The notes below the pieces were generated by a model, which made no database searches, had not been told where the DNA came from, and worked only from the letters and a program-made list of their open reading frames with translations. A program made the translations under genes and the position numbers. Positions 1 through 64,000 of a DNA stretch of 64,000 bases are shown piece by piece. Source of the stretch: a virus. Position 1 is the stretch's first letter, and every line of letters begins with the position of its first letter. The stretch covers positions 124,001 to 188,000 of the IMG/VR virus record IMGVR_UViG_3300017917_002466; one strand, given 5' to 3'.

Positions 1-177
1 CAAAGTCATAACACTTTTGAACAAAGCAATCTCTAGCCCCTGTGCAGTTATATTATTCTGATTGCGAAAAGTTGCGAATGATTCAGCATCAGAAATAACA
101 GACCTACGGAAAATATTTACCATACTTTCCAAAGCATCTTCACAATGCTTATCCCAGACTTTCGTTACGTCTTTCAT
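1..177 (-). CDS. Hypothetical phage protein, cut by window edge
   Basis: First 59 codons of a minus-strand gene that runs off the left edge. The ATG at 177 has a GGAG ribosome site just upstream. The visible residues are charged and probably helical; no family recognised. Confidence 0.6.
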   Translation of the reverse strand, partial: MKDVTKVWDKHCEDALESMVNIFRRSVISDAESFATFRNQNNITAQGLEIALFKSVMTL

Positions 178-235
178 TTAAATCTCCTTTCAATATGAAT
201 ATAACATATTCTTTCAAACTAATCAAGCTCTACTA

Positions 236-598
236 TTATTTATCTATAGCTTTGTCTGAATTCTTGAATTCCATTCTCTCGTTCTCTTTCATATTACGAA
301 GTCCTTTTCTTTTCTCAATGTCAAACTTAACATCATTGAGAATAAGCGCACTCAAGAAGCGAATGGATTCTTTTTCGTGCTGATAAATCTCCTTCGCAAT
401 CTTCTTGCTTCTTTTCTGCAACATTTGCAGAACAGTTTCCCTCATAGGATGCTTGACAAGAATATCCGACCATCCACTAAAAGAATCCTCATCTTCATAG
501 TCCTGTACAGCCATTTCAGGATAAAGATCATCCCAAATACGAACTTTGAGAGTTAGGTATTCAGGGACTGGAGGCTTCACAAACTTTTTCTTAGCCAT
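236..598 (-). CDS. Hypothetical phage protein, paralogue of 25333-25620
   Basis: 120 residues, Lys/Glu rich. The core segments DSFSGWSDI and HEKESIRFLS recur as EAFSGWTDI and HKKESVRFLA in the protein at 25333-25620, so the two are paralogues of unknown role. Last gene of a three-gene unit (236-1136) with touching ends, read from the promoter at 1143-1171. Confidence 0.75.
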   Translation of the reverse strand: MAKKKFVKPPVPEYLTLKVRIWDDLYPEMAVQDYEDEDSFSGWSDILVKHPMRETVLQMLQKRSKKIAKEIYQHEKESIRFLSALILNDVKFDIEKRKGLRNMKENERMEFKNSDKAIDK

Positions 599-903
599 TA
601 GAACTTCCTCACTTCTGCAAGTTCAACTTTGATACCGGCCTTATGAAGTGCAATACTGTTCAGAATATGTGCGGAGAATCCTTCGGGGAAGTTCACTTCA
701 CCCAACTGGGCTCCCATAAAATCCGCACACATAACACAAAAGAATCCGCAGTCATTATTGCTAGGATATTCGGTGGGACAAGGAAGATCAGTTCTTCCAA
801 GTGTCTTCAACACACAGCTATCATCATAAACCTTCGGGAAGATACCGCTGTTGTTAAGGACTTCCAAGATGTCTTTCAGAGCCGGATTGCTAGGACCTTT
901 CAT
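598..903 (-). CDS. Hypothetical phage protein, cysteine rich
   Basis: 101 residues. A central cluster CGFFCVMC could bind a metal or form a zinc knuckle with the upstream Cys. Overlaps its neighbours by a few bases on both sides, so it is probably translationally coupled. Function unknown. Confidence 0.7.
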   Translation of the reverse strand: MKGPSNPALKDILEVLNNSGIFPKVYDDSCVLKTLGRTDLPCPTEYPSNNDCGFFCVMCADFMGAQLGEVNFPEGFSAHILNSIALHKAGIKVELAEVRKF

Positions 904-1136
904 TGTAGGACTTCTTTCTTCTTCTGTTGGGGAATATCTTTCTTGTTAGCCACATCTATCAATCTTGAAAAGTAAACCATCACATCAACAATCTGTTGAG
1001 CGCCAACTTCTCCCTTATCAGCCCTTTTATCCATATCTTCTATCATAAACTTCAGACGAAGAAATCTTCCACCACCGTCTGCACCGGCCATACAGTCCAT
1101 AATGTTATCAAAATGCTTTTGTGTTTCTTTTCTCAT
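900..1136 (-). CDS. Hypothetical phage protein
   Basis: 78 residues, highly charged and predicted helical, no recognised motif. First gene of the 236-1136 unit. Its ATG lies only a few bases below the -10 box of the promoter at 1143-1171, so the mRNA leader is very short. Confidence 0.7.
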   Translation of the reverse strand: MRKETQKHFDNIMDCMAGADGGGRFLRLKFMIEDMDKRADKGEVGAQQIVDVMVYFSRLIDVANKKDIPQQKKKEVLQ

Positions 1137-1142
1137 ATTCTT

Positions 1143-1171
1143 AATATAAACCCAAAAAACGATTTTGTCAA
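1143..1171 (-). promoter_or_regulatory. Sigma70-like promoter
   Basis: On the minus strand TTGACA, 17 bases, TATATT. Upstream of the 900-1136 gene. Confidence 0.8.
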
Positions 1172-1485
1172 TACAAATCTTCGCTCAGCAATGTCTTTGT
1201 AATGCCACTATCCTCAATTTGTCCATTATCAACAGCCAACTTATAGGCTTCCTGTCGGTTCAAGAATCTATCATAGCTTGTAACAAATCCCTGCACATTC
1301 TCAATATGTACTGGTGGTTCAGTCTCAGGTCTTCCCTCAATGATCCTTCTTGTCATAAAGCAGTTATGATGCCTTCGACCACAAACAACATAACCACTCG
1401 TTATATTCTTTGGCTGATGAAGGTATTCCTTTCCATCCTTAAAATGAATGGCTGCACAGAGAATATATTCTATCTTATCTTCCAT
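1168..1485 (-). CDS. Conserved phage hypothetical protein
   Basis: 105 residues. The block CGRRHHNCF near residue 35 and the YILCAAIHF start look like a small protein I recall from several tailed phages; its function is not known to me. Its stop overlaps the -35 box of the next promoter. Shares a transcript with 1488-1694. Confidence 0.75.
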   Translation of the reverse strand: MEDKIEYILCAAIHFKDGKEYLHQPKNITSGYVVCGRRHHNCFMTRRIIEGRPETEPPVHIENVQGFVTSYDRFLNRQEAYKLAVDNGQIEDSGITKTLLSEDLY

Positions 1486-1487
1486 TT

Positions 1488-1694
1488 TTACTCCAGTCTC
1501 GGATGATAATTTTCACACTTATCATTCACAAGAGGCTTACCACATTCATCACAACAAGATACCTTCCTAAAGTAACTACCACAGCTACAAGTCAACACAA
1601 AGTAATAATCCGTATAAACCTGTACACCATTCACCTGATGTTCTTTACTTTCAGTCATTCTTTTATTACCAGCCAAGCACATCAGTACTTGCAT
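1488..1694 (-). CDS. Small zinc-ribbon-like protein
   Basis: 68 residues with C-x-C, C-C-x2-C and a late Cys-x2-His, a plausible zinc ribbon. The first ATG is preferred because a GGGGG ribosome site sits 6 bases upstream. Promoter at 1734-1762. Confidence 0.7.
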   Translation of the reverse strand: MQVLMCLAGNKRMTESKEHQVNGVQVYTDYYFVLTCSCGSYFRKVSCCDECGKPLVNDKCENYHPRLE

Positions 1695-1733
1695 ATTCTA
1701 CCCCCTTAAAAACCATATCTCCTTTCTCCCTTC

Positions 1734-1762
1734 AATATAAACCAAAGTCCATAGATTGTCAA
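1734..1762 (-). promoter_or_regulatory. Sigma70-like promoter
   Basis: TTGACA / 17 bp (one -35 base variable) / TATATT on the minus strand, upstream of 1488-1694. Confidence 0.75.
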
Positions 1763-2340
1763 GAAGCCAATTTATTTTTACAAGGTTCCCAAAGGGATTC
1801 CTTAACAATTTCCTAGAAAAAGGGGGGAGGGGTCATTGGATGGATTTTAGAACTAATAAAGGTCAAAGAGAAAGGGCTTTTGTGGAATTCAAAGATTTTG
1901 GGGGAAAAACAAGAACAAAAAAGGCTTTCAAAGATTTTGAGGAAAAACGGGCTTGATAGTCAAGGCTCGGAAAATCCGAACCCCCTATTTTCCCGATTTT
2001 TTGGTTTTCCTATAACCTGGATTTGGCCCCCTACCACCTCCAGCATATACCCAGCCCCCACCCCCTTTATTATATGTAAGCCCCTCCATATCCCCCTTAC
2101 ACATTAGAATACCCCGGCCCCACCCCCATATTCTTTTAAGTTAATCAAGCCTCCCCCGGCCCCCCATAATAAAAAAAGGTATGGCCCCAGTACATAGCCG
2201 GGGGCCACCCTTCCCCCAGCATAGCTATACTTTCTTGTGGGATCGGGTGAGGCTACCTATACTGTATAATATAGTTTTTAAAACTAATATTAAAGATTCT
2301 AATACTATATCAAATACCCTTAACAGGCGATAGAGTATGG
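1763..2340. other. Gene-free stretch with many C/G runs
   Basis: No convincing gene on either strand. From about 1980 to 2230 the plus strand has more than ten runs of four to six C, so the minus strand is G-tract rich. Open frames here have odd composition and no ribosome site. Unlike the AT-rich genes around it. Confidence 0.6.
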
Positions 2341-2358
2341 TGTAAGTGGTTGTGTTCA

Positions 2359-2748
2359 TTAAGATTCTTTTGTGTTAAGTTGTTCTTCTATTCTCTGTAT
2401 CTCTGCGGTATCTTTGGCCACTCTGGCTCTTAAATACTGAAGCCTTCTCTTGGTCTTGCCAGTCAGTATGCCTTGGTCAATATTGGCCTTGTCACCAACA
2501 GTACCGCCTTGCTTGACAATGGTATAACGAGAATCAGGGGCTCCGAATTTTTGGTCGATGGTGGTACTGAATCCAGTGGTATTGCGGAACTCTTTGCCAG
2601 TCTTGGAGCAAAGAATAACTTGGTAGGTCAAGCCATTGTCCCAGAAACTCTTCCCGATTTCAGTTACCTTCCAGTACTTCAGAACAGTAGTTTGGTTCCA
2701 CCTATTGCACAGTACGCTGAAGATGTCACCGACTGAAAGCTTGGGCAT
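2359..2748 (-). CDS. Hypothetical phage protein with C-terminal coiled coil
   Basis: 129 residues. The N-terminal half looks like a small beta fold (VGDIFSVL...). The last 45 residues are charged with a heptad pattern, suggesting a coiled coil. Follows 2752-3159 with a 3-base gap, so the two form a pair read from 3183-3211. Confidence 0.75.
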   Translation of the reverse strand: MPKLSVGDIFSVLCNRWNQTTVLKYWKVTEIGKSFWDNGLTYQVILCSKTGKEFRNTTGFSTTIDQKFGAPDSRYTIVKQGGTVGDKANIDQGILTGKTKRRLQYLRARVAKDTAEIQRIEEQLNTKES

Positions 2749-2751
2749 AGC

Positions 2752-3159
2752 TTATCCTTTTGGGTTGTAAGTATATGGCTGGTTCCACTTGCCGATATTG
2801 ATATGAGTGTACCAACCAACATCAAAAAAATCTACTTGGGCGTCACTGTTGTCGTGGTTGCCGACATTCATAGCCTCTATCAGTTCAGCCAGACAAGCCT
2901 TGGCCTGACCAGTGAAGTGCTCGTGGAACCAGTACTCATTGACTTGCAGGTGGCCGTCAAGCACTGTGCTTCGGTTGTTACGGTCGGCCTCAACCATCCG
3001 GTTGAAGTTACCCACAAAGTCAATTGGTCCTGACTTGATGTTCAGCACCAGAGTACTGTGGTGACGAACGGCCAGTGTGGCCTTGAGTCCGTACTTTCGG
3101 AGTATGGACTGGATGGCTGGGGTTAGTGACCGCTTGTTCTGCTGGCTCATGTAAGCCAT
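2752..3159 (-). CDS. Conserved phage hypothetical protein
   Basis: 135 residues. The segment AVRHHSTLVLNIKSGPIDF is a signature I recall from uncharacterised proteins of diverse phages and plasmids. The ATG has an AGGAG site at normal distance. First gene after the promoter at 3183-3211. Confidence 0.8.
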   Translation of the reverse strand: MAYMSQQNKRSLTPAIQSILRKYGLKATLAVRHHSTLVLNIKSGPIDFVGNFNRMVEADRNNRSTVLDGHLQVNEYWFHEHFTGQAKACLAELIEAMNVGNHDNSDAQVDFFDVGWYTHINIGKWNQPYTYNPKG

Positions 3160-3182
3160 AGGTTACTCCTTTCTTACTAATT

Positions 3183-3211
3183 AATATACATTCGGAAGTT
3201 CAGACTGTCAA
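3183..3211 (-). promoter_or_regulatory. Sigma70-like promoter
   Basis: -35 box near TTGACA (read as TTGACAG), 17 bp, TATATT on the minus strand; serves 2752-3159 and 2359-2748. Confidence 0.75.
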
Positions 3212-3224
3212 GTTTTATTTTTGT

Positions 3225-3434
3225 GACTTACCTACTCTTATCAAGCACCTTGAAAGCCAGTTCACTGAAGGAATGAACTGGAGTAACCACGGTCTATATG
3301 GTTGGCACATTGACCATATAATACCTTGTTCTTCATTTGACTTGACAAAGCCGGAAGAACTTGCTAAGTGTTTTCACTATACTAACCTTCAACCACTTTG
3401 GGCTAAAGATAACTTATCAAAAGGCTCCACTTAA
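3225..3434 (+). pseudogene. HNH homing endonuclease, C-terminal scar
   Basis: Plus-strand frame with no start codon, ending TAA at 3432-3434. It encodes the C-terminal HNH block of phage homing endonucleases: WHIDHIIPCSSFD, then NLQPLWAKDNLSKG. The N-terminus is gone. One of eight nuclease fragments in the window, all on the strand opposite to their neighbours. Confidence 0.85.
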
Positions 3435-3480
3435 TTTACTCGGCTAAACCAGAAGACGACCTCGCCCTCGGGTCACTTTT

Positions 3481-3509
3481 AATATAATACAAAGTGGCCT
3501 GAATGTCAA
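3481..3509 (-). promoter_or_regulatory. Sigma70-like promoter, copy of 4031-4059
   Basis: TTGACA / 17 bp / TATATT on the minus strand. The sequence around it nearly repeats that at 4031-4063. It reads leftward into a stretch with no minus-strand gene until 3159, so it may make a short RNA (see findings). Confidence 0.7.
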
Positions 3510-3790
3510 GCCCTCTTTAGATTCTTTCGGTGAGACTGTGGGTAGTTAACTCTTAACCACTTCATCCATTTAACAGAGTCAATGGTTATGGTTCCAACCA
3601 CATTTACTTCCCCGTCTTCCCTTGCAAGCTTCGCTGCGTGGTATCTGGCCGCACTTACTGAATTGAGTCCCTTCCAGTCTCGCGAGTAGACTATTAAGCT
3701 TTCAATTCCGGGATACCACTCCCACTCGCCCTTTTCAGACAAGTAGTATGGCTGGCCACTAATGCAAACATAAGGAACGTAGAACTTCAT
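3506..3790 (-). CDS. Hypothetical phage protein
   Basis: 94 residues from the ATG at 3790, rich in aromatic residues (PYYLSEKGEWEWYPG). The start at 3790 lies right at the stop of 3792-4007, giving translational coupling. No family recognised. Confidence 0.7.
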   Translation of the reverse strand: MKFYVPYVCISGQPYYLSEKGEWEWYPGIESLIVYSRDWKGLNSVSAARYHAAKLAREDGEVNVVGTITIDSVKWMKWLRVNYPQSHRKNLKRA

Positions 3791-3791
3791 G

Positions 3792-4007
3792 TTAGGCTCT
3801 TTCAATTGTGATAAGGTGGAAGCCATTAAAGACTTTGTGGTTCTTTCGGACTATGAAGGAAGCCCAATCCAACTCAATCCGCTGACCAAGGAAAGCACCG
3901 AAGTCGACTCGGCCAAAGTGAGGAAGAACAAAGGAAGTACCAGCCGAAGCCCTTGTCAGCTTCTTCTGGACGATTGAGGAGAGAATGTGATTGAGAACTT
4001 TGAACAT
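3792..4007 (-). CDS. Hypothetical phage protein
   Basis: 71 residues; the ATG at 4007 follows a GGGGAA ribosome site. Mixed hydrophobic and basic, no motif. First gene after the promoter at 4031-4059. Confidence 0.6.
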   Translation of the reverse strand: MFKVLNHILSSIVQKKLTRASAGTSFVLPHFGRVDFGAFLGQRIELDWASFIVRKNHKVFNGFHLITIERA

Positions 4008-4030
4008 ATCGTTCCCCTTTCTGTACATCT

Positions 4031-4059
4031 AATATAATACAAAGGGGCCTGAATGTCAA
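4031..4059 (-). promoter_or_regulatory. Sigma70-like promoter
   Basis: TTGACA / 17 bp / TATATT on the minus strand, upstream of 3792-4007; near-duplicate of 3481-3509. Confidence 0.75.
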
Positions 4060-4074
4060 GCCCCTTTTTGTATT

Positions 4075-4186
4075 TGGTGGCAGCGGCTGGATTCGAACCA
4101 GCATCGGGACGACCACTACTTATCTAGAATGTTCGTGACCGTCAGGCACACCATTGGCCCTTTGTGTATTTGTCCTACACGCTGCC
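4075..4186 (-). tRNA. tRNA or tRNA-like gene, identity unclear
   Basis: On the minus strand a 7-bp acceptor stem (GGCAGCG with CGCTGCC), discriminator A, encoded CCA, and a perfect T arm (GCTGG, loop TTCGAAT, CCAGC). The 112 nt are about 20-35 more than a normal tRNA. A D-arm-like hairpin (GGGC...GCCT, with GG in the loop) can be drawn, but I found no standard 5-bp, 7-nt anticodon arm. It may carry an insertion, be decayed, or be a tRNA mimic. Confidence 0.6.
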
Positions 4187-4206
4187 AGTAAGCTTGTTGA
4201 AGTTGA

Positions 4207-4509
4207 TTACACAAACTCGTAGCACTCGACAGCCGGACCGTTCCGCATATTCTCACTGACAATCACAGCCTGAACCATCGGCCACTCGGCACGGTCGATG
4301 TTGCGCCACTTGGCGATGTAGGAAACATTCTTGGCGCAAGCTATCGGCTCGTCACAACACATTGAGCCAATCTTGTAGCCGTTCTTGTCCATGAACTTCT
4401 CAGCCTGACTCTCAGCCTCAAAGTCCTCGGTGGACTCAAAGCGGGCGATCATCACAGCCTTGCGACCAGTTTCCCTTGCGATCGTCTCAGCGGTTGACTT
4501 GTTGCTCAT
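4207..4509 (-). CDS. Hypothetical phage protein
   Basis: 100 residues from the ATG at 4509. Small mixed fold with a Cys pair (MCCDEP) and a Trp-rich C-terminal half; no family recognised. Promoter at 4535-4563 directly upstream. Confidence 0.7.
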   Translation of the reverse strand: MSNKSTAETIARETGRKAVMIARFESTEDFEAESQAEKFMDKNGYKIGSMCCDEPIACAKNVSYIAKWRNIDRAEWPMVQAVIVSENMRNGPAVECYEFV

Positions 4510-4534
4510 TGATTGTTTTCCTTTCTGTACATTC

Positions 4535-4563
4535 AATATACATCAAGCGAGTCGGTTTGTCAA
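4535..4563 (-). promoter_or_regulatory. Sigma70-like promoter
   Basis: TTGACA / 17 bp / TATATT on the minus strand, upstream of 4207-4509. Confidence 0.85.
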
Positions 4564-4760
4564 GCTCTATTTTTGGTATTTCCGTACAGACATAATACTT
4601 GATACTCTTCACCATCAGAGTAAGGAATCTTTTTATTTGACATTTCAGCAAAAACAAACCGAACACCTTGATTTCGAAGGTCTTGAGCAGCTGCTTGAAG
4701 GTCAGAAATTAACTCTTCTACCGAACCACCTACGCTTATTTCAACTTCTACTCTTCGCAT
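4560..4760 (-). CDS. Hypothetical phage protein
   Basis: 66 residues beginning MRRVEVEISVGGS. Beta strand, long helix, strand pattern. The ATG at 4760 has a GGAGG site upstream. Single gene with its own promoter (4782-4810). Function unknown. Confidence 0.7.
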   Translation of the reverse strand: MRRVEVEISVGGSVEELISDLQAAAQDLRNQGVRFVFAEMSNKKIPYSDGEEYQVLCLYGNTKNRA

Positions 4761-4781
4761 ATTCCCTCCTTTTGTACATAT

Positions 4782-4810
4782 AATATACAACAAATGAGCT
4801 TGAAAGTCAA
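4782..4810 (-). promoter_or_regulatory. Sigma70-like promoter
   Basis: TTGACT / 17 bp / TATATT on the minus strand, at the border between phage genes and the distal end of cassette array A. Confidence 0.8.
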
Positions 4811-4823
4811 ACTCTTTTTATAT

Positions 4824-5591
4824 TTAGTAACATCTAAGCAAGCGCTTTGTGTGCAGGGCCCCGGCGGGAAGGTGGCGTCCGTCAAGTGAATACGTCTCCA
4901 GTCGACCGGGGCGCACCGCGACCGGCGGTCTGTGGCGGCTGTCCAATACACCCGCCCTGGGCACCAGAGAAAACAATCCGGAAAGCGTACTGATACTGTG
5001 ATTGTCGTAGTTGCTCAACTGGATATAACAGGCGTCCGACTGCGGGAGATCGGTGCCCACGGTCCAGAGCCATGAACTGCCGCTGAGCCGTGCGGTCGTC
5101 AACGTCTGGAAATTGATACCGCCGTCGGTTGACAGTTCGACGCGCAGGTCGGCCTGAAGACCGATCTGCCAGGTAATCTCATACGTCGAACCCAATTCGA
5201 TATTCTCTCCGCCGGTAGGCGTCAGGACGAGAAATGGAACATCCTCCTGCACCGTTACCGATATACTGTCAACGACGGTAAACTCTCCGTCGTAGGCAGA
5301 CAACTGGAACACGTACGCTCCCGCCATCGAGAACACAACCAGAGACGACTTCGCGCCCGGAGCCCGGATATCGGCTCCGCCGGCAGGCCCGTCAACCTGC
5401 GTCCACTGATATTGCAGTTGTGCATTGAGCAGGCTGTCGTCCGTCGCAGTGGCGAAAAACCGGAAGGTCTGTCCAAGTCGAAACGTCGTATCGTGTCCGG
5501 CATTGACAACCGGCGGATTATTCTGAACGCCCCACACCCCGGACGACAGCATCAAAATACCCAGAATTGCGGAAAAACCGAGCCGAGTCAT
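4824..5591 (-). CDS. Secreted PKD/Ig-like repeat protein (array A, distal cassette)
   Basis: 255 residues. Residues 1-22 form a signal peptide (basic start, hydrophobic core, SGVWG). Residues 25-110 read as a PKD-type domain (NAGHDTTFRLGQ, then YQWTQVDGP, then VFQLSAYDG). Residues 120-205 form a second beta domain (TPTGGENIELGSTYEITW). The tail SLDGRHLP resembles the sorting-type tail of proteins from Bacteroidota or Fibrobacterota relatives, but the last 40 residues look partly frame-shifted. GC-rich codons differ from the phage genes, so it was probably taken from a bacterium. It lies next to the attC-like site at 5621-5721; none is seen on its other side. Confidence 0.75.
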   Translation of the reverse strand: MTRLGFSAILGILMLSSGVWGVQNNPPVVNAGHDTTFRLGQTFRFFATATDDSLLNAQLQYQWTQVDGPAGGADIRAPGAKSSLVVFSMAGAYVFQLSAYDGEFTVVDSISVTVQEDVPFLVLTPTGGENIELGSTYEITWQIGLQADLRVELSTDGGINFQTLTTARLSGSSWLWTVGTDLPQSDACYIQLSNYDNHSISTLSGLFSLVPRAGVLDSRHRPPVAVRPGRLETYSLDGRHLPAGALHTKRLLRCY

Positions 5592-5620
5592 AAAACATCA
5601 CCCCCATTTAATTCACATTG

Positions 5621-5721
5621 CCTACAACGTTTACGCAATGGGCGAAGCGCACCGTCTACAAAAAAGTTTATCTTCCTCCTTACCACAAACGGTGCATTTT
5701 GCCCTTGCGCTGTTGTGTGAT
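5621..5721 (-). repeat. attC-like site A7
   Basis: Left arm ACAACGTTTACGCAATGGGC and right arm TTGCCCTTGCGCTGTTGTG form an imperfect hairpin with a long loop; the outer cores are complementary (ACAAC/GTTGT). Confidence 0.75.
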
Positions 5722-5734
5722 GTGTTGCGAGTAC

Positions 5735-5881
5735 CTAAATGTTAATAGCTATTGTTGTACAAATAAACCCTGATAATAATCCAATCCCACTACCAGCAGA
5801 TGGAGGTAAATTAAAAAGAATGCTTATGCCACAACTAATGAAACATCCAATAACAAAACCAATAATCACACGACACAACAT
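5735..5881 (-). CDS. Membrane microprotein (array A cassette 7)
   Basis: 48 residues, almost wholly hydrophobic and Gly rich, with two possible membrane segments (VIIGFVIGCFIS and SGIGLLSGFI). The ATG at 5881 follows a GGAGG site. Its stop lies just before the right arm of the attC-like site A7. No homologue recognised. Confidence 0.6.
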   Translation of the reverse strand: MLCRVIIGFVIGCFISCGISILFNLPPSAGSGIGLLSGFICTTIAINI

Positions 5882-5915
5882 AATACCTCCTTTAAAAATT
5901 TAAGAGCAACATTTT

Positions 5916-6052
5916 GCACAACGTTTACGCAACGGTAGATGTGTTGCGCTTACTTGGTTCACAAATATCATCTACAAACTTAAACTGACAATCGGGATAC
6001 CACTTGCACTTCAAACATTGGCGCAACATTTCTACCTTGCGGTGTTGTGTGT
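5916..6052 (-). repeat. attC-like site A6
   Basis: GCACAACGTTTACGCAACGG pairs imperfectly with CTTGCGGTGTTGTG. The inner arms GGTAGATGTGTTGCGC and GCGCAACATTTCTACC also pair. The 3' end of the A6 gene lies inside the hairpin. Confidence 0.8.
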
Positions 6053-6170
6053 TGCGGAGGAAGGCTACCTCAGATTCCAGAGCAATTATGCGCTTTTGAC
6101 TACGCACACAAACCAACATTTGAAAAAAACCGATTGCCACCAAAACGATGATTGAAATTGAGTTAAGCAT
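5925..6170 (-). CDS. Membrane-anchored small protein (array A cassette 6)
   Basis: 81 residues. An N-terminal membrane helix (ISIIVLVAIGFFQMLV), a short coiled segment, and a Cys pair (CLKCKWYPDCQF) that could bind metal. The C-terminal codons are supplied by attC-like site A6. A related CRKCVWYPD segment occurs in the cassette at 31696-31962. Confidence 0.65.
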   Translation of the reverse strand: MLNSISIIVLVAIGFFQMLVCVRSQKRIIALESEVAFLRNTQHRKVEMLRQCLKCKWYPDCQFKFVDDICEPSKRNTSTVA

Positions 6171-6207
6171 AATTGCTCCTATAATGATAAAAAGCCGACC
6201 GTAGTTT

Positions 6208-6237
6208 CACACAACGGTTTGCCGTGTGTTGTGTGAT
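6208..6237 (-). repeat. attC-like site A5, very short
   Basis: ACACAACGG and CCGTGTGTTGTGT pair directly with a 4-nt loop. About 30 nt in all, against 60-200 for the others; probably a collapsed site. Confidence 0.55.
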
Positions 6238-6252
6238 GTTTAACCGCGCCTC

Positions 6253-6399
6253 CTAATTTTCTTTCGGCGCAGGCACTTGAGTAAACTTACCATCAAGAGT
6301 AACCTCGAAATAATTACCACAACAATCCCGAACCAATTCTATATCACGATAACCGCCTACAGGCTCGTAACCAAGTTTGCGAAGAATATAGCAGTTCAT
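6253..6399 (-). CDS. Hypothetical small protein (array A cassette 5)
   Basis: 48 residues beginning MNCYILRKLGYEPVGGYRD, with a Cys pair (DCCGNYF). The ATG at 6399 follows GGAG. Fills the cassette between two attC-like sites. No homologue recognised. Confidence 0.6.
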   Translation of the reverse strand: MNCYILRKLGYEPVGGYRDIELVRDCCGNYFEVTLDGKFTQVPAPKEN

Positions 6400-6445
6400 T
6401 TTTGCTCCTTGCGCCGAACTATTAATTCAAAGCGCGGTTAAATTT

Positions 6446-6524
6446 CGCACAACGTTCAGCGCACAGCCGATGCGGTACGCCCCGTGCTACGCTTCCCACG
6501 TTTCGGCTTGCGCTTGTTGGCCGA
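6446..6524 (-). repeat. attC-like site A4
   Basis: CGCACAACGTTCAGCGCACA and GGCTTGCGCTTGTTGG form the arms; AGCCGATGCGG pairs with the CGGCT region. Encodes the tail of the A4 protein. Confidence 0.8.
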
Positions 6525-6761
6525 TGTGCCTGCCGACTCAAATTTTACCAGCGGGCGACCCGGCGTAGTTACGAGAAGTCGAAGAAAGTAAATCGCTGCA
6601 TCGTTAGCCACTTTGTGCAGCTTTTTATAAGAATCGCGGCAGCCTTGTTGCCTGAACGTGTCAACAAAAGCCATTGCGATATTCGACTGCCACGCATATC
6701 GATACCCTTCGTCTTTTTTCAGGGCTGCCGCCACCATTTTGAATGCCTGTTGAAACTTCAT
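6456..6761 (-). CDS. Cassette protein, paralogue of 33538-33795 (array A cassette 4)
   Basis: 101 residues. Residues 4-40 (FQQAFKMVAAALKKDEGYRY, then NIAMAF) match the cassette protein at 33538-33795 (FQEAFKVFTRALRRDKGLYR, then NIAMAY). The homologous pair thus occurs in both arrays. The basic tail (RKPKRGKRS, then SAVR) is encoded by the attC-like hairpin. Function unknown. Confidence 0.7.
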   Translation of the reverse strand: MKFQQAFKMVAAALKKDEGYRYAWQSNIAMAFVDTFRQQGCRDSYKKLHKVANDAAIYFLRLLVTTPGRPLVKFESAGTSANKRKPKRGKRSTGRTASAVR

Positions 6762-6805
6762 TTTGCTCCTTTCGCCCGCCTACAAGATGGTTCGGCAGGC
6801 ATTTT

Positions 6806-6945
6806 GGCCAACGTGTTGCTAAACGGCTGATAGTTGCCGAATAGCCTGCAAAGATTGTCGAGCCAACACATACTGACCGTTGGACGTATACTCATCGTAA
6901 TCACGCAAACGTGAGGCAATTTCAGCCTTTAGTTGTTGTAGGCTG
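6806..6945 (-). repeat. attC-like site A3
   Basis: GGCCAACGTGTTGCTAAACG and CTTTAGTTGTTGTAGG are the arms; CGGCTGATAGTTGCC pairs with GGCAATTTCAGCC. Confidence 0.8.
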
Positions 6946-7061
6946 TTTGAGGAGGCTTCCATCAATTTTGCAGCACAAACAAGTGCCGCCTCTGCACTTC
7001 CAATATCTCCAACACTTAAAGCCAATTGAGCATTATGAATGTGTGATAGTATGTGCTGCAT
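6819..7061 (-). CDS. Helical cassette protein (array A cassette 3)
   Basis: 80 residues, all-helical, tetratricopeptide-like spacing (NAQLALSVGDIGSAEAALVC). The ATG at 7061 is close to the preceding attC core. The last codons read through the attC arm. No family assigned. Confidence 0.65.
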   Translation of the reverse strand: MQHILSHIHNAQLALSVGDIGSAEAALVCAAKLMEASSNSLQQLKAEIASRLRDYDEYTSNGQYVLARQSLQAIRQLSAV

Positions 7062-7086
7062 ATAACTCCAATGAAAAGTTTATTTC

Positions 7087-7190
7087 CACCAACGTTGACA
7101 AATGCTGAAGTGCCCGCCTATATAACCTCTACCTTAATGTCAGCGGGCATTTGGGTCGAGGCATCCGAGCCAGCATTTGTTTGTTGTGTG
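7087..7190 (-). repeat. attC-like site A2
   Basis: CCAACGTTGACAAATGCTG and CAGCATTTGTTTGTTGTGTG are the arms, with an inner GTGCCCGC/GCGGGCAT stem. Confidence 0.85.
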
Positions 7191-7291
7191 CTGTGACGAC
7201 CGGCTACCTTGATTTTCTGTGCGGCGACCTTACGCAACTTATTGGCAACGACTTCCGCAACAGGATCGGGGCCGATGACTTCGATATTCAT
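7118..7291 (-). CDS. Hypothetical small protein (array A cassette 2)
   Basis: 57 residues from the ATG at 7291 (AAGGA site upstream). Starts MNIEVIGPDPVAEVVANKLR; the rest is basic and low in structure and is largely encoded by attC-like site A2. Confidence 0.6.
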   Translation of the reverse strand: MNIEVIGPDPVAEVVANKLRKVAAQKIKVAGRHSTQQTNAGSDASTQMPADIKVEVI

Positions 7292-7341
7292 ATGATTCCT
7301 TTCGCCGCACCTATTTATAGAAAAGCCGGGCGGCATGGCAT

Positions 7342-7487
7342 CACAACGTTTCAGGCACTCGCCTGTTGTTTTTCTGCGACTCTATATTGACAAGACTCTG
7401 CCACGCAATACCCACGATTGACATTTAATGGGCACTTATGTTCCGATCCGAGACAGCAGAAAAATTGCAGGCTGCCTGTGTTGTATG
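7342..7487 (-). repeat. attC-like site A1
   Basis: CACAACGTTTCAGGCACTCG and GCAGGCTGCCTGTGTTGTA are the arms; inside, TTGTTTTTCTGC pairs with GCAGAAAAATTG. Confidence 0.85.
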
Positions 7488-7605
7488 AAGGTTTTGTTGA
7501 CTCCACCAGTGCTGCTTTTATGCGAAGCCACGCAAGATACTGGAGTCGCGACATACCGATATCACCCCAAGCCGAATCAACACTTTCTATATCTTCTTGT
7601 AGCAT
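7351..7605 (-). CDS. Cassette protein, related to 30252-30503 (array A cassette 1)
   Basis: 84 residues from the ATG at 7605, after a GGAGG site. The segment LAWLRIKAALVESTKPSYN resembles LAWGRIKMFCEEALKPSHN of the cassette at 30252-30503. The C-terminal part is Cys rich (CCLGSEHKCPLN). First cassette behind the attI-like site. Role unknown. Confidence 0.7.
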   Translation of the reverse strand: MLQEDIESVDSAWGDIGMSRLQYLAWLRIKAALVESTKPSYNTGSLQFFCCLGSEHKCPLNVNRGYCVAESCQYRVAEKQQASA

Positions 7606-7640
7606 AAAAGCCTCCAATACGGTTCAACAAAACTTTTGTA

Positions 7641-7680
7641 CAACTAGTTAAATGATGTCATTCCCTTGTCTAACTCTTTG
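7641..7680 (-). other. attI-like site, array A
   Basis: 40 bases identical to 33852-33891, the only other place where a cassette array begins. On the minus strand it ends CTAGTTGTAC, an attC-type GTT core directly joined to the first cassette. It contains GTTAGAC and GTTAAAT-like half-sites. No integrase gene is visible. Confidence 0.65.
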
Positions 7681-7697
7681 TTTTCTCCTATACATTT

Positions 7698-7726
7698 AAT
7701 ATACAACAGGAAACCGTTCTTGTCAA
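7698..7726 (-). promoter_or_regulatory. Promoter facing array A
   Basis: TTGACA / 17 bp / TATATT on the minus strand. It sits in the place of an integron cassette promoter. I saw no copy of this promoter inside the array. Confidence 0.8.
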
Positions 7727-7734
7727 GCCCTTTC

Positions 7735-7917
7735 TTACATCACCGAAACAAACAGATTCACGTCAGGGGCTTCCATTGCCTTCTTCAAAAATTCAACATC
7801 GGCATCTGTAATGGGCCGAAGGAACTTCTTCTGATTCTCAACCATATCGCTCTTGGCGATTACCAAGGCACGATAGTTGTCATACTCTCGCTTCGTCCAA
7901 CCACCAGTGAAATTCAT
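7735..7917 (-). CDS. Hypothetical phage protein
   Basis: 60 residues from the ATG at 7917 (MNFTGGWTKREYDNYRALV). Helical and charged. Own promoter at 7940-7968. No family recognised. Confidence 0.65.
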   Translation of the reverse strand: MNFTGGWTKREYDNYRALVIAKSDMVENQKKFLRPITDADVEFLKKAMEAPDVNLFVSVM

Positions 7918-7939
7918 GTTGCCTCCCTTTCTTACTATC

Positions 7940-7968
7940 AATATACACTATGGAAGAAGGATTGTCAA
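7940..7968 (-). promoter_or_regulatory. Sigma70-like promoter
   Basis: TTGACA / 17 bp / TATATT on the minus strand, upstream of 7735-7917. Confidence 0.8.
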
Positions 7969-7991
7969 GCCCCAAAGTTGAAGTCCTTTTA

Positions 7992-8073
7992 TTTAATCGT
8001 TTAAAAATCCACCGTAGGCTTTATCCTTGGCTTACTAAACCCTCGGCTTTATCCTGTCTTCTTAAGCGATTAA
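7992..8073. repeat. Two copies of the TTTAANCGNTTAAA palindrome
   Basis: TTTAATCGTTTAA at 7992-8004 and TTAAGCGATTAA at 8062-8073. Members of a palindrome family found only in the gene-free stretches of the left third of the window. Confidence 0.65.
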
Positions 8074-8081
8074 ATAAGGGT

Positions 8082-8112
8082 AAAAAAAGAAGGGGAAACC
8101 TTTGCTTCCCCC
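8082..8112 (-). terminator. Rho-independent terminator
   Basis: On the minus strand GGGGAA, a short loop, TTCCCC, then CTTCTTTTTTT. Ends transcription of 8135-8320. Confidence 0.75.
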
Positions 8113-8134
8113 AGTTAGATCACATCTTCGGTTC

Positions 8135-8320
8135 TTAGGCAGCCAAACTTGCTACCCAGTTGTAACCAGCAATCAAGTAAGGCACTATTGTATTATAGAC
8201 CTGAATAGCCAGACTCCATACCTGAGGAACGAGAGCCACGACGAAGGTTACCAGAGTCACAACCACCATCACCATAAAACTGAACACTGTCACCAGAATC
8301 CCACCGATTGTTGCGAACAT
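8135..8320 (-). CDS. Small membrane protein
   Basis: 61 residues from the ATG at 8320 (GGAG upstream). Residues 5-35 form one long Val-rich membrane helix (GGILVTVFSFMVMVVVTLV) and a second amphipathic helix follows. Own promoter and terminator. Function unknown. Confidence 0.7.
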   Translation of the reverse strand: MFATIGGILVTVFSFMVMVVVTLVTFVVALVPQVWSLAIQVYNTIVPYLIAGYNWVASLAA

Positions 8321-8366
8321 CTTCCTTCTCCTTTGATTGTTTGTGTCTTCCCTACCGACACATATA

Positions 8367-8395
8367 ATATAAGCTCTGCAAACCAATTTGTCAAG
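8367..8395 (-). promoter_or_regulatory. Sigma70-like promoter
   Basis: TTGACA / 17 bp / TATATT on the minus strand, upstream of 8135-8320. Confidence 0.85.
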
Positions 8396-8399
8396 CCCT

Positions 8400-8541
8400 A
8401 AAAAAGAAAACCGGGACCGATAGAGAAGGGGAGAGGGAGGAATCGATCCCGGTTTCTTTGAAGCAACTTTAAAGATGGTAGCTTTTTGATTTGTCTTTTA
8501 GCCGCATCAACTCGGCGCAGTCAACTACCGAAACTGCTTGC
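8400..8541 (-). ncRNA. Candidate small RNA with own promoter and terminator
   Basis: The promoter at 8548-8576 reads leftward into about 140 bases without a usable gene (the longest frame is 12 codons). They end in a strong hairpin: AAACCGGGA pairs with TCCCGGTTT and is followed on the minus strand by CTTTTTT. Promoter, short RNA and terminator make a stand-alone unit. Confidence 0.6.
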
Positions 8542-8547
8542 AATCTT

Positions 8548-8576
8548 AATATACATTACTCGGGTCGTTTTGTCAA
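8548..8576 (-). promoter_or_regulatory. Sigma70-like promoter of the candidate small RNA
   Basis: TTGACA / 17 bp / TATATT on the minus strand. Confidence 0.8.
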
Positions 8577-8596
8577 GTCCTTTTAATAAAAAAATA

Positions 8597-8621
8597 AAAG
8601 CTATCGAGAACCGATAGCTTT
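8597..8621 (-). terminator. Rho-independent terminator
   Basis: AAAGCTATCG and CGATAGCTTT pair perfectly (10 bp, 5-nt loop), followed on the minus strand by a T-rich tail. Ends the 8650-9117 transcript. Confidence 0.85.
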
Positions 8622-8649
8622 TCAAGCAAGGAAGGATAAAATGAGGAAA

Positions 8650-9117
8650 TTACTGAGCAGATGCCATATCGGCTTTTGCTGAGGCTTCTGCATTTGCATC
8701 AACCGGGATTTCATCATTGACGATCACCTCAGGAATATCTATAATATTTTCCGGATGAACGACTTTCTGCTTACGGCTTTTATTTACCCGACTTGAATTG
8801 GACTTACTTTCTTTGGTCACGATTGCAATACCATTTTTCTTGAGCATTGCAACGATTTTTGAAACGCTCATACCAGTCTTTTTCGCAATTTCACTGGCTG
8901 TACGTTTTCCTTTACGACCAAGAGCAAGAACACGATATTTCGCTCTTCGACCAGCAACTTTGTCAGACCCTTTTGTATTTGCATACACAGTCTGATAAGT
9001 CATCCCGGTCATCTCAGCAGCTTCTGCAAGCGTCTTACCAGCAGCAACCAAAGCCTTCGCTGCGGCTGTTCGAGACTTGTACTCTACACCTTCAATCTTC
9101 ACACTCTGCTTAGCCAT
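8650..9117 (-). CDS. Helix-turn-helix repeat protein
   Basis: 155 residues from the ATG at 9117 (AAGGAGG site). Two helix-turn-helix-like units: residues 15-45 (AAAKALVAAGKTLAEAAEMT, then TYQTVYA) and 65-95 (TASEIAKKTGMSVSKIVAML). An acidic tail follows. Probably binds DNA as a phage regulator. The short protein at 10729-10893 matches the first unit. Own promoter and terminator. Confidence 0.75.
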   Translation of the reverse strand: MAKQSVKIEGVEYKSRTAAAKALVAAGKTLAEAAEMTGMTYQTVYANTKGSDKVAGRRAKYRVLALGRKGKRTASEIAKKTGMSVSKIVAMLKKNGIAIVTKESKSNSSRVNKSRKQKVVHPENIIDIPEVIVNDEIPVDANAEASAKADMASAQ

Positions 9118-9172
9118 TTGGCCCTCCTTATTGGTTTGTTGTTTGCAGAGTCCTATTTGGACTTTCAATATC

Positions 9173-9201
9173 AATATACAATGTTTTCCCGAACTTGTCA
9201 A
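9173..9201 (-). promoter_or_regulatory. Sigma70-like promoter
   Basis: TTGACA / 17 bp / TATATT on the minus strand, upstream of 8650-9117. Confidence 0.8.
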
Positions 9202-9515
9202 GTCCCTTCTTCAACGGAGAAAGCCATCAGAATCTTGTTCACCTGTTCACTGGTGATGCTTCCAAAGTCAAGCCCTCGGTCATAGTTGAACAAGAGCTTT
9301 TCACGATAGAAGCCAGGCCAAACATTTGTCTTGGAAATAATCAATTTGGAAACCCGACCTTCGTTGATACCGAAGATTGAGGGGTTTACATAGACCTTGG
9401 ATTGAAACCAATGTCCATCAACCTGACCCGTGACCCAGTTGCCTGAGCTTTCGGTGACTTCCACACCCTCAACCTGTTGATAGGAACCTACATAATCATT
9501 AAGATAGTTAATCAT
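9198..9515 (-). CDS. Hypothetical phage protein
   Basis: 105 residues from the ATG at 9515 (GGAAA site). Beta-rich N-terminal half (VEVTESSGNWVTGQVDGHWF), helical C-terminus. No family recognised. Single gene with promoter 9539-9567. Confidence 0.7.
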   Translation of the reverse strand: MINYLNDYVGSYQQVEGVEVTESSGNWVTGQVDGHWFQSKVYVNPSIFGINEGRVSKLIISKTNVWPGFYREKLLFNYDRGLDFGSITSEQVNKILMAFSVEEGT

Positions 9516-9538
9516 TTTGTTTTCCTTTCTGTACATTC

Positions 9539-9567
9539 AATATACATCAAGAAGACTGTTTTATCAA
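9539..9567 (-). promoter_or_regulatory. Sigma70-like promoter
   Basis: TTGATA / 17 bp / TATATT on the minus strand, upstream of 9198-9515. Confidence 0.75.
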
Positions 9568-9574
9568 GCACATT

Positions 9575-9796
9575 TCAATCATATTCAGGAACTTCAAAAT
9601 CTTTGCGATCATCATATCCGCCGCCGTGAAACAACTGAGCACAATCCTCACAACAAAAATCCTGATCTTTGTCGGAAGGCTCAAATTCACATCCGCACCA
9701 CCGGCACACTCTTTTCTCATCTTTCCAAGCTTCTGGGCATCCTTGTTCGTGACAAAGTAATCCATTGATAACAAGAGATTCACAAGATGAACACAT
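9575..9796 (-). CDS. Double zinc-ribbon protein, paralogue of 17633-17809
   Basis: 73 residues with MCSSCESLVINGLLCHEQGC, then CRWCGCEF, then CCEDC: at least two zinc sites. The protein at 17633-17809 matches throughout (MCRSCETLVINGVLCHEHGC). Follows 9798-9920 in one transcript. Role unknown. Confidence 0.75.
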   Translation of the reverse strand: MCSSCESLVINGLLCHEQGCPEAWKDEKRVCRWCGCEFEPSDKDQDFCCEDCAQLFHGGGYDDRKDFEVPEYD

Positions 9797-9797
9797 A

Positions 9798-9920
9798 TTA
9801 AATGATCTCCATTTCTAGAGAATCTTCCATCGCGCTGATGGTCGCCATCTCGGTCAGCCACTCATCGTCGTCCCAACGTCCGTCTTCCTCGGTCACGACC
9901 ACGTTTAGATTCTCGTTCAT
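9798..9920 (-). CDS. Acidic microprotein
   Basis: 40 residues, strongly acidic (TEEDGRWDDDEWLTEM). The ATG at 9920 has a GGAGG site; the stop touches the start of 9575-9796. A nucleic-acid mimic is possible but not shown. Confidence 0.6.
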   Translation of the reverse strand: MNENLNVVVTEEDGRWDDDEWLTEMATISAMEDSLEMEII

Positions 9921-9943
9921 ATTCCCTCCCTTTCTGTACTTCT

Positions 9944-9972
9944 AATATACATCAAAGGAACGGATTTGTCAA
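9944..9972 (-). promoter_or_regulatory. Sigma70-like promoter
   Basis: TTGACA / 17 bp / TATATT on the minus strand, for 9798-9920 and 9575-9796. Confidence 0.8.
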
Positions 9973-9975
9973 GTC

Positions 9976-10248
9976 CTAATCTTCGTAATCTTGAAGAAAG
10001 CCATCCAGATGCCAAGCCTCAATACAGGCCCGAACTGGGGCAGACTTCTGACCACGCCAAGAAATGCCGGCTTCAGTCAAGTCGATTTGTGCATCCCATT
10101 CACCTTCGTTGGCCAATTCAATGGCCTGCTTGGCAAGGCCGAACACACATCCGGGAAGCGGCGGGTAGTGGTTGGACTGAAGGTGCCAACGAAGTGCAAT
10201 GTCGGCATCAGTCAGTTCAAGCATTGATTCAAGTCCCATTCGGCCCAT
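9976..10248 (-). CDS. Hypothetical phage protein
   Basis: 90 residues from the ATG at 10248, behind a GGGAG site. Helical and acidic with several Trp (EGEWDAQIDLTEAGISWRG). Its start overlaps the stop of 10248-10397. Unknown function. Confidence 0.65.
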   Translation of the reverse strand: MGRMGLESMLELTDADIALRWHLQSNHYPPLPGCVFGLAKQAIELANEGEWDAQIDLTEAGISWRGQKSAPVRACIEAWHLDGFLQDYED

Positions 10249-10397
10249 TATCCATTCTCCCTGTTCATTTTGACGCACTCGTCCTGCACCACCGGATGCC
10301 AGACTCCAGAAATCTCGGTGAGGGGCTTATAGTTCTCTCTGGCCCACTTGCGGAACTCGACTTCTTCTGCTGCGGTCAATTCACGAAAGAGTATCAT
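10248..10397 (-). CDS. Hypothetical microprotein
   Basis: 49 residues (MILFRELTAAEEVEFRKWAR...). The ATG at 10397 has GGGAG upstream; the stop overlaps the next start, so the pair is coupled. Distal genes of the unit from 10581-10609. Confidence 0.6.
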   Translation of the reverse strand: MILFRELTAAEEVEFRKWARENYKPLTEISGVWHPVVQDECVKMNRENG

Positions 10398-10400
10398 ATC

Positions 10401-10574
10401 TTATCTCCCTTCCTTTCTCCTGTAACTCAGCACAACATTATTATAACATTGCCCGCATCGAGATTTAAGATCAACCAATTCGCCTTGGTTAGACATTGAA
10501 AATATAATGAACTCAAACGGAACCCATCTTTTACATTCGGCACATTGAACATATATGTGTTTGTTCGTTATCAT
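10401..10574 (-). CDS. Zinc-ribbon protein, apparently leaderless
   Basis: 57 residues from the ATG at 10574: CAEC ... CGQC gives one zinc site. The ATG lies 7 bases below the -10 box at 10581-10586, where transcription should begin, and no ribosome site is present, so the mRNA is likely leaderless. Confidence 0.65.
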   Translation of the reverse strand: MITNKHIYVQCAECKRWVPFEFIIFSMSNQGELVDLKSRCGQCYNNVVLSYRRKEGR

Positions 10575-10580
10575 AAGAAT

Positions 10581-10609
10581 AATATACATCAAAGAGGCTG
10601 GTTTGTCAA
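10581..10609 (-). promoter_or_regulatory. Sigma70-like promoter
   Basis: TTGACA / 17 bp / TATATT on the minus strand, 7 bases from the ATG of 10401-10574. Confidence 0.8.
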
Positions 10610-10639
10610 GCTCTATCTTCATCTTTGTTTTAACATCTA

Positions 10640-10652
10640 TTTAATCGTTTAA
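10640..10652. repeat. TTTAANCGNTTAAA palindrome
   Basis: TTTAATCGTTTAA, identical to 7992-8004, in the gap behind the promoter at 10581-10609. Confidence 0.6.
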
Positions 10653-10671
10653 GAAGACAGGCAAAAAGAAA

Positions 10672-10695
10672 GGGAAGGTAATAACATACCTTCCC
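10672..10695 (-). terminator. Rho-independent terminator
   Basis: GGGAAGGTA, 6-nt loop, TACCTTCCC; the minus strand continues TTTCTTTTT. Ends the 10729-10893 transcript. Confidence 0.85.
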
Positions 10696-10728
10696 AATCA
10701 ATCTGAACCGGAGATGTTGTATAAAGTC

Positions 10729-10893
10729 TTAACCCCGAACAAGCATACGCATTTTGATCGCGTAAACAGTTTGTGGTCGAATTCCAGTCTTCCGAGCAAT
10801 CTCCGAATCCGACATATTGCTGTTGACGAGCAGGGTCCGAACATACGCGGAACGGGAACGATACTTTACGACACCAATCTTCTTCGCCTTCAT
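10729..10893 (-). CDS. Helix-turn-helix microprotein
   Basis: 54 residues from the ATG at 10893. KYRSRSAYVRTLL, then SDSEIARKTGIRPQTVYAI, matches the first helix-turn-helix unit of 8650-9117. Likely a small DNA-binding regulator. Own promoter (10938-10966) and terminator. Confidence 0.7.
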   Translation of the reverse strand: MKAKKIGVVKYRSRSAYVRTLLVNSNMSDSEIARKTGIRPQTVYAIKMRMLVRG

Positions 10894-10937
10894 CTGAACA
10901 CCTTTCGTTAAGGATTGTTTGTCTTGCTTACACATCT

Positions 10938-10966
10938 AATATACTCAAAAGAAACTGATTTGTCAA
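10938..10966 (-). promoter_or_regulatory. Sigma70-like promoter
   Basis: TTGACA / 17 bp / TATATT on the minus strand, upstream of 10729-10893. Confidence 0.8.
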
Positions 10967-10972
10967 GCCCTA

Positions 10973-11152
10973 TCAGTTCATTTCAAAAGAAATATCGGCA
11001 TCAGCACGGAATGAACCATCAACATAATCACCATCAGGAAGGGGAATAGTCTCATCTTCTTCCGCAATCCGAATAGCATCTTCAAGACATTTTGCTTCGA
11101 CGGTTACAACACCGTACATTTCCCAAGAAACCGCAACATTGAATTTTGCCAT
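10973..11152 (-). CDS. Hypothetical phage protein
   Basis: 59 residues from the ATG at 11152 (MAKFNVAVSWEMYGVVTVEA). Beta-alpha-beta pattern with an acidic C-terminus, resembling small DpnD/PcfM-like phage proteins; that likeness is weak. Promoter 11196-11224. Confidence 0.65.
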   Translation of the reverse strand: MAKFNVAVSWEMYGVVTVEAKCLEDAIRIAEEDETIPLPDGDYVDGSFRADADISFEMN

Positions 11153-11195
11153 CTTGTCTCTCCCTTTGTTTGTTGTTTCCCCTACCGACACATAT

Positions 11196-11224
11196 AATAT
11201 ACAAAGAGAATACTGATTTGTCAA
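11196..11224 (-). promoter_or_regulatory. Sigma70-like promoter
   Basis: TTGACA / 17 bp / TATATT on the minus strand, upstream of 10973-11152. Confidence 0.85.
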
Positions 11225-11242
11225 GTCCCTAATTGAAGTTTC

Positions 11243-11416
11243 TTACAGGATCGCCATAACTATAAAAGAAATAATGACTACTACAACAAATGCAAAAACT
11301 AATCCACCTAAATCACAAATTATTGACCATAACAACCAAAGAAGTTTAACTGCTGCCACAAGCAGAATAAGCCCACCAATAATAACCGCAGCAAAAGTAA
11401 GCAATGTAGTTACCAT
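11243..11416 (-). CDS. Two-helix membrane microprotein
   Basis: 57 residues, two hydrophobic segments (TFAAVIIGGLILLVAAV and VFAFVVVVIISFIVMAIL). The ATG at 11416 has GGAG upstream, inside the end of 11410-11559. Function unknown. Confidence 0.65.
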   Translation of the reverse strand: MVTTLLTFAAVIIGGLILLVAAVKLLWLLWSIICDLGGLVFAFVVVVIISFIVMAIL

Positions 11417-11559
11417 TCATTTCTCCTTTGATGTTTAATTTTACGAGAATACTTGGTCTTATCACGCATTACTTGACCTTGCTTTTGACCACGCAGCTTT
11501 AAAATAAGAACTCCATTAATAGAGACTAAACCACCGTAAGTATATTTTGAGGACTTCAT
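11410..11559 (-). CDS. Basic microprotein
   Basis: 49 residues, 30 percent Lys/Arg (LKLRGQKQGQ, RKIKHQRRNEW). Its stop overlaps the start of 11243-11416. First gene behind promoter 11585-11613. May bind nucleic acid. Confidence 0.55.
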   Translation of the reverse strand: MKSSKYTYGGLVSINGVLILKLRGQKQGQVMRDKTKYSRKIKHQRRNEW

Positions 11560-11584
11560 TTTTCTTTCCTTCTTTCGCATATTC

Positions 11585-11613
11585 AATATACATTAAAAAT
11601 ACTGATCTGTCAA
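11585..11613 (-). promoter_or_regulatory. Sigma70-like promoter
   Basis: TTGACA / 17 bp / TATATT on the minus strand. Confidence 0.8.
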
Positions 11614-11813
11614 GCCTTATGTTTCAATGGTGAAAAGTTCTCTCTAATGTATTTGATTTTGTTTTGAATCTCATCAAAACTATTTCCACAAAAAGTTGCA
11701 CCTGTACGATTACAATTAAACGTACATAGTGAAAATTTTTCACTGTAAAACATTCCTATGAATTCTACATCTTCAAATTCATTGGCTAAATCTTTGCCCA
11801 ACTCTTCAAGCAT
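11610..11813 (-). CDS. Hypothetical phage protein
   Basis: 67 residues from the ATG at 11813 (AAGGAG site). Small alpha/beta pattern with two Cys. Two promoters (11844-11872 and 11916-11944) and a minus-strand late-type box lie upstream, so it may be made at more than one stage. Confidence 0.65.
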   Translation of the reverse strand: MLEELGKDLANEFEDVEFIGMFYSEKFSLCTFNCNRTGATFCGNSFDEIQNKIKYIRENFSPLKHKA

Positions 11814-11843
11814 CTTCAATCTCCTTCAAGGTATAGAATCTAT

Positions 11844-11872
11844 ATTATATCATCTTGCGGGCGCTTTGACAA
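11844..11872 (-). promoter_or_regulatory. Sigma70-like promoter
   Basis: TTGTCA / 17 bp / TATAAT on the minus strand, a second promoter for 11610-11813. Confidence 0.65.
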
Positions 11873-11873
11873 G

Positions 11874-11881
11874 TATTTATA
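11874..11881 (-). promoter_or_regulatory. Late-type TATAAATA box, minus strand
   Basis: TATAAATA on the minus strand upstream of 11610-11813; the only minus-strand copy I noticed. Confidence 0.45.
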
Positions 11882-11915
11882 CAAGAAGGGATTGTATTCT
11901 CTCTTCCTCACATCT

Positions 11916-11944
11916 AATATACTCACGAAATACCGTCTTGTCAA
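11916..11944 (-). promoter_or_regulatory. Sigma70-like promoter
   Basis: TTGACA / 17 bp / TATATT on the minus strand, distal promoter of 11610-11813. Confidence 0.8.
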
Positions 11945-11970
11945 GCCCTATTTTTTATTAAAGAAAGGGC

Positions 11971-11999
11971 TTGACTTTATAGCTTCTATAGCTTATATT
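11971..11999 (+). promoter_or_regulatory. Plus-strand promoter
   Basis: TTGACT / 17 bp / TATATT on the plus strand. Reads through an AGCGAACGGGGAG stem-loop and three palindromes toward the endonuclease at 12265. Confidence 0.75.
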
Positions 12000-12041
12000 A
12001 AAGGTGTGGCAAGGCCAGCGAACGGGGAGGTCGTCTTTAAG

Positions 12042-12150
12042 TTTAAGCGATTAAATAAGAGTTCTATTTAAGCGATTCAAATTCAATCGTAGGCTTTAGG
12101 TGAGGGATTACTAGGGATAGCTTCTTAACCTGTCTTCTTAAGCGATTAAA
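12042..12150. repeat. Three TTTAANCGNTTAAA palindromes
   Basis: TTTAAGCGATTAAA at 12042-12055, TTTAAGCGATTCAA at 12067-12080, TTAAGCGATTAAA at 12138-12150. All in a gene-free leader. Confidence 0.7.
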
Positions 12151-12163
12151 CGATGATTAAAAC

Positions 12164-12260
12164 TATAAATACTGTTGTAGTAGGGAGACAGAGGAGTCGA
12201 CACCTTTTCTCAACCATACTTGAGATTATCCCTACTTAATCTACTTAACCTGTATGGAGG
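12164..12260 (+). promoter_or_regulatory. Late promoter plus pseudoknot leader, copy 1
   Basis: TATAAATA at 12164-12171. Outer stem AGTAGGGA (12179-12186) with TCCCTACT (12229-12236). Inner hairpin TCTCAA, loop CCATAC (12214-12219), TTGAGA. Downstream GTATGG (12252-12257) is the exact complement of the loop and overlaps the GGAGG ribosome site of the gene at 12265. Conserved GGGAGACAG after the 5' strand. Confidence 0.85.
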
Positions 12261-12264
12261 GAAT

Positions 12265-12957
12265 ATGCAAAAACTTTCTAAAGAAGATTTCATTTCCAAG
12301 GCTAATCAAATCCACCAAAATCGTTTTGATTATTCAAAAGTTGAATACTACGATAATAAAACTAAGGTTTGTATTATTTGCAAAGAACATAAAGAGTTCT
12401 ATCAACAACCAAGCAAACATCTTCTTGGTCAAGGTTGTCCAATATGTTCAGACCAAAAATTAACATTAGATAAGTTTATTTCAAAAGCAAATCAAACTCA
12501 TAACTTCTATTACGATTATTCTGAAGTTGTTTATGTTAACTGGAAAACTAAAATTTGTGTGGTATGTCCAGCACACGGAAAGTTCTGGCAAAGACCAGAT
12601 GTTCATTCGTCTGGTCAAGGATGTCCTATATGTAAATCTTCAAAAGGCGAAAAAGAAGTTGAAAAATGTTTAACCAACAAAGGAATTACATTCATTCCAC
12701 AAAAACGATTTGAAGATTGTCGTGGTAAAGTCAAACCTTTACCTTTTGACTTTTACTTACCAGAACATAATATTTGTATTGAATACCAAGGTAAACAACA
12801 CTACCTAAAAGAAAGTAAGTTCTATTCGGAAGAACTTTTACAGAATGATAAAACAAAAGCCCAGTATTGTTTCGATAACAACATTAGGCTTATCGTGATC
12901 CCATATTGGGAAGACGTTTATAAATGTCTACGATTTTTTGGTAGCGAAAGAGGTTGA
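12265..12957 (+). CDS. EDxHD (Vsr-like) homing endonuclease
   Basis: 230 residues. Residues 7-60 and 65-121 are two copies of a DNA-binding zinc repeat (DFISKANQIHQNRFDYSKV, then C-x2-C; DUF723 type). The C-terminal 100 residues carry the restriction-like core FDFYLPEHNICIEYQGKQHY, as in free-standing phage EDxHD homing endonucleases. Start at 12265, behind GGAGG. Lies opposite to all its neighbours and is expressed from the late promoter and pseudoknot leader. All key segments look intact. Confidence 0.88.
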   Translation: MQKLSKEDFISKANQIHQNRFDYSKVEYYDNKTKVCIICKEHKEFYQQPSKHLLGQGCPICSDQKLTLDKFISKANQTHNFYYDYSEVVYVNWKTKICVVCPAHGKFWQRPDVHSSGQGCPICKSSKGEKEVEKCLTNKGITFIPQKRFEDCRGKVKPLPFDFYLPEHNICIEYQGKQHYLKESKFYSEELLQNDKTKAQYCFDNNIRLIVIPYWEDVYKCLRFFGSERG

Positions 12958-13039
12958 CTTTAAAAAAACATTAAATCCTTTCTGTAAAGAAATGAAAGGG
13001 CTCTGGTCGCTTGGCGTCCGTGGCCCCTTCCCCCAATTT

Positions 13040-13055
13040 ACCAACCCATTGACTT
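13040..13055. repeat. Direct repeat of the 13193-13208 sequence
   Basis: ACCAACCCATTGACTT here and ACCAACCCATCGACTT at 13193-13208 (15 of 16 bases). The second copy is the 3' end of the gene at 13191. The pair flanks a promoter copy and an HNH fragment. Confidence 0.65.
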
Positions 13056-13064
13056 GATACATAC

Positions 13065-13094
13065 AATATATATCAAAAAAAGTTGTTTTGTCAA
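13065..13094 (-). promoter_or_regulatory. Sigma70-like promoter
   Basis: TTGACA / 18 bp / TATATT on the minus strand, reading left into a gap with no minus-strand gene; its -35 box abuts the HNH fragment. Confidence 0.55.
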
Positions 13095-13210
13095 ATGGAA
13101 TTTGTTTATGTAAAGATTGTCATAAAAAATTTCACAGTATGTTTGGTATAAAACATACTGTAAAATCTATGATAGACGATTTTTTAAAAACTACCAACCC
13201 ATCGACTTAA
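13094..13210 (+). pseudogene. HNH endonuclease, C-terminal scar
   Basis: Plus-strand frame without a start: NGICLCKDCHKKFHSMFG, the end of an HNH domain, then a short tail to TAA at 13208-13210. Lies between the direct repeats described at 13040. Confidence 0.8.
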
Positions 13211-13457
13211 CCATCTCACGACATTTGATTTGAGCAGGAGTATATTCGAGGTCTTTCTTCCATTCACCAGTCGTCTTGTCTCTATAGGCGATAATATCGC
13301 TGGTATACACACTTCCGCACTCCGTCTCAAAGCCATAGACCCGACAGATGGTCGTGGAACCACGGGCTGAACCAAGAACGTCGGCTTCCCAGCCGTTGCG
13401 CTGCATCACCCGAAAGCCCTTCTTGTTCTTCGCATCCCACAGTTCGGCAGTCTTCAT
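13191..13457 (-). CDS. Hypothetical phage protein
   Basis: 88 residues from the ATG at 13457. Beta-rich (TTICRVYGFETECGSVYTSD), helical C-terminus REMVKSMGW. Single gene with promoter 13503-13531. No family recognised. Confidence 0.7.
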   Translation of the reverse strand: MKTAELWDAKNKKGFRVMQRNGWEADVLGSARGSTTICRVYGFETECGSVYTSDIIAYRDKTTGEWKKDLEYTPAQIKCREMVKSMGW

Positions 13458-13502
13458 TCCCCATCCCTTCGTTAAATGTTTGTTTCTCTCACCTACACAT
13501 TT

Positions 13503-13531
13503 AATATACAACAGAAAAGGGATTTTGTCAA
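13503..13531 (-). promoter_or_regulatory. Sigma70-like promoter
   Basis: TTGACA / 17 bp / TATATT on the minus strand, upstream of 13191-13457. Confidence 0.85.
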
Positions 13532-13540
13532 GCCCTATAT

Positions 13541-13909
13541 TCACCACGAAGACTGGTAGATACAAGGCTTGTTTGCGGCGATGGCATTGTCCAGAATCTT
13601 CAAGGTGGACTCCAAGTCCTGAATGTAGTATTCGTCATAGTCCGTTCCACCGAAGAAAAATCCGCCCTGAGTAGGAAGCATTTTTTCCGCCAGAGAGAAG
13701 TCGCTCTTCTTGGCAGCGGCCAAGACCTTGTTGACGGTTGAACGAAGGGACTTCAGCTTGGTGACAGAGACGAGGGACCCCTGGCATTCGTCAATACCCT
13801 TCTGGCAGTTCTGTACGAACCATTTGTGAATTGCGTTGGCCTTGCGCCAATATCCGACATTAACGTTCTGGCCATTCACATTGCGGAACAAATACATATC
13901 CAGACCCAT
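13541..13909 (-). CDS. Conserved phage hypothetical protein
   Basis: 122 residues starting MGLDMYLF and containing GYWRKANAIHKWFV, a pattern I recall from uncharacterised proteins of many phages and bacteria. Function unknown. Single gene with promoter 13951-13979. Confidence 0.8.
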   Translation of the reverse strand: MGLDMYLFRNVNGQNVNVGYWRKANAIHKWFVQNCQKGIDECQGSLVSVTKLKSLRSTVNKVLAAAKKSDFSLAEKMLPTQGGFFFGGTDYDEYYIQDLESTLKILDNAIAANKPCIYQSSW

Positions 13910-13950
13910 ACGCCTCCCTTATGTTGATTGTTTCTTTTCCCTACATATCT

Positions 13951-13979
13951 AATATACATCAAGGAAATTGTTTTGTCAA
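13951..13979 (-). promoter_or_regulatory. Sigma70-like promoter
   Basis: TTGACA / 17 bp / TATATT on the minus strand, upstream of 13541-13909. Confidence 0.85.
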
Positions 13980-14008
13980 GCCTTAATTACGAAAAGAATC
14001 AACTCGCA

Positions 14009-14212
14009 TTAGTTGATCTTTTCAAGAGAAAATGTTTCGCCTTCATAAACATATTTCAACTGAACATCTTCTGCTTCTGCTCTTGTCAAGATTTTGGGGT
14101 TTGCACCCTTTGCACCCTTTGCAACATAAATCGGCATCCCTTGAACAGTTCCCTCAAAGACCCAAACTTTCCCCTCTGCATCTGTTACCTTTGCAATGTA
14201 TAATTCTTTCAT
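14009..14212 (-). CDS. Hypothetical phage protein
   Basis: 67 residues from the ATG at 14212, behind a GAGAGG site; an in-frame ATG at 14251 is a possible alternative. Small beta protein (MKELYIAKVTDAEGKVWVFE). Downstream of 14235-14645. Confidence 0.6.
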   Translation of the reverse strand: MKELYIAKVTDAEGKVWVFEGTVQGMPIYVAKGAKGANPKILTRAEAEDVQLKYVYEGETFSLEKIN

Positions 14213-14234
14213 ATTTGTTTTTCCCCATCCTCTC

Positions 14235-14645
14235 TTAATTTGTTTTTCCATAGTTGTCAAGGAATTTTTGAATTGCAGGAAGAAGAACATTATGAAAAGA
14301 ATCAACGATTATTTTAGCCGATTCATAATCTGGTGCTAAGTCTTCATTAGTCACGACGAATCCTGCATCCATATTGGACTGACCTTGATTAAAAATATTT
14401 ATAAAGACTTCCTTTGCCATTTGAAGAACAATATCGTCATCTTCATTAATGTTTGAATTAACAAGATTGGTTTTGAAAAACATATCTGCTTCCCAATCTT
14501 CTTTGGCGGCATTATATTCTTTTTGAACAAAAGTGTCAAAAGAAATTTTTTCATTGAGGGTTTTTTCAATATCATAATGCATTGAATGAAGTTCTTTCAA
14601 ACCAATATCATCAATCCATTCGATAAGACTGGGGAACTGAATCAT
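14235..14645 (-). CDS. Hypothetical acidic phage protein
   Basis: 136 residues, acidic and helical throughout, no motif recognised. The ATG has GGAGG upstream. First gene after promoter 14684-14712. Confidence 0.7.
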   Translation of the reverse strand: MIQFPSLIEWIDDIGLKELHSMHYDIEKTLNEKISFDTFVQKEYNAAKEDWEADMFFKTNLVNSNINEDDDIVLQMAKEVFINIFNQGQSNMDAGFVVTNEDLAPDYESAKIIVDSFHNVLLPAIQKFLDNYGKTN

Positions 14646-14683
14646 ATTTCCTCCCTCGTTAATGTTGTTCTTTCAACACATAT

Positions 14684-14712
14684 AATATACAACAAGAACT
14701 GAAAAAAGTCAA
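14684..14712 (-). promoter_or_regulatory. Sigma70-like promoter
   Basis: TTGACT / 17 bp / TATATT on the minus strand. Confidence 0.8.
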
Positions 14713-14715
14713 TCC

Positions 14716-15066
14716 CTATTTGACATTATCAAATTTTACCATAGCTGCATTTTTGCTATTAAAAGACCAGGCCCAATCACCAAACGATTCATTACCTGGA
14801 AACATTTCCGAAGGTGGATAATTATATACTTGACCTTTCTTTTTACCGTGCTTTTGAATCAATGAATATCCTTTTTGAACCTTAATCAAAAAGACTTCGT
14901 ATCCGACAGTCTTGCCGACCTCTCCATTGATTTCTTTTTCTATCTTTTGTTCGTAGACAGCTGCCTTGTCTGAACGACAGACCTGAACGTATTCGTATCC
15001 GTTCTTGGACTTCGTCTGAGGCAGCTTCTCGTAGGTCTTTGGGGCAGGTGCTTTGGTTCGTGCCAT
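14716..15066 (-). CDS. Hypothetical phage protein
   Basis: 116 residues, Lys rich with a beta core (EYVQVCRSDKAAVYEQKI) and a C-terminal aromatic segment (FGDWAWSFNS). GGGAG site upstream of the ATG. Single gene with promoter 15089-15117. Confidence 0.7.
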   Translation of the reverse strand: MARTKAPAPKTYEKLPQTKSKNGYEYVQVCRSDKAAVYEQKIEKEINGEVGKTVGYEVFLIKVQKGYSLIQKHGKKKGQVYNYPPSEMFPGNESFGDWAWSFNSKNAAMVKFDNVK

Positions 15067-15088
15067 TGTTCTTTCTCCCTTCCCTAAT

Positions 15089-15117
15089 AATATACATCAC
15101 GGACGAAGGATTGTCAA
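15089..15117 (-). promoter_or_regulatory. Sigma70-like promoter
   Basis: TTGACA / 17 bp / TATATT on the minus strand, upstream of 14716-15066. Confidence 0.8.
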
Positions 15118-15178
15118 GCCCTAAAAAAATGAATATGCCGCCAGTTTGGAATCCTTTCAGTTAAAGTTATCTTCTTTC

Positions 15179-15502
15179 CTATATAAAATTGACAATTCTT
15201 GAAATTCGATTTCGATAAACTTCGGTCTCAGTTATCGTTCTCTTTTTGCAATCTACGGTCACAAGGTATTCAATGTCTCCGTGCATATTGGTTCCGATGC
15301 CGTAGCCAGTCTCGCCAGCCTCATCGCCGCGAACCATCTCACAGAAGATGATGCGAGCAAGATATTCAGGATCATCCTGGCGGCCCTTCCCAACAGGACT
15401 GTTGACAGCCTTCACAACCTTATCCATCAGATTGTCGCCATCCCAATGCTGGTACAGATAGACACCTTCATCCTTGATAAACACCTGCGCTCTTGTTCCC
15501 AT
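15179..15502 (-). CDS. Conserved phage hypothetical protein
   Basis: 107 residues: MGTRAQVFIKDEGVYLYQHW and GETGYGIGTNMHGDIEYLV are characteristic of a small protein I recall from phages and prophages, with unknown function. Promoter 15528-15556. Confidence 0.75.
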   Translation of the reverse strand: MGTRAQVFIKDEGVYLYQHWDGDNLMDKVVKAVNSPVGKGRQDDPEYLARIIFCEMVRGDEAGETGYGIGTNMHGDIEYLVTVDCKKRTITETEVYRNRISRIVNFI

Positions 15503-15527
15503 TGTTTTCCTCTCTTTCTATACAGAT

Positions 15528-15556
15528 AATATACATCAAGGAAATTATTTTGTCAA
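15528..15556 (-). promoter_or_regulatory. Sigma70-like promoter
   Basis: TTGACA / 17 bp / TATATT on the minus strand, upstream of 15179-15502. Confidence 0.85.
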
Positions 15557-15858
15557 GACCTTTTATTTCCACATTGACCACAGTAATTATCTTTGTCATT
15601 AAAAGCGTTTCCGCAATTACGACAATAATTATCTTTCTTACAATTTTTCACGGGAGTTGTAGCCAATGTACTTATTAATCCTTCATCTCTTGCTTCGTCA
15701 ATATGCCTGCAATTTTTACGATATTCAAATCCTCTACAATCACAAGTAATAACACCATCAACAAACTTAATAGTATAATCATTTCCACTGTATGAATGAC
15801 ATATAATCTCATGACATTCATCATTCATTATCAATTCAAAATCATCTTTAAAACTCAT
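15553..15858 (-). CDS. SWIM-like zinc finger plus zinc ribbon protein
   Basis: 101 residues. Residues 38-54, CDCRGFEYRKNCRHI, fit the SWIM pattern C-x-C-x(n)-C-x-H. Residues 78-99 (CRNCGNAF...CGQCGNK) form a zinc ribbon. Likely binds nucleic acid or protein. Last of three genes (15553-16267) from promoter 16289-16317. Confidence 0.75.
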   Translation of the reverse strand: MSFKDDFELIMNDECHEIICHSYSGNDYTIKFVDGVITCDCRGFEYRKNCRHIDEARDEGLISTLATTPVKNCKKDNYCRNCGNAFNDKDNYCGQCGNKRS

Positions 15859-15873
15859 TGGGTAACCTTTCGT

Positions 15874-16122
15874 TTATATTCCACAATATTCACATGATCC
15901 ATTGATATGAAACAAATGATAATTTCTCTCAGTGATATATCCGTAATCATACATGCCATGTTTAACAGGAACCATAAACTTATTAGGTCGAGTTTTCCAA
16001 GTCTTCACTTTGCCGTTGACTCTCCAACGAACACAAGTACCATCAGCATTCATTTCATCATTCATCGCGAGAACATCATGATAATGAAGATTTTTAGCTT
16101 TATCAATTGTCAATGCAACCAT
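15874..16122 (-). CDS. Hypothetical phage protein
   Basis: 82 residues, beta-rich with a C-terminal CEYC pair. Start touches the stop of 16124-16267. Unknown function. Confidence 0.65.
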   Translation of the reverse strand: MVALTIDKAKNLHYHDVLAMNDEMNADGTCVRWRVNGKVKTWKTRPNKFMVPVKHGMYDYGYITERNYHLFHINGSCEYCGI

Positions 16123-16123
16123 C

Positions 16124-16267
16124 TTATTCCTCGCCTTCTATTCTGTCAATGTTGATTTCTTGTTCATCATTGTTAGTATCATTTTCGATACCGGCAACTT
16201 CACAAAGAGAATCCCAGACTCCAATTTCGATAGCATAATCTGTTAAATCACTTTTACGAAGTACCAT
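16124..16267 (-). CDS. Acidic microprotein
   Basis: 47 residues (MVLRKSDLTDYAIEIGVWDS, then an acidic tail). GGGAG site upstream of the ATG at 16267. First gene of the unit. Confidence 0.6.
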   Translation of the reverse strand: MVLRKSDLTDYAIEIGVWDSLCEVAGIENDTNNDEQEINIDRIEGEE

Positions 16268-16288
16268 ATTGTTTCTCCCTTCAACAAT

Positions 16289-16317
16289 AATATACAACAA
16301 AACATCCGATTTGTCAA
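16289..16317 (-). promoter_or_regulatory. Sigma70-like promoter
   Basis: TTGACA / 17 bp / TATATT on the minus strand, for 16124-16267 and the two genes after it. Confidence 0.8.
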
Positions 16318-16320
16318 GCC

Positions 16321-16530
16321 CTAAAATCTCTCGACAACCGTAAAGTGATCACCTTTCCCTCTTGCGGCGATCTCAGGCAATTGTTTTTCGCAACCAGCCA
16401 GAGTCCTGAAGCCTGACCAATCCATCTCGTCATAAAGAATAAGGAAGTTTGCGCTCTCAACATTTCCCCTTGGTTCACTTACCTTAATGAACGAACCAAA
16501 ATGTTCCTGACAGTAGATTAATTGGTCCAT
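16321..16530 (-). CDS. Hypothetical phage protein
   Basis: 69 residues; small alpha/beta (SANFLILYDEMDWSGFR). Last of three genes (16321-17074) behind promoter 17097-17125. Confidence 0.65.
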   Translation of the reverse strand: MDQLIYCQEHFGSFIKVSEPRGNVESANFLILYDEMDWSGFRTLAGCEKQLPEIAARGKGDHFTVVERF

Positions 16531-16546
16531 GATGTTTAGCCTTTCA

Positions 16547-16768
16547 TTAGTTAGTTATCTTACGCCTGTAGTATCCATACGGAACTGACATATCAGGAGT
16601 ATTGACTTTATTACCAAAAAGCTGTTCACCTACACTCTTCCATTTTCTGTAGATCGGTTCATTGCGAACCATCAAAGACACATCATCACCCTTGACAATT
16701 ATCTCCCCAATGTTCAACAGACGATAACCCTCGCCAGGATAAACCACTTCGTAAAAGAAAGCTTTCAT
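16547..16768 (-). CDS. Hypothetical phage protein
   Basis: 73 residues; mostly beta (MKAFFYEVVYPGEGYRLLNI). Three-base gap to 16772-17074, so co-transcribed. Unknown function. Confidence 0.65.
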   Translation of the reverse strand: MKAFFYEVVYPGEGYRLLNIGEIIVKGDDVSLMVRNEPIYRKWKSVGEQLFGNKVNTPDMSVPYGYYRRKITN

Positions 16769-16771
16769 AGT

Positions 16772-17074
16772 TCACATACTCCAATAGGTTTCGGATGAAG
16801 GATCGCAACACAAGGGAGTGTTTACGGGCTGTGTGAATTCTTTGCCACTTATCAAATTCTTTTTTGTCACCTGCTTTTCGATTTTAGTATGAAAGATAGA
16901 TTCGTCTTCGATAGCATAATCGTCTTTATTTGTTAAAACTATTCCCATATCATTAAACTCTCTTTTCATAACACGAGTCATGAATCCCTTTGCAGTTCTT
17001 TTAAATGTAAACCTTTTGGGATTTAATGAACCACCTAATAGTCTTGTAGTCTTTTTATTGTATATGATATACAT
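16772..17074 (-). CDS. Hypothetical phage protein
   Basis: 100 residues, basic N-terminal half (PKRFTFKRTAKGFMTRVMKR). First gene after the promoter at 17097-17125. No family recognised. Confidence 0.65.
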   Translation of the reverse strand: MYIIYNKKTTRLLGGSLNPKRFTFKRTAKGFMTRVMKREFNDMGIVLTNKDDYAIEDESIFHTKIEKQVTKKNLISGKEFTQPVNTPLCCDPSSETYWSM

Positions 17075-17096
17075 ATTAAATCCTTTCTATGCATTT

Positions 17097-17125
17097 AATA
17101 TAATACATAAAAGAAGAAAAGTCAA
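17097..17125 (-). promoter_or_regulatory. Sigma70-like promoter
   Basis: TTGACT / 17 bp / TATATT on the minus strand. Confidence 0.75.
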
Positions 17126-17128
17126 GCC

Positions 17129-17416
17129 CTATTTTAATCTATTTAATAAATCAATTGCTTGCTGTTGATACTTTTCAACTTTATTAAAATTATCTGTGAT
17201 AAAGAAATAATCGGTTCCGGTGTTTCCTAATACACATGAACTATCCATCCAATATGAATATCCATCCGAGTCTGTATAAGACCAATAAAATCCATCAGAA
17301 GTCTTTATACTTAGGCTAACTCTTTTTGAATATTCCCATTCACTTTTGTCTCTATTCCATTGACGAGTAAATACATTATTCTTTGTAAAGACTAAATCAG
17401 TTATATTGTAATTCAT
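17129..17416 (-). CDS. Hypothetical aromatic-rich protein
   Basis: 95 residues from the ATG at 17416, behind AAGGAGG. Rich in Trp, Tyr and Ser (YWSYTDSDGYSYWMDSS), a beta pattern. Last gene of the 17129-17809 unit. Confidence 0.65.
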   Translation of the reverse strand: MNYNITDLVFTKNNVFTRQWNRDKSEWEYSKRVSLSIKTSDGFYWSYTDSDGYSYWMDSSCVLGNTGTDYFFITDNFNKVEKYQQQAIDLLNRLK

Positions 17417-17418
17417 AA

Positions 17419-17622
17419 TCAATCCTCCTTAAAAAACTTTTTTGTTTTATTCCTCGGCAATTCGTTCCAATTTCTTACCGCTATTTTATGATCAAATTCG
17501 TCTGCGTGTTCGTCATTACGACCATTATTTTGTTTGGGACCAGTCATCAAACACACATTACATTCGACATAAACATAACGATCATTCAGATCAGTACTAC
17601 CACAATTAGGACAAGGTTTCAT
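17419..17622 (-). CDS. Lar-like zinc-ribbon protein
   Basis: 67 residues from the ATG at 17622: MKPCPNCGSTDLNDRYVYVE with a later Cys and AVRNWNEL. The CPxCG start and Trp-Asn-x-x ending recall Lar/restriction-alleviation-type small phage proteins. Family likeness only; function not shown. Confidence 0.65.
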   Translation of the reverse strand: MKPCPNCGSTDLNDRYVYVECNVCLMTGPKQNNGRNDEHADEFDHKIAVRNWNELPRNKTKKFFKED

Positions 17623-17632
17623 TTGATTTCTC

Positions 17633-17809
17633 CTAGCTGTTATGATTATAATAACAATCATCAGAACAACAAGTTTGATTATTAGATTCTGGCTTAAAAT
17701 CACAACCACACCAAAGACAATTACGAACTTCATTCATCCATGCATCAGGACAACCATGTTCATGACAAAGAACACCATTAATAACGAGAGTTTCACATGA
17801 TCGACACAT
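17633..17809 (-). CDS. Double zinc-ribbon protein, paralogue of 9575-9796
   Basis: 58 residues from the ATG at 17809: MCRSCETLVINGVLCHEHGC, CLWCGCDF, CCSDDC. About 60 percent alike to 9575-9796. First gene after promoter 17837-17865. Confidence 0.75.
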   Translation of the reverse strand: MCRSCETLVINGVLCHEHGCPDAWMNEVRNCLWCGCDFKPESNNQTCCSDDCYYNHNS

Positions 17810-17836
17810 AGATTGTTTTATCCTTTCTGTATATCT

Positions 17837-17865
17837 AATATACATCAGAATGATTATTATGTCAA
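17837..17865 (-). promoter_or_regulatory. Sigma70-like promoter
   Basis: TTGACA / 17 bp / TATATT on the minus strand; last minus-strand promoter before transcription switches to the plus strand. Confidence 0.8.
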
Positions 17866-17889
17866 GCCCTATTTTCTTTTATTTGGGGC

Positions 17890-17918
17890 TTGACAATATT
17901 AAGCCCGTGTTGTATATT
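17890..17918 (+). promoter_or_regulatory. Plus-strand promoter
   Basis: TTGACA / 17 bp / TATATT, divergent from the promoter at 17837-17865. Confidence 0.8.
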
Positions 17919-17988
17919 ATAATCATAGGGTGACGAAAGTCATCAGAAGAGGCCAAGGGCGAGGGTAGCCCGCCCAGCCGGAGACGGG

Positions 17989-18054
17989 TTTAAGCGCTTA
18001 AACAAAGGCCCTCAAAAATCCTCCCTCACCAAACCCCTATTTAAACGCTTCAAA
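17989..18054. repeat. Two TTTAANCGNTTAAA palindromes
   Basis: Perfect palindrome TTTAAGCGCTTAAA at 17989-18002; TTTAAACGCTTCAAA at 18040-18054. Confidence 0.7.
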
Positions 18055-18123
18055 TTCCATCGTAGATAGGAGCCTTTGTTGCCCCTATAAGGCCCCCTGC
18101 TACAGGATCAAACCTAGTGTCTA

Positions 18124-18218
18124 TTTAAGCGGTTTGAATCAATTCCCATTGACACAATGTGGCGAGGCTGTGACACATCAAAATTGGGCTTAAGCGGTTA
18201 GCCTATTTAAACGATTAA
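18124..18218. repeat. Three TTTAANCGNTTAAA-like palindromes
   Basis: TTTAAGCGGTTTGAA at 18124-18138, CTTAAGCGGTTAG at 18189-18201, TTTAAACGATTAA at 18206-18218. Confidence 0.65.
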
Positions 18219-18234
18219 CAAAAAAAGAAAGGGC

Positions 18235-18263
18235 TTGACAAACACTCTGCTATGATGTATATT
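18235..18263 (+). promoter_or_regulatory. Plus-strand promoter
   Basis: TTGACA / 17 bp / TATATT; followed by stem-loop AGCGA-ACGGGGAGA-TCGCT. Confidence 0.8.
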
Positions 18264-18307
18264 AATAGTACTGGAAGCCTCCAGCGAACGGGGAGATCGC
18301 TCTTTGA

Positions 18308-18321
18308 TTTAACCGCTTAAA
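18308..18321. repeat. TTTAANCGNTTAAA palindrome
   Basis: TTTAACCGCTTAAA. Confidence 0.65.
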
Positions 18322-18470
18322 TGAATGCTTAAGTTTCTTCGCCTTTGTCAATCCTTTTAGTCAATCTTCTCTGTCAATTTATCCCCTCTGAAACAGCTAA
18401 ATATAATCTCTCATTATCCCCTATGAAAACAAGCCCTATTATCCCCTCTGAAATATCCCCCAAAGGCTCA

Positions 18471-18499
18471 TTGACAATTACCTTCTAATATGTTATCTT
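18471..18499 (+). promoter_or_regulatory. Plus-strand promoter of the microprotein array
   Basis: TTGACA / 17 bp / TATCTT, the last promoter before 18596. Confidence 0.65.
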
Positions 18500-18566
18500 G
18501 TATTATAGGTGGTGAAAGAGCCTATCCGAGCGTTTGCGGGCTTATGGGGGCTCTAGTACCCACGTA

Positions 18567-18580
18567 TTTAAGCCCTTAAA
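18567..18580. repeat. TTTAANCGNTTAAA-like palindrome
   Basis: TTTAAGCCCTTAAA immediately before the AAGGAG ribosome site of 18596. Confidence 0.6.
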
Positions 18581-18595
18581 AAGGAGCCTTGACAG

Positions 18596-18865
18596 ATGAT
18601 GAAACTAGTCCATTCCTTCTTGCGATTCATATGGAGTAACCTCATAGGCATTCTCAGTTGGCTATGGTTGATATGGGTGACTGCAAGCCTATTGGATATG
18701 GGAAGCAGGCTTGACAAATTAGAGAAGCAAAATGGGCTTATCTTAGAATGGATATTGATGCAGGGGCAAGATGTTGGAAAGCTTAAACAGGCTCCGAATG
18801 AATCCGATACATCACAAGTCCCATATGGAAATTCGGATAGATGGAAAGGCTTAAATTGGCTTTAA
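18596..18865 (+). CDS. Membrane-anchored small protein
   Basis: 89 residues. Residues 10-38 form a Trp-rich membrane helix (FIWSNLIGILSWLWLIWV), followed by a short coiled coil (GSRLDKLEKQNGLILEWI) and a polar tail. AAGGAG site 9 bases before the first ATG. First gene of the plus-strand run; not an M-x-R-W protein. Confidence 0.75.
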   Translation: MMKLVHSFLRFIWSNLIGILSWLWLIWVTASLLDMGSRLDKLEKQNGLILEWILMQGQDVGKLKQAPNESDTSQVPYGNSDRWKGLNWL

Positions 18866-19002
18866 GCATATGGAAATGTGGATGGATGGAAAGAGTTTGG
18901 GAGGCTTGATTAAGCCCACAACGAGAGAGTGAATAGGCCCTATCTTTATTAAAGTGGGAGATTGTGGGATAAAGTGGGCCTTCGTGGGGAAATCTGGATA
19001 GA
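18827..19002 (+). repeat. Short direct repeat GGAAATCTGGATGGAT
   Basis: Variants at 18827-18844, 18872-18889 and 18988-19002; further copies at 19255-19274 and 19526-19545 near the ends of two array genes. The segment carries tandem ATGG units at which a short reading frame (MERLKLALSIW...) begins; probably debris of array duplication. Confidence 0.5.
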
Positions 19003-19032
19003 AAATCAATAGCTTACGCGGGAGCCTTCCTT

Positions 19033-19284
19033 ATGGAAAGATGGAGAATTAGACCTGATGATTGTCATTTTGATTCTGTTTGCCCCTTTTATGATTCAAA
19101 GAAAAATAGATGTACTAATATCAAAATGGCCTTTAGAAAGAAGTGTATTGTTTGGGAAGCCCTTCCTGTATCAAACTTTGATATATTGATAGACCTTGGA
19201 GTTAATCGTGATGATGAATGGTCAAGGGAAGAAGTTTTACAATGGAGAGAGTTTGGAAATCTGGATGGATTTTCTGGGAGTTAA
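19033..19284 (+). CDS. M-x-R-W microprotein with Cys cluster
   Basis: 83 residues: MERWRIRPDD, then four Cys (CHFDSVC, CTN, CIVW), a likely zinc knuckle that other members lack. GGAG upstream of the ATG at 19033. First member of a tandem family whose proteins start M-x-[R/K]-W and mostly end in an acidic Leu-Glu helix. Confidence 0.7.
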   Translation: MERWRIRPDDCHFDSVCPFYDSKKNRCTNIKMAFRKKCIVWEALPVSNFDILIDLGVNRDDEWSREEVLQWREFGNLDGFSGS

Positions 19285-19291
19285 GCCTATT

Positions 19292-19543
19292 ATGGAAAGA
19301 TGGATTATCAGTAAAACATATTCGGAATACATTAAAGATGTTATGGACATTGTGGTTCGTATGAATAAGTATAAAGATGTTGCGACTAATTTATTTGGCA
19401 ACTGTCTTAATGGGCCTTTTTTGTTAGATAGGGTTGAGAATGGTTTGTTTAAGTCTAATGCTATGGTTTCTGTTGACAAGGTAAAAGATAATGAAAAGTT
19501 TAACTTTGTAATGTATGTTGAGTCTGGAAATCTGGATGGATAA
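19292..19543 (+). CDS. M-x-R-W family microprotein
   Basis: 83 residues from the ATG at 19292 (MERWIISKTYSEYIKDVMDI). Helical. Ends in the GGAAATCTGGATGGA repeat, as does 19033-19284, which supports their duplication. Function unknown. Confidence 0.7.
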   Translation: MERWIISKTYSEYIKDVMDIVVRMNKYKDVATNLFGNCLNGPFLLDRVENGLFKSNAMVSVDKVKDNEKFNFVMYVESGNLDG

Positions 19544-19548
19544 TCTAT

Positions 19549-19752
19549 ATGAGAAGATTTTATACTTTAAAGAAACACTGGGACAAGGATTGTTTAAAAG
19601 CCTTTGAGTCTCGTATGACGGATATATTAGAATACATTGATTACTATAAAAGAAGTAATATATGGTTAGATTCTGATATTAAAAGCATTGAGAATTGTAG
19701 AGAAGATGTTACTATAATTTACAATGGATTAAGAACGAAAGGAACTATATAA
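19549..19752 (+). CDS. M-x-R-W family microprotein, variant start
   Basis: 67 residues beginning MRRFYTLKKHW: Phe replaces the family Trp. The central segment FESRMTDILEYIDYY matches the R-x-D-[V/I]-L core seen in other members. Confidence 0.7.
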   Translation: MRRFYTLKKHWDKDCLKAFESRMTDILEYIDYYKRSNIWLDSDIKSIENCREDVTIIYNGLRTKGTI

Positions 19753-19929
19753 GAAGGTGGGAAGGTAACAAAGTATGATAGAAGATTGAACGGAAACCTT
19801 TATGAAGCAGAATTTCGGATGGATGTTTTGGTATGGAAGTCTTCATTTGGGCAAATGGGGAGTACTGATACTGATTTTGAATTCTTCTTTAACTACTTGG
19901 AGAATATGAATGATAAGATGGCATATTAA
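19749..19929 (+). pseudogene. Decayed M-x-R-W family member
   Basis: IRRWEGNKV is readable from an ATA where other members have ATG. After a frameshift near 19775 the rest follows: LYEAEFRMDVLVWKS, ending FFFNYLENMND as other members do. Two lesions (start codon and frame) indicate loss. Confidence 0.65.
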
Positions 19930-20155
19930 AAAGATCAAAGCCAAGTGGTGGAAGATAACCTTCCCTTGGTTAGATAAGATAACTAAGATAAGAGTTGACA
20001 GAAGGTTAGATGTAATGGTAGCTATTAATTTCTTGAAAGGTTGTCGTCACGAAGGTGGTATTCCTTGCGTTGAAAGAATGTATGTTGAAGGTAAAGGATA
20101 CACAAGCCTCTATGAAAGAAAGAACTATCTTGATTGTTTGGAGAATGGAGTTTGA
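19910..20155 (+). CDS. M-x-R-W family microprotein
   Basis: 81 residues: MIRWHIKKIKAKWWK, core RVDRRLDVMVAINFL, ending NYLDCLENGV. The ATG lies inside the tail of the decayed copy before it. Clear example of the family layout: basic Trp start, R-x-D core, acidic Leu-Glu end. Confidence 0.75.
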   Translation: MIRWHIKKIKAKWWKITFPWLDKITKIRVDRRLDVMVAINFLKGCRHEGGIPCVERMYVEGKGYTSLYERKNYLDCLENGV

Positions 20156-20158
20156 CTT

Positions 20159-20314
20159 ATGCAAAGATGGAAGATTGATAGAGTATTTTTCTCTGAGGAA
20201 GAAGCCGAAGGTATGCTTGGTGAATGGCTTGATGTTCGTCTTCACTTAGACTATTTGGAAAATGATTGGCACGGCCAGAAGCTTCTTGAAACGCTTGAGG
20301 AAGATCAAGTATGA
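20159..20314 (+). CDS. M-x-R-W family microprotein
   Basis: 51 residues: MQRWKIDRVFFSEEEAEGML, core EWLDVRLHLDYLEN, ending LLETLEEDQV. Its stop TGA overlaps the next ATG (ATGA), so translation is coupled. Confidence 0.7.
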   Translation: MQRWKIDRVFFSEEEAEGMLGEWLDVRLHLDYLENDWHGQKLLETLEEDQV

Positions 20315-20493
20315 TAAAATATAAAGGGTTTAAAAACGACCACGATAAAGCAAGAAAAGAAGTCCTTGAAAAAATGAAGGATATGATTGAACTAAGGGAA
20401 TGGTGTGTTAGACATAATTCTCTTTCTTGTGACTTAGATGATTTTAATAATTTCCTTGAGATAATTGAAAAAGGTGGCAATGATAATGTATAA
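20311..20493 (+). CDS. M-x-R-W family microprotein, variant start
   Basis: 60 residues beginning MIKYKGFKND: Tyr in place of Trp. Core KMKDMIELREWC, ending FNNFLEIIEKGGNDNV. ATGA overlap with the previous gene. Confidence 0.7.
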   Translation: MIKYKGFKNDHDKARKEVLEKMKDMIELREWCVRHNSLSCDLDDFNNFLEIIEKGGNDNV

Positions 20494-20671
20494 GTGGAGA
20501 ATTCTTAAATTCAAGACAAGAAAGGATGCTGAGTTTATACTTGAACAAAGGTTAGATGTTTTGAAGTATGTTCCGACAGTAATTAACAAGGAACCATATT
20601 TTGAAATGCTTGAGTATGATGAAGAGCTAATAGAAGAAGAGACATTTAACAAAGACAGGTCTTTACTGTAG
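20486..20671 (+). CDS. M-x-R-W family microprotein
   Basis: 61 residues from the ATG at 20486 (MYKWRILKFKTRKDAEFILE); an in-frame ATG two codons upstream at 20480 is also possible. Core EQRLDVLKYV. Overlaps the end of the previous gene. Confidence 0.7.
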   Translation: MYKWRILKFKTRKDAEFILEQRLDVLKYVPTVINKEPYFEMLEYDEELIEEETFNKDRSLL

Positions 20672-20694
20672 ATACATAATAAGGTGAAGCTAAT

Positions 20695-20886
20695 ATGAAA
20701 AGATGGAAGACAAGAGACAAGAAGCCAGAAACAGTAGAACTCTATATGGACATATTAAAGGCTGAAGAGTTCTTCAAATTCTTGGATAATGAAAGTATAT
20801 TTGACAAAAAGCAAAGATACCCTGATAACTTTCAAAGATACATTATCAAGTCCGAGTTCGGTAACAATGAAGGTAAATATGTATAG
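20695..20886 (+). CDS. M-x-R-W family microprotein
   Basis: 63 residues: MKRWKTRDKKPETVELYMDI, then KAEEFFKFL. AAGGTG site before the ATG at 20695. The core R is replaced, but the start and helical pattern fit the family. Confidence 0.65.
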   Translation: MKRWKTRDKKPETVELYMDILKAEEFFKFLDNESIFDKKQRYPDNFQRYIIKSEFGNNEGKYV

Positions 20887-21076
20887 ATGGAAAGTTCAAA
20901 GGCTAAGTAGGAACAAAGAGATGCTTGAAAGGCGAATGGATGCCTTAGTAGCAAAAGAATATATTCTACATAACAAGTTTGAAGAAAGTATTATTGCTTG
21001 GAGTGGTGGCCCTCATCTCATTAAAAAGTTTGAACATTATTTGACGTTTCTTGAGAGTGGAATAATGGAGAAATAA
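20879..21076 (+). CDS. M-x-R-W family microprotein
   Basis: 65 residues: MYRWKVQRLSRNKEMLERRM, core RRMDALVAKEYI, ending HYLTFLESGIMEK. Starts inside the end of the previous gene. Confidence 0.7.
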   Translation: MYRWKVQRLSRNKEMLERRMDALVAKEYILHNKFEESIIAWSGGPHLIKKFEHYLTFLESGIMEK

Positions 21077-21111
21077 AGTTAGCTAAATGTATGTAACCCA
21101 TTGGAGGACTT

Positions 21112-21279
21112 ATGATAAGATGGGTTTCAAAAAAGGTCAAAACAGTTCCAGCAACAGACTGGATTACAATGGAGAAAACTGAGCAAGAATTATTGGATGA
21201 ATTGGCGTATCAGATGGATATTCAAATAGTTAAGCAGCTAATGTCAAAAGAAGGTGGGTGTTTTGTCAGGGTGTTTTGA
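21112..21279 (+). CDS. M-x-R-W family microprotein, split by frameshift
   Basis: 55 residues: MIRWVSKKVKTVPATDWITM, core ELAYQMDIQIVKQL, stop at 21277-21279. The family ending continues in another frame as MTDIEEYLECLENSV (21279-21326, TGATG overlap). Either a one-base change split the gene or the tail is separately translated. Confidence 0.6.
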   Translation: MIRWVSKKVKTVPATDWITMEKTEQELLDELAYQMDIQIVKQLMSKEGGCFVRVF

Positions 21280-21326
21280 TGACTGATATAGAAGAATACC
21301 TTGAATGTTTGGAGAATTCAGTATGA
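21279..21326 (+). pseudogene. Separated tail of the 21112 gene
   Basis: 15 codons, MTDIEEYLECLENSV, matching the usual family ending. It starts on the overlap TGATG and ends on TATGA at the next gene's ATG. Confidence 0.5.
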
Positions 21327-21529
21327 GAAGGTGGAGTTTCAAAAAGAACGGGAACAATGAAGAGTTTGATTCTTTTAGACTTATGACTGATATTTTAGTT
21401 TATTTGAATAATATGAAAGAGATAACAGCCAAATCTGTTAGTAATCCAGAAACCCTGAAATTCTATATCCAACATCAAACGGATAAAATAATTGCTTCAA
21501 TTGAAGAAGGAGATGGCTCAAATGGTTAG
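21323..21529 (+). CDS. M-x-R-W family microprotein
   Basis: 68 residues: MRRWSFKKNGNNEEFDSFRL, core LMTDILVYLNN, ending IIASIEEGDGSNG. ATGA overlap with the fragment before it. Confidence 0.7.
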   Translation: MRRWSFKKNGNNEEFDSFRLMTDILVYLNNMKEITAKSVSNPETLKFYIQHQTDKIIASIEEGDGSNG

Positions 21530-21704
21530 ATGGCATATTGTCAAAGGAAGAAAAGAAGAACCCGAACTTACCAAGAGATTCACCGATGTTCAGTATGAAA
21601 TTGATTGTTGGAAGTCTCTTAAACTAACCGCGGGATGGGCTGACGAAAAAGGAATTCAAGAAGCAGTTAAAAATACTTTACATAGTCTTGAGTTTGGAAG
21701 GTAG
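21522..21704 (+). CDS. M-x-R-W family microprotein
   Basis: 60 residues from the ATG at 21522 (MVRWHIVKGRKEEPELTKRF), chosen over 21513 because of spacing from the AAGGAG site. Ends NTLHSLEFGR. Starts within the end of the previous gene. Confidence 0.7.
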   Translation: MVRWHIVKGRKEEPELTKRFTDVQYEIDCWKSLKLTAGWADEKGIQEAVKNTLHSLEFGR

Positions 21705-21708
21705 ACAA

Positions 21709-21882
21709 ATGGTAAAATGGAGATTCCATAAACTTTGTTTAGATGCTGATGAGTTGCACGAAGAATGTCTTGACATAATAACACGACGAAGAAATTTGTT
21801 TAGAAGATATGAGGATGAAGAAATGGATTGTTTAATACAAGAAGATTGGAAGTCCGAACTAAGGTCAATAGAATATGATTAA
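21709..21882 (+). CDS. M-x-R-W family microprotein
   Basis: 57 residues: MVKWRFHKLCLDADELHEEC, core LDIITRRRNLFRR, ending SELRSIEYD. GGAAGG site from the previous gene's last codons. Confidence 0.7.
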   Translation: MVKWRFHKLCLDADELHEECLDIITRRRNLFRRYEDEEMDCLIQEDWKSELRSIEYD

Positions 21883-22108
21883 GTGGAGCGCAAACGGTTC
21901 AAATGGTCAAAGAAGAAAGAGGATAATAGCCACATTATCTGATTTAAAGATATGTGAAGCTTGCATTAATGAATATGATACTTTTCAAAATTACTTAGAA
22001 ATTCTTGAAGATGGTCAAGACGATGGGAAGTTTCCTGCTCAAATTCAAAATAAAATTATTGTAGGTATTGAAAAATTAAATTGGACTGATTTTAACTTTT
22101 CTATGTAA
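21875..22108 (+). CDS. M-x-R-W family microprotein
   Basis: 77 residues: MIKWSANGSNGQRRKRIIAT. FQNYLEILEDGQDDGKF is the family ending, here followed by an extra 22 residues. Overlaps the previous gene by 8 bases. Confidence 0.7.
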   Translation: MIKWSANGSNGQRRKRIIATLSDLKICEACINEYDTFQNYLEILEDGQDDGKFPAQIQNKIIVGIEKLNWTDFNFSM

Positions 22109-22117
22109 AGATTTTAT

Positions 22118-22315
22118 ATGATACGTTGGAAAATCTATAAATCGAAAAACAAGAGTTCTATAAGAGCCAGAAACAATATGATGAACTTTTATAATTGGAG
22201 TAACGCTATTAAACAAGTCGGGAAAAAAATTAATGCAGATTATTCTAAACATATTAGCGAAAGATTAACATTAATTGAGTCAGAAGAAGTTTATATAATT
22301 AAAAGGAATATTTAA
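22118..22315 (+). CDS. M-x-R-W family microprotein
   Basis: 65 residues: MIRWKIYKSKNKSSIRARNN. More basic than most and with a weak ending (RLTLIESEEVY). Confidence 0.65.
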   Translation: MIRWKIYKSKNKSSIRARNNMMNFYNWSNAIKQVGKKINADYSKHISERLTLIESEEVYIIKRNI

Positions 22316-22346
22316 GCTTGCATAACTTATTGGAAAATATTATATT

Positions 22347-22553
22347 ATGATAAGGAAATGGAGGGTTAATAAAGGAAAGTCAGTTCAGGCTAGCTTTACT
22401 ATTTCTAAGCTAGGCCATCAAGGATTTATTTCACCAAACCCAAAAGACTTTGAAAAGTACTGTGACATAATGAGTGATGAATTAAAGTTCAGAAAACTAT
22501 TTACTGATCCAAATACTATTAAAAGATACGAAGAATTTTTGGAGAATGACTGA
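22347..22553 (+). CDS. M-x-R-W family microprotein, insertion in start
   Basis: 68 residues: MIRKWRVNKGKSVQASFTIS (one extra residue before Trp). Core KYCDIMSDELKF, ending RYEEFLEND. Its stop overlaps the next ATG (TGATG). Confidence 0.7.
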   Translation: MIRKWRVNKGKSVQASFTISKLGHQGFISPNPKDFEKYCDIMSDELKFRKLFTDPNTIKRYEEFLEND

Positions 22554-22723
22554 TGCAAAGGTGGATAGTTCCAAAACAGATTCGTAAGTGGGAAGCTGTC
22601 ATTGAGGAAAGGGATCGTTGTATGGATGTTTTGAAAGATATTGAATATTACTCAGGAATTTGTTTGGTTAGAGTAGACCCTTTAAAAGTTAGAATGGCTG
22701 AACTATCTGTATGGGAAAACTAA
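22553..22723 (+). CDS. M-x-R-W family microprotein
   Basis: 56 residues: MQRWIVPKQIRKWEAVIEER, core RCMDVLKDIEYY, ending MAELSVWEN. Last clear member of the array. Confidence 0.7.
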   Translation: MQRWIVPKQIRKWEAVIEERDRCMDVLKDIEYYSGICLVRVDPLKVRMAELSVWEN

Positions 22724-22745
22724 TTGTATTTAATTATGTAAAGTT

Positions 22746-23015
22746 ATGATAAAATTTATGTACGAACAAGTTTCTATGTTTACTTTTTGGTTTGAAATTC
22801 GTGGAAATTATGGTGAATTACTTTATCCAAAATCGACAATATCTGCACCTGCAATGTCTATAATAAAAGAAATTTTGACAGACTATTTGTTTGCCAGAGA
22901 AATTAATAATAATACTTCTAAGATATTTAATAATGAAAGTTTAAGCCCTGAAGAACAAATAGATTTATTAACAATAATAATTCACAAACTAGAGGATGCT
23001 GACAATGACAAATAA
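22746..23015 (+). CDS. Hypothetical protein, distant array member
   Basis: 89 residues beginning MIKFMYEQVSMFTFWFEI and ending LLTIIIHKLEDADNDK. Length and acidic Leu ending fit the array, but the Trp is missing. Overlaps the start of the metallopeptidase gene. Confidence 0.6.
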   Translation: MIKFMYEQVSMFTFWFEIRGNYGELLYPKSTISAPAMSIIKEILTDYLFAREINNNTSKIFNNESLSPEEQIDLLTIIIHKLEDADNDK

Positions 23016-23604
23016 TGATAAAACTTTTATTGGTTGGGCGATAAATGAATGTATTAAAGAAGGTGTTAGTGTTCATTTAGTTCCTAAACAATCTATTAAA
23101 TTTGATAACGAAGATTGTGCTGGTTGTTTTAGTGATGGAGACAGAGAACTTTATGTAGCCACTAAAACTTCATTTAAAAATTTCTTTCCAACGTTTCTTC
23201 ACGAATTTTGTCACTTTAAACAATGGCAAACAAAAGAACCATCATATATGAAAGTCTGCAATAATCCTGAAGTTGATGCTGATATGTGGGAATGGATCGA
23301 GGGAAAAGATATTCCGATGAAAAGAGTTAGAAAGTCAATTCACTCTTATAGATTAATGGAGTTGAACTGTGAGAAGATGGCCTTAAATTATATAAAGAAT
23401 TTTGATTTATCTATTAACAAAGAGCATTATATTGTAGCCGCAAATGTCTATGTGTTGTTCTATGGGGTGATTGAGGAAACAAGAAAGTGGTTCAAGTACT
23501 CTCCTTATGATGATAGACTCTTTGATTTGGTACCAAAGAATTTTGTAAGGAGTTTCAGACTTCCGAAGGGGTTTAAAAAGAGGGCGTTGTCAGTGTGTTA
23601 TTGA
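23005..23604 (+). CDS. HExxH metallopeptidase-like protein
   Basis: 199 residues from the ATG at 23005. FLHEFCHFKQW (residues 63-73) is the zinc-binding HExxH helix. About 50 residues on, MELNCEKMALNY offers the third, acidic ligand of a gluzincin/M78-like fold. No membrane segment. Ends the plus-strand unit. Substrate unknown. Two other proteins here carry HExxH (36827-37486 and 52983-53816). Confidence 0.75.
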   Translation: MTNNDKTFIGWAINECIKEGVSVHLVPKQSIKFDNEDCAGCFSDGDRELYVATKTSFKNFFPTFLHEFCHFKQWQTKEPSYMKVCNNPEVDADMWEWIEGKDIPMKRVRKSIHSYRLMELNCEKMALNYIKNFDLSINKEHYIVAANVYVLFYGVIEETRKWFKYSPYDDRLFDLVPKNFVRSFRLPKGFKKRALSVCY

Positions 23605-23609
23605 ACTTA

Positions 23610-23738
23610 TCATTTTGATACTTTTTGAAGACGAACATTCTTACCAGTCTTTTCACAGTAAGATTTTATCCACTTCTTTTCAGATTGTCTTTTGACAGTC
23701 TGACCACAATGTTTACAGTGATATTTTTGTGCTTTCAT
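23610..23738 (-). CDS. Zinc-ribbon microprotein
   Basis: 42 residues: HCKHCGQTVKRQSEKKW, then SYC; basic. The ATG at 23738 lies within the end of 23713-24174, so the two are coupled. Confidence 0.65.
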   Translation of the reverse strand: MKAQKYHCKHCGQTVKRQSEKKWIKSYCEKTGKNVRLQKVSK

Positions 23739-24174
23739 ATTTCAACAGTTCTTCGTCACCCCAGTTTTCATCTATTGCTACAAATCCAAGCTTCTTGAAA
23801 AGATGATTAGATACTTTGTTTTCTTTAGTTGTGGAAGTATAGATTGGAACATCTGGTGGGGCTTCTTGAAGAATAAGTTTAATTGCATTAGTAGCTATTC
23901 TTTTCTTTCGGAAATTTGGATGGATCATTAGCCTTTGAATCCAAAAACCGGGAGCTTCTTCTCCTTTTTCAATTCCATAAGAAACCATACCACAGTCAAT
24001 CCAATTGCCGGTAGATTCATCTTTAGCCTGAATCCATCTGATACAATCAGAATATACTTTGAAAGACTCGGCAGCCCCAACTACAAAGTTTTCTTCTTCA
24101 TCAACTGAAACGTATTCTATTTTTAGGGCTTCATCCAAATCAGTACCGGAAAGTTGTATAAGTCGGATTTGCAT
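23713..24174 (-). CDS. GNAT-family N-acetyltransferase
   Basis: 153 residues. Core pattern of a GNAT enzyme: IQRLMIHPNFRKKRIATNAI (beta 4 and the acetyl-CoA pyrophosphate loop, R-K-K-R-I-A in place of Q-x-x-G-x-G/A), then NHLFKKLGFVAID. Would transfer acetyl from acetyl-CoA to an amine; substrate unknown. Overlaps 24140-24484 by 35 bases. Confidence 0.75.
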   Translation of the reverse strand: MQIRLIQLSGTDLDEALKIEYVSVDEEENFVVGAAESFKVYSDCIRWIQAKDESTGNWIDCGMVSYGIEKGEEAPGFWIQRLMIHPNFRKKRIATNAIKLILQEAPPDVPIYTSTTKENKVSNHLFKKLGFVAIDENWGDEELLKYESTKISL

Positions 24175-24484
24175 ATCTTATCTCTTGTTTTCCCAAGTAT
24201 ACATCTCGTTCTTCCAATGTCATTTCTTCAACAGAGTAACTATCAATACAATAGTTTGCGATTCTGGCAAGGTCTGTACACACTCCGTTCTTCATATGTA
24301 GAATTCTAAATACCTTTTCTTTACAAATTTTCAGGGCTGTTTCAAAGGTTTCGTTATTTCTAAGTACAAATTTCTTGACGAAACTTACCCTGTTCTTCCT
24401 AATATAAAGTTCTATTATACCACCACGAAGGCCGGTATAATTAACTCTCCACCTAACTATTCCTCTTTCAACCGCTTCATTCAT
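24140..24484 (-). CDS. Hypothetical protein with R-W motif
   Basis: 114 residues, VERGIVRWRVNYTGLRGG near the start, which recalls the R-W start of the nearby microproteins, but on the other strand and internal. Otherwise helical. First gene after promoter 24520-24548. Confidence 0.65.
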   Translation of the reverse strand: MNEAVERGIVRWRVNYTGLRGGIIELYIRKNRVSFVKKFVLRNNETFETALKICKEKVFRILHMKNGVCTDLARIANYCIDSYSVEEMTLEERDVYLGKQEIRYANPTYTTFRY

Positions 24485-24519
24485 GCTTCAGCCAATCTAT
24501 TTTGGAGTTTATACATATA

Positions 24520-24548
24520 ATTATATCATTTGATATTTGATTTGTCAA
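24520..24548 (-). promoter_or_regulatory. Sigma70-like promoter
   Basis: TTGACA / 17 bp / TATAAT on the minus strand, back to back with the late promoter at 24559. Confidence 0.8.
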
Positions 24549-24558
24549 GAAGTAATAT

Positions 24559-24657
24559 CATAAATATTTGTAGAAGTTAGGAGACAGCCTCCGGCCGGTG
24601 GTTTCTTTACCGCAATAAAGATTATCTTAACTTCCTTACTTAACCTTTGCGGAGGAG
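24559..24657 (+). promoter_or_regulatory. Late promoter plus pseudoknot leader, copy 2
   Basis: CATAAATA at 24559-24566. Outer stem GAAGTTAGGA (24573-24582) with TCTTAACTTC (24625-24634). Inner hairpin TCTTTA, loop CCGCAA (24610-24615), TAAAGA. Loop partner TTGCGG at 24647-24652 runs into GGAGGAG before the ATG at 24660. Confidence 0.85.
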
Positions 24658-24659
24658 CC

Positions 24660-25343
24660 ATGATTCTTTCTAAAACTGTTCAAGTTAAAATTAGCCGAAG
24701 AAATATTAAACATTATTTGTCTCTTGGTTATGTTATTCCAAAACATACTGATATTTATAATCGCCTTTGTAATCAAATAGGGATTCTAATTGAAGTATCT
24801 ATTGGACATTTACTCAAAGGAAGTAAAGTAAAAGTTCTTTGTAAATGTGACGAATGTGGAAAAGAAAATTTAACTTATTACAACGAATCTCTTAAATTCA
24901 AATATATTTGTAAAAATTGTGCTGCTAACCAACCTAAAAGATTAGAAAAGTTAAAAAATGCTATGACTGGTAAAAAACATTCCGAAGAAACTAAAAAGAA
25001 AATGAGTGAACATAATTGGGCAAAGAATCATACTGGAAAACTACATCCTTGTTACAATTCTAATCTTACTTTTGAAGACCGATATCTAGGTAGAAATAGA
25101 AATGTACAGCCAGAAAATTATCAATGGAAAAAGAAAGTTAAAGAAAGAGATAATCATATTTGCCAAAAATGTGGCTCAAAAGAAAATCTATGCGTTCATC
25201 ATCTTAACAACTATAAATCATTTGAAAACGAAAGGTATGACATTAAAAATGGAATTACCTTATGTGTTGGATGTCATAAGGAATTCCATAAAAGATATGG
25301 TCGTTTAACTACCAAAGAGCAAATAAAGGATTTTATAGGGTAA
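24660..25343 (+). CDS. HNH homing endonuclease with NUMOD-type region
   Basis: 227 residues. A zinc pair near 63-90 (CKCDECGKEN, then CKNC), a NUMOD3-like helix (TGKKHSEETKKKMSEHN) near 102-118, and a C-terminal HNH domain (CQKCGSKENLCVHHLNNY, then GITLCVGCHKEFHKRYGRL). Appears intact. Unrelated in its nuclease fold to the enzyme at 12265, yet it has the same leader. On the strand opposite to its neighbours. Confidence 0.88.
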   Translation: MILSKTVQVKISRRNIKHYLSLGYVIPKHTDIYNRLCNQIGILIEVSIGHLLKGSKVKVLCKCDECGKENLTYYNESLKFKYICKNCAANQPKRLEKLKNAMTGKKHSEETKKKMSEHNWAKNHTGKLHPCYNSNLTFEDRYLGRNRNVQPENYQWKKKVKERDNHICQKCGSKENLCVHHLNNYKSFENERYDIKNGITLCVGCHKEFHKRYGRLTTKEQIKDFIG

Positions 25344-25620
25344 TGCTAGAACGATCCACAACTTCAAAAGGCTCTCGTTTCATTACTTTATCAGCCAAAA
25401 ATCTAACTGACTCTTTCTTGTGTTTGCAAAGAAGTACAGCCATCTTACGGCCTTCGTCGTTATCTTTGTTGTCAACCATCTTAATGACCATCTTGAGCAA
25501 GTCGGTATCCATTCGGATAATGTCAGTCCATCCACTGAAGGCTTCATCTGTGTCTTCATCCTGAATAGACATCTCAAATGCATTGGCATACTTTCTATAC
25601 TTTTCAATCAATACTGCCAT
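25333..25620 (-). CDS. Hypothetical phage protein, paralogue of 236-598
   Basis: 95 residues: DEAFSGWTDI and HKKESVRFLADK match 236-598. Its 3' end overlaps the end of the endonuclease gene by 11 bases. It borders the distal end of cassette array B and is itself phage-like. Confidence 0.7.
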   Translation of the reverse strand: MAVLIEKYRKYANAFEMSIQDEDTDEAFSGWTDIIRMDTDLLKMVIKMVDNKDNDEGRKMAVLLCKHKKESVRFLADKVMKREPFEVVDRSSITL

Positions 25621-25632
25621 TATTCAAACCTC

Positions 25633-26481
25633 CTAACGGGCATTTCGCACAACAGTGTCCTGCGCGGGGCTTCTTAGCGCATGGATGCGCTCTTCTGCTA
25701 TCCGGCAGTATTTCTCTTCCTTCTCAATTCCGATGTAATTCCGGCCAGTATTAATACAAGCGATTGCAGTAGTACCGGAACCAATGAACGGGTCTAAAAT
25801 TGTATCACCACAAAAAGAATAATAAGAAATCGCTTTTGTAGCCAACTCTAATGGGAACGGAGCTGGATGTCTATTACGCTCCGGGTTGATTTTCCATACA
25901 TTTGTTCTTTCGTAACCATCCAGCACTTTGGATTTTTTTATTATCTCTTGTGAATGAGAACGAATTGATTTGTCCAGTAAGCACCCCGGCTTTGAAAACA
26001 CCAGTATATATTCTGTAATATTAAATGTTTTGTACGCAACTGGTCTACGATGGTGCGAAAATTTGATTGCTCGACTTGATGCACCATCTGGCTTTACCCA
26101 TATAATGTCGTCTAAGAATGTCCATTTTTTTGAAAGCATAGAACAAACATCAAACGGTATTGGTATTCGTTTTGATTCTGTGCTTCTTTTTTTCCTCGCT
26201 TCAATAACGCATGACAAGTTCAGCACAAATATTCCCGCCGGTTTTATCTTTGTATGTGCCGTATTAAAAACTGTGTCTAAAAAAGATAGATACGAGGCAT
26301 ACGATTCGTATTTTGAATAACACCTTGCATTATAATACGGCGGTGATGTTAAAATCATATCCACGCTCTCGTCTGGTATAGTCTGCATGACTTCGAGGCA
26401 GTCCCCGCATGTTACGGTATTTGTCTTCGGCGCAGGACGCGCCGTGTCTTGCCCCGCGCCTATAATTTCAGAATTTGCCAT
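25633..26481 (-). CDS. Site-specific DNA methyltransferase, beta-class order (array B distal cassette)
   Basis: 282 residues from the ATG at 26481. Motif IV TSPPYY at about 44-49 comes first. The AdoMet-binding motif DPFIGSGTTAIA comes near residue 235, followed by NYIGIEKEEKYCRIAEERI. The order and the TSPPY motif fit an N4-cytosine or N6-adenine methyltransferase. The ribosome site AGG is part of the attC core GTTAGGTGC right before the ATG. No cognate restriction enzyme beside it. Probably modifies phage or host DNA against restriction. Confidence 0.85.
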   Translation of the reverse strand: MANSEIIGAGQDTARPAPKTNTVTCGDCLEVMQTIPDESVDMILTSPPYYNARCYSKYESYASYLSFLDTVFNTAHTKIKPAGIFVLNLSCVIEARKKRSTESKRIPIPFDVCSMLSKKWTFLDDIIWVKPDGASSRAIKFSHHRRPVAYKTFNITEYILVFSKPGCLLDKSIRSHSQEIIKKSKVLDGYERTNVWKINPERNRHPAPFPLELATKAISYYSFCGDTILDPFIGSGTTAIACINTGRNYIGIEKEEKYCRIAEERIHALRSPAQDTVVRNAR

Positions 26482-26485
26482 ATTG

Positions 26486-26618
26486 CACCTAACGGTTCGG
26501 CAAACGTAAGCCGTGCCTACGAATGCGTGCGACAAGGATATTTTACGTGAACGCACTGACGGTCGTAATTCTCCACACAGCACGTTGTTTGGCATGGCTT
26601 GCTTTGCCTGTTGTTTGT
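26486..26618 (-). repeat. attC-like site B25
   Basis: CACCTAACGGTTCGGCAAAC and GCTTTGCCTGTTGTTTG are the arms; TAAGCCGTGCC pairs with GGCATGGCTTG. Minus-strand core GTTAGGT fits the integron consensus GTTRRRY. Confidence 0.85.
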
Positions 26619-26732
26619 CTGTTGAGCGAGTACAGCGGATTTCAGAGTTTGCCAATGCAACCGCCCCTTAGTTTGCAAGTGCTCCGATAACTCATCAAAC
26701 CATTGAACCGCATCAGATATTTCGTTACTCAT
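26517..26732 (-). CDS. Hypothetical cassette protein (array B)
   Basis: 71 residues from the ATG at 26732 (GGAG site). MSNEISDAVQWFDELSEHLQ is helical; the C-terminal 35 residues, Cys and basic rich, are encoded inside attC-like site B25. Confidence 0.6.
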   Translation of the reverse strand: MSNEISDAVQWFDELSEHLQTKGRLHWQTLKSAVLAQQTNNRQSKPCQTTCCVENYDRQCVHVKYPCRTHS

Positions 26733-26769
26733 TGGCAAACTCCTATCAGTAAATTTAAGAGCGAAATTG

Positions 26770-26910
26770 CAAACAACGTATCACGCACCCGCCCGTTGTT
26801 TGTCCGTTATCCACTTACAGCACCGAGGGCACCAAGCATCTATACCGCTATATGGATACACTGGTGCCTTACCACATGTAGGACAAATTACGGGCTGCGT
26901 GTGTTGTGGG
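26770..26910 (-). repeat. attC-like site B24
   Basis: AACAACGTATCACGCACCCG pairs with CGGGCTGCGTGTGTTG; the zinc-ribbon end of the B24 gene lies in the loop. Confidence 0.8.
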
Positions 26911-27095
26911 ACCGTGGGCAATTCTACCGCAATCTCTGCGCGGCGATCTTTTACCCATTGCTCCATTTCGATTTGATCATTACTCAATACCACCAACGCA
27001 TCATTAGGGATTTTCCCACCATGACGAAAAGGTGCCGTGACCTTGTTGACTCGGCAAAGGAACATCTCAAGCCTGTGTATGTCTTCGACGCGCAT
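26781..27095 (-). CDS. Zinc-ribbon cassette protein (array B)
   Basis: 104 residues from the ATG at 27095 (AAGGA site). Helical first half, then CPTCGKAPVYPYSGIDAWCP and CCKW, a four-Cys zinc ribbon whose codons lie in the attC hairpin loop. Confidence 0.65.
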   Translation of the reverse strand: MRVEDIHRLEMFLCRVNKVTAPFRHGGKIPNDALVVLSNDQIEMEQWVKDRRAEIAVELPTVPQHTQPVICPTCGKAPVYPYSGIDAWCPRCCKWITDKQRAGA

Positions 27096-27122
27096 AATAA
27101 TTCCTTTTGAATTGCCCATGTA

Positions 27123-27264
27123 CCACAACGTTTAGCGCACGGGTGATAGTTTGCCCGTGGCTCGACAAAGCCCACACTTTACCATACCAGTACCAGGATC
27201 GTCGGATAAATACTCGCCACTACCCATACACGTAGGGCAAATTTTACCCTGCGCTTGTTGGTTG
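27123..27264 (-). repeat. attC-like site B23
   Basis: CCACAACGTTTAGCGCACGG and CCCTGCGCTTGTTGGTTG; GATAGTTTGCCC pairs with GGGCAAATTTT. Confidence 0.85.
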
Positions 27265-27371
27265 ATGCGGAGGGAAGCCACCTCAGCCTCCAGCGTGGCG
27301 ATAGCCCGTTCAAGAGACAAAAACCGATTCATAACAAATGATGGATCAGAGAAATCAATTTCGTTTACCAC
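27132..27371 (-). CDS. DnaJ-type zinc-finger cassette protein (array B)
   Basis: 79 residues, GTG start at 27371 behind GGAGG. Coiled N-terminal part (LERAIATLEAEVASLR), then CPTCMGSGEY...CGLCRATGK, the C-x-x-C-x-G-x-G pattern of DnaJ zinc fingers. The cassette at 27722-27958 has a similar pair. Confidence 0.7.
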   Translation of the reverse strand: MVNEIDFSDPSFVMNRFLSLERAIATLEAEVASLRINQQAQGKICPTCMGSGEYLSDDPGTGMVKCGLCRATGKLSPVR

Positions 27372-27407
27372 GCCACACCTCCATGTATAAAAAGCTGACC
27401 GAAGTTT

Positions 27408-27490
27408 CAACCAACGTCTGCCCTATGCTGACGTTTCTGTTTCAGAAATGTGGGAGTCATCGACCGAACAGCATTGGGCTGTTGTTTGCT
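27408..27490 (-). repeat. attC-like site B22
   Basis: CAACCAACGTCTGCCCTATG and CAGCATTGGGCTGTTGTTTG are the arms; TTTCTGTTTCAGAAA closes the loop. Confidence 0.75.
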
Positions 27491-27668
27491 GTGCGCTCGC
27501 TTCCACAAAACCTGCGGTTTGCGGAGTATCGAGAGGGCACCAATTTGGTATTTCAAAAGTAACATTGATAACAGACCTACCGCCATATAGAGGATGGTTG
27601 CAAATAAATCCACTCTGACTGTAGCACAAGGGACATTCGTTACAGCAACTAATTTTGATTACACGCAT
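27423..27668 (-). CDS. Cys-rich cassette protein (array B)
   Basis: 81 residues from the ATG at 27668: CCNECPLCYSQSGFICNHP gives five Cys and one His in 20 residues, a clear metal site. The tail is attC-encoded. Confidence 0.65.
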   Translation of the reverse strand: MRVIKISCCNECPLCYSQSGFICNHPLYGGRSVINVTFEIPNWCPLDTPQTAGFVEASAQQTTAQCCSVDDSHISETETSA

Positions 27669-27705
27669 GAGCAAACCGCCTATCTATTCTCAAAAGAGCG
27701 CATTG

Positions 27706-27846
27706 CAACCAACGGTATCGGCTACGCCTGAAGTTTGCCCGTACCGTGACAACGCCAACAGTCCTTACCATTGTTATAATTATTGGTAGAACCAGACCCA
27801 GCAGGGAAACAGTCAGGGCAAATTTTAGGCTGGCCGTGTTGGTGGA
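27706..27846 (-). repeat. attC-like site B21
   Basis: AACCAACGGTATCGGCTACG and GGCTGGCCGTGTTGGTGG; GAAGTTTGCCCG pairs with AGGGCAAATTTT. Confidence 0.8.
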
Positions 27847-27958
27847 TGTGACGCTTGCTTCCACCAATTTTGCGGCGGGTCTTAAACTGATCCTCGCCAT
27901 AGTGGCCGGTTATGTAATTATCAAGTTCCTGACTCATGCGCTTATCGTTGCCGAACAT
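27722..27958 (-). CDS. DnaJ-type zinc-finger cassette protein (array B)
   Basis: 78 residues, ATG at 27958 behind GGAGG. KICPDCFPAGSG and CWRCHGTGKL form a DnaJ-like zinc finger encoded within the attC hairpin. Related to 27132-27371. Confidence 0.65.
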   Translation of the reverse strand: MFGNDKRMSQELDNYITGHYGEDQFKTRRKIGGSKRHIHQHGQPKICPDCFPAGSGSTNNYNNGKDCWRCHGTGKLQA

Positions 27959-27999
27959 ATTTCCTCCCGCCGCTTACCAGTTAAAAGCAAGCGGCATTT

Positions 28000-28144
28000 A
28001 CACCAAGTTTGGCGCATTCGCACGAAGTTACGCCGTCTTATCGCACCAACAAGTAGAACACTGCTTGTGAGCAACATCAAACGGGCATATATCCAAGCCC
28101 CATTTACAAGAAGGCGTAATTTTGTGCTGCGCCTGTTGGTGGAT
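28000..28144 (-). repeat. attC-like site B20
   Basis: ACCAAGTTTGGCGCATTCGC and GCTGCGCCTGTTGGTGG; GAAGTTACGCC pairs with GGCGTAATTTT. The left core is degenerate (CCAAG for CCAAC). Confidence 0.75.
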
Positions 28145-28267
28145 GTGCCGCGTTTCTTCCGCAATGTCAGGCTGGCAATCTTCCAGCATGATAGGGCAAG
28201 AACCGGCGTGATCCACTATTTCATCTTGAGTGCCAAAGAAGCCGCAATATTTACATTTGCCAGCCAT
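28028..28267 (-). CDS. Zinc-finger cassette protein (array B)
   Basis: 79 residues from the ATG at 28267: MAGKCKYCGFFGTQDEIVDH, then AGSCP gives a C-x2-C...H...C finger near the start. A second Cys group (CKWGLDICP, CSTCWC) is attC-encoded. Confidence 0.65.
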   Translation of the reverse strand: MAGKCKYCGFFGTQDEIVDHAGSCPIMLEDCQPDIAEETRHIHQQAQHKITPSCKWGLDICPFDVAHKQCSTCWCDKTA

Positions 28268-28298
28268 ATAATAAACCTTTCTTGAAACGCGGCATTTA

Positions 28299-28443
28299 CA
28301 CCAACGTTTGCTCAACCGCACGATAGTTGTCGCAATCGATCTACCACTGCTGTAACATAAGACACATAAACCTTGTGCTCAACAAACTCTTTGTAAAGAC
28401 TATCGGCTATTGCGGCAATTTCGTGCTTGAGCTGTTGTACGTC
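28299..28443 (-). repeat. attC-like site B19
   Basis: CACCAACGTTTGCTCAACCG and TGCTTGAGCTGTTGTAC; CACGATAGTTGTCGCAA pairs with TTGCGGCAATTTCGTG. Confidence 0.8.
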
Positions 28444-28551
28444 TGTGGAAGGAGCGGCTTCCTCAGCTTTAAGTGCTCGCATCACGGCAGGGCAACGGTC
28501 TACGTTTATACCCATACCGCTACACGGCAAAATGAATGACTTGTTATCCAC
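28312..28551 (-). CDS. Hypothetical cassette protein (array B)
   Basis: 79 residues, GTG start at 28551 behind GGAGG. APSTDVQQLKHEIAAIADSL resembles APSTDVQQPQVDITA of the cassette at 29752-29973, because both read the same attC arm. Helical; function unknown. Confidence 0.6.
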   Translation of the reverse strand: MDNKSFILPCSGMGINVDRCPAVMRALKAEEAAPSTDVQQLKHEIAAIADSLYKEFVEHKVYVSYVTAVVDRLRQLSCG

Positions 28552-28590
28552 GCGAGCACCTCCTAAATCGTAAAGAGCGACTGGAATTGC

Positions 28591-28724
28591 GTACAACGGT
28601 TCAGCAACGTGCGCCGTGCCTACAGGGCTTCACGGCAATATGGACACCACACAAACCCAGTATGGGCCTTGCCAAGACGAAGCCACTCGTGAAATTGGCA
28701 TGGCGTACTTGCCGTGTTGTGCGA
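28591..28724 (-). repeat. attC-like site B18
   Basis: GTACAACGGTTCAGCAACGT and TACTTGCCGTGTTGTGC; GCGCCGTGCC pairs with GGCATGGCG. Nearly identical over 100 bases to site B15 at 29438-29571. Confidence 0.85.
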
Positions 28725-28832
28725 TGAATTTGTTGACTCCCTAATGTAAGCGCGAATTGCTTCTAACGCGGTAAAATCTTTTGAATATTTACACATTCTC
28801 TCTACTTGCAAAACGGCTTCGTGTATATCCAT
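28620..28832 (-). CDS. Cassette protein, 3' half duplicated at 29468 (array B)
   Basis: 70 residues from the ATG at 28832 (GGAGG site). Helical N-terminal half (HEAVLQVERMCKYSKDF). The C-terminal FHEWLRLGKAHTGFVWCPYC is shared with 29468-29701 and ends in a Cys pair. Start region like 31415-31651. Confidence 0.65.
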   Translation of the reverse strand: MDIHEAVLQVERMCKYSKDFTALEAIRAYIRESTNSSHNTASTPCQFHEWLRLGKAHTGFVWCPYCREAL

Positions 28833-28863
28833 TCGCGCCTCCAATATGGTTCAACAAACTTTT

Positions 28864-28953
28864 GCACAACGGTTCGGCAAACGGGCGAAGTTGGTTTACC
28901 TCGACACGGAGGGCTGTTCTACGCCAATTTCGCCCTTTGCCTGTTGTGCGATG
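28864..28953 (-). repeat. attC-like site B17
   Basis: GCACAACGGTTCGGCAAACG and CCCTTTGCCTGTTGTGC; GGGCGAAGTTGG pairs with CCAATTTCGCCC. Confidence 0.9.
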
Positions 28954-29063
28954 TTGTTTTTAATTACCTTAATTTCAGCGGCGATTTCTCGTAACCGAAG
29001 ATTATTAGCTACAACAAAGCACCACAACGATAAATAAGCCAGAAAGACAAAAAACCATTTCAT
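28896..29063 (-). CDS. Membrane-anchored cassette protein (array B)
   Basis: 55 residues: MKWFFVFLAYLSLWCFVVAN is a membrane anchor or signal, then LRLREIAAEIKVIKNNIAQQ is a helix. GGCGG site before the ATG at 29063. Tail attC-encoded. Confidence 0.6.
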   Translation of the reverse strand: MKWFFVFLAYLSLWCFVVANNLRLREIAAEIKVIKNNIAQQAKGEIGVEQPSVSR

Positions 29064-29100
29064 AATCGCCGCCTATAAATCAAAGATTAAAAACCATTTC

Positions 29101-29235
29101 GCCTAACGTCTACCGCATCGCACGAAGTTGCCGCGCCCAAACCCACAACCTACGATAAACCCCTGACGGTAGATTATTGTTATTGTCTACAAAGGCTTCC
29201 ATTTCTGCGGCAATTTTGTGCTGCGGTTGTTGCAC
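29101..29235 (-). repeat. attC-like site B16
   Basis: GCCTAACGTCTACCGCATCG and GTGCTGCGGTTGTTGCAC; CACGAAGTTGCCGCG pairs with TGCGGCAATTTTGTG. GCCTAAC is the canonical integron core RYYYAAC. Confidence 0.9.
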
Positions 29236-29406
29236 GGGGCGCTTCGCCCGAACCGTTCGGCCCGTTTCCAAATTATCCAGCGCGGTGCGGACTGCTATTG
29301 CCCCGCTGTGGCCGAGAGAATAATTGACAACGGCAACCGCTTTGCCGTTACGACATACCTCAAACGCATAGCCAGTATCTTCTATCTCATATTTGGCACC
29401 GCGCAT
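29110..29406 (-). CDS. Hypothetical cassette protein (array B)
   Basis: 98 residues. The first 50 (MRGAKYEIEDTGYAFEVCRN, SGAIAVRTALDNLE) form a small alpha/beta unit; the rest, basic then helical, is attC-encoded. Function unknown. Confidence 0.65.
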   Translation of the reverse strand: MRGAKYEIEDTGYAFEVCRNGKAVAVVNYSLGHSGAIAVRTALDNLETGRTVRAKRPVQQPQHKIAAEMEAFVDNNNNLPSGVYRRLWVWARQLRAMR

Positions 29407-29437
29407 ATTAACATCCTATCTTTAAGGGCCGAATGGC

Positions 29438-29571
29438 GTGCAACGTTCTCGGCAATGTACGCCGTGCCTACAGGGCTTCACGGCAATATGGACACCACAC
29501 AAACCCAGTATGGTCCTTGCCAAGACGAAGCCACTCGTGATATTGGCATGGCGTACTTGCCGTGTTAGGCG
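29438..29571 (-). repeat. attC-like site B15
   Basis: GTGCAACGTTCTCGGCAATG and TACTTGCCGTGTTAGGCG; GTACGCCGTGCC pairs with GGCATGGCGTAC. The plus-strand core GTTAGGC matches the integron consensus exactly. Confidence 0.9.
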
Positions 29572-29701
29572 ATGTAGAAAGCGACTCCTTAACGTCCTCA
29601 AATTTGACAAATTCACCGTCGTCGCACTCCTCCATCCGAGCATGCGTGCCATACATATCGCTCGTGACCTTATAATCGTACCGTGTCAAATTTACATCCA
29701 T
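29468..29701 (-). CDS. Cassette protein, 3' half duplicated at 28620 (array B)
   Basis: 77 residues from the ATG at 29701. The N-terminal half NLTRYDYKV...GEFVKFEDVKESLS resembles 32217-32474 (NLTRYNLEW...AWVKFDDIKELLN) and 31696-31962. The C-terminal half is nearly identical to 28620-28832, so this cassette is a hybrid. Confidence 0.65.
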   Translation of the reverse strand: MDVNLTRYDYKVTSDMYGTHARMEECDDGEFVKFEDVKESLSTSPNTASTPCQYHEWLRLGKDHTGFVWCPYCREAL

Positions 29702-29724
29702 ATATCGCTCTCGCTTTCTATTTC

Positions 29725-29863
29725 GCATAACGTCTGCCACACGGTTGATCGTTACGGCCTACCTTGCCAATCACCAGATTCACGTTCAGGAACATCATAT
29801 CGCCGTTTAGATAAATCTCCATAATATGAATAGGCCGTAATGTCAACCTGTGGCTGTTGTACG
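29725..29863 (-). repeat. attC-like site B14
   Basis: GCATAACGTCTGCCACACGG and CCTGTGGCTGTTGTACG; TTGATCGTTACGGCCTA pairs with TAGGCCGTAATGTCAA. Confidence 0.85.
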
Positions 29864-29973
29864 TCTGTGGAAGGAGCGGATTCTTTAGTTAATGCGGTGC
29901 AGCCATGACCGACACCCTGAACACCTTGCCACTCCCACCGAGCTTGTATATAGTGACGACAATCTTTGAACAT
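29752..29973 (-). CDS. Hypothetical cassette protein (array B)
   Basis: 73 residues from the ATG at 29973 (GGCGG site). FKDCRHYIQARWEWQGVQGV near the start; the second half is attC-encoded. Function unknown. Confidence 0.6.
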   Translation of the reverse strand: MFKDCRHYIQARWEWQGVQGVGHGCTALTKESAPSTDVQQPQVDITAYSYYGDLSKRRYDVPERESGDWQGRP

Positions 29974-30012
29974 TTGCACCGCCTTATAGATCGTTTAGAG
30001 CGACTGGAATAG

Positions 30013-30083
30013 CGTACAACGTGTGCCAAAGTATGAAGGTGTGAAACAATTTGCGAAGCGAACATACTTTGGCTGTTGTGTGT
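30013..30083 (-). repeat. attC-like site B13, compact
   Basis: GTACAACGTGTGCCAAAGTA and ATACTTTGGCTGTTGTGTG; an 11-bp perfect stem GCCAAAGTATG/CATACTTTGGC. No coding sequence inside. Closely similar to site B6 at 31989-32064. Confidence 0.9.
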
Positions 30084-30238
30084 TGGTTTTCGCTCCACAA
30101 TATTAAAAAGCAATTTGGCGATTGTAACGAGGCCAACTCAACCACCCTCGTATCCCATCGGGCGTCCCCTTTGGTGGTCTACATAGCCGTGGACGGCTTA
30201 GCCAAATTGCCTATAAATTCAAAGAGCGAAAACTTACA
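30081..30238. ncRNA. Non-coding structured cassette NB2
   Basis: A cassette-sized interval between two attC-like sites without a reading frame of use. Outer helix GTTTTCGCT (30086-30094) with AGCGAAAAC (30225-30233). Second helix GCAATTTGGC (30110-30119) with GCCAAATTGC (30201-30210). Inner hairpins ACCACC/GGTGGT and AGCCG-TGGA-CGGCT. The cassette at 32059-32205 has the same outer helix and layout but a different, again complementary, second helix. Strand of the RNA not known. Confidence 0.6.
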
Positions 30239-30389
30239 CACAACGTATACGCTATTGTGAAGTAACTATGTTATTTAGGCGCTCCTCTAACTGTGAAATA
30301 AGCGACAATGCCTGTGGATACGACTCCATTGCTGACGGAACTGAATCCCGTAGAAACTTGAGCGCCGCCACAATAGCGTTGTTGTGCGA
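30236..30389 (-). repeat. attC-like site B12
   Basis: ACACAACGTATACGCTATTG pairs with CAATAGCGTTGTTGTG; most of the B12 gene's second half lies in the loop. Confidence 0.85.
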
Positions 30390-30503
30390 AGGTTTTAACG
30401 CCTCCTCACAAAACATTTTTATGCGACCCCACGCCAGTTGTTCAGACGAAGACCCTTTTGCATTAACAAGTGCGCTAACAGATGATAGTTCATTTTCAAG
30501 CAT
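30252..30503 (-). CDS. Cassette protein, related to 7351-7605 (array B)
   Basis: 83 residues from the ATG at 30503 (GGAG site). LAWGRIKMFCEEALKPSHN matches the array A cassette at 7351-7605. All-helical; function unknown. Confidence 0.7.
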   Translation of the reverse strand: MLENELSSVSALVNAKGSSSEQLAWGRIKMFCEEALKPSHNNAIVAALKFLRDSVPSAMESYPQALSLISQLEERLNNIVTSQ

Positions 30504-30535
30504 AAAAACTCCTAAATAAAAAGCGTTAAAACTTT

Positions 30536-30734
30536 TGCACAACGGGATCAGGCATTGCCCGACAGTTTGCGCGGTGCTTCACAAGCGATACAAACGCTTC
30601 ACAAAGCGCGAAGTTGCCGCGCCCATTTACTTAACTGCTCTGCACTTGGTACGCCACCGATATTTGCTATGCGCACACCATCCTCAAGCTCAGTGGCAAT
30701 TTGGGCGATAGCCGCGCTTTGTGTGTTGGTTGAT
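30536..30734 (-). repeat. attC-like site B11, long
   Basis: The left side starts GCACAACGGGATCAGGCATT; the pairing arms are CACAAAGCGCGAAGTTGCC and GGCAATTTGGGCG...CCGCGCTTTGTGTG. Extra sequence on the left side makes it about 200 nt. Confidence 0.65.
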
Positions 30735-30895
30735 GTGGAAGGAATGCCCACCTTATTTTTCTTTCGGCGGGTAATCTTTCTCCACCACGAATGAACAACG
30801 GAACAGATAATAGCAACCAATCCTATTGCCAACGCTACGCCAAGGAACACCAGCCCAAACACATCATGAAACGTCCATACGAAAATAGAACCCAT
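30599..30895 (-). CDS. Membrane cassette protein (array B)
   Basis: 98 residues. Residues 10-36 form a membrane helix (FGLVFLGVALAIGLVAIICS), then a basic stretch (WWRKITRRKKNK) that would stay inside, and a soluble helical tail encoded in the attC hairpin. Confidence 0.7.
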   Translation of the reverse strand: MGSIFVWTFHDVFGLVFLGVALAIGLVAIICSVVHSWWRKITRRKKNKVGIPSTSTNTQSAAIAQIATELEDGVRIANIGGVPSAEQLSKWARQLRAL

Positions 30896-30945
30896 TTTTT
30901 TCTCCTTACCCGCCGAACTATTAATTCAAAAGCGGGATTTATTTT

Positions 30946-31024
30946 GCACAACGGTCAGCGCACAGCCGATGCGGTACGCTTACCATTTTTGCTACCCCGT
31001 TTCGGCTTGCGCTTGTTGTGTGCT
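30946..31024 (-). repeat. attC-like site B10
   Basis: GCACAACGGTCAGCGCACAG and GGCTTGCGCTTGTTGTGTG; near-identical left arm to A4. Confidence 0.85.
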
Positions 31025-31131
31025 GTTCGGCGCGACTCTAATCGCTCCCAGGCGGCCAGCTCCGCATCACCACGGGCCTCCGCCGCACCCATCACAGCAT
31101 CAAAATCATCAGGACCATAATCGTTTTTCAT
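30955..31131 (-). CDS. Basic-tailed cassette microprotein (array B)
   Basis: 58 residues from the ATG at 31131: acidic helical first half (MKNDYGPDDFDAVMGAAEAR), strongly basic second half (NKRKPKRGSKNGKRTASAVR) encoded by the attC arm and closely like the tail of 6456-6761. Confidence 0.6.
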   Translation of the reverse strand: MKNDYGPDDFDAVMGAAEARGDAELAAWERLESRRTAHNKRKPKRGSKNGKRTASAVR

Positions 31132-31170
31132 TTGGCCGCCTTTACAATAACGCTCTCACGCCGAATGGCA

Positions 31171-31230
31171 TCACAACGTTCACCGCACGCCGGATGCGGT
31201 ACTCCGTTTACGGCTGCGGGTGTTGTGCGA
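31171..31230 (-). repeat. attC-like site B9
   Basis: TCACAACGTTCACCGCACGC and GGCTGCGGGTGTTGTGCG; about 60 nt. Confidence 0.85.
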
Positions 31231-31374
31231 AGTGCGGCCCGCTTCCGCAAGTATTGGCGCGACTTCGCTACGGTGCGCCCACTGACCTTCCTTGTCAAAC
31301 ACAAACCTTGCAATTACTTTTCCACAGCAAATCTCAGTTTTCAATGAATACCACTGCAGTTTTTTTCGCGCCAT
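31180..31374 (-). CDS. Hypothetical cassette protein (array B)
   Basis: 64 residues from the ATG at 31374 (GGAGG site): MARKKLQWYSLKTEICCGKV, a small beta unit with a Cys pair. Basic attC-encoded tail. Confidence 0.6.
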   Translation of the reverse strand: MARKKLQWYSLKTEICCGKVIARFVFDKEGQWAHRSEVAPILAEAGRTSHNTRSRKRSTASGVR

Positions 31375-31400
31375 TATAACCTCCAAAAGGGCCGCATTTT

Positions 31401-31536
31401 GCACAACGTCTGCGCTACTGGTGCTGTGCGCATACTAAGCAGGCATGTTTTTTACACTTTCGACTAGTAATTACACCACAGTCGTAACCAGCTCCGATGT
31501 GCGCTTCGCATGGCACCATAGCGCTGTTGTGCGATG
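31401..31536 (-). repeat. attC-like site B8
   Basis: GCACAACGTCTGCGCTACTG and ATAGCGCTGTTGTGCG; the Cys-rich end of the B8 gene is in the loop. Confidence 0.85.
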
Positions 31537-31651
31537 AATTTGTTGACTCCGCCAGTGCTGCGCGAATGGTTTCCAATGCACATTTACAATCTGGACACTG
31601 GTGTTGATCCACGACTATTTGAAAATGAGCCAAGGCTTTCTTAATTTCCAT
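31415..31651 (-). CDS. Cys-rich cassette protein (array B)
   Basis: 78 residues from the ATG at 31651 (GGAGG site; same start region as 28620-28832). CPDCKCALETIRAALAES near the middle and CKKHACLVCAQH at the end suggest metal binding. Confidence 0.65.
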   Translation of the reverse strand: MEIKKALAHFQIVVDQHQCPDCKCALETIRAALAESTNSSHNSAMVPCEAHIGAGYDCGVITSRKCKKHACLVCAQHQ

Positions 31652-31682
31652 TCGCGCCTCCAATATGGTTCAGCAAATTTTT

Positions 31683-31848
31683 CGCACAACGTATGCTAAA
31701 CGGCTGATGCCTTGCGCTGGATAAAATAGTCGTGAACATCTGGATACCACACACATTTACGACATTTATATAAATCCTCGTAATCGCTACCATAGTACGT
31801 TTCACATTCCTTACAGCGCAAGGTTTCAGCCTTTAGCGGTTGGTTGCC
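31683..31848 (-). repeat. attC-like site B7
   Basis: CGCACAACGTATGCTAAACG and CTTTAGCGGTTGGTTG; GGCTGATGCCTTGCGCTG pairs with CAGCGCAAGGTTTCAGCC. Confidence 0.9.
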
Positions 31849-31962
31849 TGTTTGTGAAAGCTCCTTAGTGTCGGCAAATTTTAAATATACTCCGTCACCA
31901 CCTTGATGTATGTCGCAATCACAATCGCAACTATTAAACACAAATGTTCTGAAATTTGCCAT
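31696..31962 (-). CDS. Cys-rich cassette protein (array B)
   Basis: 88 residues. The N-terminal half (MANFRTFVF, VYLKFADTKELSQ) is related to 32217-32474. LRCKECETYYG...CRKCVWYPD adds a two-site Cys ribbon; its last part is like that of 5925-6170 in array A. Confidence 0.65.
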   Translation of the reverse strand: MANFRTFVFNSCDCDCDIHQGGDGVYLKFADTKELSQTGNQPLKAETLRCKECETYYGSDYEDLYKCRKCVWYPDVHDYFIQRKASAV

Positions 31963-31988
31963 ATAATATCGCTCCTTTCACAAATTGC

Positions 31989-32064
31989 AACCAACGGTTG
32001 CCAAAGTATGAAGTTTACGTTTCGTAAATTTGCGAAGCGAACATACTTTGGCTGTTGTGTGTTG
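31989..32064 (-). repeat. attC-like site B6, compact
   Basis: CCAACGGTTGCCAAAGTATG and CATACTTTGGCTGTTGTGTG, with GTTTACGTTTCGTAAAT in the loop. Similar to B13. Confidence 0.9.
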
Positions 32065-32205
32065 GTTTTCGCTTCACAATAATGTAAGGCGCGGGGCTGC
32101 ATAGGCTGAGTAGTGACCACCGCAGCATATATCTCCACCGAAAGTACGGTGAACCCTCAATTGTCACCGCGCCATATAAATTCCAAAGAGCGAAAACTTT
32201 CACAC
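32059..32205. ncRNA. Non-coding structured cassette NB1
   Basis: Same plan as 30081-30238. Outer helix GTTTTCGCT (32065-32073) with AGCGAAAAC (32189-32197). Second helix GGCGCGG (32088-32094) with CCGCGCC (32167-32173), covarying with GCAATTTGGC/GCCAAATTGC of NB2. Inner hairpin CACCG-AAAGTA-CGGTG (32136-32151). The only minus-strand ATG after the attC core is followed by a stop two codons later. Confidence 0.6.
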
Positions 32206-32344
32206 AACGGTTCGCACTACTGCTGTTCGTGCCAATCGGTTCGTTTGCCAGTAAACCTACTGCACGCATGGCACGTGGGGCTGACACAACCACCTATGTT
32301 ACGTTTGCAAGATTGGCATGACAGCATAGCGCTGTTGTGCGATG
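32201..32344 (-). repeat. attC-like site B5
   Basis: CACACAACGGTTCGCACTAC and AGCATAGCGCTGTTGTGCG are the arms. Confidence 0.8.
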
Positions 32345-32474
32345 AATTTAGAAGCTCCTTAATGTCGTCAAATTTAACCCAAGCCCCCTCATCGGATGCA
32401 ACCATTTGATGAAAATTATCCATAGTTTTAGTACGGTTAAACCACTCTAAATTATAACGGGTTAAATTTGCCAT
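32217..32474 (-). CDS. Cys-rich cassette protein (array B)
   Basis: 85 residues: MANLTRYNLEWFNRTKTMDN, then AWVKFDDIKELL (family core shared with 29468 and 31696), then attC-encoded CQSCKRNIGGC...CHAC. GGAG site before the ATG. Confidence 0.65.
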   Translation of the reverse strand: MANLTRYNLEWFNRTKTMDNFHQMVASDEGAWVKFDDIKELLNSSHNSAMLSCQSCKRNIGGCVSPTCHACSRFTGKRTDWHEQQ

Positions 32475-32500
32475 ATAATATCGCTCCTTTCACAAATTGC

Positions 32501-32628
32501 AACCAACGTTTACGCAACGGGTGAAGTCGCCACAACTTTTAGATTATGACAATACCCTTGCTTTAATGTACAATGATCCGATAAACACTTTAAACTACAC
32601 TCGATTTCACCCTTGCGTTGTTGGTTGT
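32501..32628 (-). repeat. attC-like site B4
   Basis: AACCAACGTTTACGCAACGG and CTTGCGTTGTTGGTTG; GGGTGAAG pairs with TTTCACCC. Confidence 0.85.
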
Positions 32629-32749
32629 CTGTAAAATTTTCTACCTTAGATGCAAGAGCGGCACACCATACGAGATGGGTATACTGCTCCTTATCTAACG
32701 TAGATTTACAACCAATACTATCAAACCATTCTCTACAAGTGCCGCTCAT
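32510..32749 (-). CDS. Hypothetical cassette protein (array B)
   Basis: 79 residues from the ATG at 32749 (GGAG site): MSGTCREWFDSIGCKSTLDK. Several Cys in the attC-encoded part (CSLKCLSDHCTLKQGYC). Confidence 0.6.
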   Translation of the reverse strand: MSGTCREWFDSIGCKSTLDKEQYTHLVWCAALASKVENFTDNQQRKGEIECSLKCLSDHCTLKQGYCHNLKVVATSPVA

Positions 32750-32775
32750 ATAAACTCCAAAGAAAATTTTATTGC

Positions 32776-32850
32776 AACCAACGTTTGACAAATGGTGAAG
32801 TCGTGTACTCACGATTTAGGCTTTTCGTTACCATTTGTTTGTTGTAAGAT
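32776..32850 (-). repeat. attC-like site B3
   Basis: AACCAACGTTTGACAAATGG and CCATTTGTTTGTTGTAAG are the arms; about 75 nt, outside the coding sequence. Confidence 0.85.
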
Positions 32851-32868
32851 GTTTATGCCACTTCCTTA

Positions 32869-33165
32869 TTATCCGTTGGCGCATCTTTGTTTTTTGATAT
32901 AGTCTAAAAGTGTAACCTGTTCTTTTTCTGGTAACTGTTCAATCACTTTTTTATTGAAAAAATATTCATCCGTAAAACCACCAACAAAATCTAACCATTT
33001 TCCTGAAATCTTTGGTAATGGTAACTCGGTGCCCCGATAAGATGCAGACATAAATATCTCTGCTGGTACGCCGTTTAATTTCCGGTAAAGTGTTCCCCCA
33101 CCACTTTTCTGATGTTCCTCTGGATACGGTGGGTTCCAAACGCCTGTGAATTTTAGTTTTTGCAT
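32869..33165 (-). CDS. Hypothetical cassette protein (array B)
   Basis: 98 residues: MQKLKFTGVWNPPYPEEHQK, then AEIFMSASYRGTELPLPKI, ending in a helical basic tail. Unusually, its stop lies before the attC-like site. Compact single-domain look; no family recognised. Confidence 0.65.
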   Translation of the reverse strand: MQKLKFTGVWNPPYPEEHQKSGGGTLYRKLNGVPAEIFMSASYRGTELPLPKISGKWLDFVGGFTDEYFFNKKVIEQLPEKEQVTLLDYIKKQRCANG

Positions 33166-33210
33166 TTTTTCTCCTGCGCCAACATCTGAATATCAGAGTG
33201 GCATAAATTT

Positions 33211-33353
33211 CTTACAACGTTCACCGCACAGCCGATGAATTGCGCTGCCAGTTACAAGAAAGATTTTTTACACATACATCACCAAACCCTGCTTGATAAC
33301 TACACATTCCACTATATGCACAAAGCAATTTTTCGGCTTGCGGTTGTTGTGGG
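33211..33353 (-). repeat. attC-like site B2
   Basis: CTTACAACGTTCACCGCACA and GGCTTGCGGTTGTTGTGG are the arms; GCCGATGAAT pairs with ATTTTTCGGC. Confidence 0.85.
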
Positions 33354-33445
33354 ATGTGGAGCGCAGGTTCCTTAGTGTCCTGCGCGGCACGCTTCGCCCA
33401 AAAATCAATCCATTCATCACGAGTAATAGCTGGTTTAGATGGCAT
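33221..33445 (-). CDS. Hypothetical cassette protein (array B)
   Basis: 74 residues: MPSKPAITRDEWIDFWAKRA is helical and AAQDTKEPAL follows. Cys-rich attC-encoded end (CAYSGMCSY...CVKNLSCNW). Confidence 0.6.
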   Translation of the reverse strand: MPSKPAITRDEWIDFWAKRAAQDTKEPALHIPQQPQAEKLLCAYSGMCSYQAGFGDVCVKNLSCNWQRNSSAVR

Positions 33446-33496
33446 AATGTGACTTTCTATGAGCCGCGCCTATCATATAGACCTGCGCGGAATTTA

Positions 33497-33564
33497 CCAC
33501 AACGTCTGCGCAACTGCGCGTAGTTGGGCCTTGACAATTACGACGCTTGCGCTGTTGGTGGATG
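33497..33564 (-). repeat. attC-like site B1
   Basis: CCACAACGTCTGCGCAACTG and GCTTGCGCTGTTGGTGG are the arms; GCGCGTAGTTGG pairs with CAATTACGACGC. Confidence 0.85.
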
Positions 33565-33795
33565 TGCCTGCCGACTCCGCTTGCTCTGCGGGCGAACCGG
33601 CGTCAACAACAGCGCGAGGAAATGATCGGCGGCGCGATTGCCTATAGTGTGCCGTTTGGCCGATGAATCACGGCTACCCTCCCAACGAGCACAGTCGTAA
33701 TACGCCATGGCGATGTTGGCCTGATAGGCACGGTACAGCCCCTTGTCGCGCCGTAACGCCCTTGTGAATACCTTGAACGCCTCTTGAAACTCCAC
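33538..33795 (-). CDS. Cassette protein, paralogue of 6456-6761 (array B cassette 1)
   Basis: 85 residues: FQEAFKVFTRALRRDKGLYR and NIAMAYYDCARWEGSRDSSA match 6456-6761. First cassette behind the attI-like site. The ATG at 33795 has GGAGG upstream. Function unknown. Confidence 0.7.
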   Translation of the reverse strand: MEFQEAFKVFTRALRRDKGLYRAYQANIAMAYYDCARWEGSRDSSAKRHTIGNRAADHFLALLLTPVRPQSKRSRQAHPPTAQAS

Positions 33796-33851
33796 AGGCG
33801 CCTCCTTATTGTTCGCCCGCCTACAATCGCGTTCTCGGCAGGCATTTACAC

Positions 33852-33891
33852 CAACTAGTTAAATGATGTCATTCCCTTGTCTAACTCTTTG
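33852..33891 (-). other. attI-like site, array B
   Basis: 40 bases identical to 7641-7680. Here they overlap the last 12 codons of the gene at 33859 (QRVRQGNDII stop), while at array A only this fragment of the gene remains. The minus strand ends CTAGTTGGTG at the join to the first cassette. Confidence 0.65.
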
Positions 33892-34095
33892 ATTTTCATA
33901 AAATTTTTTAAACTTATTGCTCAATTTATCTAATGGATAACCGTCTTGTATTAAAGCCCTTATTACAGCATACCGAATATATTTAGAACGAGTAATTTTT
34001 AGCTTTTCTCCTTGATGCAAACAACCAGTTGCTAAAACTGGTTCTAAATATATCTTATAGTCACTTCTTATCTTATCAGACCATTTTGCTTTCAT
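33859..34095 (-). CDS. Hypothetical protein hosting the attI-like site
   Basis: 78 residues, basic: KITRSKYIRYAVIRALIQDG resembles a ribbon-helix-helix pattern (short strand, two helices), so it may bind DNA. The 3' end is the attI-like site. Promoter 34102-34130 would also drive the array. Not a tyrosine recombinase. Confidence 0.65.
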   Translation of the reverse strand: MKAKWSDKIRSDYKIYLEPVLATGCLHQGEKLKITRSKYIRYAVIRALIQDGYPLDKLSNKFKKFYENQRVRQGNDII

Positions 34096-34101
34096 ATTTT
34101 A

Positions 34102-34130
34102 AATATATATTATTTTAATGAATTTGTCAA
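34102..34130 (-). promoter_or_regulatory. Promoter facing array B
   Basis: TTGACA / 17 bp / TATATT on the minus strand, upstream of 33859-34095 and array B. Confidence 0.8.
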
Positions 34131-34369
34131 CCCCTCTGAACAATTATATCATCAGCCAACATTGCAATACCTTTGTTATCGCTTCTTCTATTTAAAATTG
34201 CGGTCTTGAAATCTCTTGTCATTAACTTCTTTGCGACTTCGTATTCTTCATCAGTCAAATTGAATGTAGATGGATATACCCTCATATTTCGGTTGATCGC
34301 AGACATATCCCAAACTTCAAGAACCTTTGTCTTGCTTGTCAGTTTAAAGTAAGGCTGAATACGTTCCAT
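34127..34369 (-). CDS. Hypothetical phage protein
   Basis: 80 residues. The segment FKTAILNRRSDN recurs as GKTAILNRTHNN in 36306-36809 and loosely as TGAILYIKHEK in 34989-35255, a small paralogous family. Touches 34369-34740. Confidence 0.65.
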   Translation of the reverse strand: MERIQPYFKLTSKTKVLEVWDMSAINRNMRVYPSTFNLTDEEYEVAKKLMTRDFKTAILNRRSDNKGIAMLADDIIVQRG

Positions 34370-34740
34370 TAGGCAACCTTTCGACTTTCCTTGTACTTCC
34401 TGAAGTTCTCTACAATCTGATTATGTTTTTCTCTTGAGCAGTAAAAACACCAGTTGCCTTGTAGTTTGTTTGAGTCCGGCAAAAGACAACCAAACATTGT
34501 TTTCTCAACTCCATTAATAACTATTCTCTCAATTGAAACAATACGGGCTTGTTCAAAGTCAATATCAAATTCACAGTTTGAAGCTTCTTCCGCTTTCTTC
34601 TTTATCTGGTCGGCATAATCTCGATTCATCCGTTCAATGACGTTACGAAGCTCTCCGTTCTCTTTCTCCAATTTCTCAACCTTATCTTGAAGAAGTTTGG
34701 CGTCAACTAGATAATCCAATCCTTTGAAGAAATTCCACAT
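34369..34740 (-). CDS. Coiled-coil protein
   Basis: 123 residues. Residues 15-55 form a coiled coil (LLQDKVEKLEKENGELRNVI). The C-terminal half is beta-rich with CFYCSREKHNQ, a possible metal site. First gene after promoter 34759-34787. Confidence 0.7.
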   Translation of the reverse strand: MWNFFKGLDYLVDAKLLQDKVEKLEKENGELRNVIERMNRDYADQIKKKAEEASNCEFDIDFEQARIVSIERIVINGVEKTMFGCLLPDSNKLQGNWCFYCSREKHNQIVENFRKYKESRKVA

Positions 34741-34758
34741 AAAGTTCTCCTTTTCTAT

Positions 34759-34787
34759 AATATAATGATTGCCAAATGTTTTGTCAA
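34759..34787 (-). promoter_or_regulatory. Sigma70-like promoter
   Basis: TTGACA / 17 bp / TATATT on the minus strand, back to back with the late promoter at 34796. Confidence 0.8.
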
Positions 34788-34795
34788 GGTCTTTC

Positions 34796-34892
34796 TATAA
34801 ATACATATAGAAGTTAAGAGACAGCGACTGATCCTCGTTTCTTTGCTTACCCAAAGATTATCTTAGCTTCCTCACTTAAACTCGGTAAGGAG
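34796..34892 (+). promoter_or_regulatory. Late promoter plus pseudoknot leader, copy 3
   Basis: TATAAATA at 34796-34803. Outer stem GAAGTTAAGA (34810-34819) with TCTTAGCTTC (34861-34870). Inner TCTTTG, loop CTTACC (34846-34851), CAAAGA. Loop partner GGTAAG at 34884-34889 merges with AAGGAG before the ATG at 34899. Confidence 0.85.
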
Positions 34893-34898
34893 TATCTT

Positions 34899-35030
34899 AT
34901 GCCAAGAAAATCCACTCGTGAAGAATTCATTACTAAAGCTAATCAAATCCACAATTTCAAATATGATTACTCCAATACAACGAATCAATTACGGAAACTT
35001 TGTCCCATCTATAACAGACTGTTTTTGTAA
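34899..35030 (+). pseudogene. Homing endonuclease, N-terminal scar
   Basis: MPRKSTREEFITKANQIHNF, then KYDYSNTTN, is the start of a DUF723-type repeat as at 12265. After about 30 codons it runs into the antisense of 34989-35255 and stops. Start, ribosome site and leader remain. Confidence 0.8.
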
Positions 35031-35255
35031 TTCATCAATCTTAAACTGCGCTAACTTTCCTAGCTTTTCGTGTTTGATATAAAGGATGGCTCCCGTATCT
35101 GAAGCCATTATTTTTTCAAATCCATCCTTCTCGTCTTCGGTTAGAGTATCTCTGTAGATTTCTTTGTAGTGTTCGTCAACAACATGGCAATCAAACAACT
35201 TCACATCACCCAAAGTTGTTACCTGTAAAATTGGATTGATAAAGTACTTAAGCAT
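34989..35255 (-). CDS. Hypothetical phage protein
   Basis: 88 residues from the ATG at 35255, overlapping the end of 35248-35472. Contains TGAILYIKHEKLGK (family of 34127-34369). Its 3' end covers the deletion point of the nuclease scar. Confidence 0.65.
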   Translation of the reverse strand: MLKYFINPILQVTTLGDVKLFDCHVVDEHYKEIYRDTLTEDEKDGFEKIMASDTGAILYIKHEKLGKLAQFKIDELQKQSVIDGTKFP

Positions 35256-35472
35256 CTTGAACAATTGGAGTAAAGTTGTCCTGAGTCCAAGAGAATCTTA
35301 AACAGTTTAAACAAGGAATTTGACCAGAATAACAATAAGGTTTTCCAGATGTTACCATTAGATAAAGCTGATATGAACCACAATTCTTACAATCATCACT
35401 CATATGCTGACCTCCTTTACATTTGGAACAATTTCTATCCTGTATGCATTCTCTATCTTCTATATTTTTCAT
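35248..35472 (-). CDS. Zinc-ribbon protein
   Basis: 74 residues with CSKC, CKNCGSYQL and CLNC. An internal ATG at 35403 has a better ribosome site (GGAGG) and may be the true start of a 51-residue form. Confidence 0.6.
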   Translation of the reverse strand: MKNIEDRECIQDRNCSKCKGGQHMSDDCKNCGSYQLYLMVTSGKPYCYSGQIPCLNCLRFSWTQDNFTPIVQDA

Positions 35473-35819
35473 CTAAGAAAAACATCGCCTCTTTTAAGTG
35501 AATCTATGATTTTAGATTCTTCTTCCTCTTTTGTCTTCTCCATCATTTTTTGAAAGTCTACTCTAGTTGATTTATCCGGTCTGTCACCACATTCTTGACA
35601 AGTCATTTTATTAGTAGTTACATCAACCGAGATATTAAAACTACCACATTTTTGACATTTATAAACACTGTTACAATCAACATCAAGTTCACCGTCTAAA
35701 AAAGGATTTGGTACTCCTTGTTTAGTAGTTGGTGAAATATTTTTTAATGTATTTTTACTTGGGATTAATTTATTTTTTTGTTTATATTCATTATATAGAT
35801 TTTCTAATTCTCCTTGCAT
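35469..35819 (-). CDS. Zinc-ribbon protein
   Basis: 116 residues: helical N-terminus, CQKCGSFNISVDVTTNKMTC, then QECG (zinc ribbon, residues 54-78), and an acidic helical tail. GGAGG before the ATG. First of a chain of genes ending at 33859. Confidence 0.7.
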   Translation of the reverse strand: MQGELENLYNEYKQKNKLIPSKNTLKNISPTTKQGVPNPFLDGELDVDCNSVYKCQKCGSFNISVDVTTNKMTCQECGDRPDKSTRVDFQKMMEKTKEEEESKIIDSLKRGDVFLR

Positions 35820-35835
35820 AATTATTCCTCCTTTA

Positions 35836-35911
35836 TATAAATATATATATGAAGTTAGAAGACAGGGAGTAATTAACCTTTCTTTGCCAATCCAAAGATT
35901 ATTCTGACTTC
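35836..35911 (+). promoter_or_regulatory. Late promoter plus leader, copy 4 (pseudoknot partner lost)
   Basis: TATAAATA at 35836-35843. Outer stem GAAGTTAGAA (35851-35860) with TTCTGACTTC (35902-35911). Inner TCTTTG, loop CCAATC, CAAAGA (35881-35898). The downstream partner and ribosome site are gone; the sequence jumps into the end of an HNH gene. Confidence 0.8.
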
Positions 35912-35916
35912 CTTGT

Positions 35917-36102
35917 TGTGGCTCTAAAAAACATCTTCAAGCCCATCATATTAACAACTTCAGAGATTTCAAAGAACAAAGGCTTCTAGTCGAAAACGGT
36001 ATTACTTTGTGTCAAGAATGTCATAAATTAATTCATAAACAATTCGGTCGTTTAACTAATAGAAAAAACTTAAACGAATTTATGAATCTTCAATCTTCTT
36101 GA
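35917..36102 (+). pseudogene. HNH endonuclease, C-terminal scar joined to leader
   Basis: CGSKKHLQAHHINNFRDF...GITLCQECHKLIHKQFGRLT to TGA at 36100-36102, homologous to residues 165-227 of 24660-25343. Everything between the leader and this point is deleted. Confidence 0.85.
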
Positions 36103-36316
36103 AAACATCTATTTCACAAATTTCATTTTCTTGATGTTGAAAAACTAAACGGTAATGATCTCTTATTTCTTTTTTGAGTTTTTCACTTCTTTCTCTATTA
36201 ACAACTGAAACTATTAAAGAATCTTTTCCATCTGATTGTTTAATCACTTGTTGAAATATTGGAAAGAAAAAAGAGTCCGTTGTCAAAGTATAAGGCTTCC
36301 AAATTTCATTTTTCAT
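36080..36316 (-). CDS. Hypothetical phage protein
   Basis: 78 residues; alpha/beta with SLIVSVVNRERSEKLKKEIR. Same small paralogous family as 34127 by position and style, weakly. Overlaps 36306-36809. Confidence 0.6.
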   Translation of the reverse strand: MKNEIWKPYTLTTDSFFFPIFQQVIKQSDGKDSLIVSVVNRERSEKLKKEIRDHYRLVFQHQENEICEIDVFKKIEDS

Positions 36317-36809
36317 TCTTCTTTTTCCTTTTGTATTTTACCTTAATCTTTTTAAATTCTTTTTGACTTTTTTCAATTGACTTTTGCCCTTCTTGTACTA
36401 TTGAAATAATTATTTTATCTTCGAGATTGATGGGATGGTCTATCTCAATAGTACTTTGACTTTCTCTTACATATTCGTGTATTCCAGAAAAAGACTTTGT
36501 CCAAATGCTAAAACAGTATTCTTTCCAGATAACTTCATATCCTATTACTTTATCAATAAATTTTCTAACTTCTTTATTGTTATGAGTACGATTAAGAATT
36601 GCAGTCTTACCAGTGTCAGAACAAATCTTCTTTATTAAAGAAATATGATTAATATTAATAAAACTTTCATAGATAAAAGAGTTGTTAATATCAGTATAAT
36701 AATTTAATATCTTCAAAGGAATACTGTTATCAGCAACAGCAATAAAAGCCTTTGGAGCTTTACCGTATTTAATACAATAGACTGTAAGTTTCTTTTTCAT
36801 TTTTCTCAT
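36306..36809 (-). CDS. Hypothetical phage protein
   Basis: 167 residues; contains GKTAILNRTHNNKEVRKFID (family of 34127-34369) and a basic tail. ATGs at 36809 and 36800; the first lies a few bases below the -10 box at 36818-36823, so the leader is very short. Confidence 0.65.
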   Translation of the reverse strand: MRKMKKKLTVYCIKYGKAPKAFIAVADNSIPLKILNYYTDINNSFIYESFININHISLIKKICSDTGKTAILNRTHNNKEVRKFIDKVIGYEVIWKEYCFSIWTKSFSGIHEYVRESQSTIEIDHPINLEDKIIISIVQEGQKSIEKSQKEFKKIKVKYKRKKKNEK

Positions 36810-36817
36810 TTCTATTT

Positions 36818-36846
36818 ATTATCTTATTAAGATTTTCCATTGTCAA
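36818..36846 (-). promoter_or_regulatory. Sigma70-like promoter
   Basis: TTGACA / 17 bp / GATAAT on the minus strand, overlapping the end of 36827-37486. Confidence 0.65.
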
Positions 36847-37486
36847 TCCTCACAAACTTTTTTGAAAAATGATTATAGATAATACCCCATTTATTTTTAA
36901 GATGTTCTTTGACTTTAATTGGAAATCCTTTATAAATAAAAGCACATCTATTTAAAGAACAAGTTACCGATGACTTAAAATAATTCTTACAAAAATTAAA
37001 ATGTGGTTTAGAAATTAATTTTAAAAGATAAGGATTTGTAATATATAAAGTTTGAATTTCAGCAAGTTCATCGTGTATTTCATTATTACTATACTCGTTA
37101 AGATAAAGTCTTTGAATTGGAAATTTTTTAATATAATCTTGAATTATTGTTGGATAAATTTGATATTGAAGTAAGTGTGAAAATTCGTGAATAGTAATAC
37201 CAAAAAGAGTTATATCTTGAAGACTACCGGGACAATAAGGCTCTTCAAAATCTTGTTTTTCGACTTCGTTCTGATTCTTGCATATTAATGGATTAACAAA
37301 AATTCTATACTTTTGACCTTTCTCAAAAGGTTTATATAATCCTGCTTCTACACTAGAAAAATCATAAGCAATAGATAAGTTTATATTGATTTTATTTTTC
37401 TTTAAAAATTTTTCAATAAGAATTATTGCTGCTTGAGTATCATCGAGTGGAACGTCAACCTCAACCCAAATTTTCTTCTTTGTCAT
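36827..37486 (-). CDS. HExxH metallopeptidase-like protein
   Basis: 219 residues. TIHEFSHLLQYQ (residues 97-108) is the zinc helix. NNEIHDELAEIQTLYI about 30 residues later supplies an acidic third ligand, as in gluzincins. No signal peptide. Similar in plan to 23005-23604 though not close in sequence. Substrate unknown. Confidence 0.7.
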   Translation of the reverse strand: MTKKKIWVEVDVPLDDTQAAIILIEKFLKKNKININLSIAYDFSSVEAGLYKPFEKGQKYRIFVNPLICKNQNEVEKQDFEEPYCPGSLQDITLFGITIHEFSHLLQYQIYPTIIQDYIKKFPIQRLYLNEYSNNEIHDELAEIQTLYITNPYLLKLISKPHFNFCKNYFKSSVTCSLNRCAFIYKGFPIKVKEHLKNKWGIIYNHFSKKFVRIDNGKS

Positions 37487-37715
37487 TTTCTTTTTCCTTG
37501 GCTATAACAATTAAAGAATTAATAATAATATTTTTGGGAATGATAGTATTTTCTTCTTTACTATTTTTTACCAGTAAAGAAGAAAGTCGATTTTCATTAG
37601 CTAATCTAAGATCATTTTCCCAAATATTAATTATGTTTTCTTTTTCTGATTCATCAAACCATTTTCCAATAAAAATAATATTTTGCGCCTGATTTAATTC
37701 AATTCGATACCTCAT
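37461..37715 (-). CDS. Hypothetical phage protein
   Basis: 84 residues, alpha/beta with IIINSLIVIAKEKE. Overlaps 36827-37486 by 26 bases, so coupled to it. Unknown function. Confidence 0.6.
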   Translation of the reverse strand: MRYRIELNQAQNIIFIGKWFDESEKENIINIWENDLRLANENRLSSLLVKNSKEENTIIPKNIIINSLIVIAKEKENDKEENLG

Positions 37716-37747
37716 TAATAAACCTCCTTATAAATCTTAAAAATTTT

Positions 37748-38140
37748 TTATTTAGCATAATATCCAGCTAATAGTCTGTCCAAAAGAAGTTTAAAGTGTT
37801 GTAACGTACATCTTGGGCAAATGTTTGTGTTACAATGATTGTCGTCTGAGCATTCTTCGCCCCAAGGAATACTTGCAACCATTGGAGTATCACCACTAGA
37901 AGCTAGATTTATTTCTCTGTCTTTTGGAATTTTATGCTTTGGAGCGATCTTAGCGATTATCTCTGGCATATTCGCGTGAACAAACTTAAAGGAACCAAAG
38001 TCCTGCTGTTCCTTTAGCTGTGCAATCTTTTCTGTTATTGCTTCGGAGTCTTGAGTCTTCTTTTGAAGTTTGACTTTCAAGATTTCTAATTCTTCAATTA
38101 GCTTCTCCTGTTCTTCCTGAAGTTCCTTCATTTGTTTCAT
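37748..38140 (-). CDS. Coiled-coil protein with Cys cluster
   Basis: 130 residues. Residues 1-50 form a strong coiled coil. Near 100-112 ECSDDNHCNTNICPRCTLQH is a likely metal site. No family recognised. Confidence 0.7.
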   Translation of the reverse strand: MKQMKELQEEQEKLIEELEILKVKLQKKTQDSEAITEKIAQLKEQQDFGSFKFVHANMPEIIAKIAPKHKIPKDREINLASSGDTPMVASIPWGEECSDDNHCNTNICPRCTLQHFKLLLDRLLAGYYAK

Positions 38141-38198
38141 ATCAATCTCCTGTTAAATATTCATTAATATTATATCATTTTTTCAAAAAGTTAAAAAA

Positions 38199-38858
38199 TT
38201 ATCTAAACTTACCAACATCTTTGTGACCGTGATTTAAATTAAGATTTCCAATTTCACAAATTTTTTGTACTCCAATTTGATAGTTATTTATGAAAATTTC
38301 ATATTGTCCTTTATATAAATTTAAAAAAGACTGAATTCCTTCTCTTGGATGTATCCACATACATCCATTTTCTTTATAAGTTTCAAATTCTTTGTGTGAA
38401 ATATAAAACCAATTGTCCTCAACCAACATATTAAAATCATCAAAAAGAAGTATTCCATTTTCTTTTAAAATTCTCCAAGATAAAATTGCGTCTTCTAATA
38501 CAGATGGTGCAAAATGGTCACCATCAATATATATCAAATCATACTTATTACCTCTAACATATTCCTCAAGTAAAGAAGAAAATGAATAATCGCACTTCCA
38601 TTTAAATCTACTAATGTCATTATCTTTTGACCATTCTTTAAAATTATGACTAAAGTTAGGCTCGTGTGCATTTGGATCAATTGTCGTTAGTTTACAATTT
38701 GGTAAATTTTCCAGAAGATAAAAAGTTGTTTTTCCTTCAAAAGTTCCAATTTCAAGTATTTCAGGACAAGTATTGTGTTTAAAATGACTTACTATCTTTT
38801 CAAAGTTTTTGTAATGAAAATCGTTCCAAAAGTCCATACTGAACTTATAATCTTTCAT
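38199..38858 (-). CDS. Class I methyltransferase-like protein
   Basis: 219 residues. ILEIGTFEGKTTFYLLENLP (residues 34-53) is AdoMet motif I, TIDPN motif II, and YDLIYIDGDH with a later GILLFDDF fits the Methyltransf_24 family. Target (small molecule, sugar or protein) cannot be told from sequence. Confidence 0.8.
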   Translation of the reverse strand: MKDYKFSMDFWNDFHYKNFEKIVSHFKHNTCPEILEIGTFEGKTTFYLLENLPNCKLTTIDPNAHEPNFSHNFKEWSKDNDISRFKWKCDYSFSSLLEEYVRGNKYDLIYIDGDHFAPSVLEDAILSWRILKENGILLFDDFNMLVEDNWFYISHKEFETYKENGCMWIHPREGIQSFLNLYKGQYEIFINNYQIGVQKICEIGNLNLNHGHKDVGKFR

Positions 38859-39025
38859 ATTGCCTCGTTTTCAGAAATTTTTCTTCCATCTTCCTTCATC
38901 TTGCGATAGGCCCGACATTGTTGAACAGTGGCTGCAGAACCACTCTTTGAAGCATTCTTACACTTGCAGAATTCGTATTGACCCCATTTACAACAATATA
39001 TGCTTGGGCAATCATAATTATCCAT
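38855..39025 (-). CDS. Cys-rich microprotein
   Basis: 56 residues: CPSIYCCKWGQYEFCKCKNA has five Cys; a later Cys completes a zinc or iron site. The ATG at 39025 has GGAGG upstream; the stop overlaps the methyltransferase start. Confidence 0.65.
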   Translation of the reverse strand: MDNYDCPSIYCCKWGQYEFCKCKNASKSGSAATVQQCRAYRKMKEDGRKISENEAI

Positions 39026-39051
39026 ATCAACCTCCTATTTTTATTATAACA

Positions 39052-39171
39052 TATTTATCAAAAAACGACAAAATTAAAAATAACTTTTGTAAACAAAATA
39101 ATATCACCCTTATAAAAATTACTTATAAAGATGATATTACAAATTATTTAAATATGTGCGTCATAAATTGA
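39052..39171 (+). pseudogene. EDxHD endonuclease, C-terminal scar
   Basis: NDKIKNNFCKQNNITLIKIT, then DDITNYL, aligns with NDKTKAQYCFDNNIRLIVIP and EDVYKCL of 12265-12957. Start lost; TGA at 39169-39171. Confidence 0.75.
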
Positions 39172-39181
39172 AAGAAGAGTA

Positions 39182-39277
39182 TCATCGGGTAATCCTATCA
39201 ATGTAGTGTTGGACTTCAAGCCAATCCCAATAAGGCTTGGTATATGGAACAGGCTTAGTTAACTTTTTGGTCTCCAT
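39182..39277 (-). CDS. Hypothetical microprotein
   Basis: 31 residues from the ATG at 39277 (GGAG site): METKKLTKPVPYTKPYWDWL, then a helix. Short, but positioned as a gene in the chain 39182-39660. Confidence 0.45.
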   Translation of the reverse strand: METKKLTKPVPYTKPYWDWLEVQHYIDRITR

Positions 39278-39428
39278 CTTTCTTCTCCTTCTTTACTTTC
39301 TTGTGCATTGAGTAAGAACCCCAACAAGTGCATCCTGCATATGGTACGCCGGGATTCTCTTTATGAAAATCACAGGTATGACTCTCAGTCCTACATTCGT
39401 AGTCGTCTGGGTTATAGTCTACTTGCAT
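39255..39428 (-). CDS. Hypothetical microprotein
   Basis: 57 residues from the ATG at 39428 (GGAGG site): HTCDFHKENPGVPYAGCTCW, then a Lys-rich tail. Overlaps both neighbours. Confidence 0.6.
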   Translation of the reverse strand: MQVDYNPDDYECRTESHTCDFHKENPGVPYAGCTCWGSYSMHKKVKKEKKDGDQKVN

Positions 39429-39660
39429 ATGATTCAACCTCCCGTTCAAATTCAACAATAATAGAAATAAGTTGTTCCTTTGTCATGTTCTTATACTTTT
39501 CTTTTATCGGATGGCAAACTCCATATTCTTCTGGTACCAATCCCAATTGATCTTTGATGTAATTGTAAGTATGTTCGGGATGATCTATTGGTAAACAATC
39601 CCTACGATACATCATTCCGCCGTGACTCCACCATACAGGAATTTCAATTTCAGACTTCAT
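39412..39660 (-). CDS. Hypothetical phage protein
   Basis: 82 residues: beta start (EIEIPVWWSHGGMMYRRDCL), helical end. Overlaps 39255-39428. Unknown function. Confidence 0.65.
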   Translation of the reverse strand: MKSEIEIPVWWSHGGMMYRRDCLPIDHPEHTYNYIKDQLGLVPEEYGVCHPIKEKYKNMTKEQLISIIVEFEREVESYASRL

Positions 39661-39663
39661 ATC

Positions 39664-40152
39664 CTAATCCTTCTTATAAGCCCTAAAAATACAACCCAAG
39701 TATTGTCTTACCTCTTGGAAAATCTTTGTTGACTCTTCTGGGTCTTTTCCGCGATTTCCGGCAACATTCAATATTACAATATTGTTTTTATCAATCCAAT
39801 CTGTGACATCAAAAATAAATGGTAAATCTTTTAAATCACATTCAAATGATAACTTATTATAAAATTGAATAGCTTTTTTAGTACAGATTGTTCCAGGTGA
39901 ATTAAAATCGTTTGCTATAAGAAGAGTTGCATCACTATCTTTTACATTACAGTATGTTCTTGGTGAATAGTTTGGAGAAGTATGCTCTATCAATCCGAGT
40001 TTGGCAAGAGATGGTCTGGGTCCATATACTGTTTTATATCCAAGAGGAGCAGTACCACCAGTAATTAACCCACAATCTCTAGCAGCAGCCAACGCAGCTA
40101 AATCAACTCCATATTGTCCACCACTGTAAATTGTTGTTAAAGTTTTTTTCAT
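39664..40152 (-). CDS. SLOG-like Rossmann protein (putative molybdenum-carrier family), leaderless
   Basis: 162 residues from the ATG at 40152. SGGQYGVDLAALAAARDCGL and TGGTAPLGYKT match the nucleotide-binding start of the family annotated as molybdenum carriers, part of the SLOG superfamily. DATLLIANDFNSPGT is the next conserved block. The ATG is 7 bases from the -10 box at 40159-40164 and lacks a ribosome site. SLOG proteins bind nucleotides or ADP-ribose derivatives; its role here is not known. Confidence 0.8.
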   Translation of the reverse strand: MKKTLTTIYSGGQYGVDLAALAAARDCGLITGGTAPLGYKTVYGPRPSLAKLGLIEHTSPNYSPRTYCNVKDSDATLLIANDFNSPGTICTKKAIQFYNKLSFECDLKDLPFIFDVTDWIDKNNIVILNVAGNRGKDPEESTKIFQEVRQYLGCIFRAYKKD

Positions 40153-40158
40153 ATGATT

Positions 40159-40187
40159 AATATACCATTTTGTTGTCAATCTGTCAA
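40159..40187 (-). promoter_or_regulatory. Sigma70-like promoter
   Basis: TTGACA / 17 bp / TATATT on the minus strand, 7 bases from the ATG of 39664-40152. Confidence 0.75.
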
Positions 40188-40229
40188 TAGAAAACTATAA
40201 ACACCTAAAGATGATATTAAAATTAAACT

Positions 40230-40574
40230 TCAAAACAATCTTTTACCAATCTCATATAAATCTACCGAAAAACGCCGATGCATCAACCTAACAGTAAAGT
40301 ACTCTCTTAAAGTATGTCTGGCATTTTCATCTTCAAAAAAACTGTTCGTTGAAGGTCTGTCGCCGTGTTCTAAGAGTAAAGGATGTTTAATGTACAATAC
40401 ACACCATTTCAACTCAGCAGACTTTGTTACAATCATATCAATATTTGATATTATTTTTGGGTTGAGTCCACTTATCCATATCTTTTCAGAAAATATCAAA
40501 GTATCAAAGTCAACTCCGAACTGAATAGAATAAAATCCTTTCTTGGTGCTTCCGCGATCTATTATCAGTTTCAT
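40230..40574 (-). CDS. Hypothetical phage protein
   Basis: 114 residues, mixed alpha/beta (IQFGVDFDTLIFSEKIWISG; WCVLYIKHPLLLEHG). Its start touches the stop of 40574-41320. Possibly a distant member of the 34127 family (ILYIKH). Confidence 0.65.
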   Translation of the reverse strand: MKLIIDRGSTKKGFYSIQFGVDFDTLIFSEKIWISGLNPKIISNIDMIVTKSAELKWCVLYIKHPLLLEHGDRPSTNSFFEDENARHTLREYFTVRLMHRRFSVDLYEIGKRLF

Positions 40575-41320
40575 TACTTCTTTGCGTTTACCAATTGTGC
40601 CTGAAACTCTGGCATCGCAGTAGTGTTATTTGAAAAACTTTGGTTCCTCAACTGAGTTATCTTATCAGGAGTCAGAAGACTTATTCCAAGTTTCTGCTCG
40701 TCATTCGTTCCCCATCCATTAGCGTCAATCTTTCCATACTTCTCATAGTATTCATCAACGCCAATTGTAAAGCTTTGCTTCGGTCTTACAATCCAATTCT
40801 TAATCCTTTCATACATTGAGTTACCATCAATGATAGTAACTGGGTCGTTCCTTGTCTCAAAATGCTCTTGGAGCATTAAAGCTAGCCCTTCAATCCGCAA
40901 TCCATATCCTTCGTACTGATGAATTGCTTCATTGACTCCATCACCCTTATTGTACAGTTCATCGGAAACTGGATTGTCTGTCCATATATGCCAAACGAAG
41001 TTATTAAAATACCTTGGGTTCCAATGATATTTTTGTGCAATATTTATTAGATTTACAAACTGGTCAACGTGTTGTTCAGGAGCATAAAAGAAAACATAAG
41101 CCTGGCTATTGTGGTGGGTTTTCGGTTCTTCTTCTTTCTCGTAAGAATATCCACAGCAAGAAAACTTCGGTATCATACCGATTCGGGCAAGTTCAAAGAC
41201 TAGCGGACGAATCGGTTTGTCAACGCATTCCCAAACTGTTCTCTTGTCTCTATCAGCGTTTATCTTTTTGAATCTTTTCTGAAAGGCTTTCCTCTGAATC
41301 GGCGTGACTCTGGACTCCAT
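40574..41320 (-). CDS. Hypothetical phage protein
   Basis: 248 residues from the ATG at 41320 (AAGGAG site). PLVFELARIGMIPKFSCCGY is reminiscent of phage proteins with a CCGY motif. No catalytic signature recognised. Confidence 0.7.
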   Translation of the reverse strand: MESRVTPIQRKAFQKRFKKINADRDKRTVWECVDKPIRPLVFELARIGMIPKFSCCGYSYEKEEEPKTHHNSQAYVFFYAPEQHVDQFVNLINIAQKYHWNPRYFNNFVWHIWTDNPVSDELYNKGDGVNEAIHQYEGYGLRIEGLALMLQEHFETRNDPVTIIDGNSMYERIKNWIVRPKQSFTIGVDEYYEKYGKIDANGWGTNDEQKLGISLLTPDKITQLRNQSFSNNTTAMPEFQAQLVNAKK

Positions 41321-41618
41321 TATCAACTCCTTGTTGAAGTTCTCTTTCAATTTTATCAATCTCAATTTGGATTCTATTTTTATCCGAAGTCAATTTAGCA
41401 AGAGCGGTCTTCAAGTTGTTCTCTCTGTCAGCCGCATTTATTTGTTTACAAAATGGACAACGCCTTTCTCTTGTAGGGTCAAAAGTACTCATTGTGCTTG
41501 AAACATCTATATCGTAAGTCTCTCCACATAAGTCACACACAAATTCAGCCCAAATCTTTTCAAGAGGGTCAGACCTTTTACTTTTATAACCGCTTCCAAA
41601 ATAACGTAAAAATCGCAT
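41253..41618 (-). CDS. Zinc-ribbon and coiled-coil protein
   Basis: 121 residues. CDLCGETY...RRCPFCKQ (residues 27-57) is a zinc ribbon. Residues 62-95 form a coiled coil (NRIQIEIDKIERELQ). Overlaps 40574-41320 by 68 bases. Confidence 0.7.
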   Translation of the reverse strand: MRFLRYFGSGYKSKRSDPLEKIWAEFVCDLCGETYDIDVSSTMSTFDPTRERRCPFCKQINAADRENNLKTALAKLTSDKNRIQIEIDKIERELQQGVDNGVQSHADSEESLSEKIQKDKR

Positions 41619-41631
41619 AAAATTTCCTTTC

Positions 41632-41796
41632 TTAATATTTTGTTAGTAAACCTTCTAACTTTCTCCAAGGATTTTTCCAATTGAGATAATATTCGTAAAC
41701 TCTTCCGACTGCCCAATATCCTATAAAAAATAAAATACTAGAAGTAATAGAAATACTAAATCCAATAATAAAACAATATATATAATCATTTATCAT
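41632..41796 (-). CDS. Membrane microprotein
   Basis: 54 residues: one membrane helix (CFIIGFSISITSSILFFIG), then a basic aromatic tail. Overlaps the stop of 41793-42050. Confidence 0.6.
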   Translation of the reverse strand: MINDYIYCFIIGFSISITSSILFFIGYWAVGRVYEYYLNWKNPWRKLEGLLTKY

Positions 41797-42050
41797 AAAA
41801 TATCCTGAAGTGAGTTTTTTTCTTTTTTTCTTTTCTTTTCCTTTTTTTCTTTCTTTTTTTGTTTTTTATCAGAGCAAGTTTTTCTTATTTTATTTTTATT
41901 ATCATCTAATTCCGATTCTATTTCAACTTTTCCTTTTTTAATTCGACGATAGTAAGAACATCCAGTTTTTGGATCAGGTTTTTTAATAAGAATTGTTTTA
42001 AAGAAACAATCTTTATTATAAAGATGACAGTTCGTAATTTCGCAGTCCAT
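41793..42050 (-). CDS. Cys-containing protein with Lys/Glu tail
   Basis: 85 residues: CEITNCHLYNKDCFF...CSYYRR looks like a zinc knuckle; residues 58-78 are almost only Lys and Glu. Role unknown. Confidence 0.6.
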   Translation of the reverse strand: MDCEITNCHLYNKDCFFKTILIKKPDPKTGCSYYRRIKKGKVEIESELDDNKNKIRKTCSDKKQKKKEKKEKKRKKEKNSLQDIL

Positions 42051-42061
42051 TAATTTTTCTT

Positions 42062-42460
42062 TTAAAATTTTTGCTGATTTTTTATAAATAAATTTCTTTT
42101 ATATTCATTTCTATGATCGGGACACATTTTTGGATATACAAAAATATTTGGAAATATTTTGATTTTAAACTCGTTATTACAACCTGGAAGTTTACAATTA
42201 GCCTTAATTATAACTGGGTTAGTATAACTATGCATAATAGTTTGATTTGGGTTACGAGATTCTTCTTCGGCTTTCTTGGTGGCGATCTTGGCGGCATCAA
42301 TTATCTTACGATATTTACGATGACGGTGTTCTGTACAAAATTTTCCCTTTCCAGTCATTTTTTGTTTTATTTTACATCCTGGAAAAGCACACTTCTTAAA
42401 TTTAAGTTTTTCACAATGCTGCTTACCAGATTTCTTTGGAACTATAAATGGTACGCTCAT
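42062..42460 (-). CDS. Double zinc-finger protein
   Basis: 132 residues. Two similar units: CAFPGCKIKQKMTGKGKFCT, then EHR, and CKLPGCNNEF...KMCPDHR, each C-x4-C...C-x2-H. Basic throughout; probably binds nucleic acid. Confidence 0.7.
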   Translation of the reverse strand: MSVPFIVPKKSGKQHCEKLKFKKCAFPGCKIKQKMTGKGKFCTEHRHRKYRKIIDAAKIATKKAEEESRNPNQTIMHSYTNPVIIKANCKLPGCNNEFKIKIFPNIFVYPKMCPDHRNEYKRNLFIKNQQKF

Positions 42461-42524
42461 AAACCTCCAATAAATAAAATTAAACCGATGAGGTTCTTGT
42501 TATAATATACAAAATCCTATCTAT

Positions 42525-42553
42525 AATATAATATTAGGAAACCGTTTTGTCAA
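42525..42553 (-). promoter_or_regulatory. Sigma70-like promoter
   Basis: TTGACA / 17 bp / TATATT on the minus strand, upstream of 42062-42460. Confidence 0.75.
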
Positions 42554-42565
42554 TAAAATTTTTTG

Positions 42566-43456
42566 TCAATTACAAGCTATTATAGAAGGTTTATTAGCCA
42601 TTTCTTCTCCGACTCTCTTGTATTGGTCAAGAAATTGAACTCCGTCAAGCTTATCAATAGCCTTTGGAATAGCAATGTCATAGTAGCTCATTGAAATCTT
42701 TTTCTTTGAAGAATTACACATTGCCTGTAATCCATAGACTTGTTCTTGACGAACTTGTTCTCTGGCTAGTCCACCATCATCAATTTCAAGGAAAGAAAGA
42801 ATCTGACGAACAAATTTATACTTTTTAGCTTTATTGAATAAAATATTTTCATCAGAAAATCCACAACCAATAATATCAAAATGCCAATTTTCATTTGGCC
42901 AAAGAATGAAAGCATCAACAAGACCATAAGCAATAGGAATATTGGCTACTCCCATTCCACCATCCATCCATACGGATTTATTTTGTTCGTCAATCAATGT
43001 TCCGAAATAGAAAGGAGCAGCAAAAGACTTACATGTCGAAGTAACAAGATATTCTTGTCCATCCTTTTGTTCCCAAGACTTAAAGAAGTGATTTCTCTTG
43101 TCACAAAGATTAACAGAAGTTATTTGAACTTTTGTCAAACAATCAGCCATTTTTATCATTCCAATTTCTTTGACAAAAATTTCAATGAAGTGTTTTCTAT
43201 TATACATTGGAATTGGTGGAAGCCATTGTCTTTCAAATATCTTCTTGACCATACTTGGATAAATAGCTTCAAGATAATCCATTGTAATCTTTCCAGAAGC
43301 TATCATTGCGGCATTGATAGCCCCAACAGAGCTTCCTACAATCAAGTCATAATATTTGGAAAGAGGACCAACTTCAGCTTCTTTCTTTTTCAAAACTTGG
43401 GCTTGTGCGTAGCCTTTTACACCACCACCGCTTAGAATCATTATTCGTTTAGACAT
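42566..43456 (-). CDS. Patatin-like phospholipase
   Basis: 296 residues. GGGVKGYAQAQVL (oxyanion loop, residues 9-21), GSSVGAIN (G-x-S-x-G nucleophile elbow, Ser near 43), and DGGMGVANIP (catalytic Asp, near 166) are all present, so the Ser-Asp dyad is complete. Would release fatty acids from phospholipids; could act in host membrane change or lysis. No signal peptide. Confidence 0.88.
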   Translation of the reverse strand: MSKRIMILSGGGVKGYAQAQVLKKKEAEVGPLSKYYDLIVGSSVGAINAAMIASGKITMDYLEAIYPSMVKKIFERQWLPPIPMYNRKHFIEIFVKEIGMIKMADCLTKVQITSVNLCDKRNHFFKSWEQKDGQEYLVTSTCKSFAAPFYFGTLIDEQNKSVWMDGGMGVANIPIAYGLVDAFILWPNENWHFDIIGCGFSDENILFNKAKKYKFVRQILSFLEIDDGGLAREQVRQEQVYGLQAMCNSSKKKISMSYYDIAIPKAIDKLDGVQFLDQYKRVGEEMANKPSIIACN

Positions 43457-43709
43457 TTTTTAATTCCTCTTTATCTTGATTAAAGTTTTCACATTTTTCT
43501 TTTAATAAATGTCCGCATTTTTCCCATTCAAAACAATTTTTACAACAAGAATTATTCCATTTTTCTCTTAAAGATGATGCACTTAGTTCAATCATTTCTA
43601 AAACAAATTTTTCACCTGGGTCTTTTCCTTTATTAATTCCATCAAAATATTTTGCATCATTCAAATATTTAATTTCTACTTTTATAAATCTTTGGTCTTT
43701 TTGAGACAT
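43449..43709 (-). CDS. Hypothetical Cys-containing protein
   Basis: 86 residues: NNSCCKNCFEWEKCGHLLKE, then KCENF is a possible metal site. Overlaps the patatin start by 8 bases, so the pair is coupled. Confidence 0.65.
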   Translation of the reverse strand: MSQKDQRFIKVEIKYLNDAKYFDGINKGKDPGEKFVLEMIELSASSLREKWNNSCCKNCFEWEKCGHLLKEKCENFNQDKEELKNV

Positions 43710-43724
43710 TTTTGCTCCTTTTCA

Positions 43725-43732
43725 TATAAATA
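43725..43732 (+). promoter_or_regulatory. Late-type TATAAATA promoter, different leader
   Basis: TATAAATA upstream of the scar at 43786. The leader here is not the common one: a simple hairpin ATTAGG-ATAAA-CCCTAAT, then AAGGAG. Confidence 0.7.
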
Positions 43733-43785
43733 CTATATGAAGAAAAAATTAGGATAAACCCTAATCAAAAAGGAGTCAATTTTAA

Positions 43786-43899
43786 ATGAAAAATTATTCT
43801 ACATCTTTTATAAAAAGATCAAATATTATACATAAAAATAAGTATGAATATTCTGAAATTATTTATATTAATAATAAAACTAAAGTCAAAATATATTGA
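43786..43899 (+). pseudogene. Homing endonuclease, N-terminal scar
   Basis: 37 codons: SFIKRSNIIHKNKYEYSEII, then INNKTKVKIY, the start of a DUF723-type repeat as at 12265, ended early by TGA. Confidence 0.75.
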
Positions 43900-43935
43900 A
43901 AATATTTTAATAAGTAAAATATTCTAAAGGCTTTA

Positions 43936-45240
43936 CTAAATTCTGTTATCTTCAAATCGGTCTAGAAAAGTTTTAAATCCCCACATCACAGGAGGATTAG
44001 AGTTTTTTGTACTCATAAGCCACAATACTTTACATTTTGGTTGGTGGGGAGGAGAAGCACAACCATCAGTATAAACTACCAATCCATCAACCTTTTCTTT
44101 ATCAGCTAAATTCATTATTTGCTCAAAGTCAGTTCCTCCCCTACCAAGACAAGTAAAACTCTTTCTGGCTTTTCTAAAGTTCTTTTCCACAATTTTTATT
44201 TCTGTATCAAACTCCACAAAAGTTATCTTACAATAGTGAAGTAGTTTATTCACAACACCAAAACCATATGCCAAATCTTCATCAGTCATTGAACCAGAAC
44301 TATCAACAGCAAAGATAACGTGTGGCATATAAACTCGTCTATAACCTGGGAGTTCAATATCCCAACGTCTATTCAAACGCATACGGCTACTAATACTTTT
44401 TCCTGTCAATACAGAAGCGCCAAATTTTCTAATAACATCTGAAGCTCTTACTTTTGGTTCAAGAGTCGCAAGAATTGATGCCTGTGCAGTACCAGTATAT
44501 CGTCCCCATTGTCTTGTCCTATGACGAACTTTATCAACGAAAGTCTTTATATCAGTATCAAATCCATTATTCTTTCCCCAACCCTGATTGCCATTACTAT
44601 TAGGGTCAGTATATTTCGTCATTGCTTCTTTTTCATTATCAAACTCTTGGAATCCATCACCATCAGCATTTTCATCTCGTTGGTCTTGTTCATCTTCAGT
44701 TTGAGAGATTACTTTTTGAACCATATCTTTCTTTTGTTCGTCAGACATTGACCCCCAAATCTTTTGAATTTGTTTATTGACCTTATCGGCTCTTTCTAAA
44801 AGTTCTCGGAAATATTCTTCAAAAGCTAAATTATCTTTCAAACCAAATCTTTTTGGGTCGGGAGTTATTTCATCAATTCCTTGGAGAAGTTTCTCAACAT
44901 CACCGTTTGAAAGTTGATTAATTGCTAAAGAAGAAGAAAGGTGAGCGATGTTTGCCGGTTCTTTCAGTCTGGTGGTGGGGTGACGAAGAAGCACACGCAT
45001 ACCTTCCGTATAAAGTACCAATTCAAGTTTTTCAAGAGAGATTGTAGTAATAAAGTTTGGGTTATACCTAAGAGATACTCGGTCTTGTCTAGTAACATCA
45101 ATACCCATTGTGTCATATTGTGGGTCTGGAATCTTATCCAACATTGACAAAGCACCAAATAAAACATTATCTTTTCTCCAAAGAGAAAAAATAACCTTAT
45201 CTATTTTTTGTTTGGCTCTTTCTATATTTTCATTATTCAT
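43936..45240 (-). CDS. VWA-domain protein (DUF2201 type)
   Basis: 434 residues. The C-terminal third (from about 295) is a von Willebrand A domain: FAVDSSGSMTDEDL (MIDAS D-x-S-x-S), GRGGTDFEQIM and VVYTDG. The N-terminal two thirds fit the DUF2201 metallopeptidase-like region, but I see no HExxH. Pairs with the MoxR-type ATPase at 45383-46648, a combination known in phages and bacteria as a chaperone-like couple. Confidence 0.85.
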   Translation of the reverse strand: MNNENIERAKQKIDKVIFSLWRKDNVLFGALSMLDKIPDPQYDTMGIDVTRQDRVSLRYNPNFITTISLEKLELVLYTEGMRVLLRHPTTRLKEPANIAHLSSSLAINQLSNGDVEKLLQGIDEITPDPKRFGLKDNLAFEEYFRELLERADKVNKQIQKIWGSMSDEQKKDMVQKVISQTEDEQDQRDENADGDGFQEFDNEKEAMTKYTDPNSNGNQGWGKNNGFDTDIKTFVDKVRHRTRQWGRYTGTAQASILATLEPKVRASDVIRKFGASVLTGKSISSRMRLNRRWDIELPGYRRVYMPHVIFAVDSSGSMTDEDLAYGFGVVNKLLHYCKITFVEFDTEIKIVEKNFRKARKSFTCLGRGGTDFEQIMNLADKEKVDGLVVYTDGCASPPHQPKCKVLWLMSTKNSNPPVMWGFKTFLDRFEDNRI

Positions 45241-45382
45241 TTAGAATATTCTTTCTATCAAATATAATATATAAATAACAAACAGAAGATGACATTATTA
45301 GACTAAATCATTTTACTAACTTAGAGTTATTGACAGTAGAAGATCACAAGAAAATACATTCTGGTGATCTTCTACTAAACGA
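45241..45382. other. Intergenic gap with late-type box and 12-bp hairpin
   Basis: TATAAATA on the plus strand at 45270-45277 with no gene behind it. A perfect 12-bp hairpin GTAGAAGATCAC (45336-45347) / GTGATCTTCTAC (45364-45375) lies next to the stop of 45383-46648. It may end or stabilise that transcript; it lacks a T run. Confidence 0.5.
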
Positions 45383-46648
45383 TTAGCCTTTTAGTAACTC
45401 ATCAATGTCAGGATCGTTGAAATGGTTTTCCTCATCCTCTTTCTCTTTCGGTGTTTTCCCGTGAATTAGGTCTATAAAATCATCCACTAATCCTTTGATA
45501 TTACTGGAAAGTAATTTATCGGGCCACGATTTGTGATTCTCGGTTGTTGCTTCACTGATGTAGTCATAAAAATCACAGCGAAGTTCATTGGGAAGGCACT
45601 TGAGATATTGGTACACATTAAATGCGTACTTATCGGCCTGTTTCTTTCCAGTGGGACTTTCCATCTCTCCAAAGTACTGTTCTTCTTCCTCTTCAAGATG
45701 AATTGATAATTCAAGGTTTAGTAACAAAATTTCTTGGTTGGAACATTTCTTGACTTTTTCTTCCAAATCTTTTGTCCAGTTTGTTACGATACTTCCAGGA
45801 TTTATCCCCTTCTTCTGTTCCTTGATGAAAGCATAGAAAGCCGAAGATGCACTTTCTCCAATGATTCCAGCCGAAATATCCCTAAGTGTAACAAAGTCTT
45901 CTTCGTTCAAAATCTTTGGATTCTTCTTGATGATATTGCTCATCCTTACCCAAGAACGTCGGGAAGGATAGACTACGCCCATCTTTCCGTTAGATGGAGG
46001 GTCAAGGTGCAATGCTCCGAACTTGGCAATGAATCCGATAACAAGCTTATGAACCTTTGCATCAATAGCCCAGTAAATCCATTCCTTGCGTGAAGGAGCG
46101 AACCCATAAACATTGAATCGGTCAAAAAGGGCTGGGTCAAGCTCGGTAACCTGATATCCAAACTTATCGTCAAGAGGATTGATTGCAGCGATGATTCGGG
46201 TGCAATCAGGAAGCTTCAATCCGTTGAGTTGACGGTTGAGAGCCATATCCATAATGCACTGATAGACCTCGGGCTTTCCTCGGTTGAACTCATCAAGGAA
46301 AAGAACGAGCTTGGTATTATTGTCTCTCGGCCACCATTTTGGTGGTGCGAATTCTGTTATTTTCTGTGAAACTTCTTTTCCATCATAAATGAAAGTAACT
46401 ATAGTTCGATCTGGCAAACCAATCAAATCACCAGCATCAGCCATCTGGCCAAGGAAAAGCATAATGACGGCATACCCACGCTTCTCAAAATAAGCCTTCA
46501 TAAACTCGGATTTGCCGATACCGTGAATACCAACGGCCATAATGGCTTGGTCTTCTGGAGTCATTTCAAGAATGTTTATCCAGTCTTTTGCCTCAAGCTC
46601 ACGAACCATATCCAAGGAACCGTTTGAACCACCTTCAATCTTGGACAT
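45383..46648 (-). CDS. MoxR-type AAA+ ATPase
   Basis: 421 residues. Walker A is modified: AVGIHGIGKSEFMKAYF (G-I-H-G-I-G-K-S, residues 41-48). Walker B LVLFLDEFNRGKPEV near 112-125 with the MoxR-like sensor block DKFGYQVTELDPALFDRFN. C-terminal half helical and acidic. Expected to work with the VWA protein downstream. Confidence 0.85.
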   Translation of the reverse strand: MSKIEGGSNGSLDMVRELEAKDWINILEMTPEDQAIMAVGIHGIGKSEFMKAYFEKRGYAVIMLFLGQMADAGDLIGLPDRTIVTFIYDGKEVSQKITEFAPPKWWPRDNNTKLVLFLDEFNRGKPEVYQCIMDMALNRQLNGLKLPDCTRIIAAINPLDDKFGYQVTELDPALFDRFNVYGFAPSRKEWIYWAIDAKVHKLVIGFIAKFGALHLDPPSNGKMGVVYPSRRSWVRMSNIIKKNPKILNEEDFVTLRDISAGIIGESASSAFYAFIKEQKKGINPGSIVTNWTKDLEEKVKKCSNQEILLLNLELSIHLEEEEEQYFGEMESPTGKKQADKYAFNVYQYLKCLPNELRCDFYDYISEATTENHKSWPDKLLSSNIKGLVDDFIDLIHGKTPKEKEDEENHFNDPDIDELLKG

Positions 46649-46670
46649 TATGAACCCCTTTCAATTGGTG

Positions 46671-46850
46671 TTACTTATGAAGCTCTTCGTCTATTTCTTC
46701 TTCGTACTCTTCATCTTCTTCAAGACTATCAAGGTCTATCTTTCTAAGGTAATCTTTTACCTTCTGTCTACTTTTCTTTTGAGACTTGCCGACTTTCTCC
46801 ATTCCATAGTTGTCAGCGTCATAATAGTTTTCACGGAAAGTCTTACTCAT
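46671..46850 (-). CDS. Acidic small protein
   Basis: 59 residues; basic middle (KSQKKSRQKVKDYLRK) and a very acidic end. GGAG-like site before the ATG at 46850. Upstream of the MoxR gene in the same direction. Confidence 0.6.
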   Translation of the reverse strand: MSKTFRENYYDADNYGMEKVGKSQKKSRQKVKDYLRKIDLDSLEEDEEYEEEIDEELHK

Positions 46851-46854
46851 TTGA

Positions 46855-47295
46855 TTAGGCTCCTTTTCCCTTTCTTACTCTTTTGAAAAAGCAACGAGTA
46901 CATTGCGTTAAATTGTTTGCATCAGCAGGCTGAATGAAATATTGGTTGCAGAATTTACAACGACAAATCTTCCCAGTCCACATAATGCGGATACGTTCAA
47001 AAATGTTATAGTGCTTTGGTATTGTTCCAAACAAAGAAAACTTCTTGAGCCAGCATTGTATTGGATTCTTGATTGATAATTCGTATTCATTGATTTCTTG
47101 GAAGACATTGCATTCTTTGACTTGGTCAAAAAGCATACTGAAGTGTTCAAAACTGCCATCCCCTTTATGTAAGAAGTGGCAAAAACCATTCTCTTGATGT
47201 GGTTTGTCTTTTTGAATTGACCAATATGGGCAAGTTCCATCACTATCCCAACAATATATTCCCTGTGGAATATTCTCAATTTTTCTTTCTTTCAT
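46855..47295 (-). CDS. Cys-rich phage protein with zinc ribbon
   Basis: 146 residues from the ATG at 47295. Early YCWDSDGTCPYWSIQ...CHFL resembles small phage Cys-cluster proteins. The C-terminal CRCKFCNQYFIQPADANNLT with CTRC is a zinc ribbon. Promoter 47302-47329. Confidence 0.7.
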   Translation of the reverse strand: MKERKIENIPQGIYCWDSDGTCPYWSIQKDKPHQENGFCHFLHKGDGSFEHFSMLFDQVKECNVFQEINEYELSIKNPIQCWLKKFSLFGTIPKHYNIFERIRIMWTGKICRCKFCNQYFIQPADANNLTQCTRCFFKRVRKGKGA

Positions 47296-47301
47296 ACTTT
47301 C

Positions 47302-47329
47302 AATATACATCTGTTTGCGAAAAAGTCAA
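47302..47329 (-). promoter_or_regulatory. Sigma70-like promoter
   Basis: TTGACT / 16 bp / TATATT on the minus strand, back to back with the late promoter at 47340. Confidence 0.7.
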
Positions 47330-47339
47330 GTAGTAAAAT

Positions 47340-47437
47340 CATAAATATTTATAGAAGTTAAGAGACAGCGACTGATCCTCGTTTCTTTGCCAGTACAAAG
47401 ATTATCTTAACTTCATCTACACAAACCGTACTGGAGG
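47340..47437 (+). promoter_or_regulatory. Late promoter plus pseudoknot leader, copy 5
   Basis: CATAAATA at 47340-47347. Outer stem GAAGTTAAGA (47354-47363) with TCTTAACTTC (47405-47414), 10 perfect pairs. Inner TCTTTG, loop CCAGTA (47390-47395), CAAAGA. Loop partner TACTGG at 47429-47434 merges with GGAGG before the ATG at 47442. Confidence 0.85.
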
Positions 47438-47441
47438 TTCT

Positions 47442-47489
47442 ATGATAGTTTCTAAAACAATTCTAATAAAAGAGTTTATGAATTTATAA
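47442..47489 (+). pseudogene. Endonuclease scar with both ends kept, middle deleted
   Basis: 15 codons: MIVSKT matches the start of 24660-25343 (MILSKT), and IKEFMNL matches its end (IKDFIG). All between has been removed in frame, leaving promoter, leader, start and stop. Confidence 0.75.
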
Positions 47490-48051
47490 CACGAAAAGCA
47501 TCAACAACAAATCTAATTTGATATTTACAATCGCTTATTGCGTTATGTTTCTGATCTTTGTCATCTGAATATTTACTTGTTGATATTTTTGAAAGCCAAG
47601 TTATTGTTCTACAATCAAATATATGCTTATAACTCCAAGGAGTTATAAGATTATATTCATTATAAGCTTGATTTAAAAGAGGAATATCAAAACCATTGCC
47701 CCAAACCTTAAAATTCTCTACAAGATTATTAGAACAAAAATCATTAAGTAAATTCAAACATTCCAATAAACTAATATTCCTATATGCTTCACTTTGTTCT
47801 TTTCTTACATTTTCGGGTTGGTTAAACCAAAATTTAATAGAACCCCATTCAATGTTTCTATTTGTTTGAGTTTCAATAATTGGATAAATTTCAAACTCTT
47901 TCCCCAATGTTCCATCTGTAATATTAAAACAAACTGCTCCAATACTTAAAACTACTGCATTCGTTTGAACTCCAAGAGTTTCAAGGTCTATCATAAGATG
48001 ATGTAGCTTCTTACTTTCTGCGGCCGGTACTGCGTTTATTTCTTCTGACAT
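47476..48051 (-). CDS. DEDDh 3'-5' exoribonuclease (Rv2179c-like)
   Basis: 191 residues from the ATG at 48051 (AAAGGA site). MIDLETLG (D-x-E), WGNGFDIPLLNQAY (second Asp) and HNAISDCKYQ (His and last Asp) give the full DEDDh set of an RNase H-fold exonuclease. Expected to trim RNA or short oligonucleotides. Neighbours include a coiled-coil protein that overlaps its start. Confidence 0.85.
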   Translation of the reverse strand: MSEEINAVPAAESKKLHHLMIDLETLGVQTNAVVLSIGAVCFNITDGTLGKEFEIYPIIETQTNRNIEWGSIKFWFNQPENVRKEQSEAYRNISLLECLNLLNDFCSNNLVENFKVWGNGFDIPLLNQAYNEYNLITPWSYKHIFDCRTITWLSKISTSKYSDDKDQKHNAISDCKYQIRFVVDAFRVINS

Positions 48052-48319
48052 CTGTAGTCCTTTCTCGGAGCGCGTCAAAGAATGCATCCTCGCCATAATC
48101 GTCGTCACAATCTTCTTTACAAACATTCGTTTTCTTTACCTTTACAGGCTTCTCTTTGGATTCAAGTTCCTTTATTCTATTTCTAAGCCTTTCTATTTCT
48201 TCCTCATATCGTGAAACATCTGAGTTAGCGTGACCAACAACGGTCTTTCCTTTCTCTACAATCACTGGCTTGAGGACTTGAAAATTATCGTGGAATGAAT
48301 TCTTATTCTCATTTATCAT
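48011..48319 (-). CDS. Coiled-coil protein
   Basis: 102 residues: SRYEEEIERLRNRIKELESK is a coiled coil; basic end. Overlaps the exonuclease start by 41 bases. Confidence 0.65.
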   Translation of the reverse strand: MINENKNSFHDNFQVLKPVIVEKGKTVVGHANSDVSRYEEEIERLRNRIKELESKEKPVKVKKTNVCKEDCDDDYGEDAFFDALRERTTDVRRNKRSTGRRK

Positions 48320-48321
48320 AT

Positions 48322-48477
48322 CTAATCCTTTATGAAGTCCATCTTCTTGCTTCTACGTTTCAGTATCATCCATCCTGTGCGAATGACAGAGAATCCCATC
48401 ACAAGTACAGTCAATATTGCTATTGATAGTTTCACAATGATAAGAGCATTGCTGTCTTGGTCGTCTATCTCAATCAT
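48322..48477 (-). CDS. Membrane microprotein
   Basis: 51 residues with one membrane helix (ALIIVKLSIAILTVLVMGFS) and a basic tail. Coupled to 48011-48319 by a 2-base gap. Confidence 0.65.
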   Translation of the reverse strand: MIEIDDQDSNALIIVKLSIAILTVLVMGFSVIRTGWMILKRRSKKMDFIKD

Positions 48478-48599
48478 GTGTTACCTTCTTTATCTCTTTC
48501 AACACAATAGCATAAATAAAGACCATAAAAAAGTACCAAACCAATACCACCAACTATTACAATAACAAGAGAAGCTATTAACCATTGTGGCAATATCAT
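48474..48599 (-). CDS. Membrane microprotein
   Basis: 41 residues: IASLVIVIVGGIGLVLFYGL membrane helix, charged tail. ATGA-type overlap with the next gene. Confidence 0.65.
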   Translation of the reverse strand: MILPQWLIASLVIVIVGGIGLVLFYGLYLCYCVERDKEGNT

Positions 48600-49579
48600 A
48601 GATAATTTTTTCTGGCTATTTCAATAGCCCTTTCAACTACAGTCTTCACATTGCATCCGTAAAGACCGGCACAACTGAAGCTGTTCAACTCCATTACCGA
48701 AAACTTATCTTGAGCATTCTTACAAATATCAACTGTGTACATCGGGTCGGGCTGATATACTTTAGCAGTCGCCTTCGCAAGCTCCAATGCCTGTTCCTCA
48801 AAGGAAGGAGAATAGTCTGATTCACTTTCCTTCTTGTATTGACTACCCGTAATGATTTCACCCTCAGCAGCAATGAATCTCCACTCAGCCACGATTCTAT
48901 CTTCATGACCAACCGGCCGAGCAAGAAGCAGTATATCTTCTTCCTTGGTTCCTTCACGAACCCAGAACCAATCCGAAGACCAGTATGGTTCATTTACTAT
49001 AAAAACCATACCAGTAAAAGGTTTCAATCCAGAGCTTGGTCTAATGAAGATTCGGCCTGTCTGTGGTTCCCCTATTGACTCTATGTATTTTTCAATACCT
49101 TTCTCTACGTTTATCCTTGAATCAAACAAACAGTAACCATTGAACAATGGGATTCCTGCGCTTTGAAGAATTGGGTAATACCGGCAACATTCGTAGTTTT
49201 CAACAGTAAGCCACGGTCCGGGCTTCCAATTAGTCTGCTTCTTAATCTGAAGCGCAAAGTTTATAGAAGTTTGAGTGAGTACGAAATCATCCTTGTCAAT
49301 GAAAGACAAGTCCATTCCTTCTATCGGAATGTACTTCTCAACGTGAACATCACATCCTTGTTTCTTGGCTTCTTCAGCCAAATCACCAAAGCGATTGTCA
49401 GGATGAAAGTCTTCTATAAACCATCTTGGATTAATCATTTGATATTTCCCATTTCTATCCTTTTCTATAATATAATATGTAACTCCAAGTTTGTCAAGAG
49501 CTTTCTTCCAAATTTCTGTTTCTTGACGAAGACATTCGGATTTCCAGACTGGAAAGCCTTCTATGATGAATTTAATCAT
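48596..49579 (-). CDS. ATP-grasp domain protein (DUF4343 type)
   Basis: 327 residues. IFIRPSSGLKPFTGMVF (ATP-lysine segment), AEWRFIAAEGEIITGSQYK and DICKNAQDKFSVMELNSFS (the D...E...N metal and ATP residues) fit an ATP-grasp ligase. Such enzymes join a carboxylate to an amine; the phage substrate is unknown. Confidence 0.8.
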   Translation of the reverse strand: MIKFIIEGFPVWKSECLRQETEIWKKALDKLGVTYYIIEKDRNGKYQMINPRWFIEDFHPDNRFGDLAEEAKKQGCDVHVEKYIPIEGMDLSFIDKDDFVLTQTSINFALQIKKQTNWKPGPWLTVENYECCRYYPILQSAGIPLFNGYCLFDSRINVEKGIEKYIESIGEPQTGRIFIRPSSGLKPFTGMVFIVNEPYWSSDWFWVREGTKEEDILLLARPVGHEDRIVAEWRFIAAEGEIITGSQYKKESESDYSPSFEEQALELAKATAKVYQPDPMYTVDICKNAQDKFSVMELNSFSCAGLYGCNVKTVVERAIEIARKNYL

Positions 49580-49767
49580 TTGGCTTCCTTAAATATTATG
49601 CAACCACAATACTTACATCCACAAGGATACATTTCTGCATAAGTATCAAAGTGTCGGTAATAAGGATGGCCGCAAGTACAGACTCTATCATCCCCGTAGT
49701 TAGGATTGTAATGTCTATCAGTTAATACTCTCTTTGTAATGATATATGGCTTCTCAGGCTTTTTCAT
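49576..49767 (-). CDS. Zinc-binding microprotein
   Basis: 63 residues: VCTCGHPYYRH...YPCGCKYCGCIIF, six Cys and two His in 30 residues. Overlaps both neighbours. Confidence 0.65.
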   Translation of the reverse strand: MKKPEKPYIITKRVLTDRHYNPNYGDDRVCTCGHPYYRHFDTYAEMYPCGCKYCGCIIFKEAK

Positions 49768-49945
49768 TCTTCAATTCCTTCTTGGCCTGCTTCTCCAAAG
49801 CATCCCACTTCTTTTGGTCAGCTACGATTTGAATTGCTTGACCCATTTCCTCAAGGACTTTCATTGAAGCATGAGAGCCTTGGACGATTTGTTTTCCACG
49901 CCTCATATTCAAATCCTTACGCATTACTATTACTTGTTTGACCAT
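49754..49945 (-). CDS. Truncated peptidyl-tRNA hydrolase 2-like protein
   Basis: 63 residues from the ATG at 49945 (GGAG site). KQVIVMRKDLNMRRGKQIVQ, then GSHASM, is the strand-helix start of PTH2 with its catalytic-region His. PTH2 is normally about 115-120 residues; the second half, including the conserved TVTCLGIGP-type block, is absent and replaced by a Lys-rich helix. May be inactive or repurposed. Confidence 0.7.
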   Translation of the reverse strand: MVKQVIVMRKDLNMRRGKQIVQGSHASMKVLEEMGQAIQIVADQKKWDALEKQAKKELKNEKA

Positions 49946-49946
49946 A

Positions 49947-50300
49947 TTATAGTTTCTCCCAAAGGAAAGGAACATACTGTGCTTGAATTCCATAATCCTC
50001 AAAGAGCTTAATCATCAATTTTGCGGCTGGACGGTTAATTGAATGAACGAAAATCTGATTCGGAACTCTGTCTCGGTTCTGAACCAACCACTTCACAACT
50101 CCATATCCGGTATTATCACCGGCTAGTACATATGTCTTACCACCAAGGTCGTGGTCAAGCATCAACACATCAAATTCAAAGGACTCCAAAGCAGCAATAC
50201 AATCTTTTGAAGTTGTAGTAAAGACTACATCGTTTCCGATAAGCTTCTGCTGAAATGTCTTGGTCCTTTCTGGACAGTCTTCAAGAATTAATATCTTCAT
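49947..50300 (-). CDS. cPPR receiver-like domain protein
   Basis: 117 residues. ILILEDCPERT, then VLMLDHDLGGKT (Asp pair), and FVHSINRPAAKLM fit the cyclic-phosphate processing receiver (cPPR) family, which is linked to RNA-repair and nucleotide-phosphate systems. Next to Thg1 and the RlaP-like enzyme. Confidence 0.75.
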   Translation of the reverse strand: MKILILEDCPERTKTFQQKLIGNDVVFTTTSKDCIAALESFEFDVLMLDHDLGGKTYVLAGDNTGYGVVKWLVQNRDRVPNQIFVHSINRPAAKLMIKLFEDYGIQAQYVPFLWEKL

Positions 50301-50301
50301 A

Positions 50302-51126
50302 TTACTCCTTGTCTACATCAACCCATTTCTGAATATAGTTTCTGTCTTGTGTGAAGATAGGAATTTCAGTATCAATAACATATTCTGTTCTTATTGTAGG
50401 ATTTCCAAGTATCTGTAGTCTATCTTCTTTTGATTTAGGAAATCCATCTTTATCATCCAAGTTATATGTGAGTCCATCTTTAATACAAACACTTCTTTTA
50501 TAGACGCAAGTTCCCCTTTTCTTGTGAGTTTCTGTATCATTCCAGTTGATACCTTTCTGTGAGAAAAGCATTTCCTGAATTGCTTCACAAGACTTATGGT
50601 CAAGTTCCTTGTGAGAGAAGTGGGCTCTTCCAACCATCTGAATAGAGTTGCGAGTACAGTCCTGCTGTCTCCAAATTATCACATTAACAACATCATCTTT
50701 CGGAACGTTAAATGCTCTGGCATCAAACAAAGCTGGCTTTTTATCATATCTTTCAGGAAATTTAGCCATAAACTCGTGATTAAAGAAAGCAGTTGCCATT
50801 GAAGCCGCAACAGACTCAACTTTACTTTTACGATAGTCAAACCAAGCACAGGTTTCAATTCTTGTATAATCAGTTAAAAGTAGCGTAATTTCATCGCTTT
50901 GAGTATAACCGAACGAACAACCTTCAATATTCTTTACAAGAGCTTGAGTTGTTCTTTGCATACATTCAATAAGATTATCGTCAAAAGGTCTATTCATTCC
51001 TCTTGTTAAAGTATGAAAAGCGCACCCATCCAAACGAATAATAACTGGTACGCGTCTAGTCAAATATATTTCGGTTGCCTTTTCATATTCTTTACATCTA
51101 TCGCCTAATGATCTTTTGTCTGACAT
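50302..51126 (-). CDS. thg1: tRNA(His) guanylyltransferase-like protein
   Basis: 274 residues from the ATG at 51126 (AAGGAG site). IRLDGCAFHTLTRGMNRPFD (first metal Asp), YTQSDEITLLLTDY (second catalytic S-D-E) and WFDYRKSKVESVAASMATAF are the hallmark blocks of Thg1. The enzyme adds G to the 5' end of tRNA(His), or repairs 5'-truncated tRNA by 3'-5' polymerisation. Probably part of a tRNA-repair set with the neighbouring genes. Confidence 0.92.
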   Translation of the reverse strand: MSDKRSLGDRCKEYEKATEIYLTRRVPVIIRLDGCAFHTLTRGMNRPFDDNLIECMQRTTQALVKNIEGCSFGYTQSDEITLLLTDYTRIETCAWFDYRKSKVESVAASMATAFFNHEFMAKFPERYDKKPALFDARAFNVPKDDVVNVIIWRQQDCTRNSIQMVGRAHFSHKELDHKSCEAIQEMLFSQKGINWNDTETHKKRGTCVYKRSVCIKDGLTYNLDDKDGFPKSKEDRLQILGNPTIRTEYVIDTEIPIFTQDRNYIQKWVDVDKE

Positions 51127-51140
51127 AGATACTCCTTGGT

Positions 51141-51170
51141 AATATAATATGGTCGCGGCTAGTTTGTCAA
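51141..51170 (-). promoter_or_regulatory. Sigma70-like promoter
   Basis: TTGACA / 18 bp / TATATT on the minus strand; the -35 sits in the palindrome GGCTAGTTTGTCAACTAGCC. Confidence 0.65.
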
Positions 51171-51181
51171 CTAGCCACAAC

Positions 51182-52108
51182 CTATTTGGTGAGAAGAGCT
51201 TCCAGTTTGTCAAGACGCTCCCAAACATCTTTAACAGAAATGTACTCTGTAGTCTGTTTTTTCATTCCACTCTCACTACCATACCATTGTTCAATAGCAT
51301 TAGCGAGAAGAACTTTAAGTTCTCCTGTTCTTGGTTGTGGGGAAATTGTGGTTTGATTAAGAGATTTCTTTTCAAGAATATCCAATCTTTCAAGAGCATA
51401 CTTCTCAAACCTTTCCCAAGTTCCCCAAGTACCTTCTCTCATACTTTTGGCTTCTTCTTTATTATTCATCAAATCAATAGTTCCGTTATCCAAAACCTGA
51501 TTGATTTGGTCAATGAGCCTCAATATTTGAGAAGCTTGTTTAACATCCATTCCAAACTGTTCAAGCATAAATTGTCTCTTAGGGTTTTCGGTTTTACCTC
51601 TTTTAATATCATTTCTCATACGATGAAGCTGTGCAAAAGCATAACCCTTAAAAGCCATTACTGTTCTAAGAGATAAAAACTTCTCAGCATTATCTCTTAG
51701 CATCCAAGCAATATCTGTACCAAAGGTAACCAAGTGTCTTCTAACAAAAAGACATTCAATAAGATTTGGTGAACCTTTAATTCCAGTAAGATAAAAAAAT
51801 CTAACTAAACTATTCCACTCTCCTTCAACATCAGTCTTACCATCAGGAGTAAGAATTCTACTTTTTTCTCCTTTGACTTCTTTACTTTCAAAATTGGGAA
51901 CATTATCAAAACCAATTACATATCCGTACTTTTGAGGAAAAAGATGGACTTCTTGTGGCATAACTAATGCGACAATATCAATATCTGATTGCGGAGTATT
52001 AAGTCCATAAGCTTGGCTTCCGACAATACACTCATAAAGTAAATTTTCTCTAATCCAAAGTTCTTGTTTTTGAAATTTTTCTTGAACAAATAAATCCGTG
52101 TAAATCAT
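51182..52108 (-). CDS. RlaP-like nucleotidyltransferase
   Basis: 308 residues. CIVGSQAYGLNTPQSDIDIV (G-S-x-A-x-G...S-D-x-D, residues 29-48) is the pol-beta-type catalytic start of the COG3541/RlaP family (RNA-ligase-associated). PNLIECLFV and the helical C-terminal part also fit. Likely acts on RNA ends. Confidence 0.85.
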   Translation of the reverse strand: MIYTDLFVQEKFQKQELWIRENLLYECIVGSQAYGLNTPQSDIDIVALVMPQEVHLFPQKYGYVIGFDNVPNFESKEVKGEKSRILTPDGKTDVEGEWNSLVRFFYLTGIKGSPNLIECLFVRRHLVTFGTDIAWMLRDNAEKFLSLRTVMAFKGYAFAQLHRMRNDIKRGKTENPKRQFMLEQFGMDVKQASQILRLIDQINQVLDNGTIDLMNNKEEAKSMREGTWGTWERFEKYALERLDILEKKSLNQTTISPQPRTGELKVLLANAIEQWYGSESGMKKQTTEYISVKDVWERLDKLEALLTK

Positions 52109-52277
52109 TATATCCTTCCTTTTTGAAAACCTTTATCTTTTCATTTCGTTGTTTCGGAATAGGACATCTTTCAAATCCATAAATCAACCATTGGCTTTGA
52201 CACCACTCTTCATCACGACTATCCATATCCCAGTATGGACAAACTATTTTCCCAACTGAACATTTATGTTTCTTCAT
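52050..52277 (-). CDS. Cys-cluster phage protein
   Basis: 75 residues: CSVGKIVCPYWDMDSRDEEW, then CQ...CPIP, a four-Cys cluster like those in 46855-47295. Overlaps 51182-52108 by 59 bases. Confidence 0.65.
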   Translation of the reverse strand: MKKHKCSVGKIVCPYWDMDSRDEEWCQSQWLIYGFERCPIPKQRNEKIKVFKKEGYNDLHGFICSRKISKTRTLD

Positions 52278-52434
52278 AAATCTTCTTTCCTTTGTCTATC
52301 GCAAAAGTTTCAATCCATGAACCAGATACTTCCTTTGAAGCTTCCTTTGCTTTCTTCTTGGTTGAATACACTCCATAAATGGACTGTGGATTGAACTGGC
52401 AACAGTAGAACATGACTATGTAGACTTTCTTCAT
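52264..52434 (-). CDS. Hypothetical microprotein
   Basis: 56 residues: MKKVYIVMFYCCQFNPQSIY, then a Lys-rich helix; a small strand-helix-strand protein. The ATG at 52434 has GGGGA upstream. Confidence 0.6.
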   Translation of the reverse strand: MKKVYIVMFYCCQFNPQSIYGVYSTKKKAKEASKEVSGSWIETFAIDKGKKIYEET

Positions 52435-52669
52435 TTATTTTCCCCTTATAAGTCTTCCAACACTTTGCCATTTCTTTACGAAGTTTGCAATCAGTGATAT
52501 AACCAAAACCAAGATGCTTACTACACCGTTTCTTGTAAAGACCATTAACGTCATTACACTGCAGTTCCTGACTGGTATGCTGATAAGGACAATGAAGTTC
52601 CTCAATCGGGAGAGGCTTCTCACCATTAAGCCAATCCTTGTAAGCGACTCCAAACTTTGAGAAGTGAAT
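52310..52669 (-). CDS. Coding-like frame without a standard start
   Basis: The frame from 52669 encodes a credible soluble sequence: HFSKFGVAYKDWLNGEKPLP, then ELHCPYQH, with Cys pairs. It has an AAGGA site 6 bases before an ATT. No ATG, GTG or TTG begins it, and it continues 125 bases into the next gene. Possibly an ATT start, a lost start, or a frameshifted gene. The competing frame 52435-52653 is Val/Ile/Arg-rich and less gene-like. Confidence 0.4.
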   Translation of the reverse strand: MHFSKFGVAYKDWLNGEKPLPIEELHCPYQHTSQELQCNDVNGLYKKRCSKHLGFGYITDCKLRKEMAKCWKTYKGKINEESLHSHVLLLPVQSTVHLWSVFNQEESKGSFKGSIWFMD

Positions 52670-52687
52670 AGTTTTTCCTTCTATAGT

Positions 52688-52981
52688 TTAATTCTTTTTC
52701 TTCCAAATTCCAGTACTAAAACAATTATTACACAAAATCTTCATTGGTCGACCAACCCAAGCATGAAATATATCGCTTGGCTTTACTTCAAGAGCCATCC
52801 ATCCACCGTCCAGTTCAAAATTTGAATCCCAATGAGTTTCTAGTTTGCGACCACAACAGCAACAGAAATGAACAATGCGAATGCCTTTATCTTTTATAGA
52901 TTGGACTCTGGCGGTTCTTTGTAGCCTTCGGTCCTCGGCAGTTTCAATCCGTCCGATATTTTCATCTGTGCCTTCAAACAT
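52688..52981 (-). CDS. Zinc-ribbon phage protein
   Basis: 97 residues from the ATG at 52981, right behind the stop of 52983-53816. FCCCCGRKLETH...CNNCFS gives a zinc ribbon. Coupled to the ArdC-like gene. Confidence 0.7.
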   Translation of the reverse strand: MFEGTDENIGRIETAEDRRLQRTARVQSIKDKGIRIVHFCCCCGRKLETHWDSNFELDGGWMALEVKPSDIFHAWVGRPMKILCNNCFSTGIWKKKN

Positions 52982-52982
52982 T

Positions 52983-53816
52983 TTATTGACACTTTTCGTT
53001 TTCGTCCAGAATGAGATTGATAGCTTTTCCAATTCTGCTGACAAGAGGAATCACAGCATCAACAGTTTCCTTCTTCAAGTTGTCAGCATACTTGTCAATG
53101 TATTCGTATGTGTTCTTTGTACCAGCCTTCAAACCAAACATCCTCATAAGTACGGCTGCTCCGAACTCTGCGACAATCTCTTGGTTAGAATCTTGACCAG
53201 CCTTGATTGCTCCCTGCACCTTCTCGTCTGCGGCATGGACAAGTTCGTGAAAAAATGCCTGCTGGTCGTCCGTTGCCATCACAATTTCTTTGCGTTCAGG
53301 TGAGAAGTATGCATAGAAAGAAGGGTTATCAAATCCCTGCCTGACCTTCATCCCCCAATTTTTTGCGACCTTCTCACAGAGGAACTGTGGCATTTCCTTG
53401 TCAACCTTGTAGTCTACATCTTTCCCTTCAGTCTTTTCCACTCCCCAAACTGCGATAGGGTTGAAGCCCACCAAAATCGGAATCTTCTTTTCCTTTCCAT
53501 CCTTATCCAGTACAGGCTTCCCGTCGTTGTCAAGGACTGGCTTCAGCCAAAGCTTCGGGGCGATGATACAGAAGTTCCCCGCCTTCGTAACCTTGCGTCC
53601 AACCTTGAACCAAGCCCTCGGGCCTCTTGCGTCAAAAGTACCGTGACGCATCATAATCAGTCGGTTCAGGATTGACCAGTTGTCAGAAGGAATGTCTATA
53701 CCTCTGCGGAACATAGACTTCGCCACAGTCTCCAAAGACTCTGGCTCCTTGAACATCTTCAACAGCCCTTCAATTTCCCCTCGCACCTTGTCGTTGGACA
53801 ACATACTTCTGGCCAT
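52983..53816 (-). CDS. ArdC-like antirestriction/metallopeptidase protein
   Basis: 277 residues. FFHELVHAADE (residues 187-197) is the HExxH zinc helix, and EIVAEFGAAVL the third-ligand helix, as in the peptidase part of ArdC. The N-terminal 120 residues resemble the ssDNA-binding part (LNRLIMMRH, then ARGPRAWFKVGRKVTKAG). ArdC protects incoming DNA from restriction. Own promoter 53842-53870. Confidence 0.8.
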   Translation of the reverse strand: MARSMLSNDKVRGEIEGLLKMFKEPESLETVAKSMFRRGIDIPSDNWSILNRLIMMRHGTFDARGPRAWFKVGRKVTKAGNFCIIAPKLWLKPVLDNDGKPVLDKDGKEKKIPILVGFNPIAVWGVEKTEGKDVDYKVDKEMPQFLCEKVAKNWGMKVRQGFDNPSFYAYFSPERKEIVMATDDQQAFFHELVHAADEKVQGAIKAGQDSNQEIVAEFGAAVLMRMFGLKAGTKNTYEYIDKYADNLKKETVDAVIPLVSRIGKAINLILDENEKCQ

Positions 53817-53841
53817 ACAAACCTTCCTTTCTTATGATTAT

Positions 53842-53870
53842 AATATACATCAAAGGAAAGAAAATGTCAA
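53842..53870 (-). promoter_or_regulatory. Sigma70-like promoter
   Basis: TTGACA / 17 bp / TATATT on the minus strand, upstream of 52983-53816. Confidence 0.85.
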
Positions 53871-53886
53871 GAGGAAAATAAAAAAG

Positions 53887-53913
53887 ATTGCCGGGCTTAA
53901 GACCCGGCAATCT
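53887..53913 (-). terminator. Rho-independent terminator
   Basis: GATTGCCGGG and CCCGGCAATC pair perfectly; the minus strand goes on TTTTTTATTTT. Ends the SPFH transcript (53989-55188). Confidence 0.95.
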
Positions 53914-53988
53914 CCAGTCCGTGAGTGGTTTGGGACGCTCAAGCAAGAAGCGCTAGCGTACTTGCCTGCTGTGTTGCTCCCGCCTTGT

Positions 53989-55188
53989 TCACTTCGTGTT
54001 TCCTGCTCCTTCAACACCCAAGTCAAGCGCAAGGTCTTTGGCTGTCTTGGCTGTCAGGAGATTGACAAGTTCATTAGCCCCTGAAGCCGACCTGCTATTA
54101 CCTTCACCCATGACAACAGTCGGAACCCAGTTACCAGCATAACCCTTGATAGCTTCAGCATATGCCTTGTTGATTTCAACAATTGCCTCAATCTTCTGTT
54201 CAAGGGCTCCGTTAGCCTGCATAACAAGCCTCTTATATGATGCCTCACCTTCTCCACGAAGGATGTTTGCACGCTTCTCCTGCTCGGCGGTCTTTGCTTC
54301 AAGTGTAGCAACTTCAAGCTTCTGCTGAGCTTCTGTTACTGCCGTTGCTTTAATTACTTCTTGATCCCACTTTGCCTTGGCTGCATCGGCCTCTCCGTTC
54401 TTGGCAACAGTGATAGCCCTCTGCTCGGCCTTCTTGGCTTCTGCTATGGAAGTTTGAACGTCCATTGTAATCTGTTGCTGTTGCTTAATCTGGTCTTCAA
54501 CAGCCTTGTCATACGGAAGCTGGTCAATCGCAAAGTTGAAGGTACGGATTCCGAAGTCCTTGATGGCTGACTCTTCCTGACGGGCAAGAAGTCCACTACT
54601 ATCTTTGACAATCTCAACCAAAGTTACAGTCTTCTCTGCACCTGTCATTTGGTCATTGGTCTTAACTTCTTTAGAGATAGTCTTGTACACACCATTGGAA
54701 ATCTGGTCTTCTACATATGAGATAAGGTAGTTGCGCTTCTCGGCATAAGACTCCTTGGAACTCATAAGAGGGCCAGTCATATAGATTGCCTTGTTCACAA
54801 TAGTCTGAATCAACTGAGTTTCAAGGGATGCCTGATTACTAAACTTATTCTGAACCTTGGTAAGATAATCCTTATTCAGTGGCATTTCATACTGAACTGA
54901 TCCCATCATTGTTCCGTGTCCACCATCATTGAAACGAACGGAAGTCTTGAACTGATAGATGGAACGCTTCTTGTACTTGGTGACCTTTCCGAAACCTTGC
55001 CACTTGATACCTGCATCGGTATACCAAGCGAGCTTTCCTGCGATGGGTGACTGAATACAAGCGATTTCGTCAGTATCTACGTTCTCAAAGATGTTACCCG
55101 CAAAAGCGATAACAATGATACCGACGACTACGATACTAACGATAGATGCAATTACTCCAACCGGATTGCGCTTCAATTGCTGGGTCAT
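53989..55188 (-). CDS. SPFH/Band 7 membrane protein
   Basis: 399 residues. Membrane helix at 12-32 (IASIVSIVVVGIIVIAFAGN), SPFH domain at about 35-220, and an Ala/Glu/Lys coiled coil (EAKKAEQRAITVAKNGEADA) at 225-330, the prohibitin/flotillin plan. Phage SPFH proteins may scaffold or protect membranes. Coupled to 55192-55422. Confidence 0.88.
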   Translation of the reverse strand: MTQQLKRNPVGVIASIVSIVVVGIIVIAFAGNIFENVDTDEIACIQSPIAGKLAWYTDAGIKWQGFGKVTKYKKRSIYQFKTSVRFNDGGHGTMMGSVQYEMPLNKDYLTKVQNKFSNQASLETQLIQTIVNKAIYMTGPLMSSKESYAEKRNYLISYVEDQISNGVYKTISKEVKTNDQMTGAEKTVTLVEIVKDSSGLLARQEESAIKDFGIRTFNFAIDQLPYDKAVEDQIKQQQQITMDVQTSIAEAKKAEQRAITVAKNGEADAAKAKWDQEVIKATAVTEAQQKLEVATLEAKTAEQEKRANILRGEGEASYKRLVMQANGALEQKIEAIVEINKAYAEAIKGYAGNWVPTVVMGEGNSRSASGANELVNLLTAKTAKDLALDLGVEGAGNTK

Positions 55189-55191
55189 AAA

Positions 55192-55422
55192 CTAACTTCT
55201 CCTTTTGGTTTTGATTGTTTTACGAATTTCACGAGCTTCTTTTTCCAAATCAACTTCAGAGGATTCCTGATTGAGTTCGCGAATTTCACTCTGAATCTTC
55301 TGTTCCTTTTGGAACATTGGGAACATCTTGGTTCCTTTTAGTGACGGGACTAACATTTGAGTGACAATTAGAATCATCACCGTCACGCATACAGCGAACT
55401 CAAACAGTGAAAGAAAGAACAT
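55192..55422 (-). CDS. Membrane-anchored coiled-coil protein
   Basis: 76 residues: membrane helix at 5-25 (LFEFAVCVTVMILIVTQML), then a charged coil. Three bases from the SPFH start; likely its partner in the membrane. Confidence 0.7.
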   Translation of the reverse strand: MFFLSLFEFAVCVTVMILIVTQMLVPSLKGTKMFPMFQKEQKIQSEIRELNQESSEVDLEKEAREIRKTIKTKRRS

Positions 55423-55457
55423 ACCTTGACCTCCTTTCTTTTTTAAAACTTTAAATA

Positions 55458-56312
55458 TTATTCACCATCAACACAATCATAACCACAATCAGGACAATTA
55501 TAGATTTTACCATTCTTGCCGTTTTCAATATTCATTTCACACCCACATTCTGGACAATCATTATCTTCTTCATCTTCTTCTGTACCAATGAGTAAAAGCT
55601 CATAATCGCAAGAATCAGCTATCAACTCTCCTTTTTTATTAGTAAGACCTTCGCTAATTAATATATCTTGTAACAAACAAGCAGCTGTATAACCAATGCT
55701 TAAACCTTTTTGAATTGTAAAAGGGTTTGCGTTTCCTTCATCATAAACTAATTTAACAGTTTTAGTAAAGTATTTTTCTTTCAATTCTTTTTTGTGTTTT
55801 TCTTTTGCTTCTTTTGCTTCCTCTGCTTCTTTTTTTCTAGCTAATCTTTTTTCTTCTGCTTTATTTGTTACTTCATATTCTTCTTCGTATTCTTGATTTT
55901 CCAAATATTCTTCTGTTGATTGAAAAGAATCTTGATAATCTTCTCTATTCGGCGTTAGAGAATCATCAAGCTCTTGTAGTCTCTCAAGCTCCTTATCAAG
56001 CTTCTTTTGATTTCTCTTGCTTATAAAAGAACCAGCGGAAATGCCGGCTCCAAAAGAAAGAGATTCGTTTCTACTGTTTCTCTTTTCATTATCCGATCTT
56101 TTTCTTTCAGCATCTTTTTCGTTTCTCATCCTTCTTTCATAGTCACCAATCGTTTCAGTTGATCTTGAACCACAACTCAAACACTTCCTGTCTTTGAAAG
56201 ATTTTGAAGGGCAACTATTATTACTACATCCAGTACTACCACAATCTTTGCATCGGTATATCCAACCGCTGCATCTAATATGATTATGGACTGCTTCACA
56301 CAAAGTTTTCAT
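55458..56312 (-). CDS. Multi-zinc-ribbon protein with charged centre
   Basis: 284 residues. N-terminal Cys clusters (YRCKDCGSTGCSNNSC, then CLSCGS), a long Glu/Lys helix (160-195), and a C-terminal zinc ribbon (CPECGCEMN...CPDCGYDC). Possibly a structural or nucleic-acid-binding adaptor. No family assigned. Confidence 0.75.
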   Translation of the reverse strand: MKTLCEAVHNHIRCSGWIYRCKDCGSTGCSNNSCPSKSFKDRKCLSCGSRSTETIGDYERRMRNEKDAERKRSDNEKRNSRNESLSFGAGISAGSFISKRNQKKLDKELERLQELDDSLTPNREDYQDSFQSTEEYLENQEYEEEYEVTNKAEEKRLARKKEAEEAKEAKEKHKKELKEKYFTKTVKLVYDEGNANPFTIQKGLSIGYTAACLLQDILISEGLTNKKGELIADSCDYELLLIGTEEDEEDNDCPECGCEMNIENGKNGKIYNCPDCGYDCVDGE

Positions 56313-56322
56313 ATTAAACCTT

Positions 56323-57489
56323 TTATATCTTATCTAAGCAACTTTTGAGATAATTAAAATAATCTTGATCTTCTGTCATAGACTTGGAAATATTATTGCT
56401 AAGTTTACAAACAGGTAGTCCATTAACAGAAATCTGCTTACAAACATTTTGTAGTGGCTCAAGTCCAAGATCATTAGATAAATAAGTTCCAATCCCGAAC
56501 ATAGTTTTTATTCTATGATTAAAACGAATAGCTAACTCAAACATCTTTGGAAAATCAAGTCCGTCAGAAAAAATCAATACCTTATTTTTTGGGTTAATTC
56601 CCAAAGCATTATAGTGATTTAGTACCATCTCACCCCAGACTATAGGATCACCAGAGTCGTGCCTCAAACCAGAACTTCTATTAGCAATATCTGGTGATAG
56701 ATCAAGTAACATTTTTTTATCACCTAACGTATCAGACAAAAGAATTCCTAAATCATTTCCATAAAAATCTAACCAAGTTTCAATCGCCATTTTCTGACTG
56801 TTCATAGGATGAGTAAAGGCTTGGAACAAAGTAAAAAACTCGTGTGCCATTGTGCCTATAGGTTTGATATTGAAACGCCTTGCCAAATCCACATCACTAG
56901 TTCCAATAATAACTCCATTATCAGCAAGATTTTTTGTTATGAACTCGTGCCATTCTGTAGTGTACGCTCTCCTACCCCCAAATTCTGCAATCAAAGGAGT
57001 ATAGCCATTCTTGCGTTCAAATTCTTTGAACATCGCAATTTTCTGAACAAGCCTATTTCTACCTTCAGAAATAAGATTATCATTAATAGGATTTACATTC
57101 CTACTATAAACCTCATGTACAATTTTCAAAACAAATATTTCAAATAGACTTACGTTTGTTAATGGTCCTTCCATTTCAATAGCCAAATTCCCATCTTTCT
57201 CACCAACATTAATATAATGCCTTTTGAGTCTGAAATCATCAAGATAGTTTATAAAACATTCACTAAAATAAGGAATAACAGCAAGATATTCAAGTTCATC
57301 ATTAGTAAAATTCAAATCACATAAACAGTCGATCTCATCTTCAATCTCTTTTTTAAATGGTAAGAGATTGATTCCGACATTTCTACACTTGAATTTATAC
57401 TTTGCTAATACATTAGGAAACTTCTGAAAAAAGATATTCAACATCGTCAGTTTGTAATAGTCTTGACTCAATAAACTTTTGATTATCAT
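56323..57489 (-). CDS. pncB: Nicotinate phosphoribosyltransferase
   Basis: 388 residues, near the bacterial PncB length. LLSQDYYKLTMLNIFFQKFP start, EFGGRRAYTTEWHEF, GTSDVDLARRFNIKPIGTMA (catalytic His region AHEFF), SGLRHDSGDPIVWGE and FSDGLD are signature PncB blocks; nicotinamide phosphoribosyltransferases lack this pattern. Makes nicotinate mononucleotide from nicotinate and PRPP. Second step of the NAD block, with PncA (62145), NadD (60408) and NadE (61345). Own promoter 57572-57600. Confidence 0.9.
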   Translation of the reverse strand: MIIKSLLSQDYYKLTMLNIFFQKFPNVLAKYKFKCRNVGINLLPFKKEIEDEIDCLCDLNFTNDELEYLAVIPYFSECFINYLDDFRLKRHYINVGEKDGNLAIEMEGPLTNVSLFEIFVLKIVHEVYSRNVNPINDNLISEGRNRLVQKIAMFKEFERKNGYTPLIAEFGGRRAYTTEWHEFITKNLADNGVIIGTSDVDLARRFNIKPIGTMAHEFFTLFQAFTHPMNSQKMAIETWLDFYGNDLGILLSDTLGDKKMLLDLSPDIANRSSGLRHDSGDPIVWGEMVLNHYNALGINPKNKVLIFSDGLDFPKMFELAIRFNHRIKTMFGIGTYLSNDLGLEPLQNVCKQISVNGLPVCKLSNNISKSMTEDQDYFNYLKSCLDKI

Positions 57490-57571
57490 TCAATTCCTCT
57501 TTCTTACTTCAATACACTTTCAATACGATTCTTTATTGCGGTCTTTAATTGAAGTTCCTTTTTATACATCT

Positions 57572-57600
57572 AATATAAATCAAGGTAAAGGATTTGTCAA
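57572..57600 (-). promoter_or_regulatory. Sigma70-like promoter of pncB
   Basis: TTGACA / 17 bp / TATATT on the minus strand. Confidence 0.8.
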
Positions 57601-57601
57601 G

Positions 57602-57814
57602 TTATTTCTTTCTTGCTTCTCTAAATTGTTTCAATTGTTCAAGCTTACCATTTAAAAACTTAGCTGGTAAAAAGAAAATATCTCCACACACTTGAAGAAA
57701 TTCCACAATAGGTTCAAGTGTTTCAATTGCAACAACAAGTTCTTTATCAGCAATTGCTTCACCAACACGAAGTCTATTCAAAACATCCGAAGTTGTTTGA
57801 TGTTCGGATTTCAT
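57602..57814 (-). CDS. Hypothetical phage protein
   Basis: 70 residues, helical (LRVGEAIADKELVVAIETLE). Overlaps 57811-57993 (ATGA-type). Unknown function. Confidence 0.65.
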   Translation of the reverse strand: MKSEHQTTSDVLNRLRVGEAIADKELVVAIETLEPIVEFLQVCGDIFFLPAKFLNGKLEQLKQFREARKK

Positions 57815-57993
57815 CTATCCTCCCTTCCAAAAGTCTCCATCCAATATGTTAAAATTTTAATAGATTCTTTATTATTAACTTTAAACTTCTTTTCAATATA
57901 TGGAGCAGCTCCAAACATGTTAGTTTTACCTGACTCTCTTAATTCATCAAGAAAGTCAAGATGATCTTGAGTTACATAATCTGGTCTTGACAT
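57811..57993 (-). CDS. Hypothetical phage protein
   Basis: 60 residues: MSRPDYVTQDHLDFLDELRE, then IKILTYWMETFG; small helical protein with a winged-helix feel. Part of the coupled run 57602-58158. Confidence 0.65.
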   Translation of the reverse strand: MSRPDYVTQDHLDFLDELRESGKTNMFGAAPYIEKKFKVNNKESIKILTYWMETFGREDR

Positions 57994-58158
57994 TTAATCA
58001 TTCTCCATTGGTAGTGATTCTACAATTAATTTTCTTCCCCACTTAATATCCAGTTCTTCAATAGTAAAAGCTCTTCCTTTATCAATTTCATTTAGTTGAT
58101 GTACAATTTTGATTTCATCATTATCAGCATAATGAATTTTAGCAGGAAAATTAATCAT
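57994..58158 (-). CDS. Hypothetical microprotein
   Basis: 54 residues: MINFPAKIHYADNDEIKIVH, ending in an acidic stretch. Stop TAA adjoins the ATG of 57811-57993. Confidence 0.6.
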   Translation of the reverse strand: MINFPAKIHYADNDEIKIVHQLNEIDKGRAFTIEELDIKWGRKLIVESLPMEND

Positions 58159-58185
58159 GACTTAGACTCCTTCGTTTAGAATAAT

Positions 58186-58554
58186 TTAAATTACCCTCAT
58201 ATAAAGAGTTTTGAAATACTTACCGTATTCAATACTATCGTCTATCATTAAATCAATATTTTGTTGCTTACAATATTTGGCTTTAGCATAGTTCCAATCT
58301 TCATTTTTGAAAAATGGATCATTAGGAGTCTTCCAATAAACTTCTTTACCTTGCGAAAGAAGATCGTCTGCTATGCTATAAAAATGAGTGTATTGAATTC
58401 CAAATTCTTTTAATTGAGATTCTATTTCAGGAGTTCTTTGCGAACCAGTTATAATGTAAACATTATGACCTTGTTCAATCAACCTTTTAGTAAAGGTTGT
58501 AAAAAACTTTGGCTTTGCATCAATTGTGTTATGTATGTCTACTCCGAACCGCAT
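58186..58554 (-). CDS. HAD-like phosphatase-fold protein, atypical active site
   Basis: 122 residues. GVDIHNTI (motif I), YIITGSQRT (motif II) and LMIDDSIEYGKYF (motif IV) outline a small HAD or 5'-nucleotidase fold. The second Asp of D-x-D-x-T is His here (D-I-H-N-T), so classic phosphatase activity is doubtful. Confidence 0.7.
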   Translation of the reverse strand: MRFGVDIHNTIDAKPKFFTTFTKRLIEQGHNVYIITGSQRTPEIESQLKEFGIQYTHFYSIADDLLSQGKEVYWKTPNDPFFKNEDWNYAKAKYCKQQNIDLMIDDSIEYGKYFKTLYMRVI

Positions 58555-58561
58555 AACAACT

Positions 58562-58795
58562 TTAAGCCTTTCTAAACCAATCCCACAAATAGTTCTTTCC
58601 CTTAAACTCTGGCTGGAGACTAAAGCTGTCTATTGTATTGTACTCTCCGTACACATCAACCCAATCCCCTCGGAACCCTTTGATTTTGTAGGTCTTGTTT
58701 TTGAAGAAAGCACATCCGACTGGGTCAGAAATTTCTGGAACATCTCGTTCTGCAAGGAGAAAATCATTTGGAACAATTACCTCAAAGCATTCCAT
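58562..58795 (-). CDS. Hypothetical phage protein
   Basis: 77 residues, beta-rich (CAFFKNKTYKIKGFRGDWVD), resembling small SH3-like phage proteins. Promoter 58819-58847. Confidence 0.65.
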   Translation of the reverse strand: MECFEVIVPNDFLLAERDVPEISDPVGCAFFKNKTYKIKGFRGDWVDVYGEYNTIDSFSLQPEFKGKNYLWDWFRKA

Positions 58796-58818
58796 AAACG
58801 TATCCTTTCTATGTAACT

Positions 58819-58847
58819 AATATAATATCTGTGAAAGGATTTGTCAA
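58819..58847 (-). promoter_or_regulatory. Sigma70-like promoter
   Basis: TTGACA / 17 bp / TATATT on the minus strand, upstream of 58562-58795. Confidence 0.8.
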
Positions 58848-59038
58848 TGGTTATTTGAAATATTCATAACCATTTGTGCCAAAGCTCCAATATCATCTGA
58901 AATAAAATCAAGGGCTTTAGAAAGTTCTCTTCTTGTTACCATTTTATCTGGACTTCTTTTCATCTTTTCTACAAAGCTATCCCAATCTTTTTGTCTAAGT
59001 TCAGAATCTTTATTTTCCGTTTTCATAGTAAACTTCAT
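58844..59038 (-). CDS. Hypothetical protein, paralogue of 61013-61321
   Basis: 64 residues: KDWDSFVEKMKRSPDKMVTR, then ELSKALDFISDDIGALAQMV, matching KAKWDAFVQDLKDNPDATVT and ELLEVVEFVSGNIEGLAQMS of 61013-61321. Helical. Confidence 0.7.
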   Translation of the reverse strand: MKFTMKTENKDSELRQKDWDSFVEKMKRSPDKMVTRRELSKALDFISDDIGALAQMVMNISNNH

Positions 59039-59193
59039 TCCACTTCTGATTCTTCTTTCTTGATATTGAACTTTTTGCCTTTCACGCTATTGCCGTGAAC
59101 GCATTCGTGTTCAATGTTGTTGGGCTTTGAACCTTGACACCAACGATAGTTCTTAGTGTAGGGAGCATAAACTGGACATTCACAACACTTCAT
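59035..59193 (-). CDS. Cys-rich microprotein
   Basis: 52 residues: MKCCECPVYAPYTKNYRWCQ...ECVHG, a zinc-type cluster, basic tail. The stop overlaps the next start. GGAGG before the ATG. Confidence 0.65.
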   Translation of the reverse strand: MKCCECPVYAPYTKNYRWCQGSKPNNIEHECVHGNSVKGKKFNIKKEESEVE

Positions 59194-59202
59194 AGAAACC
59201 TC

Positions 59203-59418
59203 CTATTCTGAAATTATATCAAACTGGTCACCGATTTTATTCAAAGTATTGGCAAGTTGTTTGGCCAAAGACTTTAGCCATTCCTCAGACCTACCATTCA
59301 TTACCCTGTCTTGTTCTTCTTCTGATAAGTCTTCAAAGACAACATTAGCATACTTCTTGGTATCTTCGTTCAAAGTCCTGAAATAAATGCCCGAAAGTTT
59401 TCTACGTTCTTTAGCCAT
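59203..59418 (-). CDS. Hypothetical phage protein
   Basis: 71 residues: RRKLSGIYFRTLNEDTKKYA, then VVFEDLSEEEQDRVM. Looks like a small phage protein of unknown role. Confidence 0.7.
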   Translation of the reverse strand: MAKERRKLSGIYFRTLNEDTKKYANVVFEDLSEEEQDRVMNGRSEEWLKSLAKQLANTLNKIGDQFDIISE

Positions 59419-59421
59419 TTT

Positions 59422-59826
59422 CTAATCTCCTTTATCTGTTTCATTAAGGATTCTATTAGCCCTACGTTTAACATTACCCGGCTTCTTATACATCATTTTC
59501 AAATAATCTTCAGCAGAAATTGAAGCACTCGAGACAGTAGGACGATAAGTACCAGAAACTGTTCTACCATCCATCGTAGTTGCTGTCAAAGGATTAAAGC
59601 CATTGTCATACATTCTATTATAATGATCTACTTCTTTCCTTATATCTTCAATGTAGTCTGTATTCTTCTTAGCCTTCTCAATCACTACTTTCATTGTAGG
59701 AGTTACTGTTTTCGGTGGCCTTGGCTTAGGCTTCGGAAGCATTGCCTTGATTGTTTTCAATTCTTCAAGAAGATTCTTGAAAGTTGAATCAAGGAAATCA
59801 ACATACTTCAAGTAAAGCTTAATCAT
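59422..59826 (-). CDS. Hypothetical helical protein
   Basis: 134 residues from the ATG at 59826, overlapping the stop of the Nudix gene. Pro-rich linker (PKPKPRPPKTVTPT) between two helical parts. Unknown function. Confidence 0.65.
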   Translation of the reverse strand: MIKLYLKYVDFLDSTFKNLLEELKTIKAMLPKPKPRPPKTVTPTMKVVIEKAKKNTDYIEDIRKEVDHYNRMYDNGFNPLTATTMDGRTVSGTYRPTVSSASISAEDYLKMMYKKPGNVKRRANRILNETDKGD

Positions 59827-60427
59827 ATAATTCACCTTCAATTTTAAAAAAATTTCTACCAATAAAAGAATTAAAAATTAACCAAGCTTTTGCACTTATT
59901 TTATTATTTGGATTTTCTAAAATTTCTTGAACTTTATTTTTGTCGGCTATAATAATTTCTATTTCTTCACTTGATTCATTATTTTTATTTGAGATTTCTC
60001 CTTCAGCTTCACAAAAAACAATTGAAATTGATTCATCTGAAAGACCCGCGCTGTTTATAATAAATGGACTTATATGTTTTATTTTTGTCACATTTAGTCC
60101 AACTTCTTCAAAAAATTCCCTACGAGCAGCTTCTTCAATACTTTCATTTTTGTCAATTAATCCTGCTGGCAGAGAAAATTCATAATCCTGAAGTGGAACT
60201 CGGAACTCTTTGATAACTACAAGCCTCAAATCTCTTTGATATCCTGCACCAACTGGCATTGTAATCCATCCCTTATCAACAACAGCCGCAATATAAACTG
60301 CCTTCATTCCGTTTGGTCTAGAACACCAAGTCCAATAATTTGTTTGATTTTTTTTATTAAGATATTCAGTTGCAAGTAAATCAAGAAATTGTGTTTTAAT
60401 TAGTGGTTTAGTTCTCAATATTTTCAT
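59819..60427 (-). CDS. Nudix hydrolase, ADP-ribose pyrophosphatase type
   Basis: 202 residues from the ATG at 60427. The Nudix box reads GLIDKNESIEEAARREFFEE, then VGL, complete (G-x5-E-x7-REUxEExGU). An upstream strand (LPAG) and a downstream acidic stretch fit ADP-ribose hydrolases. Expected to split ADP-ribose to AMP and ribose phosphate. Overlaps nadD, so both are made together; ADP-ribose is the other product when NAD is destroyed. Confidence 0.85.
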   Translation of the reverse strand: MKILRTKPLIKTQFLDLLATEYLNKKNQTNYWTWCSRPNGMKAVYIAAVVDKGWITMPVGAGYQRDLRLVVIKEFRVPLQDYEFSLPAGLIDKNESIEEAARREFFEEVGLNVTKIKHISPFIINSAGLSDESISIVFCEAEGEISNKNNESSEEIEIIIADKNKVQEILENPNNKISAKAWLIFNSFIGRNFFKIEGELYD

Positions 60428-61004
60428 AAAGCTTTTCCTTTTTAATAAAACGTACAATTTTTTTATTTGTCAATGCAGTAGCACAATTAAAATTACCCCG
60501 ACTCAAAAGCTTTCTTATATAAGTAGAACTACATTCACAATTTTTTATAAGCAACATTTGATGTGGCTTAATTAAATACCAAGTTTCAAGATGTTGTTCG
60601 ATATAATCGCCTCTTTCAAAAATAATAAATGGAACTGATTGTATTAATGATTCATAATTAGCCCAAGTATTAATATGGTCTGCACAGTCCCTTCCTATAA
60701 TAACACTAAAATTATATTTTTCAAACATAAAACGAAGAATAGCTATCATATCATACATACGACCACTTATATTCATTTCTTCATATCGCTTAACCTTAAT
60801 ACGACCAAATAAACTAGGAAATATTAATTTACACATTTTAATTCTATGTTCAAAAGATACTTGATTATTTTTATGTGGATGGTTATAAGTAGGAAGTACC
60901 CAAACTTCATTAACAAGATTCTTTTCCAAACAAGCTTTTACAATTGCTAGATGTGAAATGTGGGGTGGATTAAAAGAACCCCCTAGTATTCCGATCTTTT
61001 TCAT
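60408..61004 (-). CDS. nadD: Nicotinate-nucleotide adenylyltransferase
   Basis: 198 residues. GILGGSFNPPHISHLAIVKA (nucleotide-binding G-x-F-x-P-x-H-x-x-H), VLPTYNHPHK, SVIIGRDCADHINTW and the C-terminal SSTYIR are the NadD blocks. Makes nicotinate adenine dinucleotide from NaMN and ATP. Overlaps the Nudix gene by 20 bases. Confidence 0.9.
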   Translation of the reverse strand: MKKIGILGGSFNPPHISHLAIVKACLEKNLVNEVWVLPTYNHPHKNNQVSFEHRIKMCKLIFPSLFGRIKVKRYEEMNISGRMYDMIAILRFMFEKYNFSVIIGRDCADHINTWANYESLIQSVPFIIFERGDYIEQHLETWYLIKPHQMLLIKNCECSSTYIRKLLSRGNFNCATALTNKKIVRFIKKEKLYENIEN

Positions 61005-61012
61005 ATTATTCT

Positions 61013-61321
61013 TTACGGAAGAATGATACCACTCTTAGTCTTATTACCAACTGTTCCTGGTTTTCCACCCGTAATTACTGATACAATCTGCTGAAAGTTA
61101 TGGTTCAGAGCATCCATATTATGCATCATCGTTACTGACATTTGAGCCAAACCTTCAATGTTTCCAGAAACGAACTCAACAACTTCCAAGAGTTCGGACT
61201 TGGTAACAGTTGCATCAGGATTATCTTTCAAATCCTGAACAAAAGCATCCCACTTAGCTTTGCGGGCTTCGTATTCTTTCTTCATTTCCTCTTTGGTCAT
61301 TTCCTTCTGTGGCTGTTCCAT
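61013..61321 (-). CDS. Hypothetical protein, paralogue of 58844-59038
   Basis: 102 residues, helical; long charged N-terminal helix, then the shared VVEFVSGNIEGLAQMSVTMM core. Lies between nadD and nadE in the same direction. Confidence 0.7.
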   Translation of the reverse strand: MEQPQKEMTKEEMKKEYEARKAKWDAFVQDLKDNPDATVTKSELLEVVEFVSGNIEGLAQMSVTMMHNMDALNHNFQQIVSVITGGKPGTVGNKTKSGIILP

Positions 61322-61344
61322 TTTAGCTTCTTGGTATGATGATT

Positions 61345-62127
61345 TTATGTCTTATTAAGTTTACAGATTGGTGGCATATTCATTTTATGAAAACTATTAT
61401 TATGTCTCTTAACATAAATTGTTAAAATTTCTTTTTGTCTATCTGTTAATTCTATAAACATTCTTTCATAAACTTTTACTGGCAAATATGAATACTTTTC
61501 ATAATATTCCATTGCCCATTCAAGTTCAGGATAAGTTGCACCTATCTGATCTTCATCCGAACGATCATCTTCCCATAATCCGTCTGTAGGTTTTGCTTCA
61601 ACAATCTCTTTATTAATATCAAAATGTTTAGACAAATCCCATACTTCAGTCTTCAATAAATCACCAATTGGACTAATATCAACTCCACCATCTCCATACT
61701 TTGTAAAAAAACCTACACCAAAATCTTCAACTTTATTTCCAGTACCAGCTACAACATACCCATAACTATTAGCAAAGTTATACAAAGTCACCATTCTTAA
61801 ACGCGATCTGGCATTTACTAAAGCTAAATCTGAAATTGCATCAAATGGAATACTTTTTTTCCATACTTCAAAAGTTTCCGTCAAATCAACCTCAAAAGAA
61901 GTAACATTCGTAAAATTCCTTTTCAACCAATTCATATGGTTATGGGCTCTATCTAAATGAGATTTTGGTTGATGAATTGGCATTGAAACAACAATAACGG
62001 GTTTTTTAGTTTTAGCACAAAGAGTACTAACTAATGCAGAGTCAACCCCACCACTAATACCAATAACAAAACCATTGTAACTCTGTAGCCAATTAACAAT
62101 TTGTTTTTCAACTTTAATGCAGTCCAT
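61345..62127 (-). CDS. nadE: NAD synthetase, ammonia-type
   Basis: 260 residues. GISGGVDSALVSTLCA is the P-loop of ATP pyrophosphatases (S-G-G-x-D-S). NARSRLRMVTLYNFAN, VAGTGNKVEDFGVGFFTKYG and DGGVDISPIGDLLKTEVW are the NadE signatures. No glutaminase domain, so it would use ammonia. Final step to NAD. Confidence 0.93.
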   Translation of the reverse strand: MDCIKVEKQIVNWLQSYNGFVIGISGGVDSALVSTLCAKTKKPVIVVSMPIHQPKSHLDRAHNHMNWLKRNFTNVTSFEVDLTETFEVWKKSIPFDAISDLALVNARSRLRMVTLYNFANSYGYVVAGTGNKVEDFGVGFFTKYGDGGVDISPIGDLLKTEVWDLSKHFDINKEIVEAKPTDGLWEDDRSDEDQIGATYPELEWAMEYYEKYSYLPVKVYERMFIELTDRQKEILTIYVKRHNNSFHKMNMPPICKLNKT

Positions 62128-62144
62128 AACACTTTATTTTCGTA

Positions 62145-62675
62145 TTAAAGTTTTGCTACTGCAAAGTGCGCTCCAGCAGCGCGCATTTCTTTGATTGCTA
62201 CTTCGGTAGTTTCTGGAGCAACCCCAGCAATTGCATTCTCAAAGACGTAAGTCTTAATCCCAAGTTTACAAAGACCAAGAACAGCCGCCTTCACACAGTA
62301 GTCAGTGGCAACTCCAGCGATCCAAGCATCAGTAATCTTATTCTTTTTCAACCAATCTACAATCTCCTTGCTTCCAAGTTCTGGATGAAAAACATCATAA
62401 GTCTTTTTATTAAAAACCACTGCTTTATTAGCGGCACATTCTATTATACTAGCTTGTCCGCTGGTTTCTGTTATACAATGAGGTGGAAAAATCTTAAACT
62501 CTGGATCGTTGACATCGTGACAGTCCATTGTCTTGATAAGAAGAATATTGTCTTCTTTAACCATTTCTGTAATTTTGGCAAGAACTGGCCTAATTTTATC
62601 GGTATTCGGAACAGCCAGTGTTCCACCAAAAAAGAAATCATTTTGACAATCAACTAGAACAATTACCTTTTTCAT
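62145..62675 (-). CDS. pncA: Nicotinamidase
   Basis: 176 residues. LVDCQNDFFFGGTLAVP (catalytic Asp), TMDCHDVNDPEFKIFPPHC (metal site) and IAGVATDYCVKAAVLGL (nucleophile Cys after the cis-peptide V-A-T) fit PncA. Turns nicotinamide into nicotinate, so it starts the salvage of what NAD-cleaving enzymes leave behind. First gene of the block behind promoter 62705-62733. Confidence 0.92.
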   Translation of the reverse strand: MKKVIVLVDCQNDFFFGGTLAVPNTDKIRPVLAKITEMVKEDNILLIKTMDCHDVNDPEFKIFPPHCITETSGQASIIECAANKAVVFNKKTYDVFHPELGSKEIVDWLKKNKITDAWIAGVATDYCVKAAVLGLCKLGIKTYVFENAIAGVAPETTEVAIKEMRAAGAHFAVAKL

Positions 62676-62704
62676 ACTATATACTCCTTTGTTGAGTTCA
62701 CAAT

Positions 62705-62733
62705 AATATAATATCTTGTAACAAGTTTGTCAA
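62705..62733 (-). promoter_or_regulatory. Sigma70-like promoter of the NAD block
   Basis: TTGACA / 17 bp / TATATT on the minus strand, back to back with the late promoter at 62742. Confidence 0.8.
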
Positions 62734-62741
62734 GGACAATC

Positions 62742-62838
62742 TATAAATACCTTTAGAAGTTGGGAGACAAGGGCCGTACACCTTTTTCTTGCCAATCCAA
62801 GAATTACCTCAACTTCCTTACTTATACCTGATTGGAGA
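62742..62838 (+). promoter_or_regulatory. Late promoter plus pseudoknot leader, copy 6
   Basis: TATAAATA at 62742-62749. Outer stem GAAGTTGGG (62756-62764) with CTCAACTTC (62808-62816), including one G-T pair. Inner TTCTTG, loop CCAATC (62792-62797), CAAGAA (a paired change from TCTTTG/CAAAGA). Loop partner GATTGG at 62830-62835 merges with GGAGAG. Confidence 0.85.
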
Positions 62839-62843
62839 GCTAT

Positions 62844-62912
62844 TGTCATAAAGATATTCATAAAAGATTTAGTAAATTTACAACAGAAGAATACTTAATT
62901 CTGTTTATCTAG
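62844..62912 (+). pseudogene. HNH endonuclease, C-terminal scar joined to leader
   Basis: CHKDIHKRFSKFTTEEYLIL to TAG at 62910-62912, homologous to the last 22 codons of 24660-25343 (CHKEFHKRYGRLTTKEQIKD). Leader and gene end are kept; no start codon in frame. Confidence 0.8.
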
Positions 62913-63176
62913 TTTATTAGATTCGTCAAAATATTGTTTGATTATTTTCAAAACTTGAACCCAGAACACCTTTATTGAAAGTTCTTTGGATTCTCTCATA
63001 TTGTTATCCACGTATCTTATCCCTTTTTCAAAATCCAGAGTATCGTGCAAAAAACCTATAAGAATATAATCAAGTTTATTATTCATCTTATTTGGAACCA
63101 TAGACTGAAGTTCAGCTAATTCCTTTATCATCTTGATAACTAAATCTTTCTTAGTCTGATTTTTTCTTACGTTCAT
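62895..63176 (-). CDS. Hypothetical phage protein
   Basis: 93 residues, helical (LVIKMIKELAELQSMVPNKM). Its ATG overlaps the stop of the macro-domain fragment upstream. Unknown function. Confidence 0.65.
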   Translation of the reverse strand: MNVRKNQTKKDLVIKMIKELAELQSMVPNKMNNKLDYILIGFLHDTLDFEKGIRYVDNNMRESKELSIKVFWVQVLKIIKQYFDESNKLDKQN

Positions 63177-63280
63177 AGAATGTAGACCTTGACTGTTGTT
63201 TCACCAAAACATTCGTTAATCATCTTCTCAACGATTGACCACTCACCATTGGTCAACCCACAACCAATCTTTATACTTAA
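63173..63280 (-). pseudogene. Macro-domain protein, C-terminal fragment
   Basis: 35 codons without a start: IKIGCGLTNGEWSIVEKMIN, then TVKVYIL. It matches the last third of macro-domain (ADP-ribose-binding) proteins, with the I-G-C-G-L ligand loop. The N-terminal two thirds are missing. Lies just upstream of the NAD block. Confidence 0.65.
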
Positions 63281-63283
63281 TCA

Positions 63284-63520
63284 TTAAAACAACACTCCCT
63301 CGTCCATAAGACGAATCTTTTTTTCTTTTTCACATTTTTCAATACATTCATCACATAGGGCTACTTGATAGACATTTCCATCAAAAAGACTTCCGTATGG
63401 CATTTGAAGAAGAAAAGTCACCCCACCGTTTACATTGTTGAATGATTTGTTAAGGATACTCTCAAGCTTCTTTCCGCAAATCATACAGACTGGCTTCTTA
63501 AATTTCTTCTTGTTGTTCAT
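63284..63520 (-). CDS. Zinc-ribbon phage protein
   Basis: 78 residues from the ATG at 63520 (GGAGG site): CMICGKKLESILN...LCDECIEKC, two C-x2-C pairs. Unknown function. Confidence 0.7.
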   Translation of the reverse strand: MNNKKKFKKPVCMICGKKLESILNKSFNNVNGGVTFLLQMPYGSLFDGNVYQVALCDECIEKCEKEKKIRLMDEGVLF

Positions 63521-63552
63521 TTCTTCCTCCGTTAAATATTTATCATTAAAAA

Positions 63553-63650
63553 TATAAATACAAGTAGAAGTTAAAAGACAGCGTAGGCATACGTTTCTTT
63601 GCTCACTCAAAGATTATTTTAACTTCACTAACATAAACCTAGTGAGAGGT
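63553..63650 (+). promoter_or_regulatory. Late promoter plus pseudoknot leader, copy 7
   Basis: TATAAATA at 63553-63560. Outer stem GAAGTTAAAA (63567-63576) with TTTTAACTTC (63617-63626), a paired change from AAGA/TCTT. Extra hairpin CGTA-GGCA-TACG. Inner TCTTTG, loop CTCACT (63602-63607), CAAAGA. Loop partner AGTGAG at 63641-63646 merges with GAGAGG before the ATG at 63657. Confidence 0.85.
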
Positions 63651-63656
63651 ATATCT

Positions 63657-64000
63657 ATGCGTCCTAAAATTATCAAAGATGAATTTATCCAGAAAGCTAA
63701 TTTTATTCATAATAATAAATTTAATTATGATTTAGTTGTTTTTAACAACGCAAATGATAAAATAACTATCAAATGTAATGATTGTCAAAATATATTTATT
63801 CAAAGATTAAGTTCACACATAGAAAAAAATCACCCTAAAGGATGCCCAAATTGTGCAATAAAACAACAATCCAATGTTCGTTTATATAAAGCATCAAACA
63901 AATTTCATAAAACTATTCAAATTAAACAACCAGATATTGATTTTTCAAAAGATACTTATAGTGGTTGGAATAAGCCTTATAAATGTATTTGTAAAAAATG
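63657..64000 (+). CDS. DUF723-type homing endonuclease, cut by window edge
   Basis: First 114 codons, still open at the end of the window. EFIQKANFIHNNKFNYDLVV, C-x2-C (CNDCQN) and GCPNCAIKQQ form one zinc repeat like those of 12265-12957, and a second unit begins (HKTIQIKQPDIDFSKDTYSG). Preceded by leader copy 7. Confidence 0.85.
   Translation, partial: MRPKIIKDEFIQKANFIHNNKFNYDLVVFNNANDKITIKCNDCQNIFIQRLSSHIEKNHPKGCPNCAIKQQSNVRLYKASNKFHKTIQIKQPDIDFSKDTYSGWNKPYKCICKK

What the first reader, a model, noticed from the sequence alone, without database searches (positions are those of the whole stretch)
12164..12260. New structured leader: late promoter plus pseudoknot that hides the ribosome site
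Seven plus-strand leaders share TATAAATA, an outer stem (GAAGTTAAGA/TCTTAACTTC), the motif GACAG, a small variable hairpin, an inner hairpin (TCTTTG/CAAAGA) with a 6-nt loop, and a downstream 6-mer merging into the ribosome site. Loop and 6-mer covary exactly: CCATAC/GTATGG, CCGCAA/TTGCGG, CTTACC/GGTAAG, CCAGTA/TACTGG, CCAATC/GATTGG, CTCACT/AGTGAG. The outer and inner stems also show paired changes. Six independent loop pairings make a pseudoknot near certain. Established: T4 late promoters read TATAAATA, and some T4 genes hide their ribosome site in RNA structure. Inference: translation is switched by the pseudoknot, or a ligand or protein binds it.
Basis: seen in the sequence. Interest (0 to 1): 0.9.

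Follow-up and report, generated by a model that had tools for sequence, protein, structure and literature searches.

The report
Kissing-loop RNA lock on phage nucleases
Giant phages carry many copies of an unrecorded RNA structure that hides the ribosome start signal of selfish DNA-cutting (homing) genes of at least four unrelated kinds, so it is probably a shared, portable switch for when these genes are translated.

Summary
The window belongs to a 253,664-nt phage record with 17 copies of the leader; I collected 58 in all, from this record and other IMG/VR records. In 53 of 54 non-redundant complete leaders the P3 hairpin loop has an exact 6-8-nt complement downstream, against 2.2% when loops and downstream parts are swapped. 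The 54th has 5 pairs plus a G-U. Most of these were found with models that did not know the pairing. The two real exceptions are decayed copies that lost their 3' half. Outer stem, P2 and P3 covary strongly.

It puts the partner 6-mer in a loop and the Shine-Dalgarno (SD) sequence in its stem, so this is a kissing-loop lock on the whole SD. The junction (GACAG, UU, UUA) is nearly invariant. Downstream genes are treble-clef, GIY-YIG, HNH and, once, LAGLIDADG homing endonucleases; many are decayed. Rfam and the isolate-phage records searched have no match. Both large records encode a T4 gp55-like late sigma factor, which supports TATAAATA as a late promoter.

Best reading: a riboswitch-like translational lock shared by unrelated homing endonucleases. 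Structure: shown. SD sequestration: strongly inferred. Trigger: unknown.

The parts
12164..12171 (+). T4-type late promoter box TATAAATA
   Evidence: gp55-like late sigma factor encoded in the same record
12179..12236 (+). P1 outer stem (12179-12186 with 12229-12236) enclosing the three-way junction
   Evidence: sequence; P1 covaries at all 10 pairs across 37 leaders
12187..12191 (+). J1/2 junction motif GACAG
   Evidence: 55 of 58 copies read GACAG
12192..12205 (+). P2 hairpin AGG[AGUCGACA]CCU, with a palindromic loop in this copy
12208..12225 (+). P3 hairpin UCUCAA[CCAUAC]UUGAGA; its loop L3 is the 5' half of the kissing interaction
12226..12228 (+). J3/1 junction UUA (ATTA in every copy)
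12249..12260 (+). P5 SD hairpin CCU[GUAUGG]AGG; loop GUAUGG kisses L3, 3' strand is the Shine-Dalgarno AGG
12265..12957 (+). treble-clef (DUF4379/DUF723-type) homing endonuclease gene, 230 aa
24559..24656 (+). leader copy 2 (CATAAATA; CCGCAA/UUGCGG)
24660..25343 (+). HNH/NUMOD3 homing endonuclease gene under copy 2
34796..34893 (+). leader copy 3 (CUUACC/GGUAAG, P5 ACUC/GAGU); treble-clef HEG start, ORF interrupted downstream
35836..35914 (+). truncated leader (P1-P3 only, L3 CCAAUC), fused to an HNH-type remnant
47340..47438 (+). leader copy (CATAAATA; CCAGUA/UACUGG); decayed HNH-type gene (15 codons)
62742..62839 (+). leader copy (CCAAUC/GAUUGG); decayed gene
63553..63650 (+). leader copy (CUCACU/AGUGAG)
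63657..64000 (+). treble-clef homing endonuclease gene (runs off the window)

Best explanation
A roughly 90-nt cis-regulatory RNA forms the 5' end of late transcripts of homing endonuclease genes. P1, P2 and P3 meet in a three-way junction with near-invariant unpaired nucleotides (GACAG, UU, UUA). The P3 loop kisses the loop of a downstream mini-hairpin (P5) built from an ACCU strand and the Shine-Dalgarno AGGU, so the SD is held in both the kissing helix and the P5 stem and ribosomes are kept off. Shown: P1, P2, P3 and the L3-L5 pairing (covariation, blind copies, swap test). P5 has moderate covariation support. Inferred: translation is repressed while the kissing complex is closed. More speculative: the conserved junction is a receptor for a common signal (metabolite, ion, phage or host protein) that opens or tightens the lock. 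Because the downstream nucleases belong to at least four unrelated families, the signal is unlikely to be the nuclease itself.
For: Covariation: 27 of 29 pairs change on both sides, covariation score 0.598 versus 0.230 in shuffles (0/500), and at most 0.19 in slid controls. Loop-6mer helix alone: 0.729 versus 0.216, 0/500. Own versus swapped matches of at least 6 nt: 98% versus 2.2%. Copies found by models without the kissing pairs all keep them, some with 7-nt pairs. Copies 34796 and 47340 share about 41 identical nt up to the loop, but each loop matches its own, different 6-mer. P5 compensations: ACUC/GAGU, UUCUC/GAGAA, GCCU/AGGC, UCCU/AGGA, AUCU/AGAU. Energies: P5 alone averages -2.2 kcal/mol against -9.6 for SD-antiSD, kissing adds -6.3, so the two states are close to balanced. 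Association: GIY-YIG, HNH, DUF4379/DUF723 and LAGLIDADG nucleases. Junction conservation.
Against: No expression, probing or ligand data. P5 is short, its covariation is weaker (cells paired 83.8% versus 78.1% in shuffles), and in 62742 and L596 it is only 2 bp. Other treble-clef endonucleases in the same phage use TATAAATAC with a short, plain leader, so the lock is not obligatory. No ligand or protein partner was identified.
Confidence: 0.72

Rival explanations
1. Passive damper without a signal: the same fold only lowers nuclease translation to a tolerable constant level; ribosomes or thermal breathing open it.
For: T4 and Aeh1 homing endonucleases are kept low by plain RBS-sequestering hairpins (PMC2988022). 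The computed lock and SD-antiSD energies are close, so partial leakiness is expected.
Against: A hairpin alone would do. Near-invariant junction nucleotides (GACAG 55/58, ATTA in all) in copies of several gene families are not needed for damping.
Confidence: 0.3
2. The leader protects the mRNA: P1 starts at about the transcript's 5' end and the folded SD shields GGAG from RNase E or a RegB-like nuclease; translation control is secondary.
For: The promoter box lies mostly 12-18 nt before GACAG, putting P1 near the expected start of the transcript. T4 RegB is annotated as cutting GGAG.
Against: Protection would not need the kissing partner to end in the SD in every copy, nor an SD hairpin. No RegB homologue was searched for.
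Confidence: 0.07
3. Concentration sensor by dimerisation: P2 loops are often palindromic, so two leader RNAs could kiss through P2 and thereby alter the junction and the SD lock.
For: 21 of 48 distinct P2 sequences contain a palindrome of at least 6 nt in the loop versus 2.9 in shuffles (maximum 10 of 5000). 17 have a mismatch between palindrome and stem, and at least 9 different palindromes occur.
Against: About half of the P2s have compact non-palindromic loops (GGCA, GACG, UCAUU, UCGCA). Low mRNA concentration would disfavour dimers.
Confidence: 0.1
4. Switch of the I-TevI type: the structure silences only read-through transcripts and late transcripts escape it.
For: Known for T4 I-TevI and similar arrangements of segB and Aeh1 mobE, with a late promoter next to an RBS hairpin (PMC2988022).
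Against: Here the late promoter lies upstream of the whole structure in most copies, so late transcripts contain it completely.
Confidence: 0.05

Closest known systems
RBS-sequestering leaders of T4-type homing endonucleases (I-TevI, I-TevII, I-TevIII, segB, Aeh1 mobE)
   Same: T4-type late promoter next to a homing endonuclease gene, and RNA structure over the ribosome site (PMC2988022).
   Different: Those are described as RBS-sequestering secondary structures, and for I-TevI the late transcript lacks the 5' strand. Here a conserved three-way junction plus kissing loop is contained in the late transcript and shared by unrelated endonuclease families. No hit in T4 with model R2.
Cobalamin (corrinoid) riboswitches, translational type
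   Same: A receptor-domain loop kisses the loop of a hairpin controlling the RBS (L5-L13), stabilising the closed state (PMC10653944).
   Different: Different size, junction and sequence; no Rfam match; ligand unknown; genes unrelated to B12.
T4 gene 32 leader pseudoknot
   Same: Phage 5' leader pseudoknot controlling translation (PMC3014915).
   Different: The gene 32 pseudoknot lies upstream of the ribosome site and nucleates gp32 binding; here the pairing includes the SD itself.
HIV-1 DIS palindromic kissing loop
   Same: Short stem with a 6-nt palindrome in the loop, set off from the stem by a mismatch, in about a third of P2s.
   Different: Not universal, dimerisation untested, function different.

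Membership tests
Any Rfam 15 family | covariance-model match | tested here: not met
   No gathering hit in the window; no credible sub-threshold hit over leaders
T4 late-promoter transcripts | TATAAATA box at a fixed place before the start of the RNA | tested here: met
   A TATAAATA or close-variant box in 51 of 58 leaders, mostly 12-18 nt before GACAG
T4 late-promoter transcripts | gp55-type late sigma factor encoded | tested here: met
   phrog_234 match E 2e-27 in G000 and 3.5e-26 in G004; smaller records have none
I-TevI-type RBS hairpin control | late transcript lacks the inhibitory 5' strand | tested here: not met
   the promoter box lies upstream of the complete structure
I-TevI-type RBS hairpin control | SD sequestered by RNA structure before a homing endonuclease gene | tested here: met
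   pairing of L3 with the SD-proximal 6-mer and P5; genes
Riboswitch | specific ligand binding that changes expression | not testable with these tools
   needs in-line probing and reporters
Cobalamin riboswitch | Rfam cobalamin model match | tested here: not met
Homing endonuclease cassettes | downstream gene is a GIY-YIG, HNH, LAGLIDADG or related nuclease | tested here: met
   Of 42 ORFs, phrog_314 homing endonuclease matches 20 and phrog_559 matches 14; Pfam GIY-YIG, HNH, DUF4379/DUF723, LAGLIDADG_3; one ORF is DUF3223 only
Homing endonuclease cassettes | mobility into leader-free alleles | not tested
   needs crosses or empty-site alleles

The most novel reading that the evidence does not exclude
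A new riboswitch-like RNA class that rides with mobile endonucleases of unrelated folds. The SD lock is a cis kissing loop, and a second, palindromic loop lets two leader RNAs pair, so that nuclease translation responds to a late-infection signal or to its own mRNA abundance.
Probability: 0.12. Interest if true: 0.95.

Novelty: new variant of a known kind. Interest (0 to 1): 0.82.

Why it matters
Homing endonucleases are selfish genes whose expression must be timed, and T4 work showed simple RNA hairpins at a few of them. Here one elaborate RNA fold is shared by endonucleases of at least four unrelated families, with 17 copies in a single phage. This suggests that the regulator is itself a portable module recruited by competing selfish genes, and that giant phages present a common signal that such genes listen to. 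The loop and its partner can be changed freely as long as they match, which makes the switch easy to test and possibly useful as an engineered translational lock.

Tried and rejected
Known Rfam family: no match. Presence in bacterial genomes: a loose pattern gave 119 loci, and none of the 100 scanned with the model scored above about 23 bits. Presence in isolate or named phages: blastn finds no leader match; only the endonuclease coding part matches T4-like segB genes. Model searches of T4, GAP32, KP13-7, Lak-B4, Munch and several huge phages gave nothing convincing; those runs used stricter filters that can lose weak matches. Leader as a general feature of this endonuclease family: 97 loci with P0001-like or GIY-YIG relatives gave no hit above 20 bits, so the leader is confined to a subset of phages. 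Patatin-gene candidate L329 (22.5 bits): no kissing pair and not recovered by model R2; treated as chance. Orthogonality of kissing pairs within one genome: rejected, the same loop recurs within one contig. RNA-guided nuclease reading: no guide-like variable segment outside the paired regions was seen and the downstream folds are unrelated, so not pursued. Literature: no description found in the held library; the 2017 survey of 224 candidate RNAs is not held, so it was checked only through Rfam.

Full report
What was checked. The window is bases 124,001-188,000 of a 253,664-nt virus record, G000. The leader at 12164-12260 reads TATAAATA, a P1 strand, GACAG, a small hairpin, the hairpin UCUCAA[CCAUAC]UUGAGA, UUA, the second P1 strand, a linker, and CCU-GUAUGG-AGG before ATG at 12265. 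Seven copies lie on the + strand of the window. Six are complete, and each loop is the exact reverse complement of a 6-mer that ends in the Shine-Dalgarno sequence. The seventh (35836) keeps P1-P3 but has lost its 3' half. Two copies have CATAAATA and one has GACAA.

Independent copies. Pattern scans of IMG/VR found the same element in other records. A covariance model, R1, was built from 21 leaders with P1, P2 and P3 only. It found 17 copies in G000 (E 1e-18 to 6e-8), 8 in a 223,879-nt record and others in smaller records. These copies test the loop/6-mer pairing blind, because the model does not contain it. Every complete copy keeps it, some with 7 nt. Two further pattern scans plus model R2, which adds P5 but still not the kissing pairs, gave more copies. 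All complete ones keep the pairing. The exceptions are the truncated L294, which like 35836 is joined to a C-terminal endonuclease remnant, and L499, which is cut by the contig end. In total 58 leaders were collected. For 54 non-redundant complete leaders, the longest exact complement between P3 loop and downstream region is at least 6 nt in 53 (the other, L313, has 5 plus a G-U), against 2.2% of 2826 swapped pairs.

Covariation. On 37 distinct leaders (A3), 27 of 29 pairs change on both sides, 86% of cells pair, and the covariation score is 0.598 against 0.230 in shuffles (0/500) and at most 0.19 when slid. The loop/6-mer helix alone scores 0.729 against 0.216. Relatedness inflates the shuffle control, but the slid controls keep relatedness and fail. 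A useful natural pair is 34796 and 47340. They share about 41 identical nt up to the loop, yet have different loops, each matching its own downstream 6-mer.

The 6-mer lies between ACCU and AGGU, so it is itself the loop of a 2-6 bp hairpin whose 3' strand is the SD. Because the SD is conserved, most of P5 hardly varies, and its statistical support is moderate (84% of cells paired versus 78% shuffled, covariation reached by 1/500). Where the SD differs, the other strand follows: ACUC/GAGU (34796, L567), UUCUC/GAGAA (L289), UUCU/AGAA (L497), AUCU/AGAU (L536), GCCU/AGGC (L309), UCCU/AGGA (L305). The structure is therefore a kissing-loop complex between L3 and the SD hairpin, on a P1/P2/P3 three-way junction.

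Energies. With ViennaRNA parameters P5 alone averages -2.2 kcal/mol, the kissing duplex -6.3, and SD with the 16S anti-SD -9.6. P5 alone cannot compete with the ribosome; P5 plus kissing nearly can. This fits a poised lock but does not prove it.

Promoter. A TATAAATA or close-variant box precedes 51 of 58 leaders, mostly 12-18 nt before GACAG. With the T4 spacing of start sites (own knowledge) P1 would begin at or next to the first nucleotide of the RNA. T4 gene 55 was used to identify phrog_234, which matches G000 (E 2e-27) and the 223,879-nt record (E 3.5e-26). Late promoter is therefore a sound reading there. Seven leaders lack the box (L298, L316, L319, L497, L536, L596, L157), so the RNA is not tied to it.

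Genes. Of 42 downstream ORFs of at least 80 codons, 20 match phrog_314 (homing endonuclease) and 14 match phrog_559. Pfam gives NUMOD3 (16), DUF4379 (12), DUF723 (9), SegE GIY-YIG (7), GIY-YIG (5), LEM-3 GIY-YIG (3) and HNH (2). L596 is a LAGLIDADG_3 protein over the curated cut-off, and L536 carries DUF3223. Sixteen leaders have short, decayed or lost ORFs, as expected for homing endonuclease genes. In the same phage, other treble-clef endonucleases use TATAAATAC with short plain leaders, and 97 loci around relatives elsewhere have no leader. The leader is therefore a module of a subset of homing endonuclease genes in a subset of phages, across at least four nuclease families.

P2 palindromes. 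P2 covaries but its loops are odd. 21 of 48 distinct P2s contain a palindrome of at least 6 nt in the loop (GUCGAC, UUCGAA, UAGCUA, UUGCAA, UCAUGA, UAAUUA, UGAUCA, UUAUAA, CCGGCCGG), against 2.9 in shuffles (maximum 10 in 5000). In 17, a mismatch separates palindrome and stem. This resembles dimerisation loops, but many other P2s have small non-palindromic loops, so I leave it as an unexplained feature and a rival mechanism.

Interpretation. Best reading: a translational lock on the late transcript itself. Near-invariant junction nucleotides (GACAG 55/58, ATTA in all) in copies of unrelated genes suggest a receptor for a shared signal or a common RNA-binding protein. That step is inference. 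Among known systems, the regulatory logic is closest to the cobalamin riboswitch kissing loop (PMC10653944), and the biological setting is closest to T4 I-TevI, segB and Aeh1 mobE control (PMC2988022). It is a member of neither: there is no Rfam match, and unlike I-TevI the late transcript carries the full structure.

Limits. No expression or probing data. Many copies are related by descent. Host unknown. IMG/VR scans were pattern-seeded, so the family is larger than the 58 listed. The literature check covers only open-licence papers.

Noticed in passing
P2 hairpins of all leaders, e.g. window 12192-12205: P2 loops are palindromic (at least 6 nt) in 21 of 48 distinct sequences versus 2.9 expected, with at least 9 different palindromes; this suggests possible RNA dimerisation.
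   Followed up: partly
G000:C1:50985-51284 and 51434-51994 (record coordinates): The gp55-like late sigma gene matches only profile positions 4-111 in a 140-aa frame and is followed at once by a treble-clef homing endonuclease ORF, which may sit in or beside the sigma gene.
   Followed up: no
window 43725-43790: Another treble-clef endonuclease start has TATAAATA and a different simple hairpin (AUUAGGauaaaCCUAAU) before its SD, without the kissing leader; its ORF appears to stop early.
   Followed up: no
window 35836-35914 and G000:C1:27098-27174: Two leaders are joined directly to C-terminal endonuclease remnants, as if internal deletions removed the leader 3' half plus the gene start.
   Followed up: partly
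window 50302-51228, 56323-57489, 61345-62127: The phage encodes a tRNA-His guanylyltransferase, a nicotinamide phosphoribosyltransferase-like protein and an NAD synthetase.
   Followed up: no
window 53989-55188: SPFH/band-7-type protein, 53% identical to one in the 462-kb uncultured phage LR756500.1, hinting at the nearest named relative.
   Followed up: no
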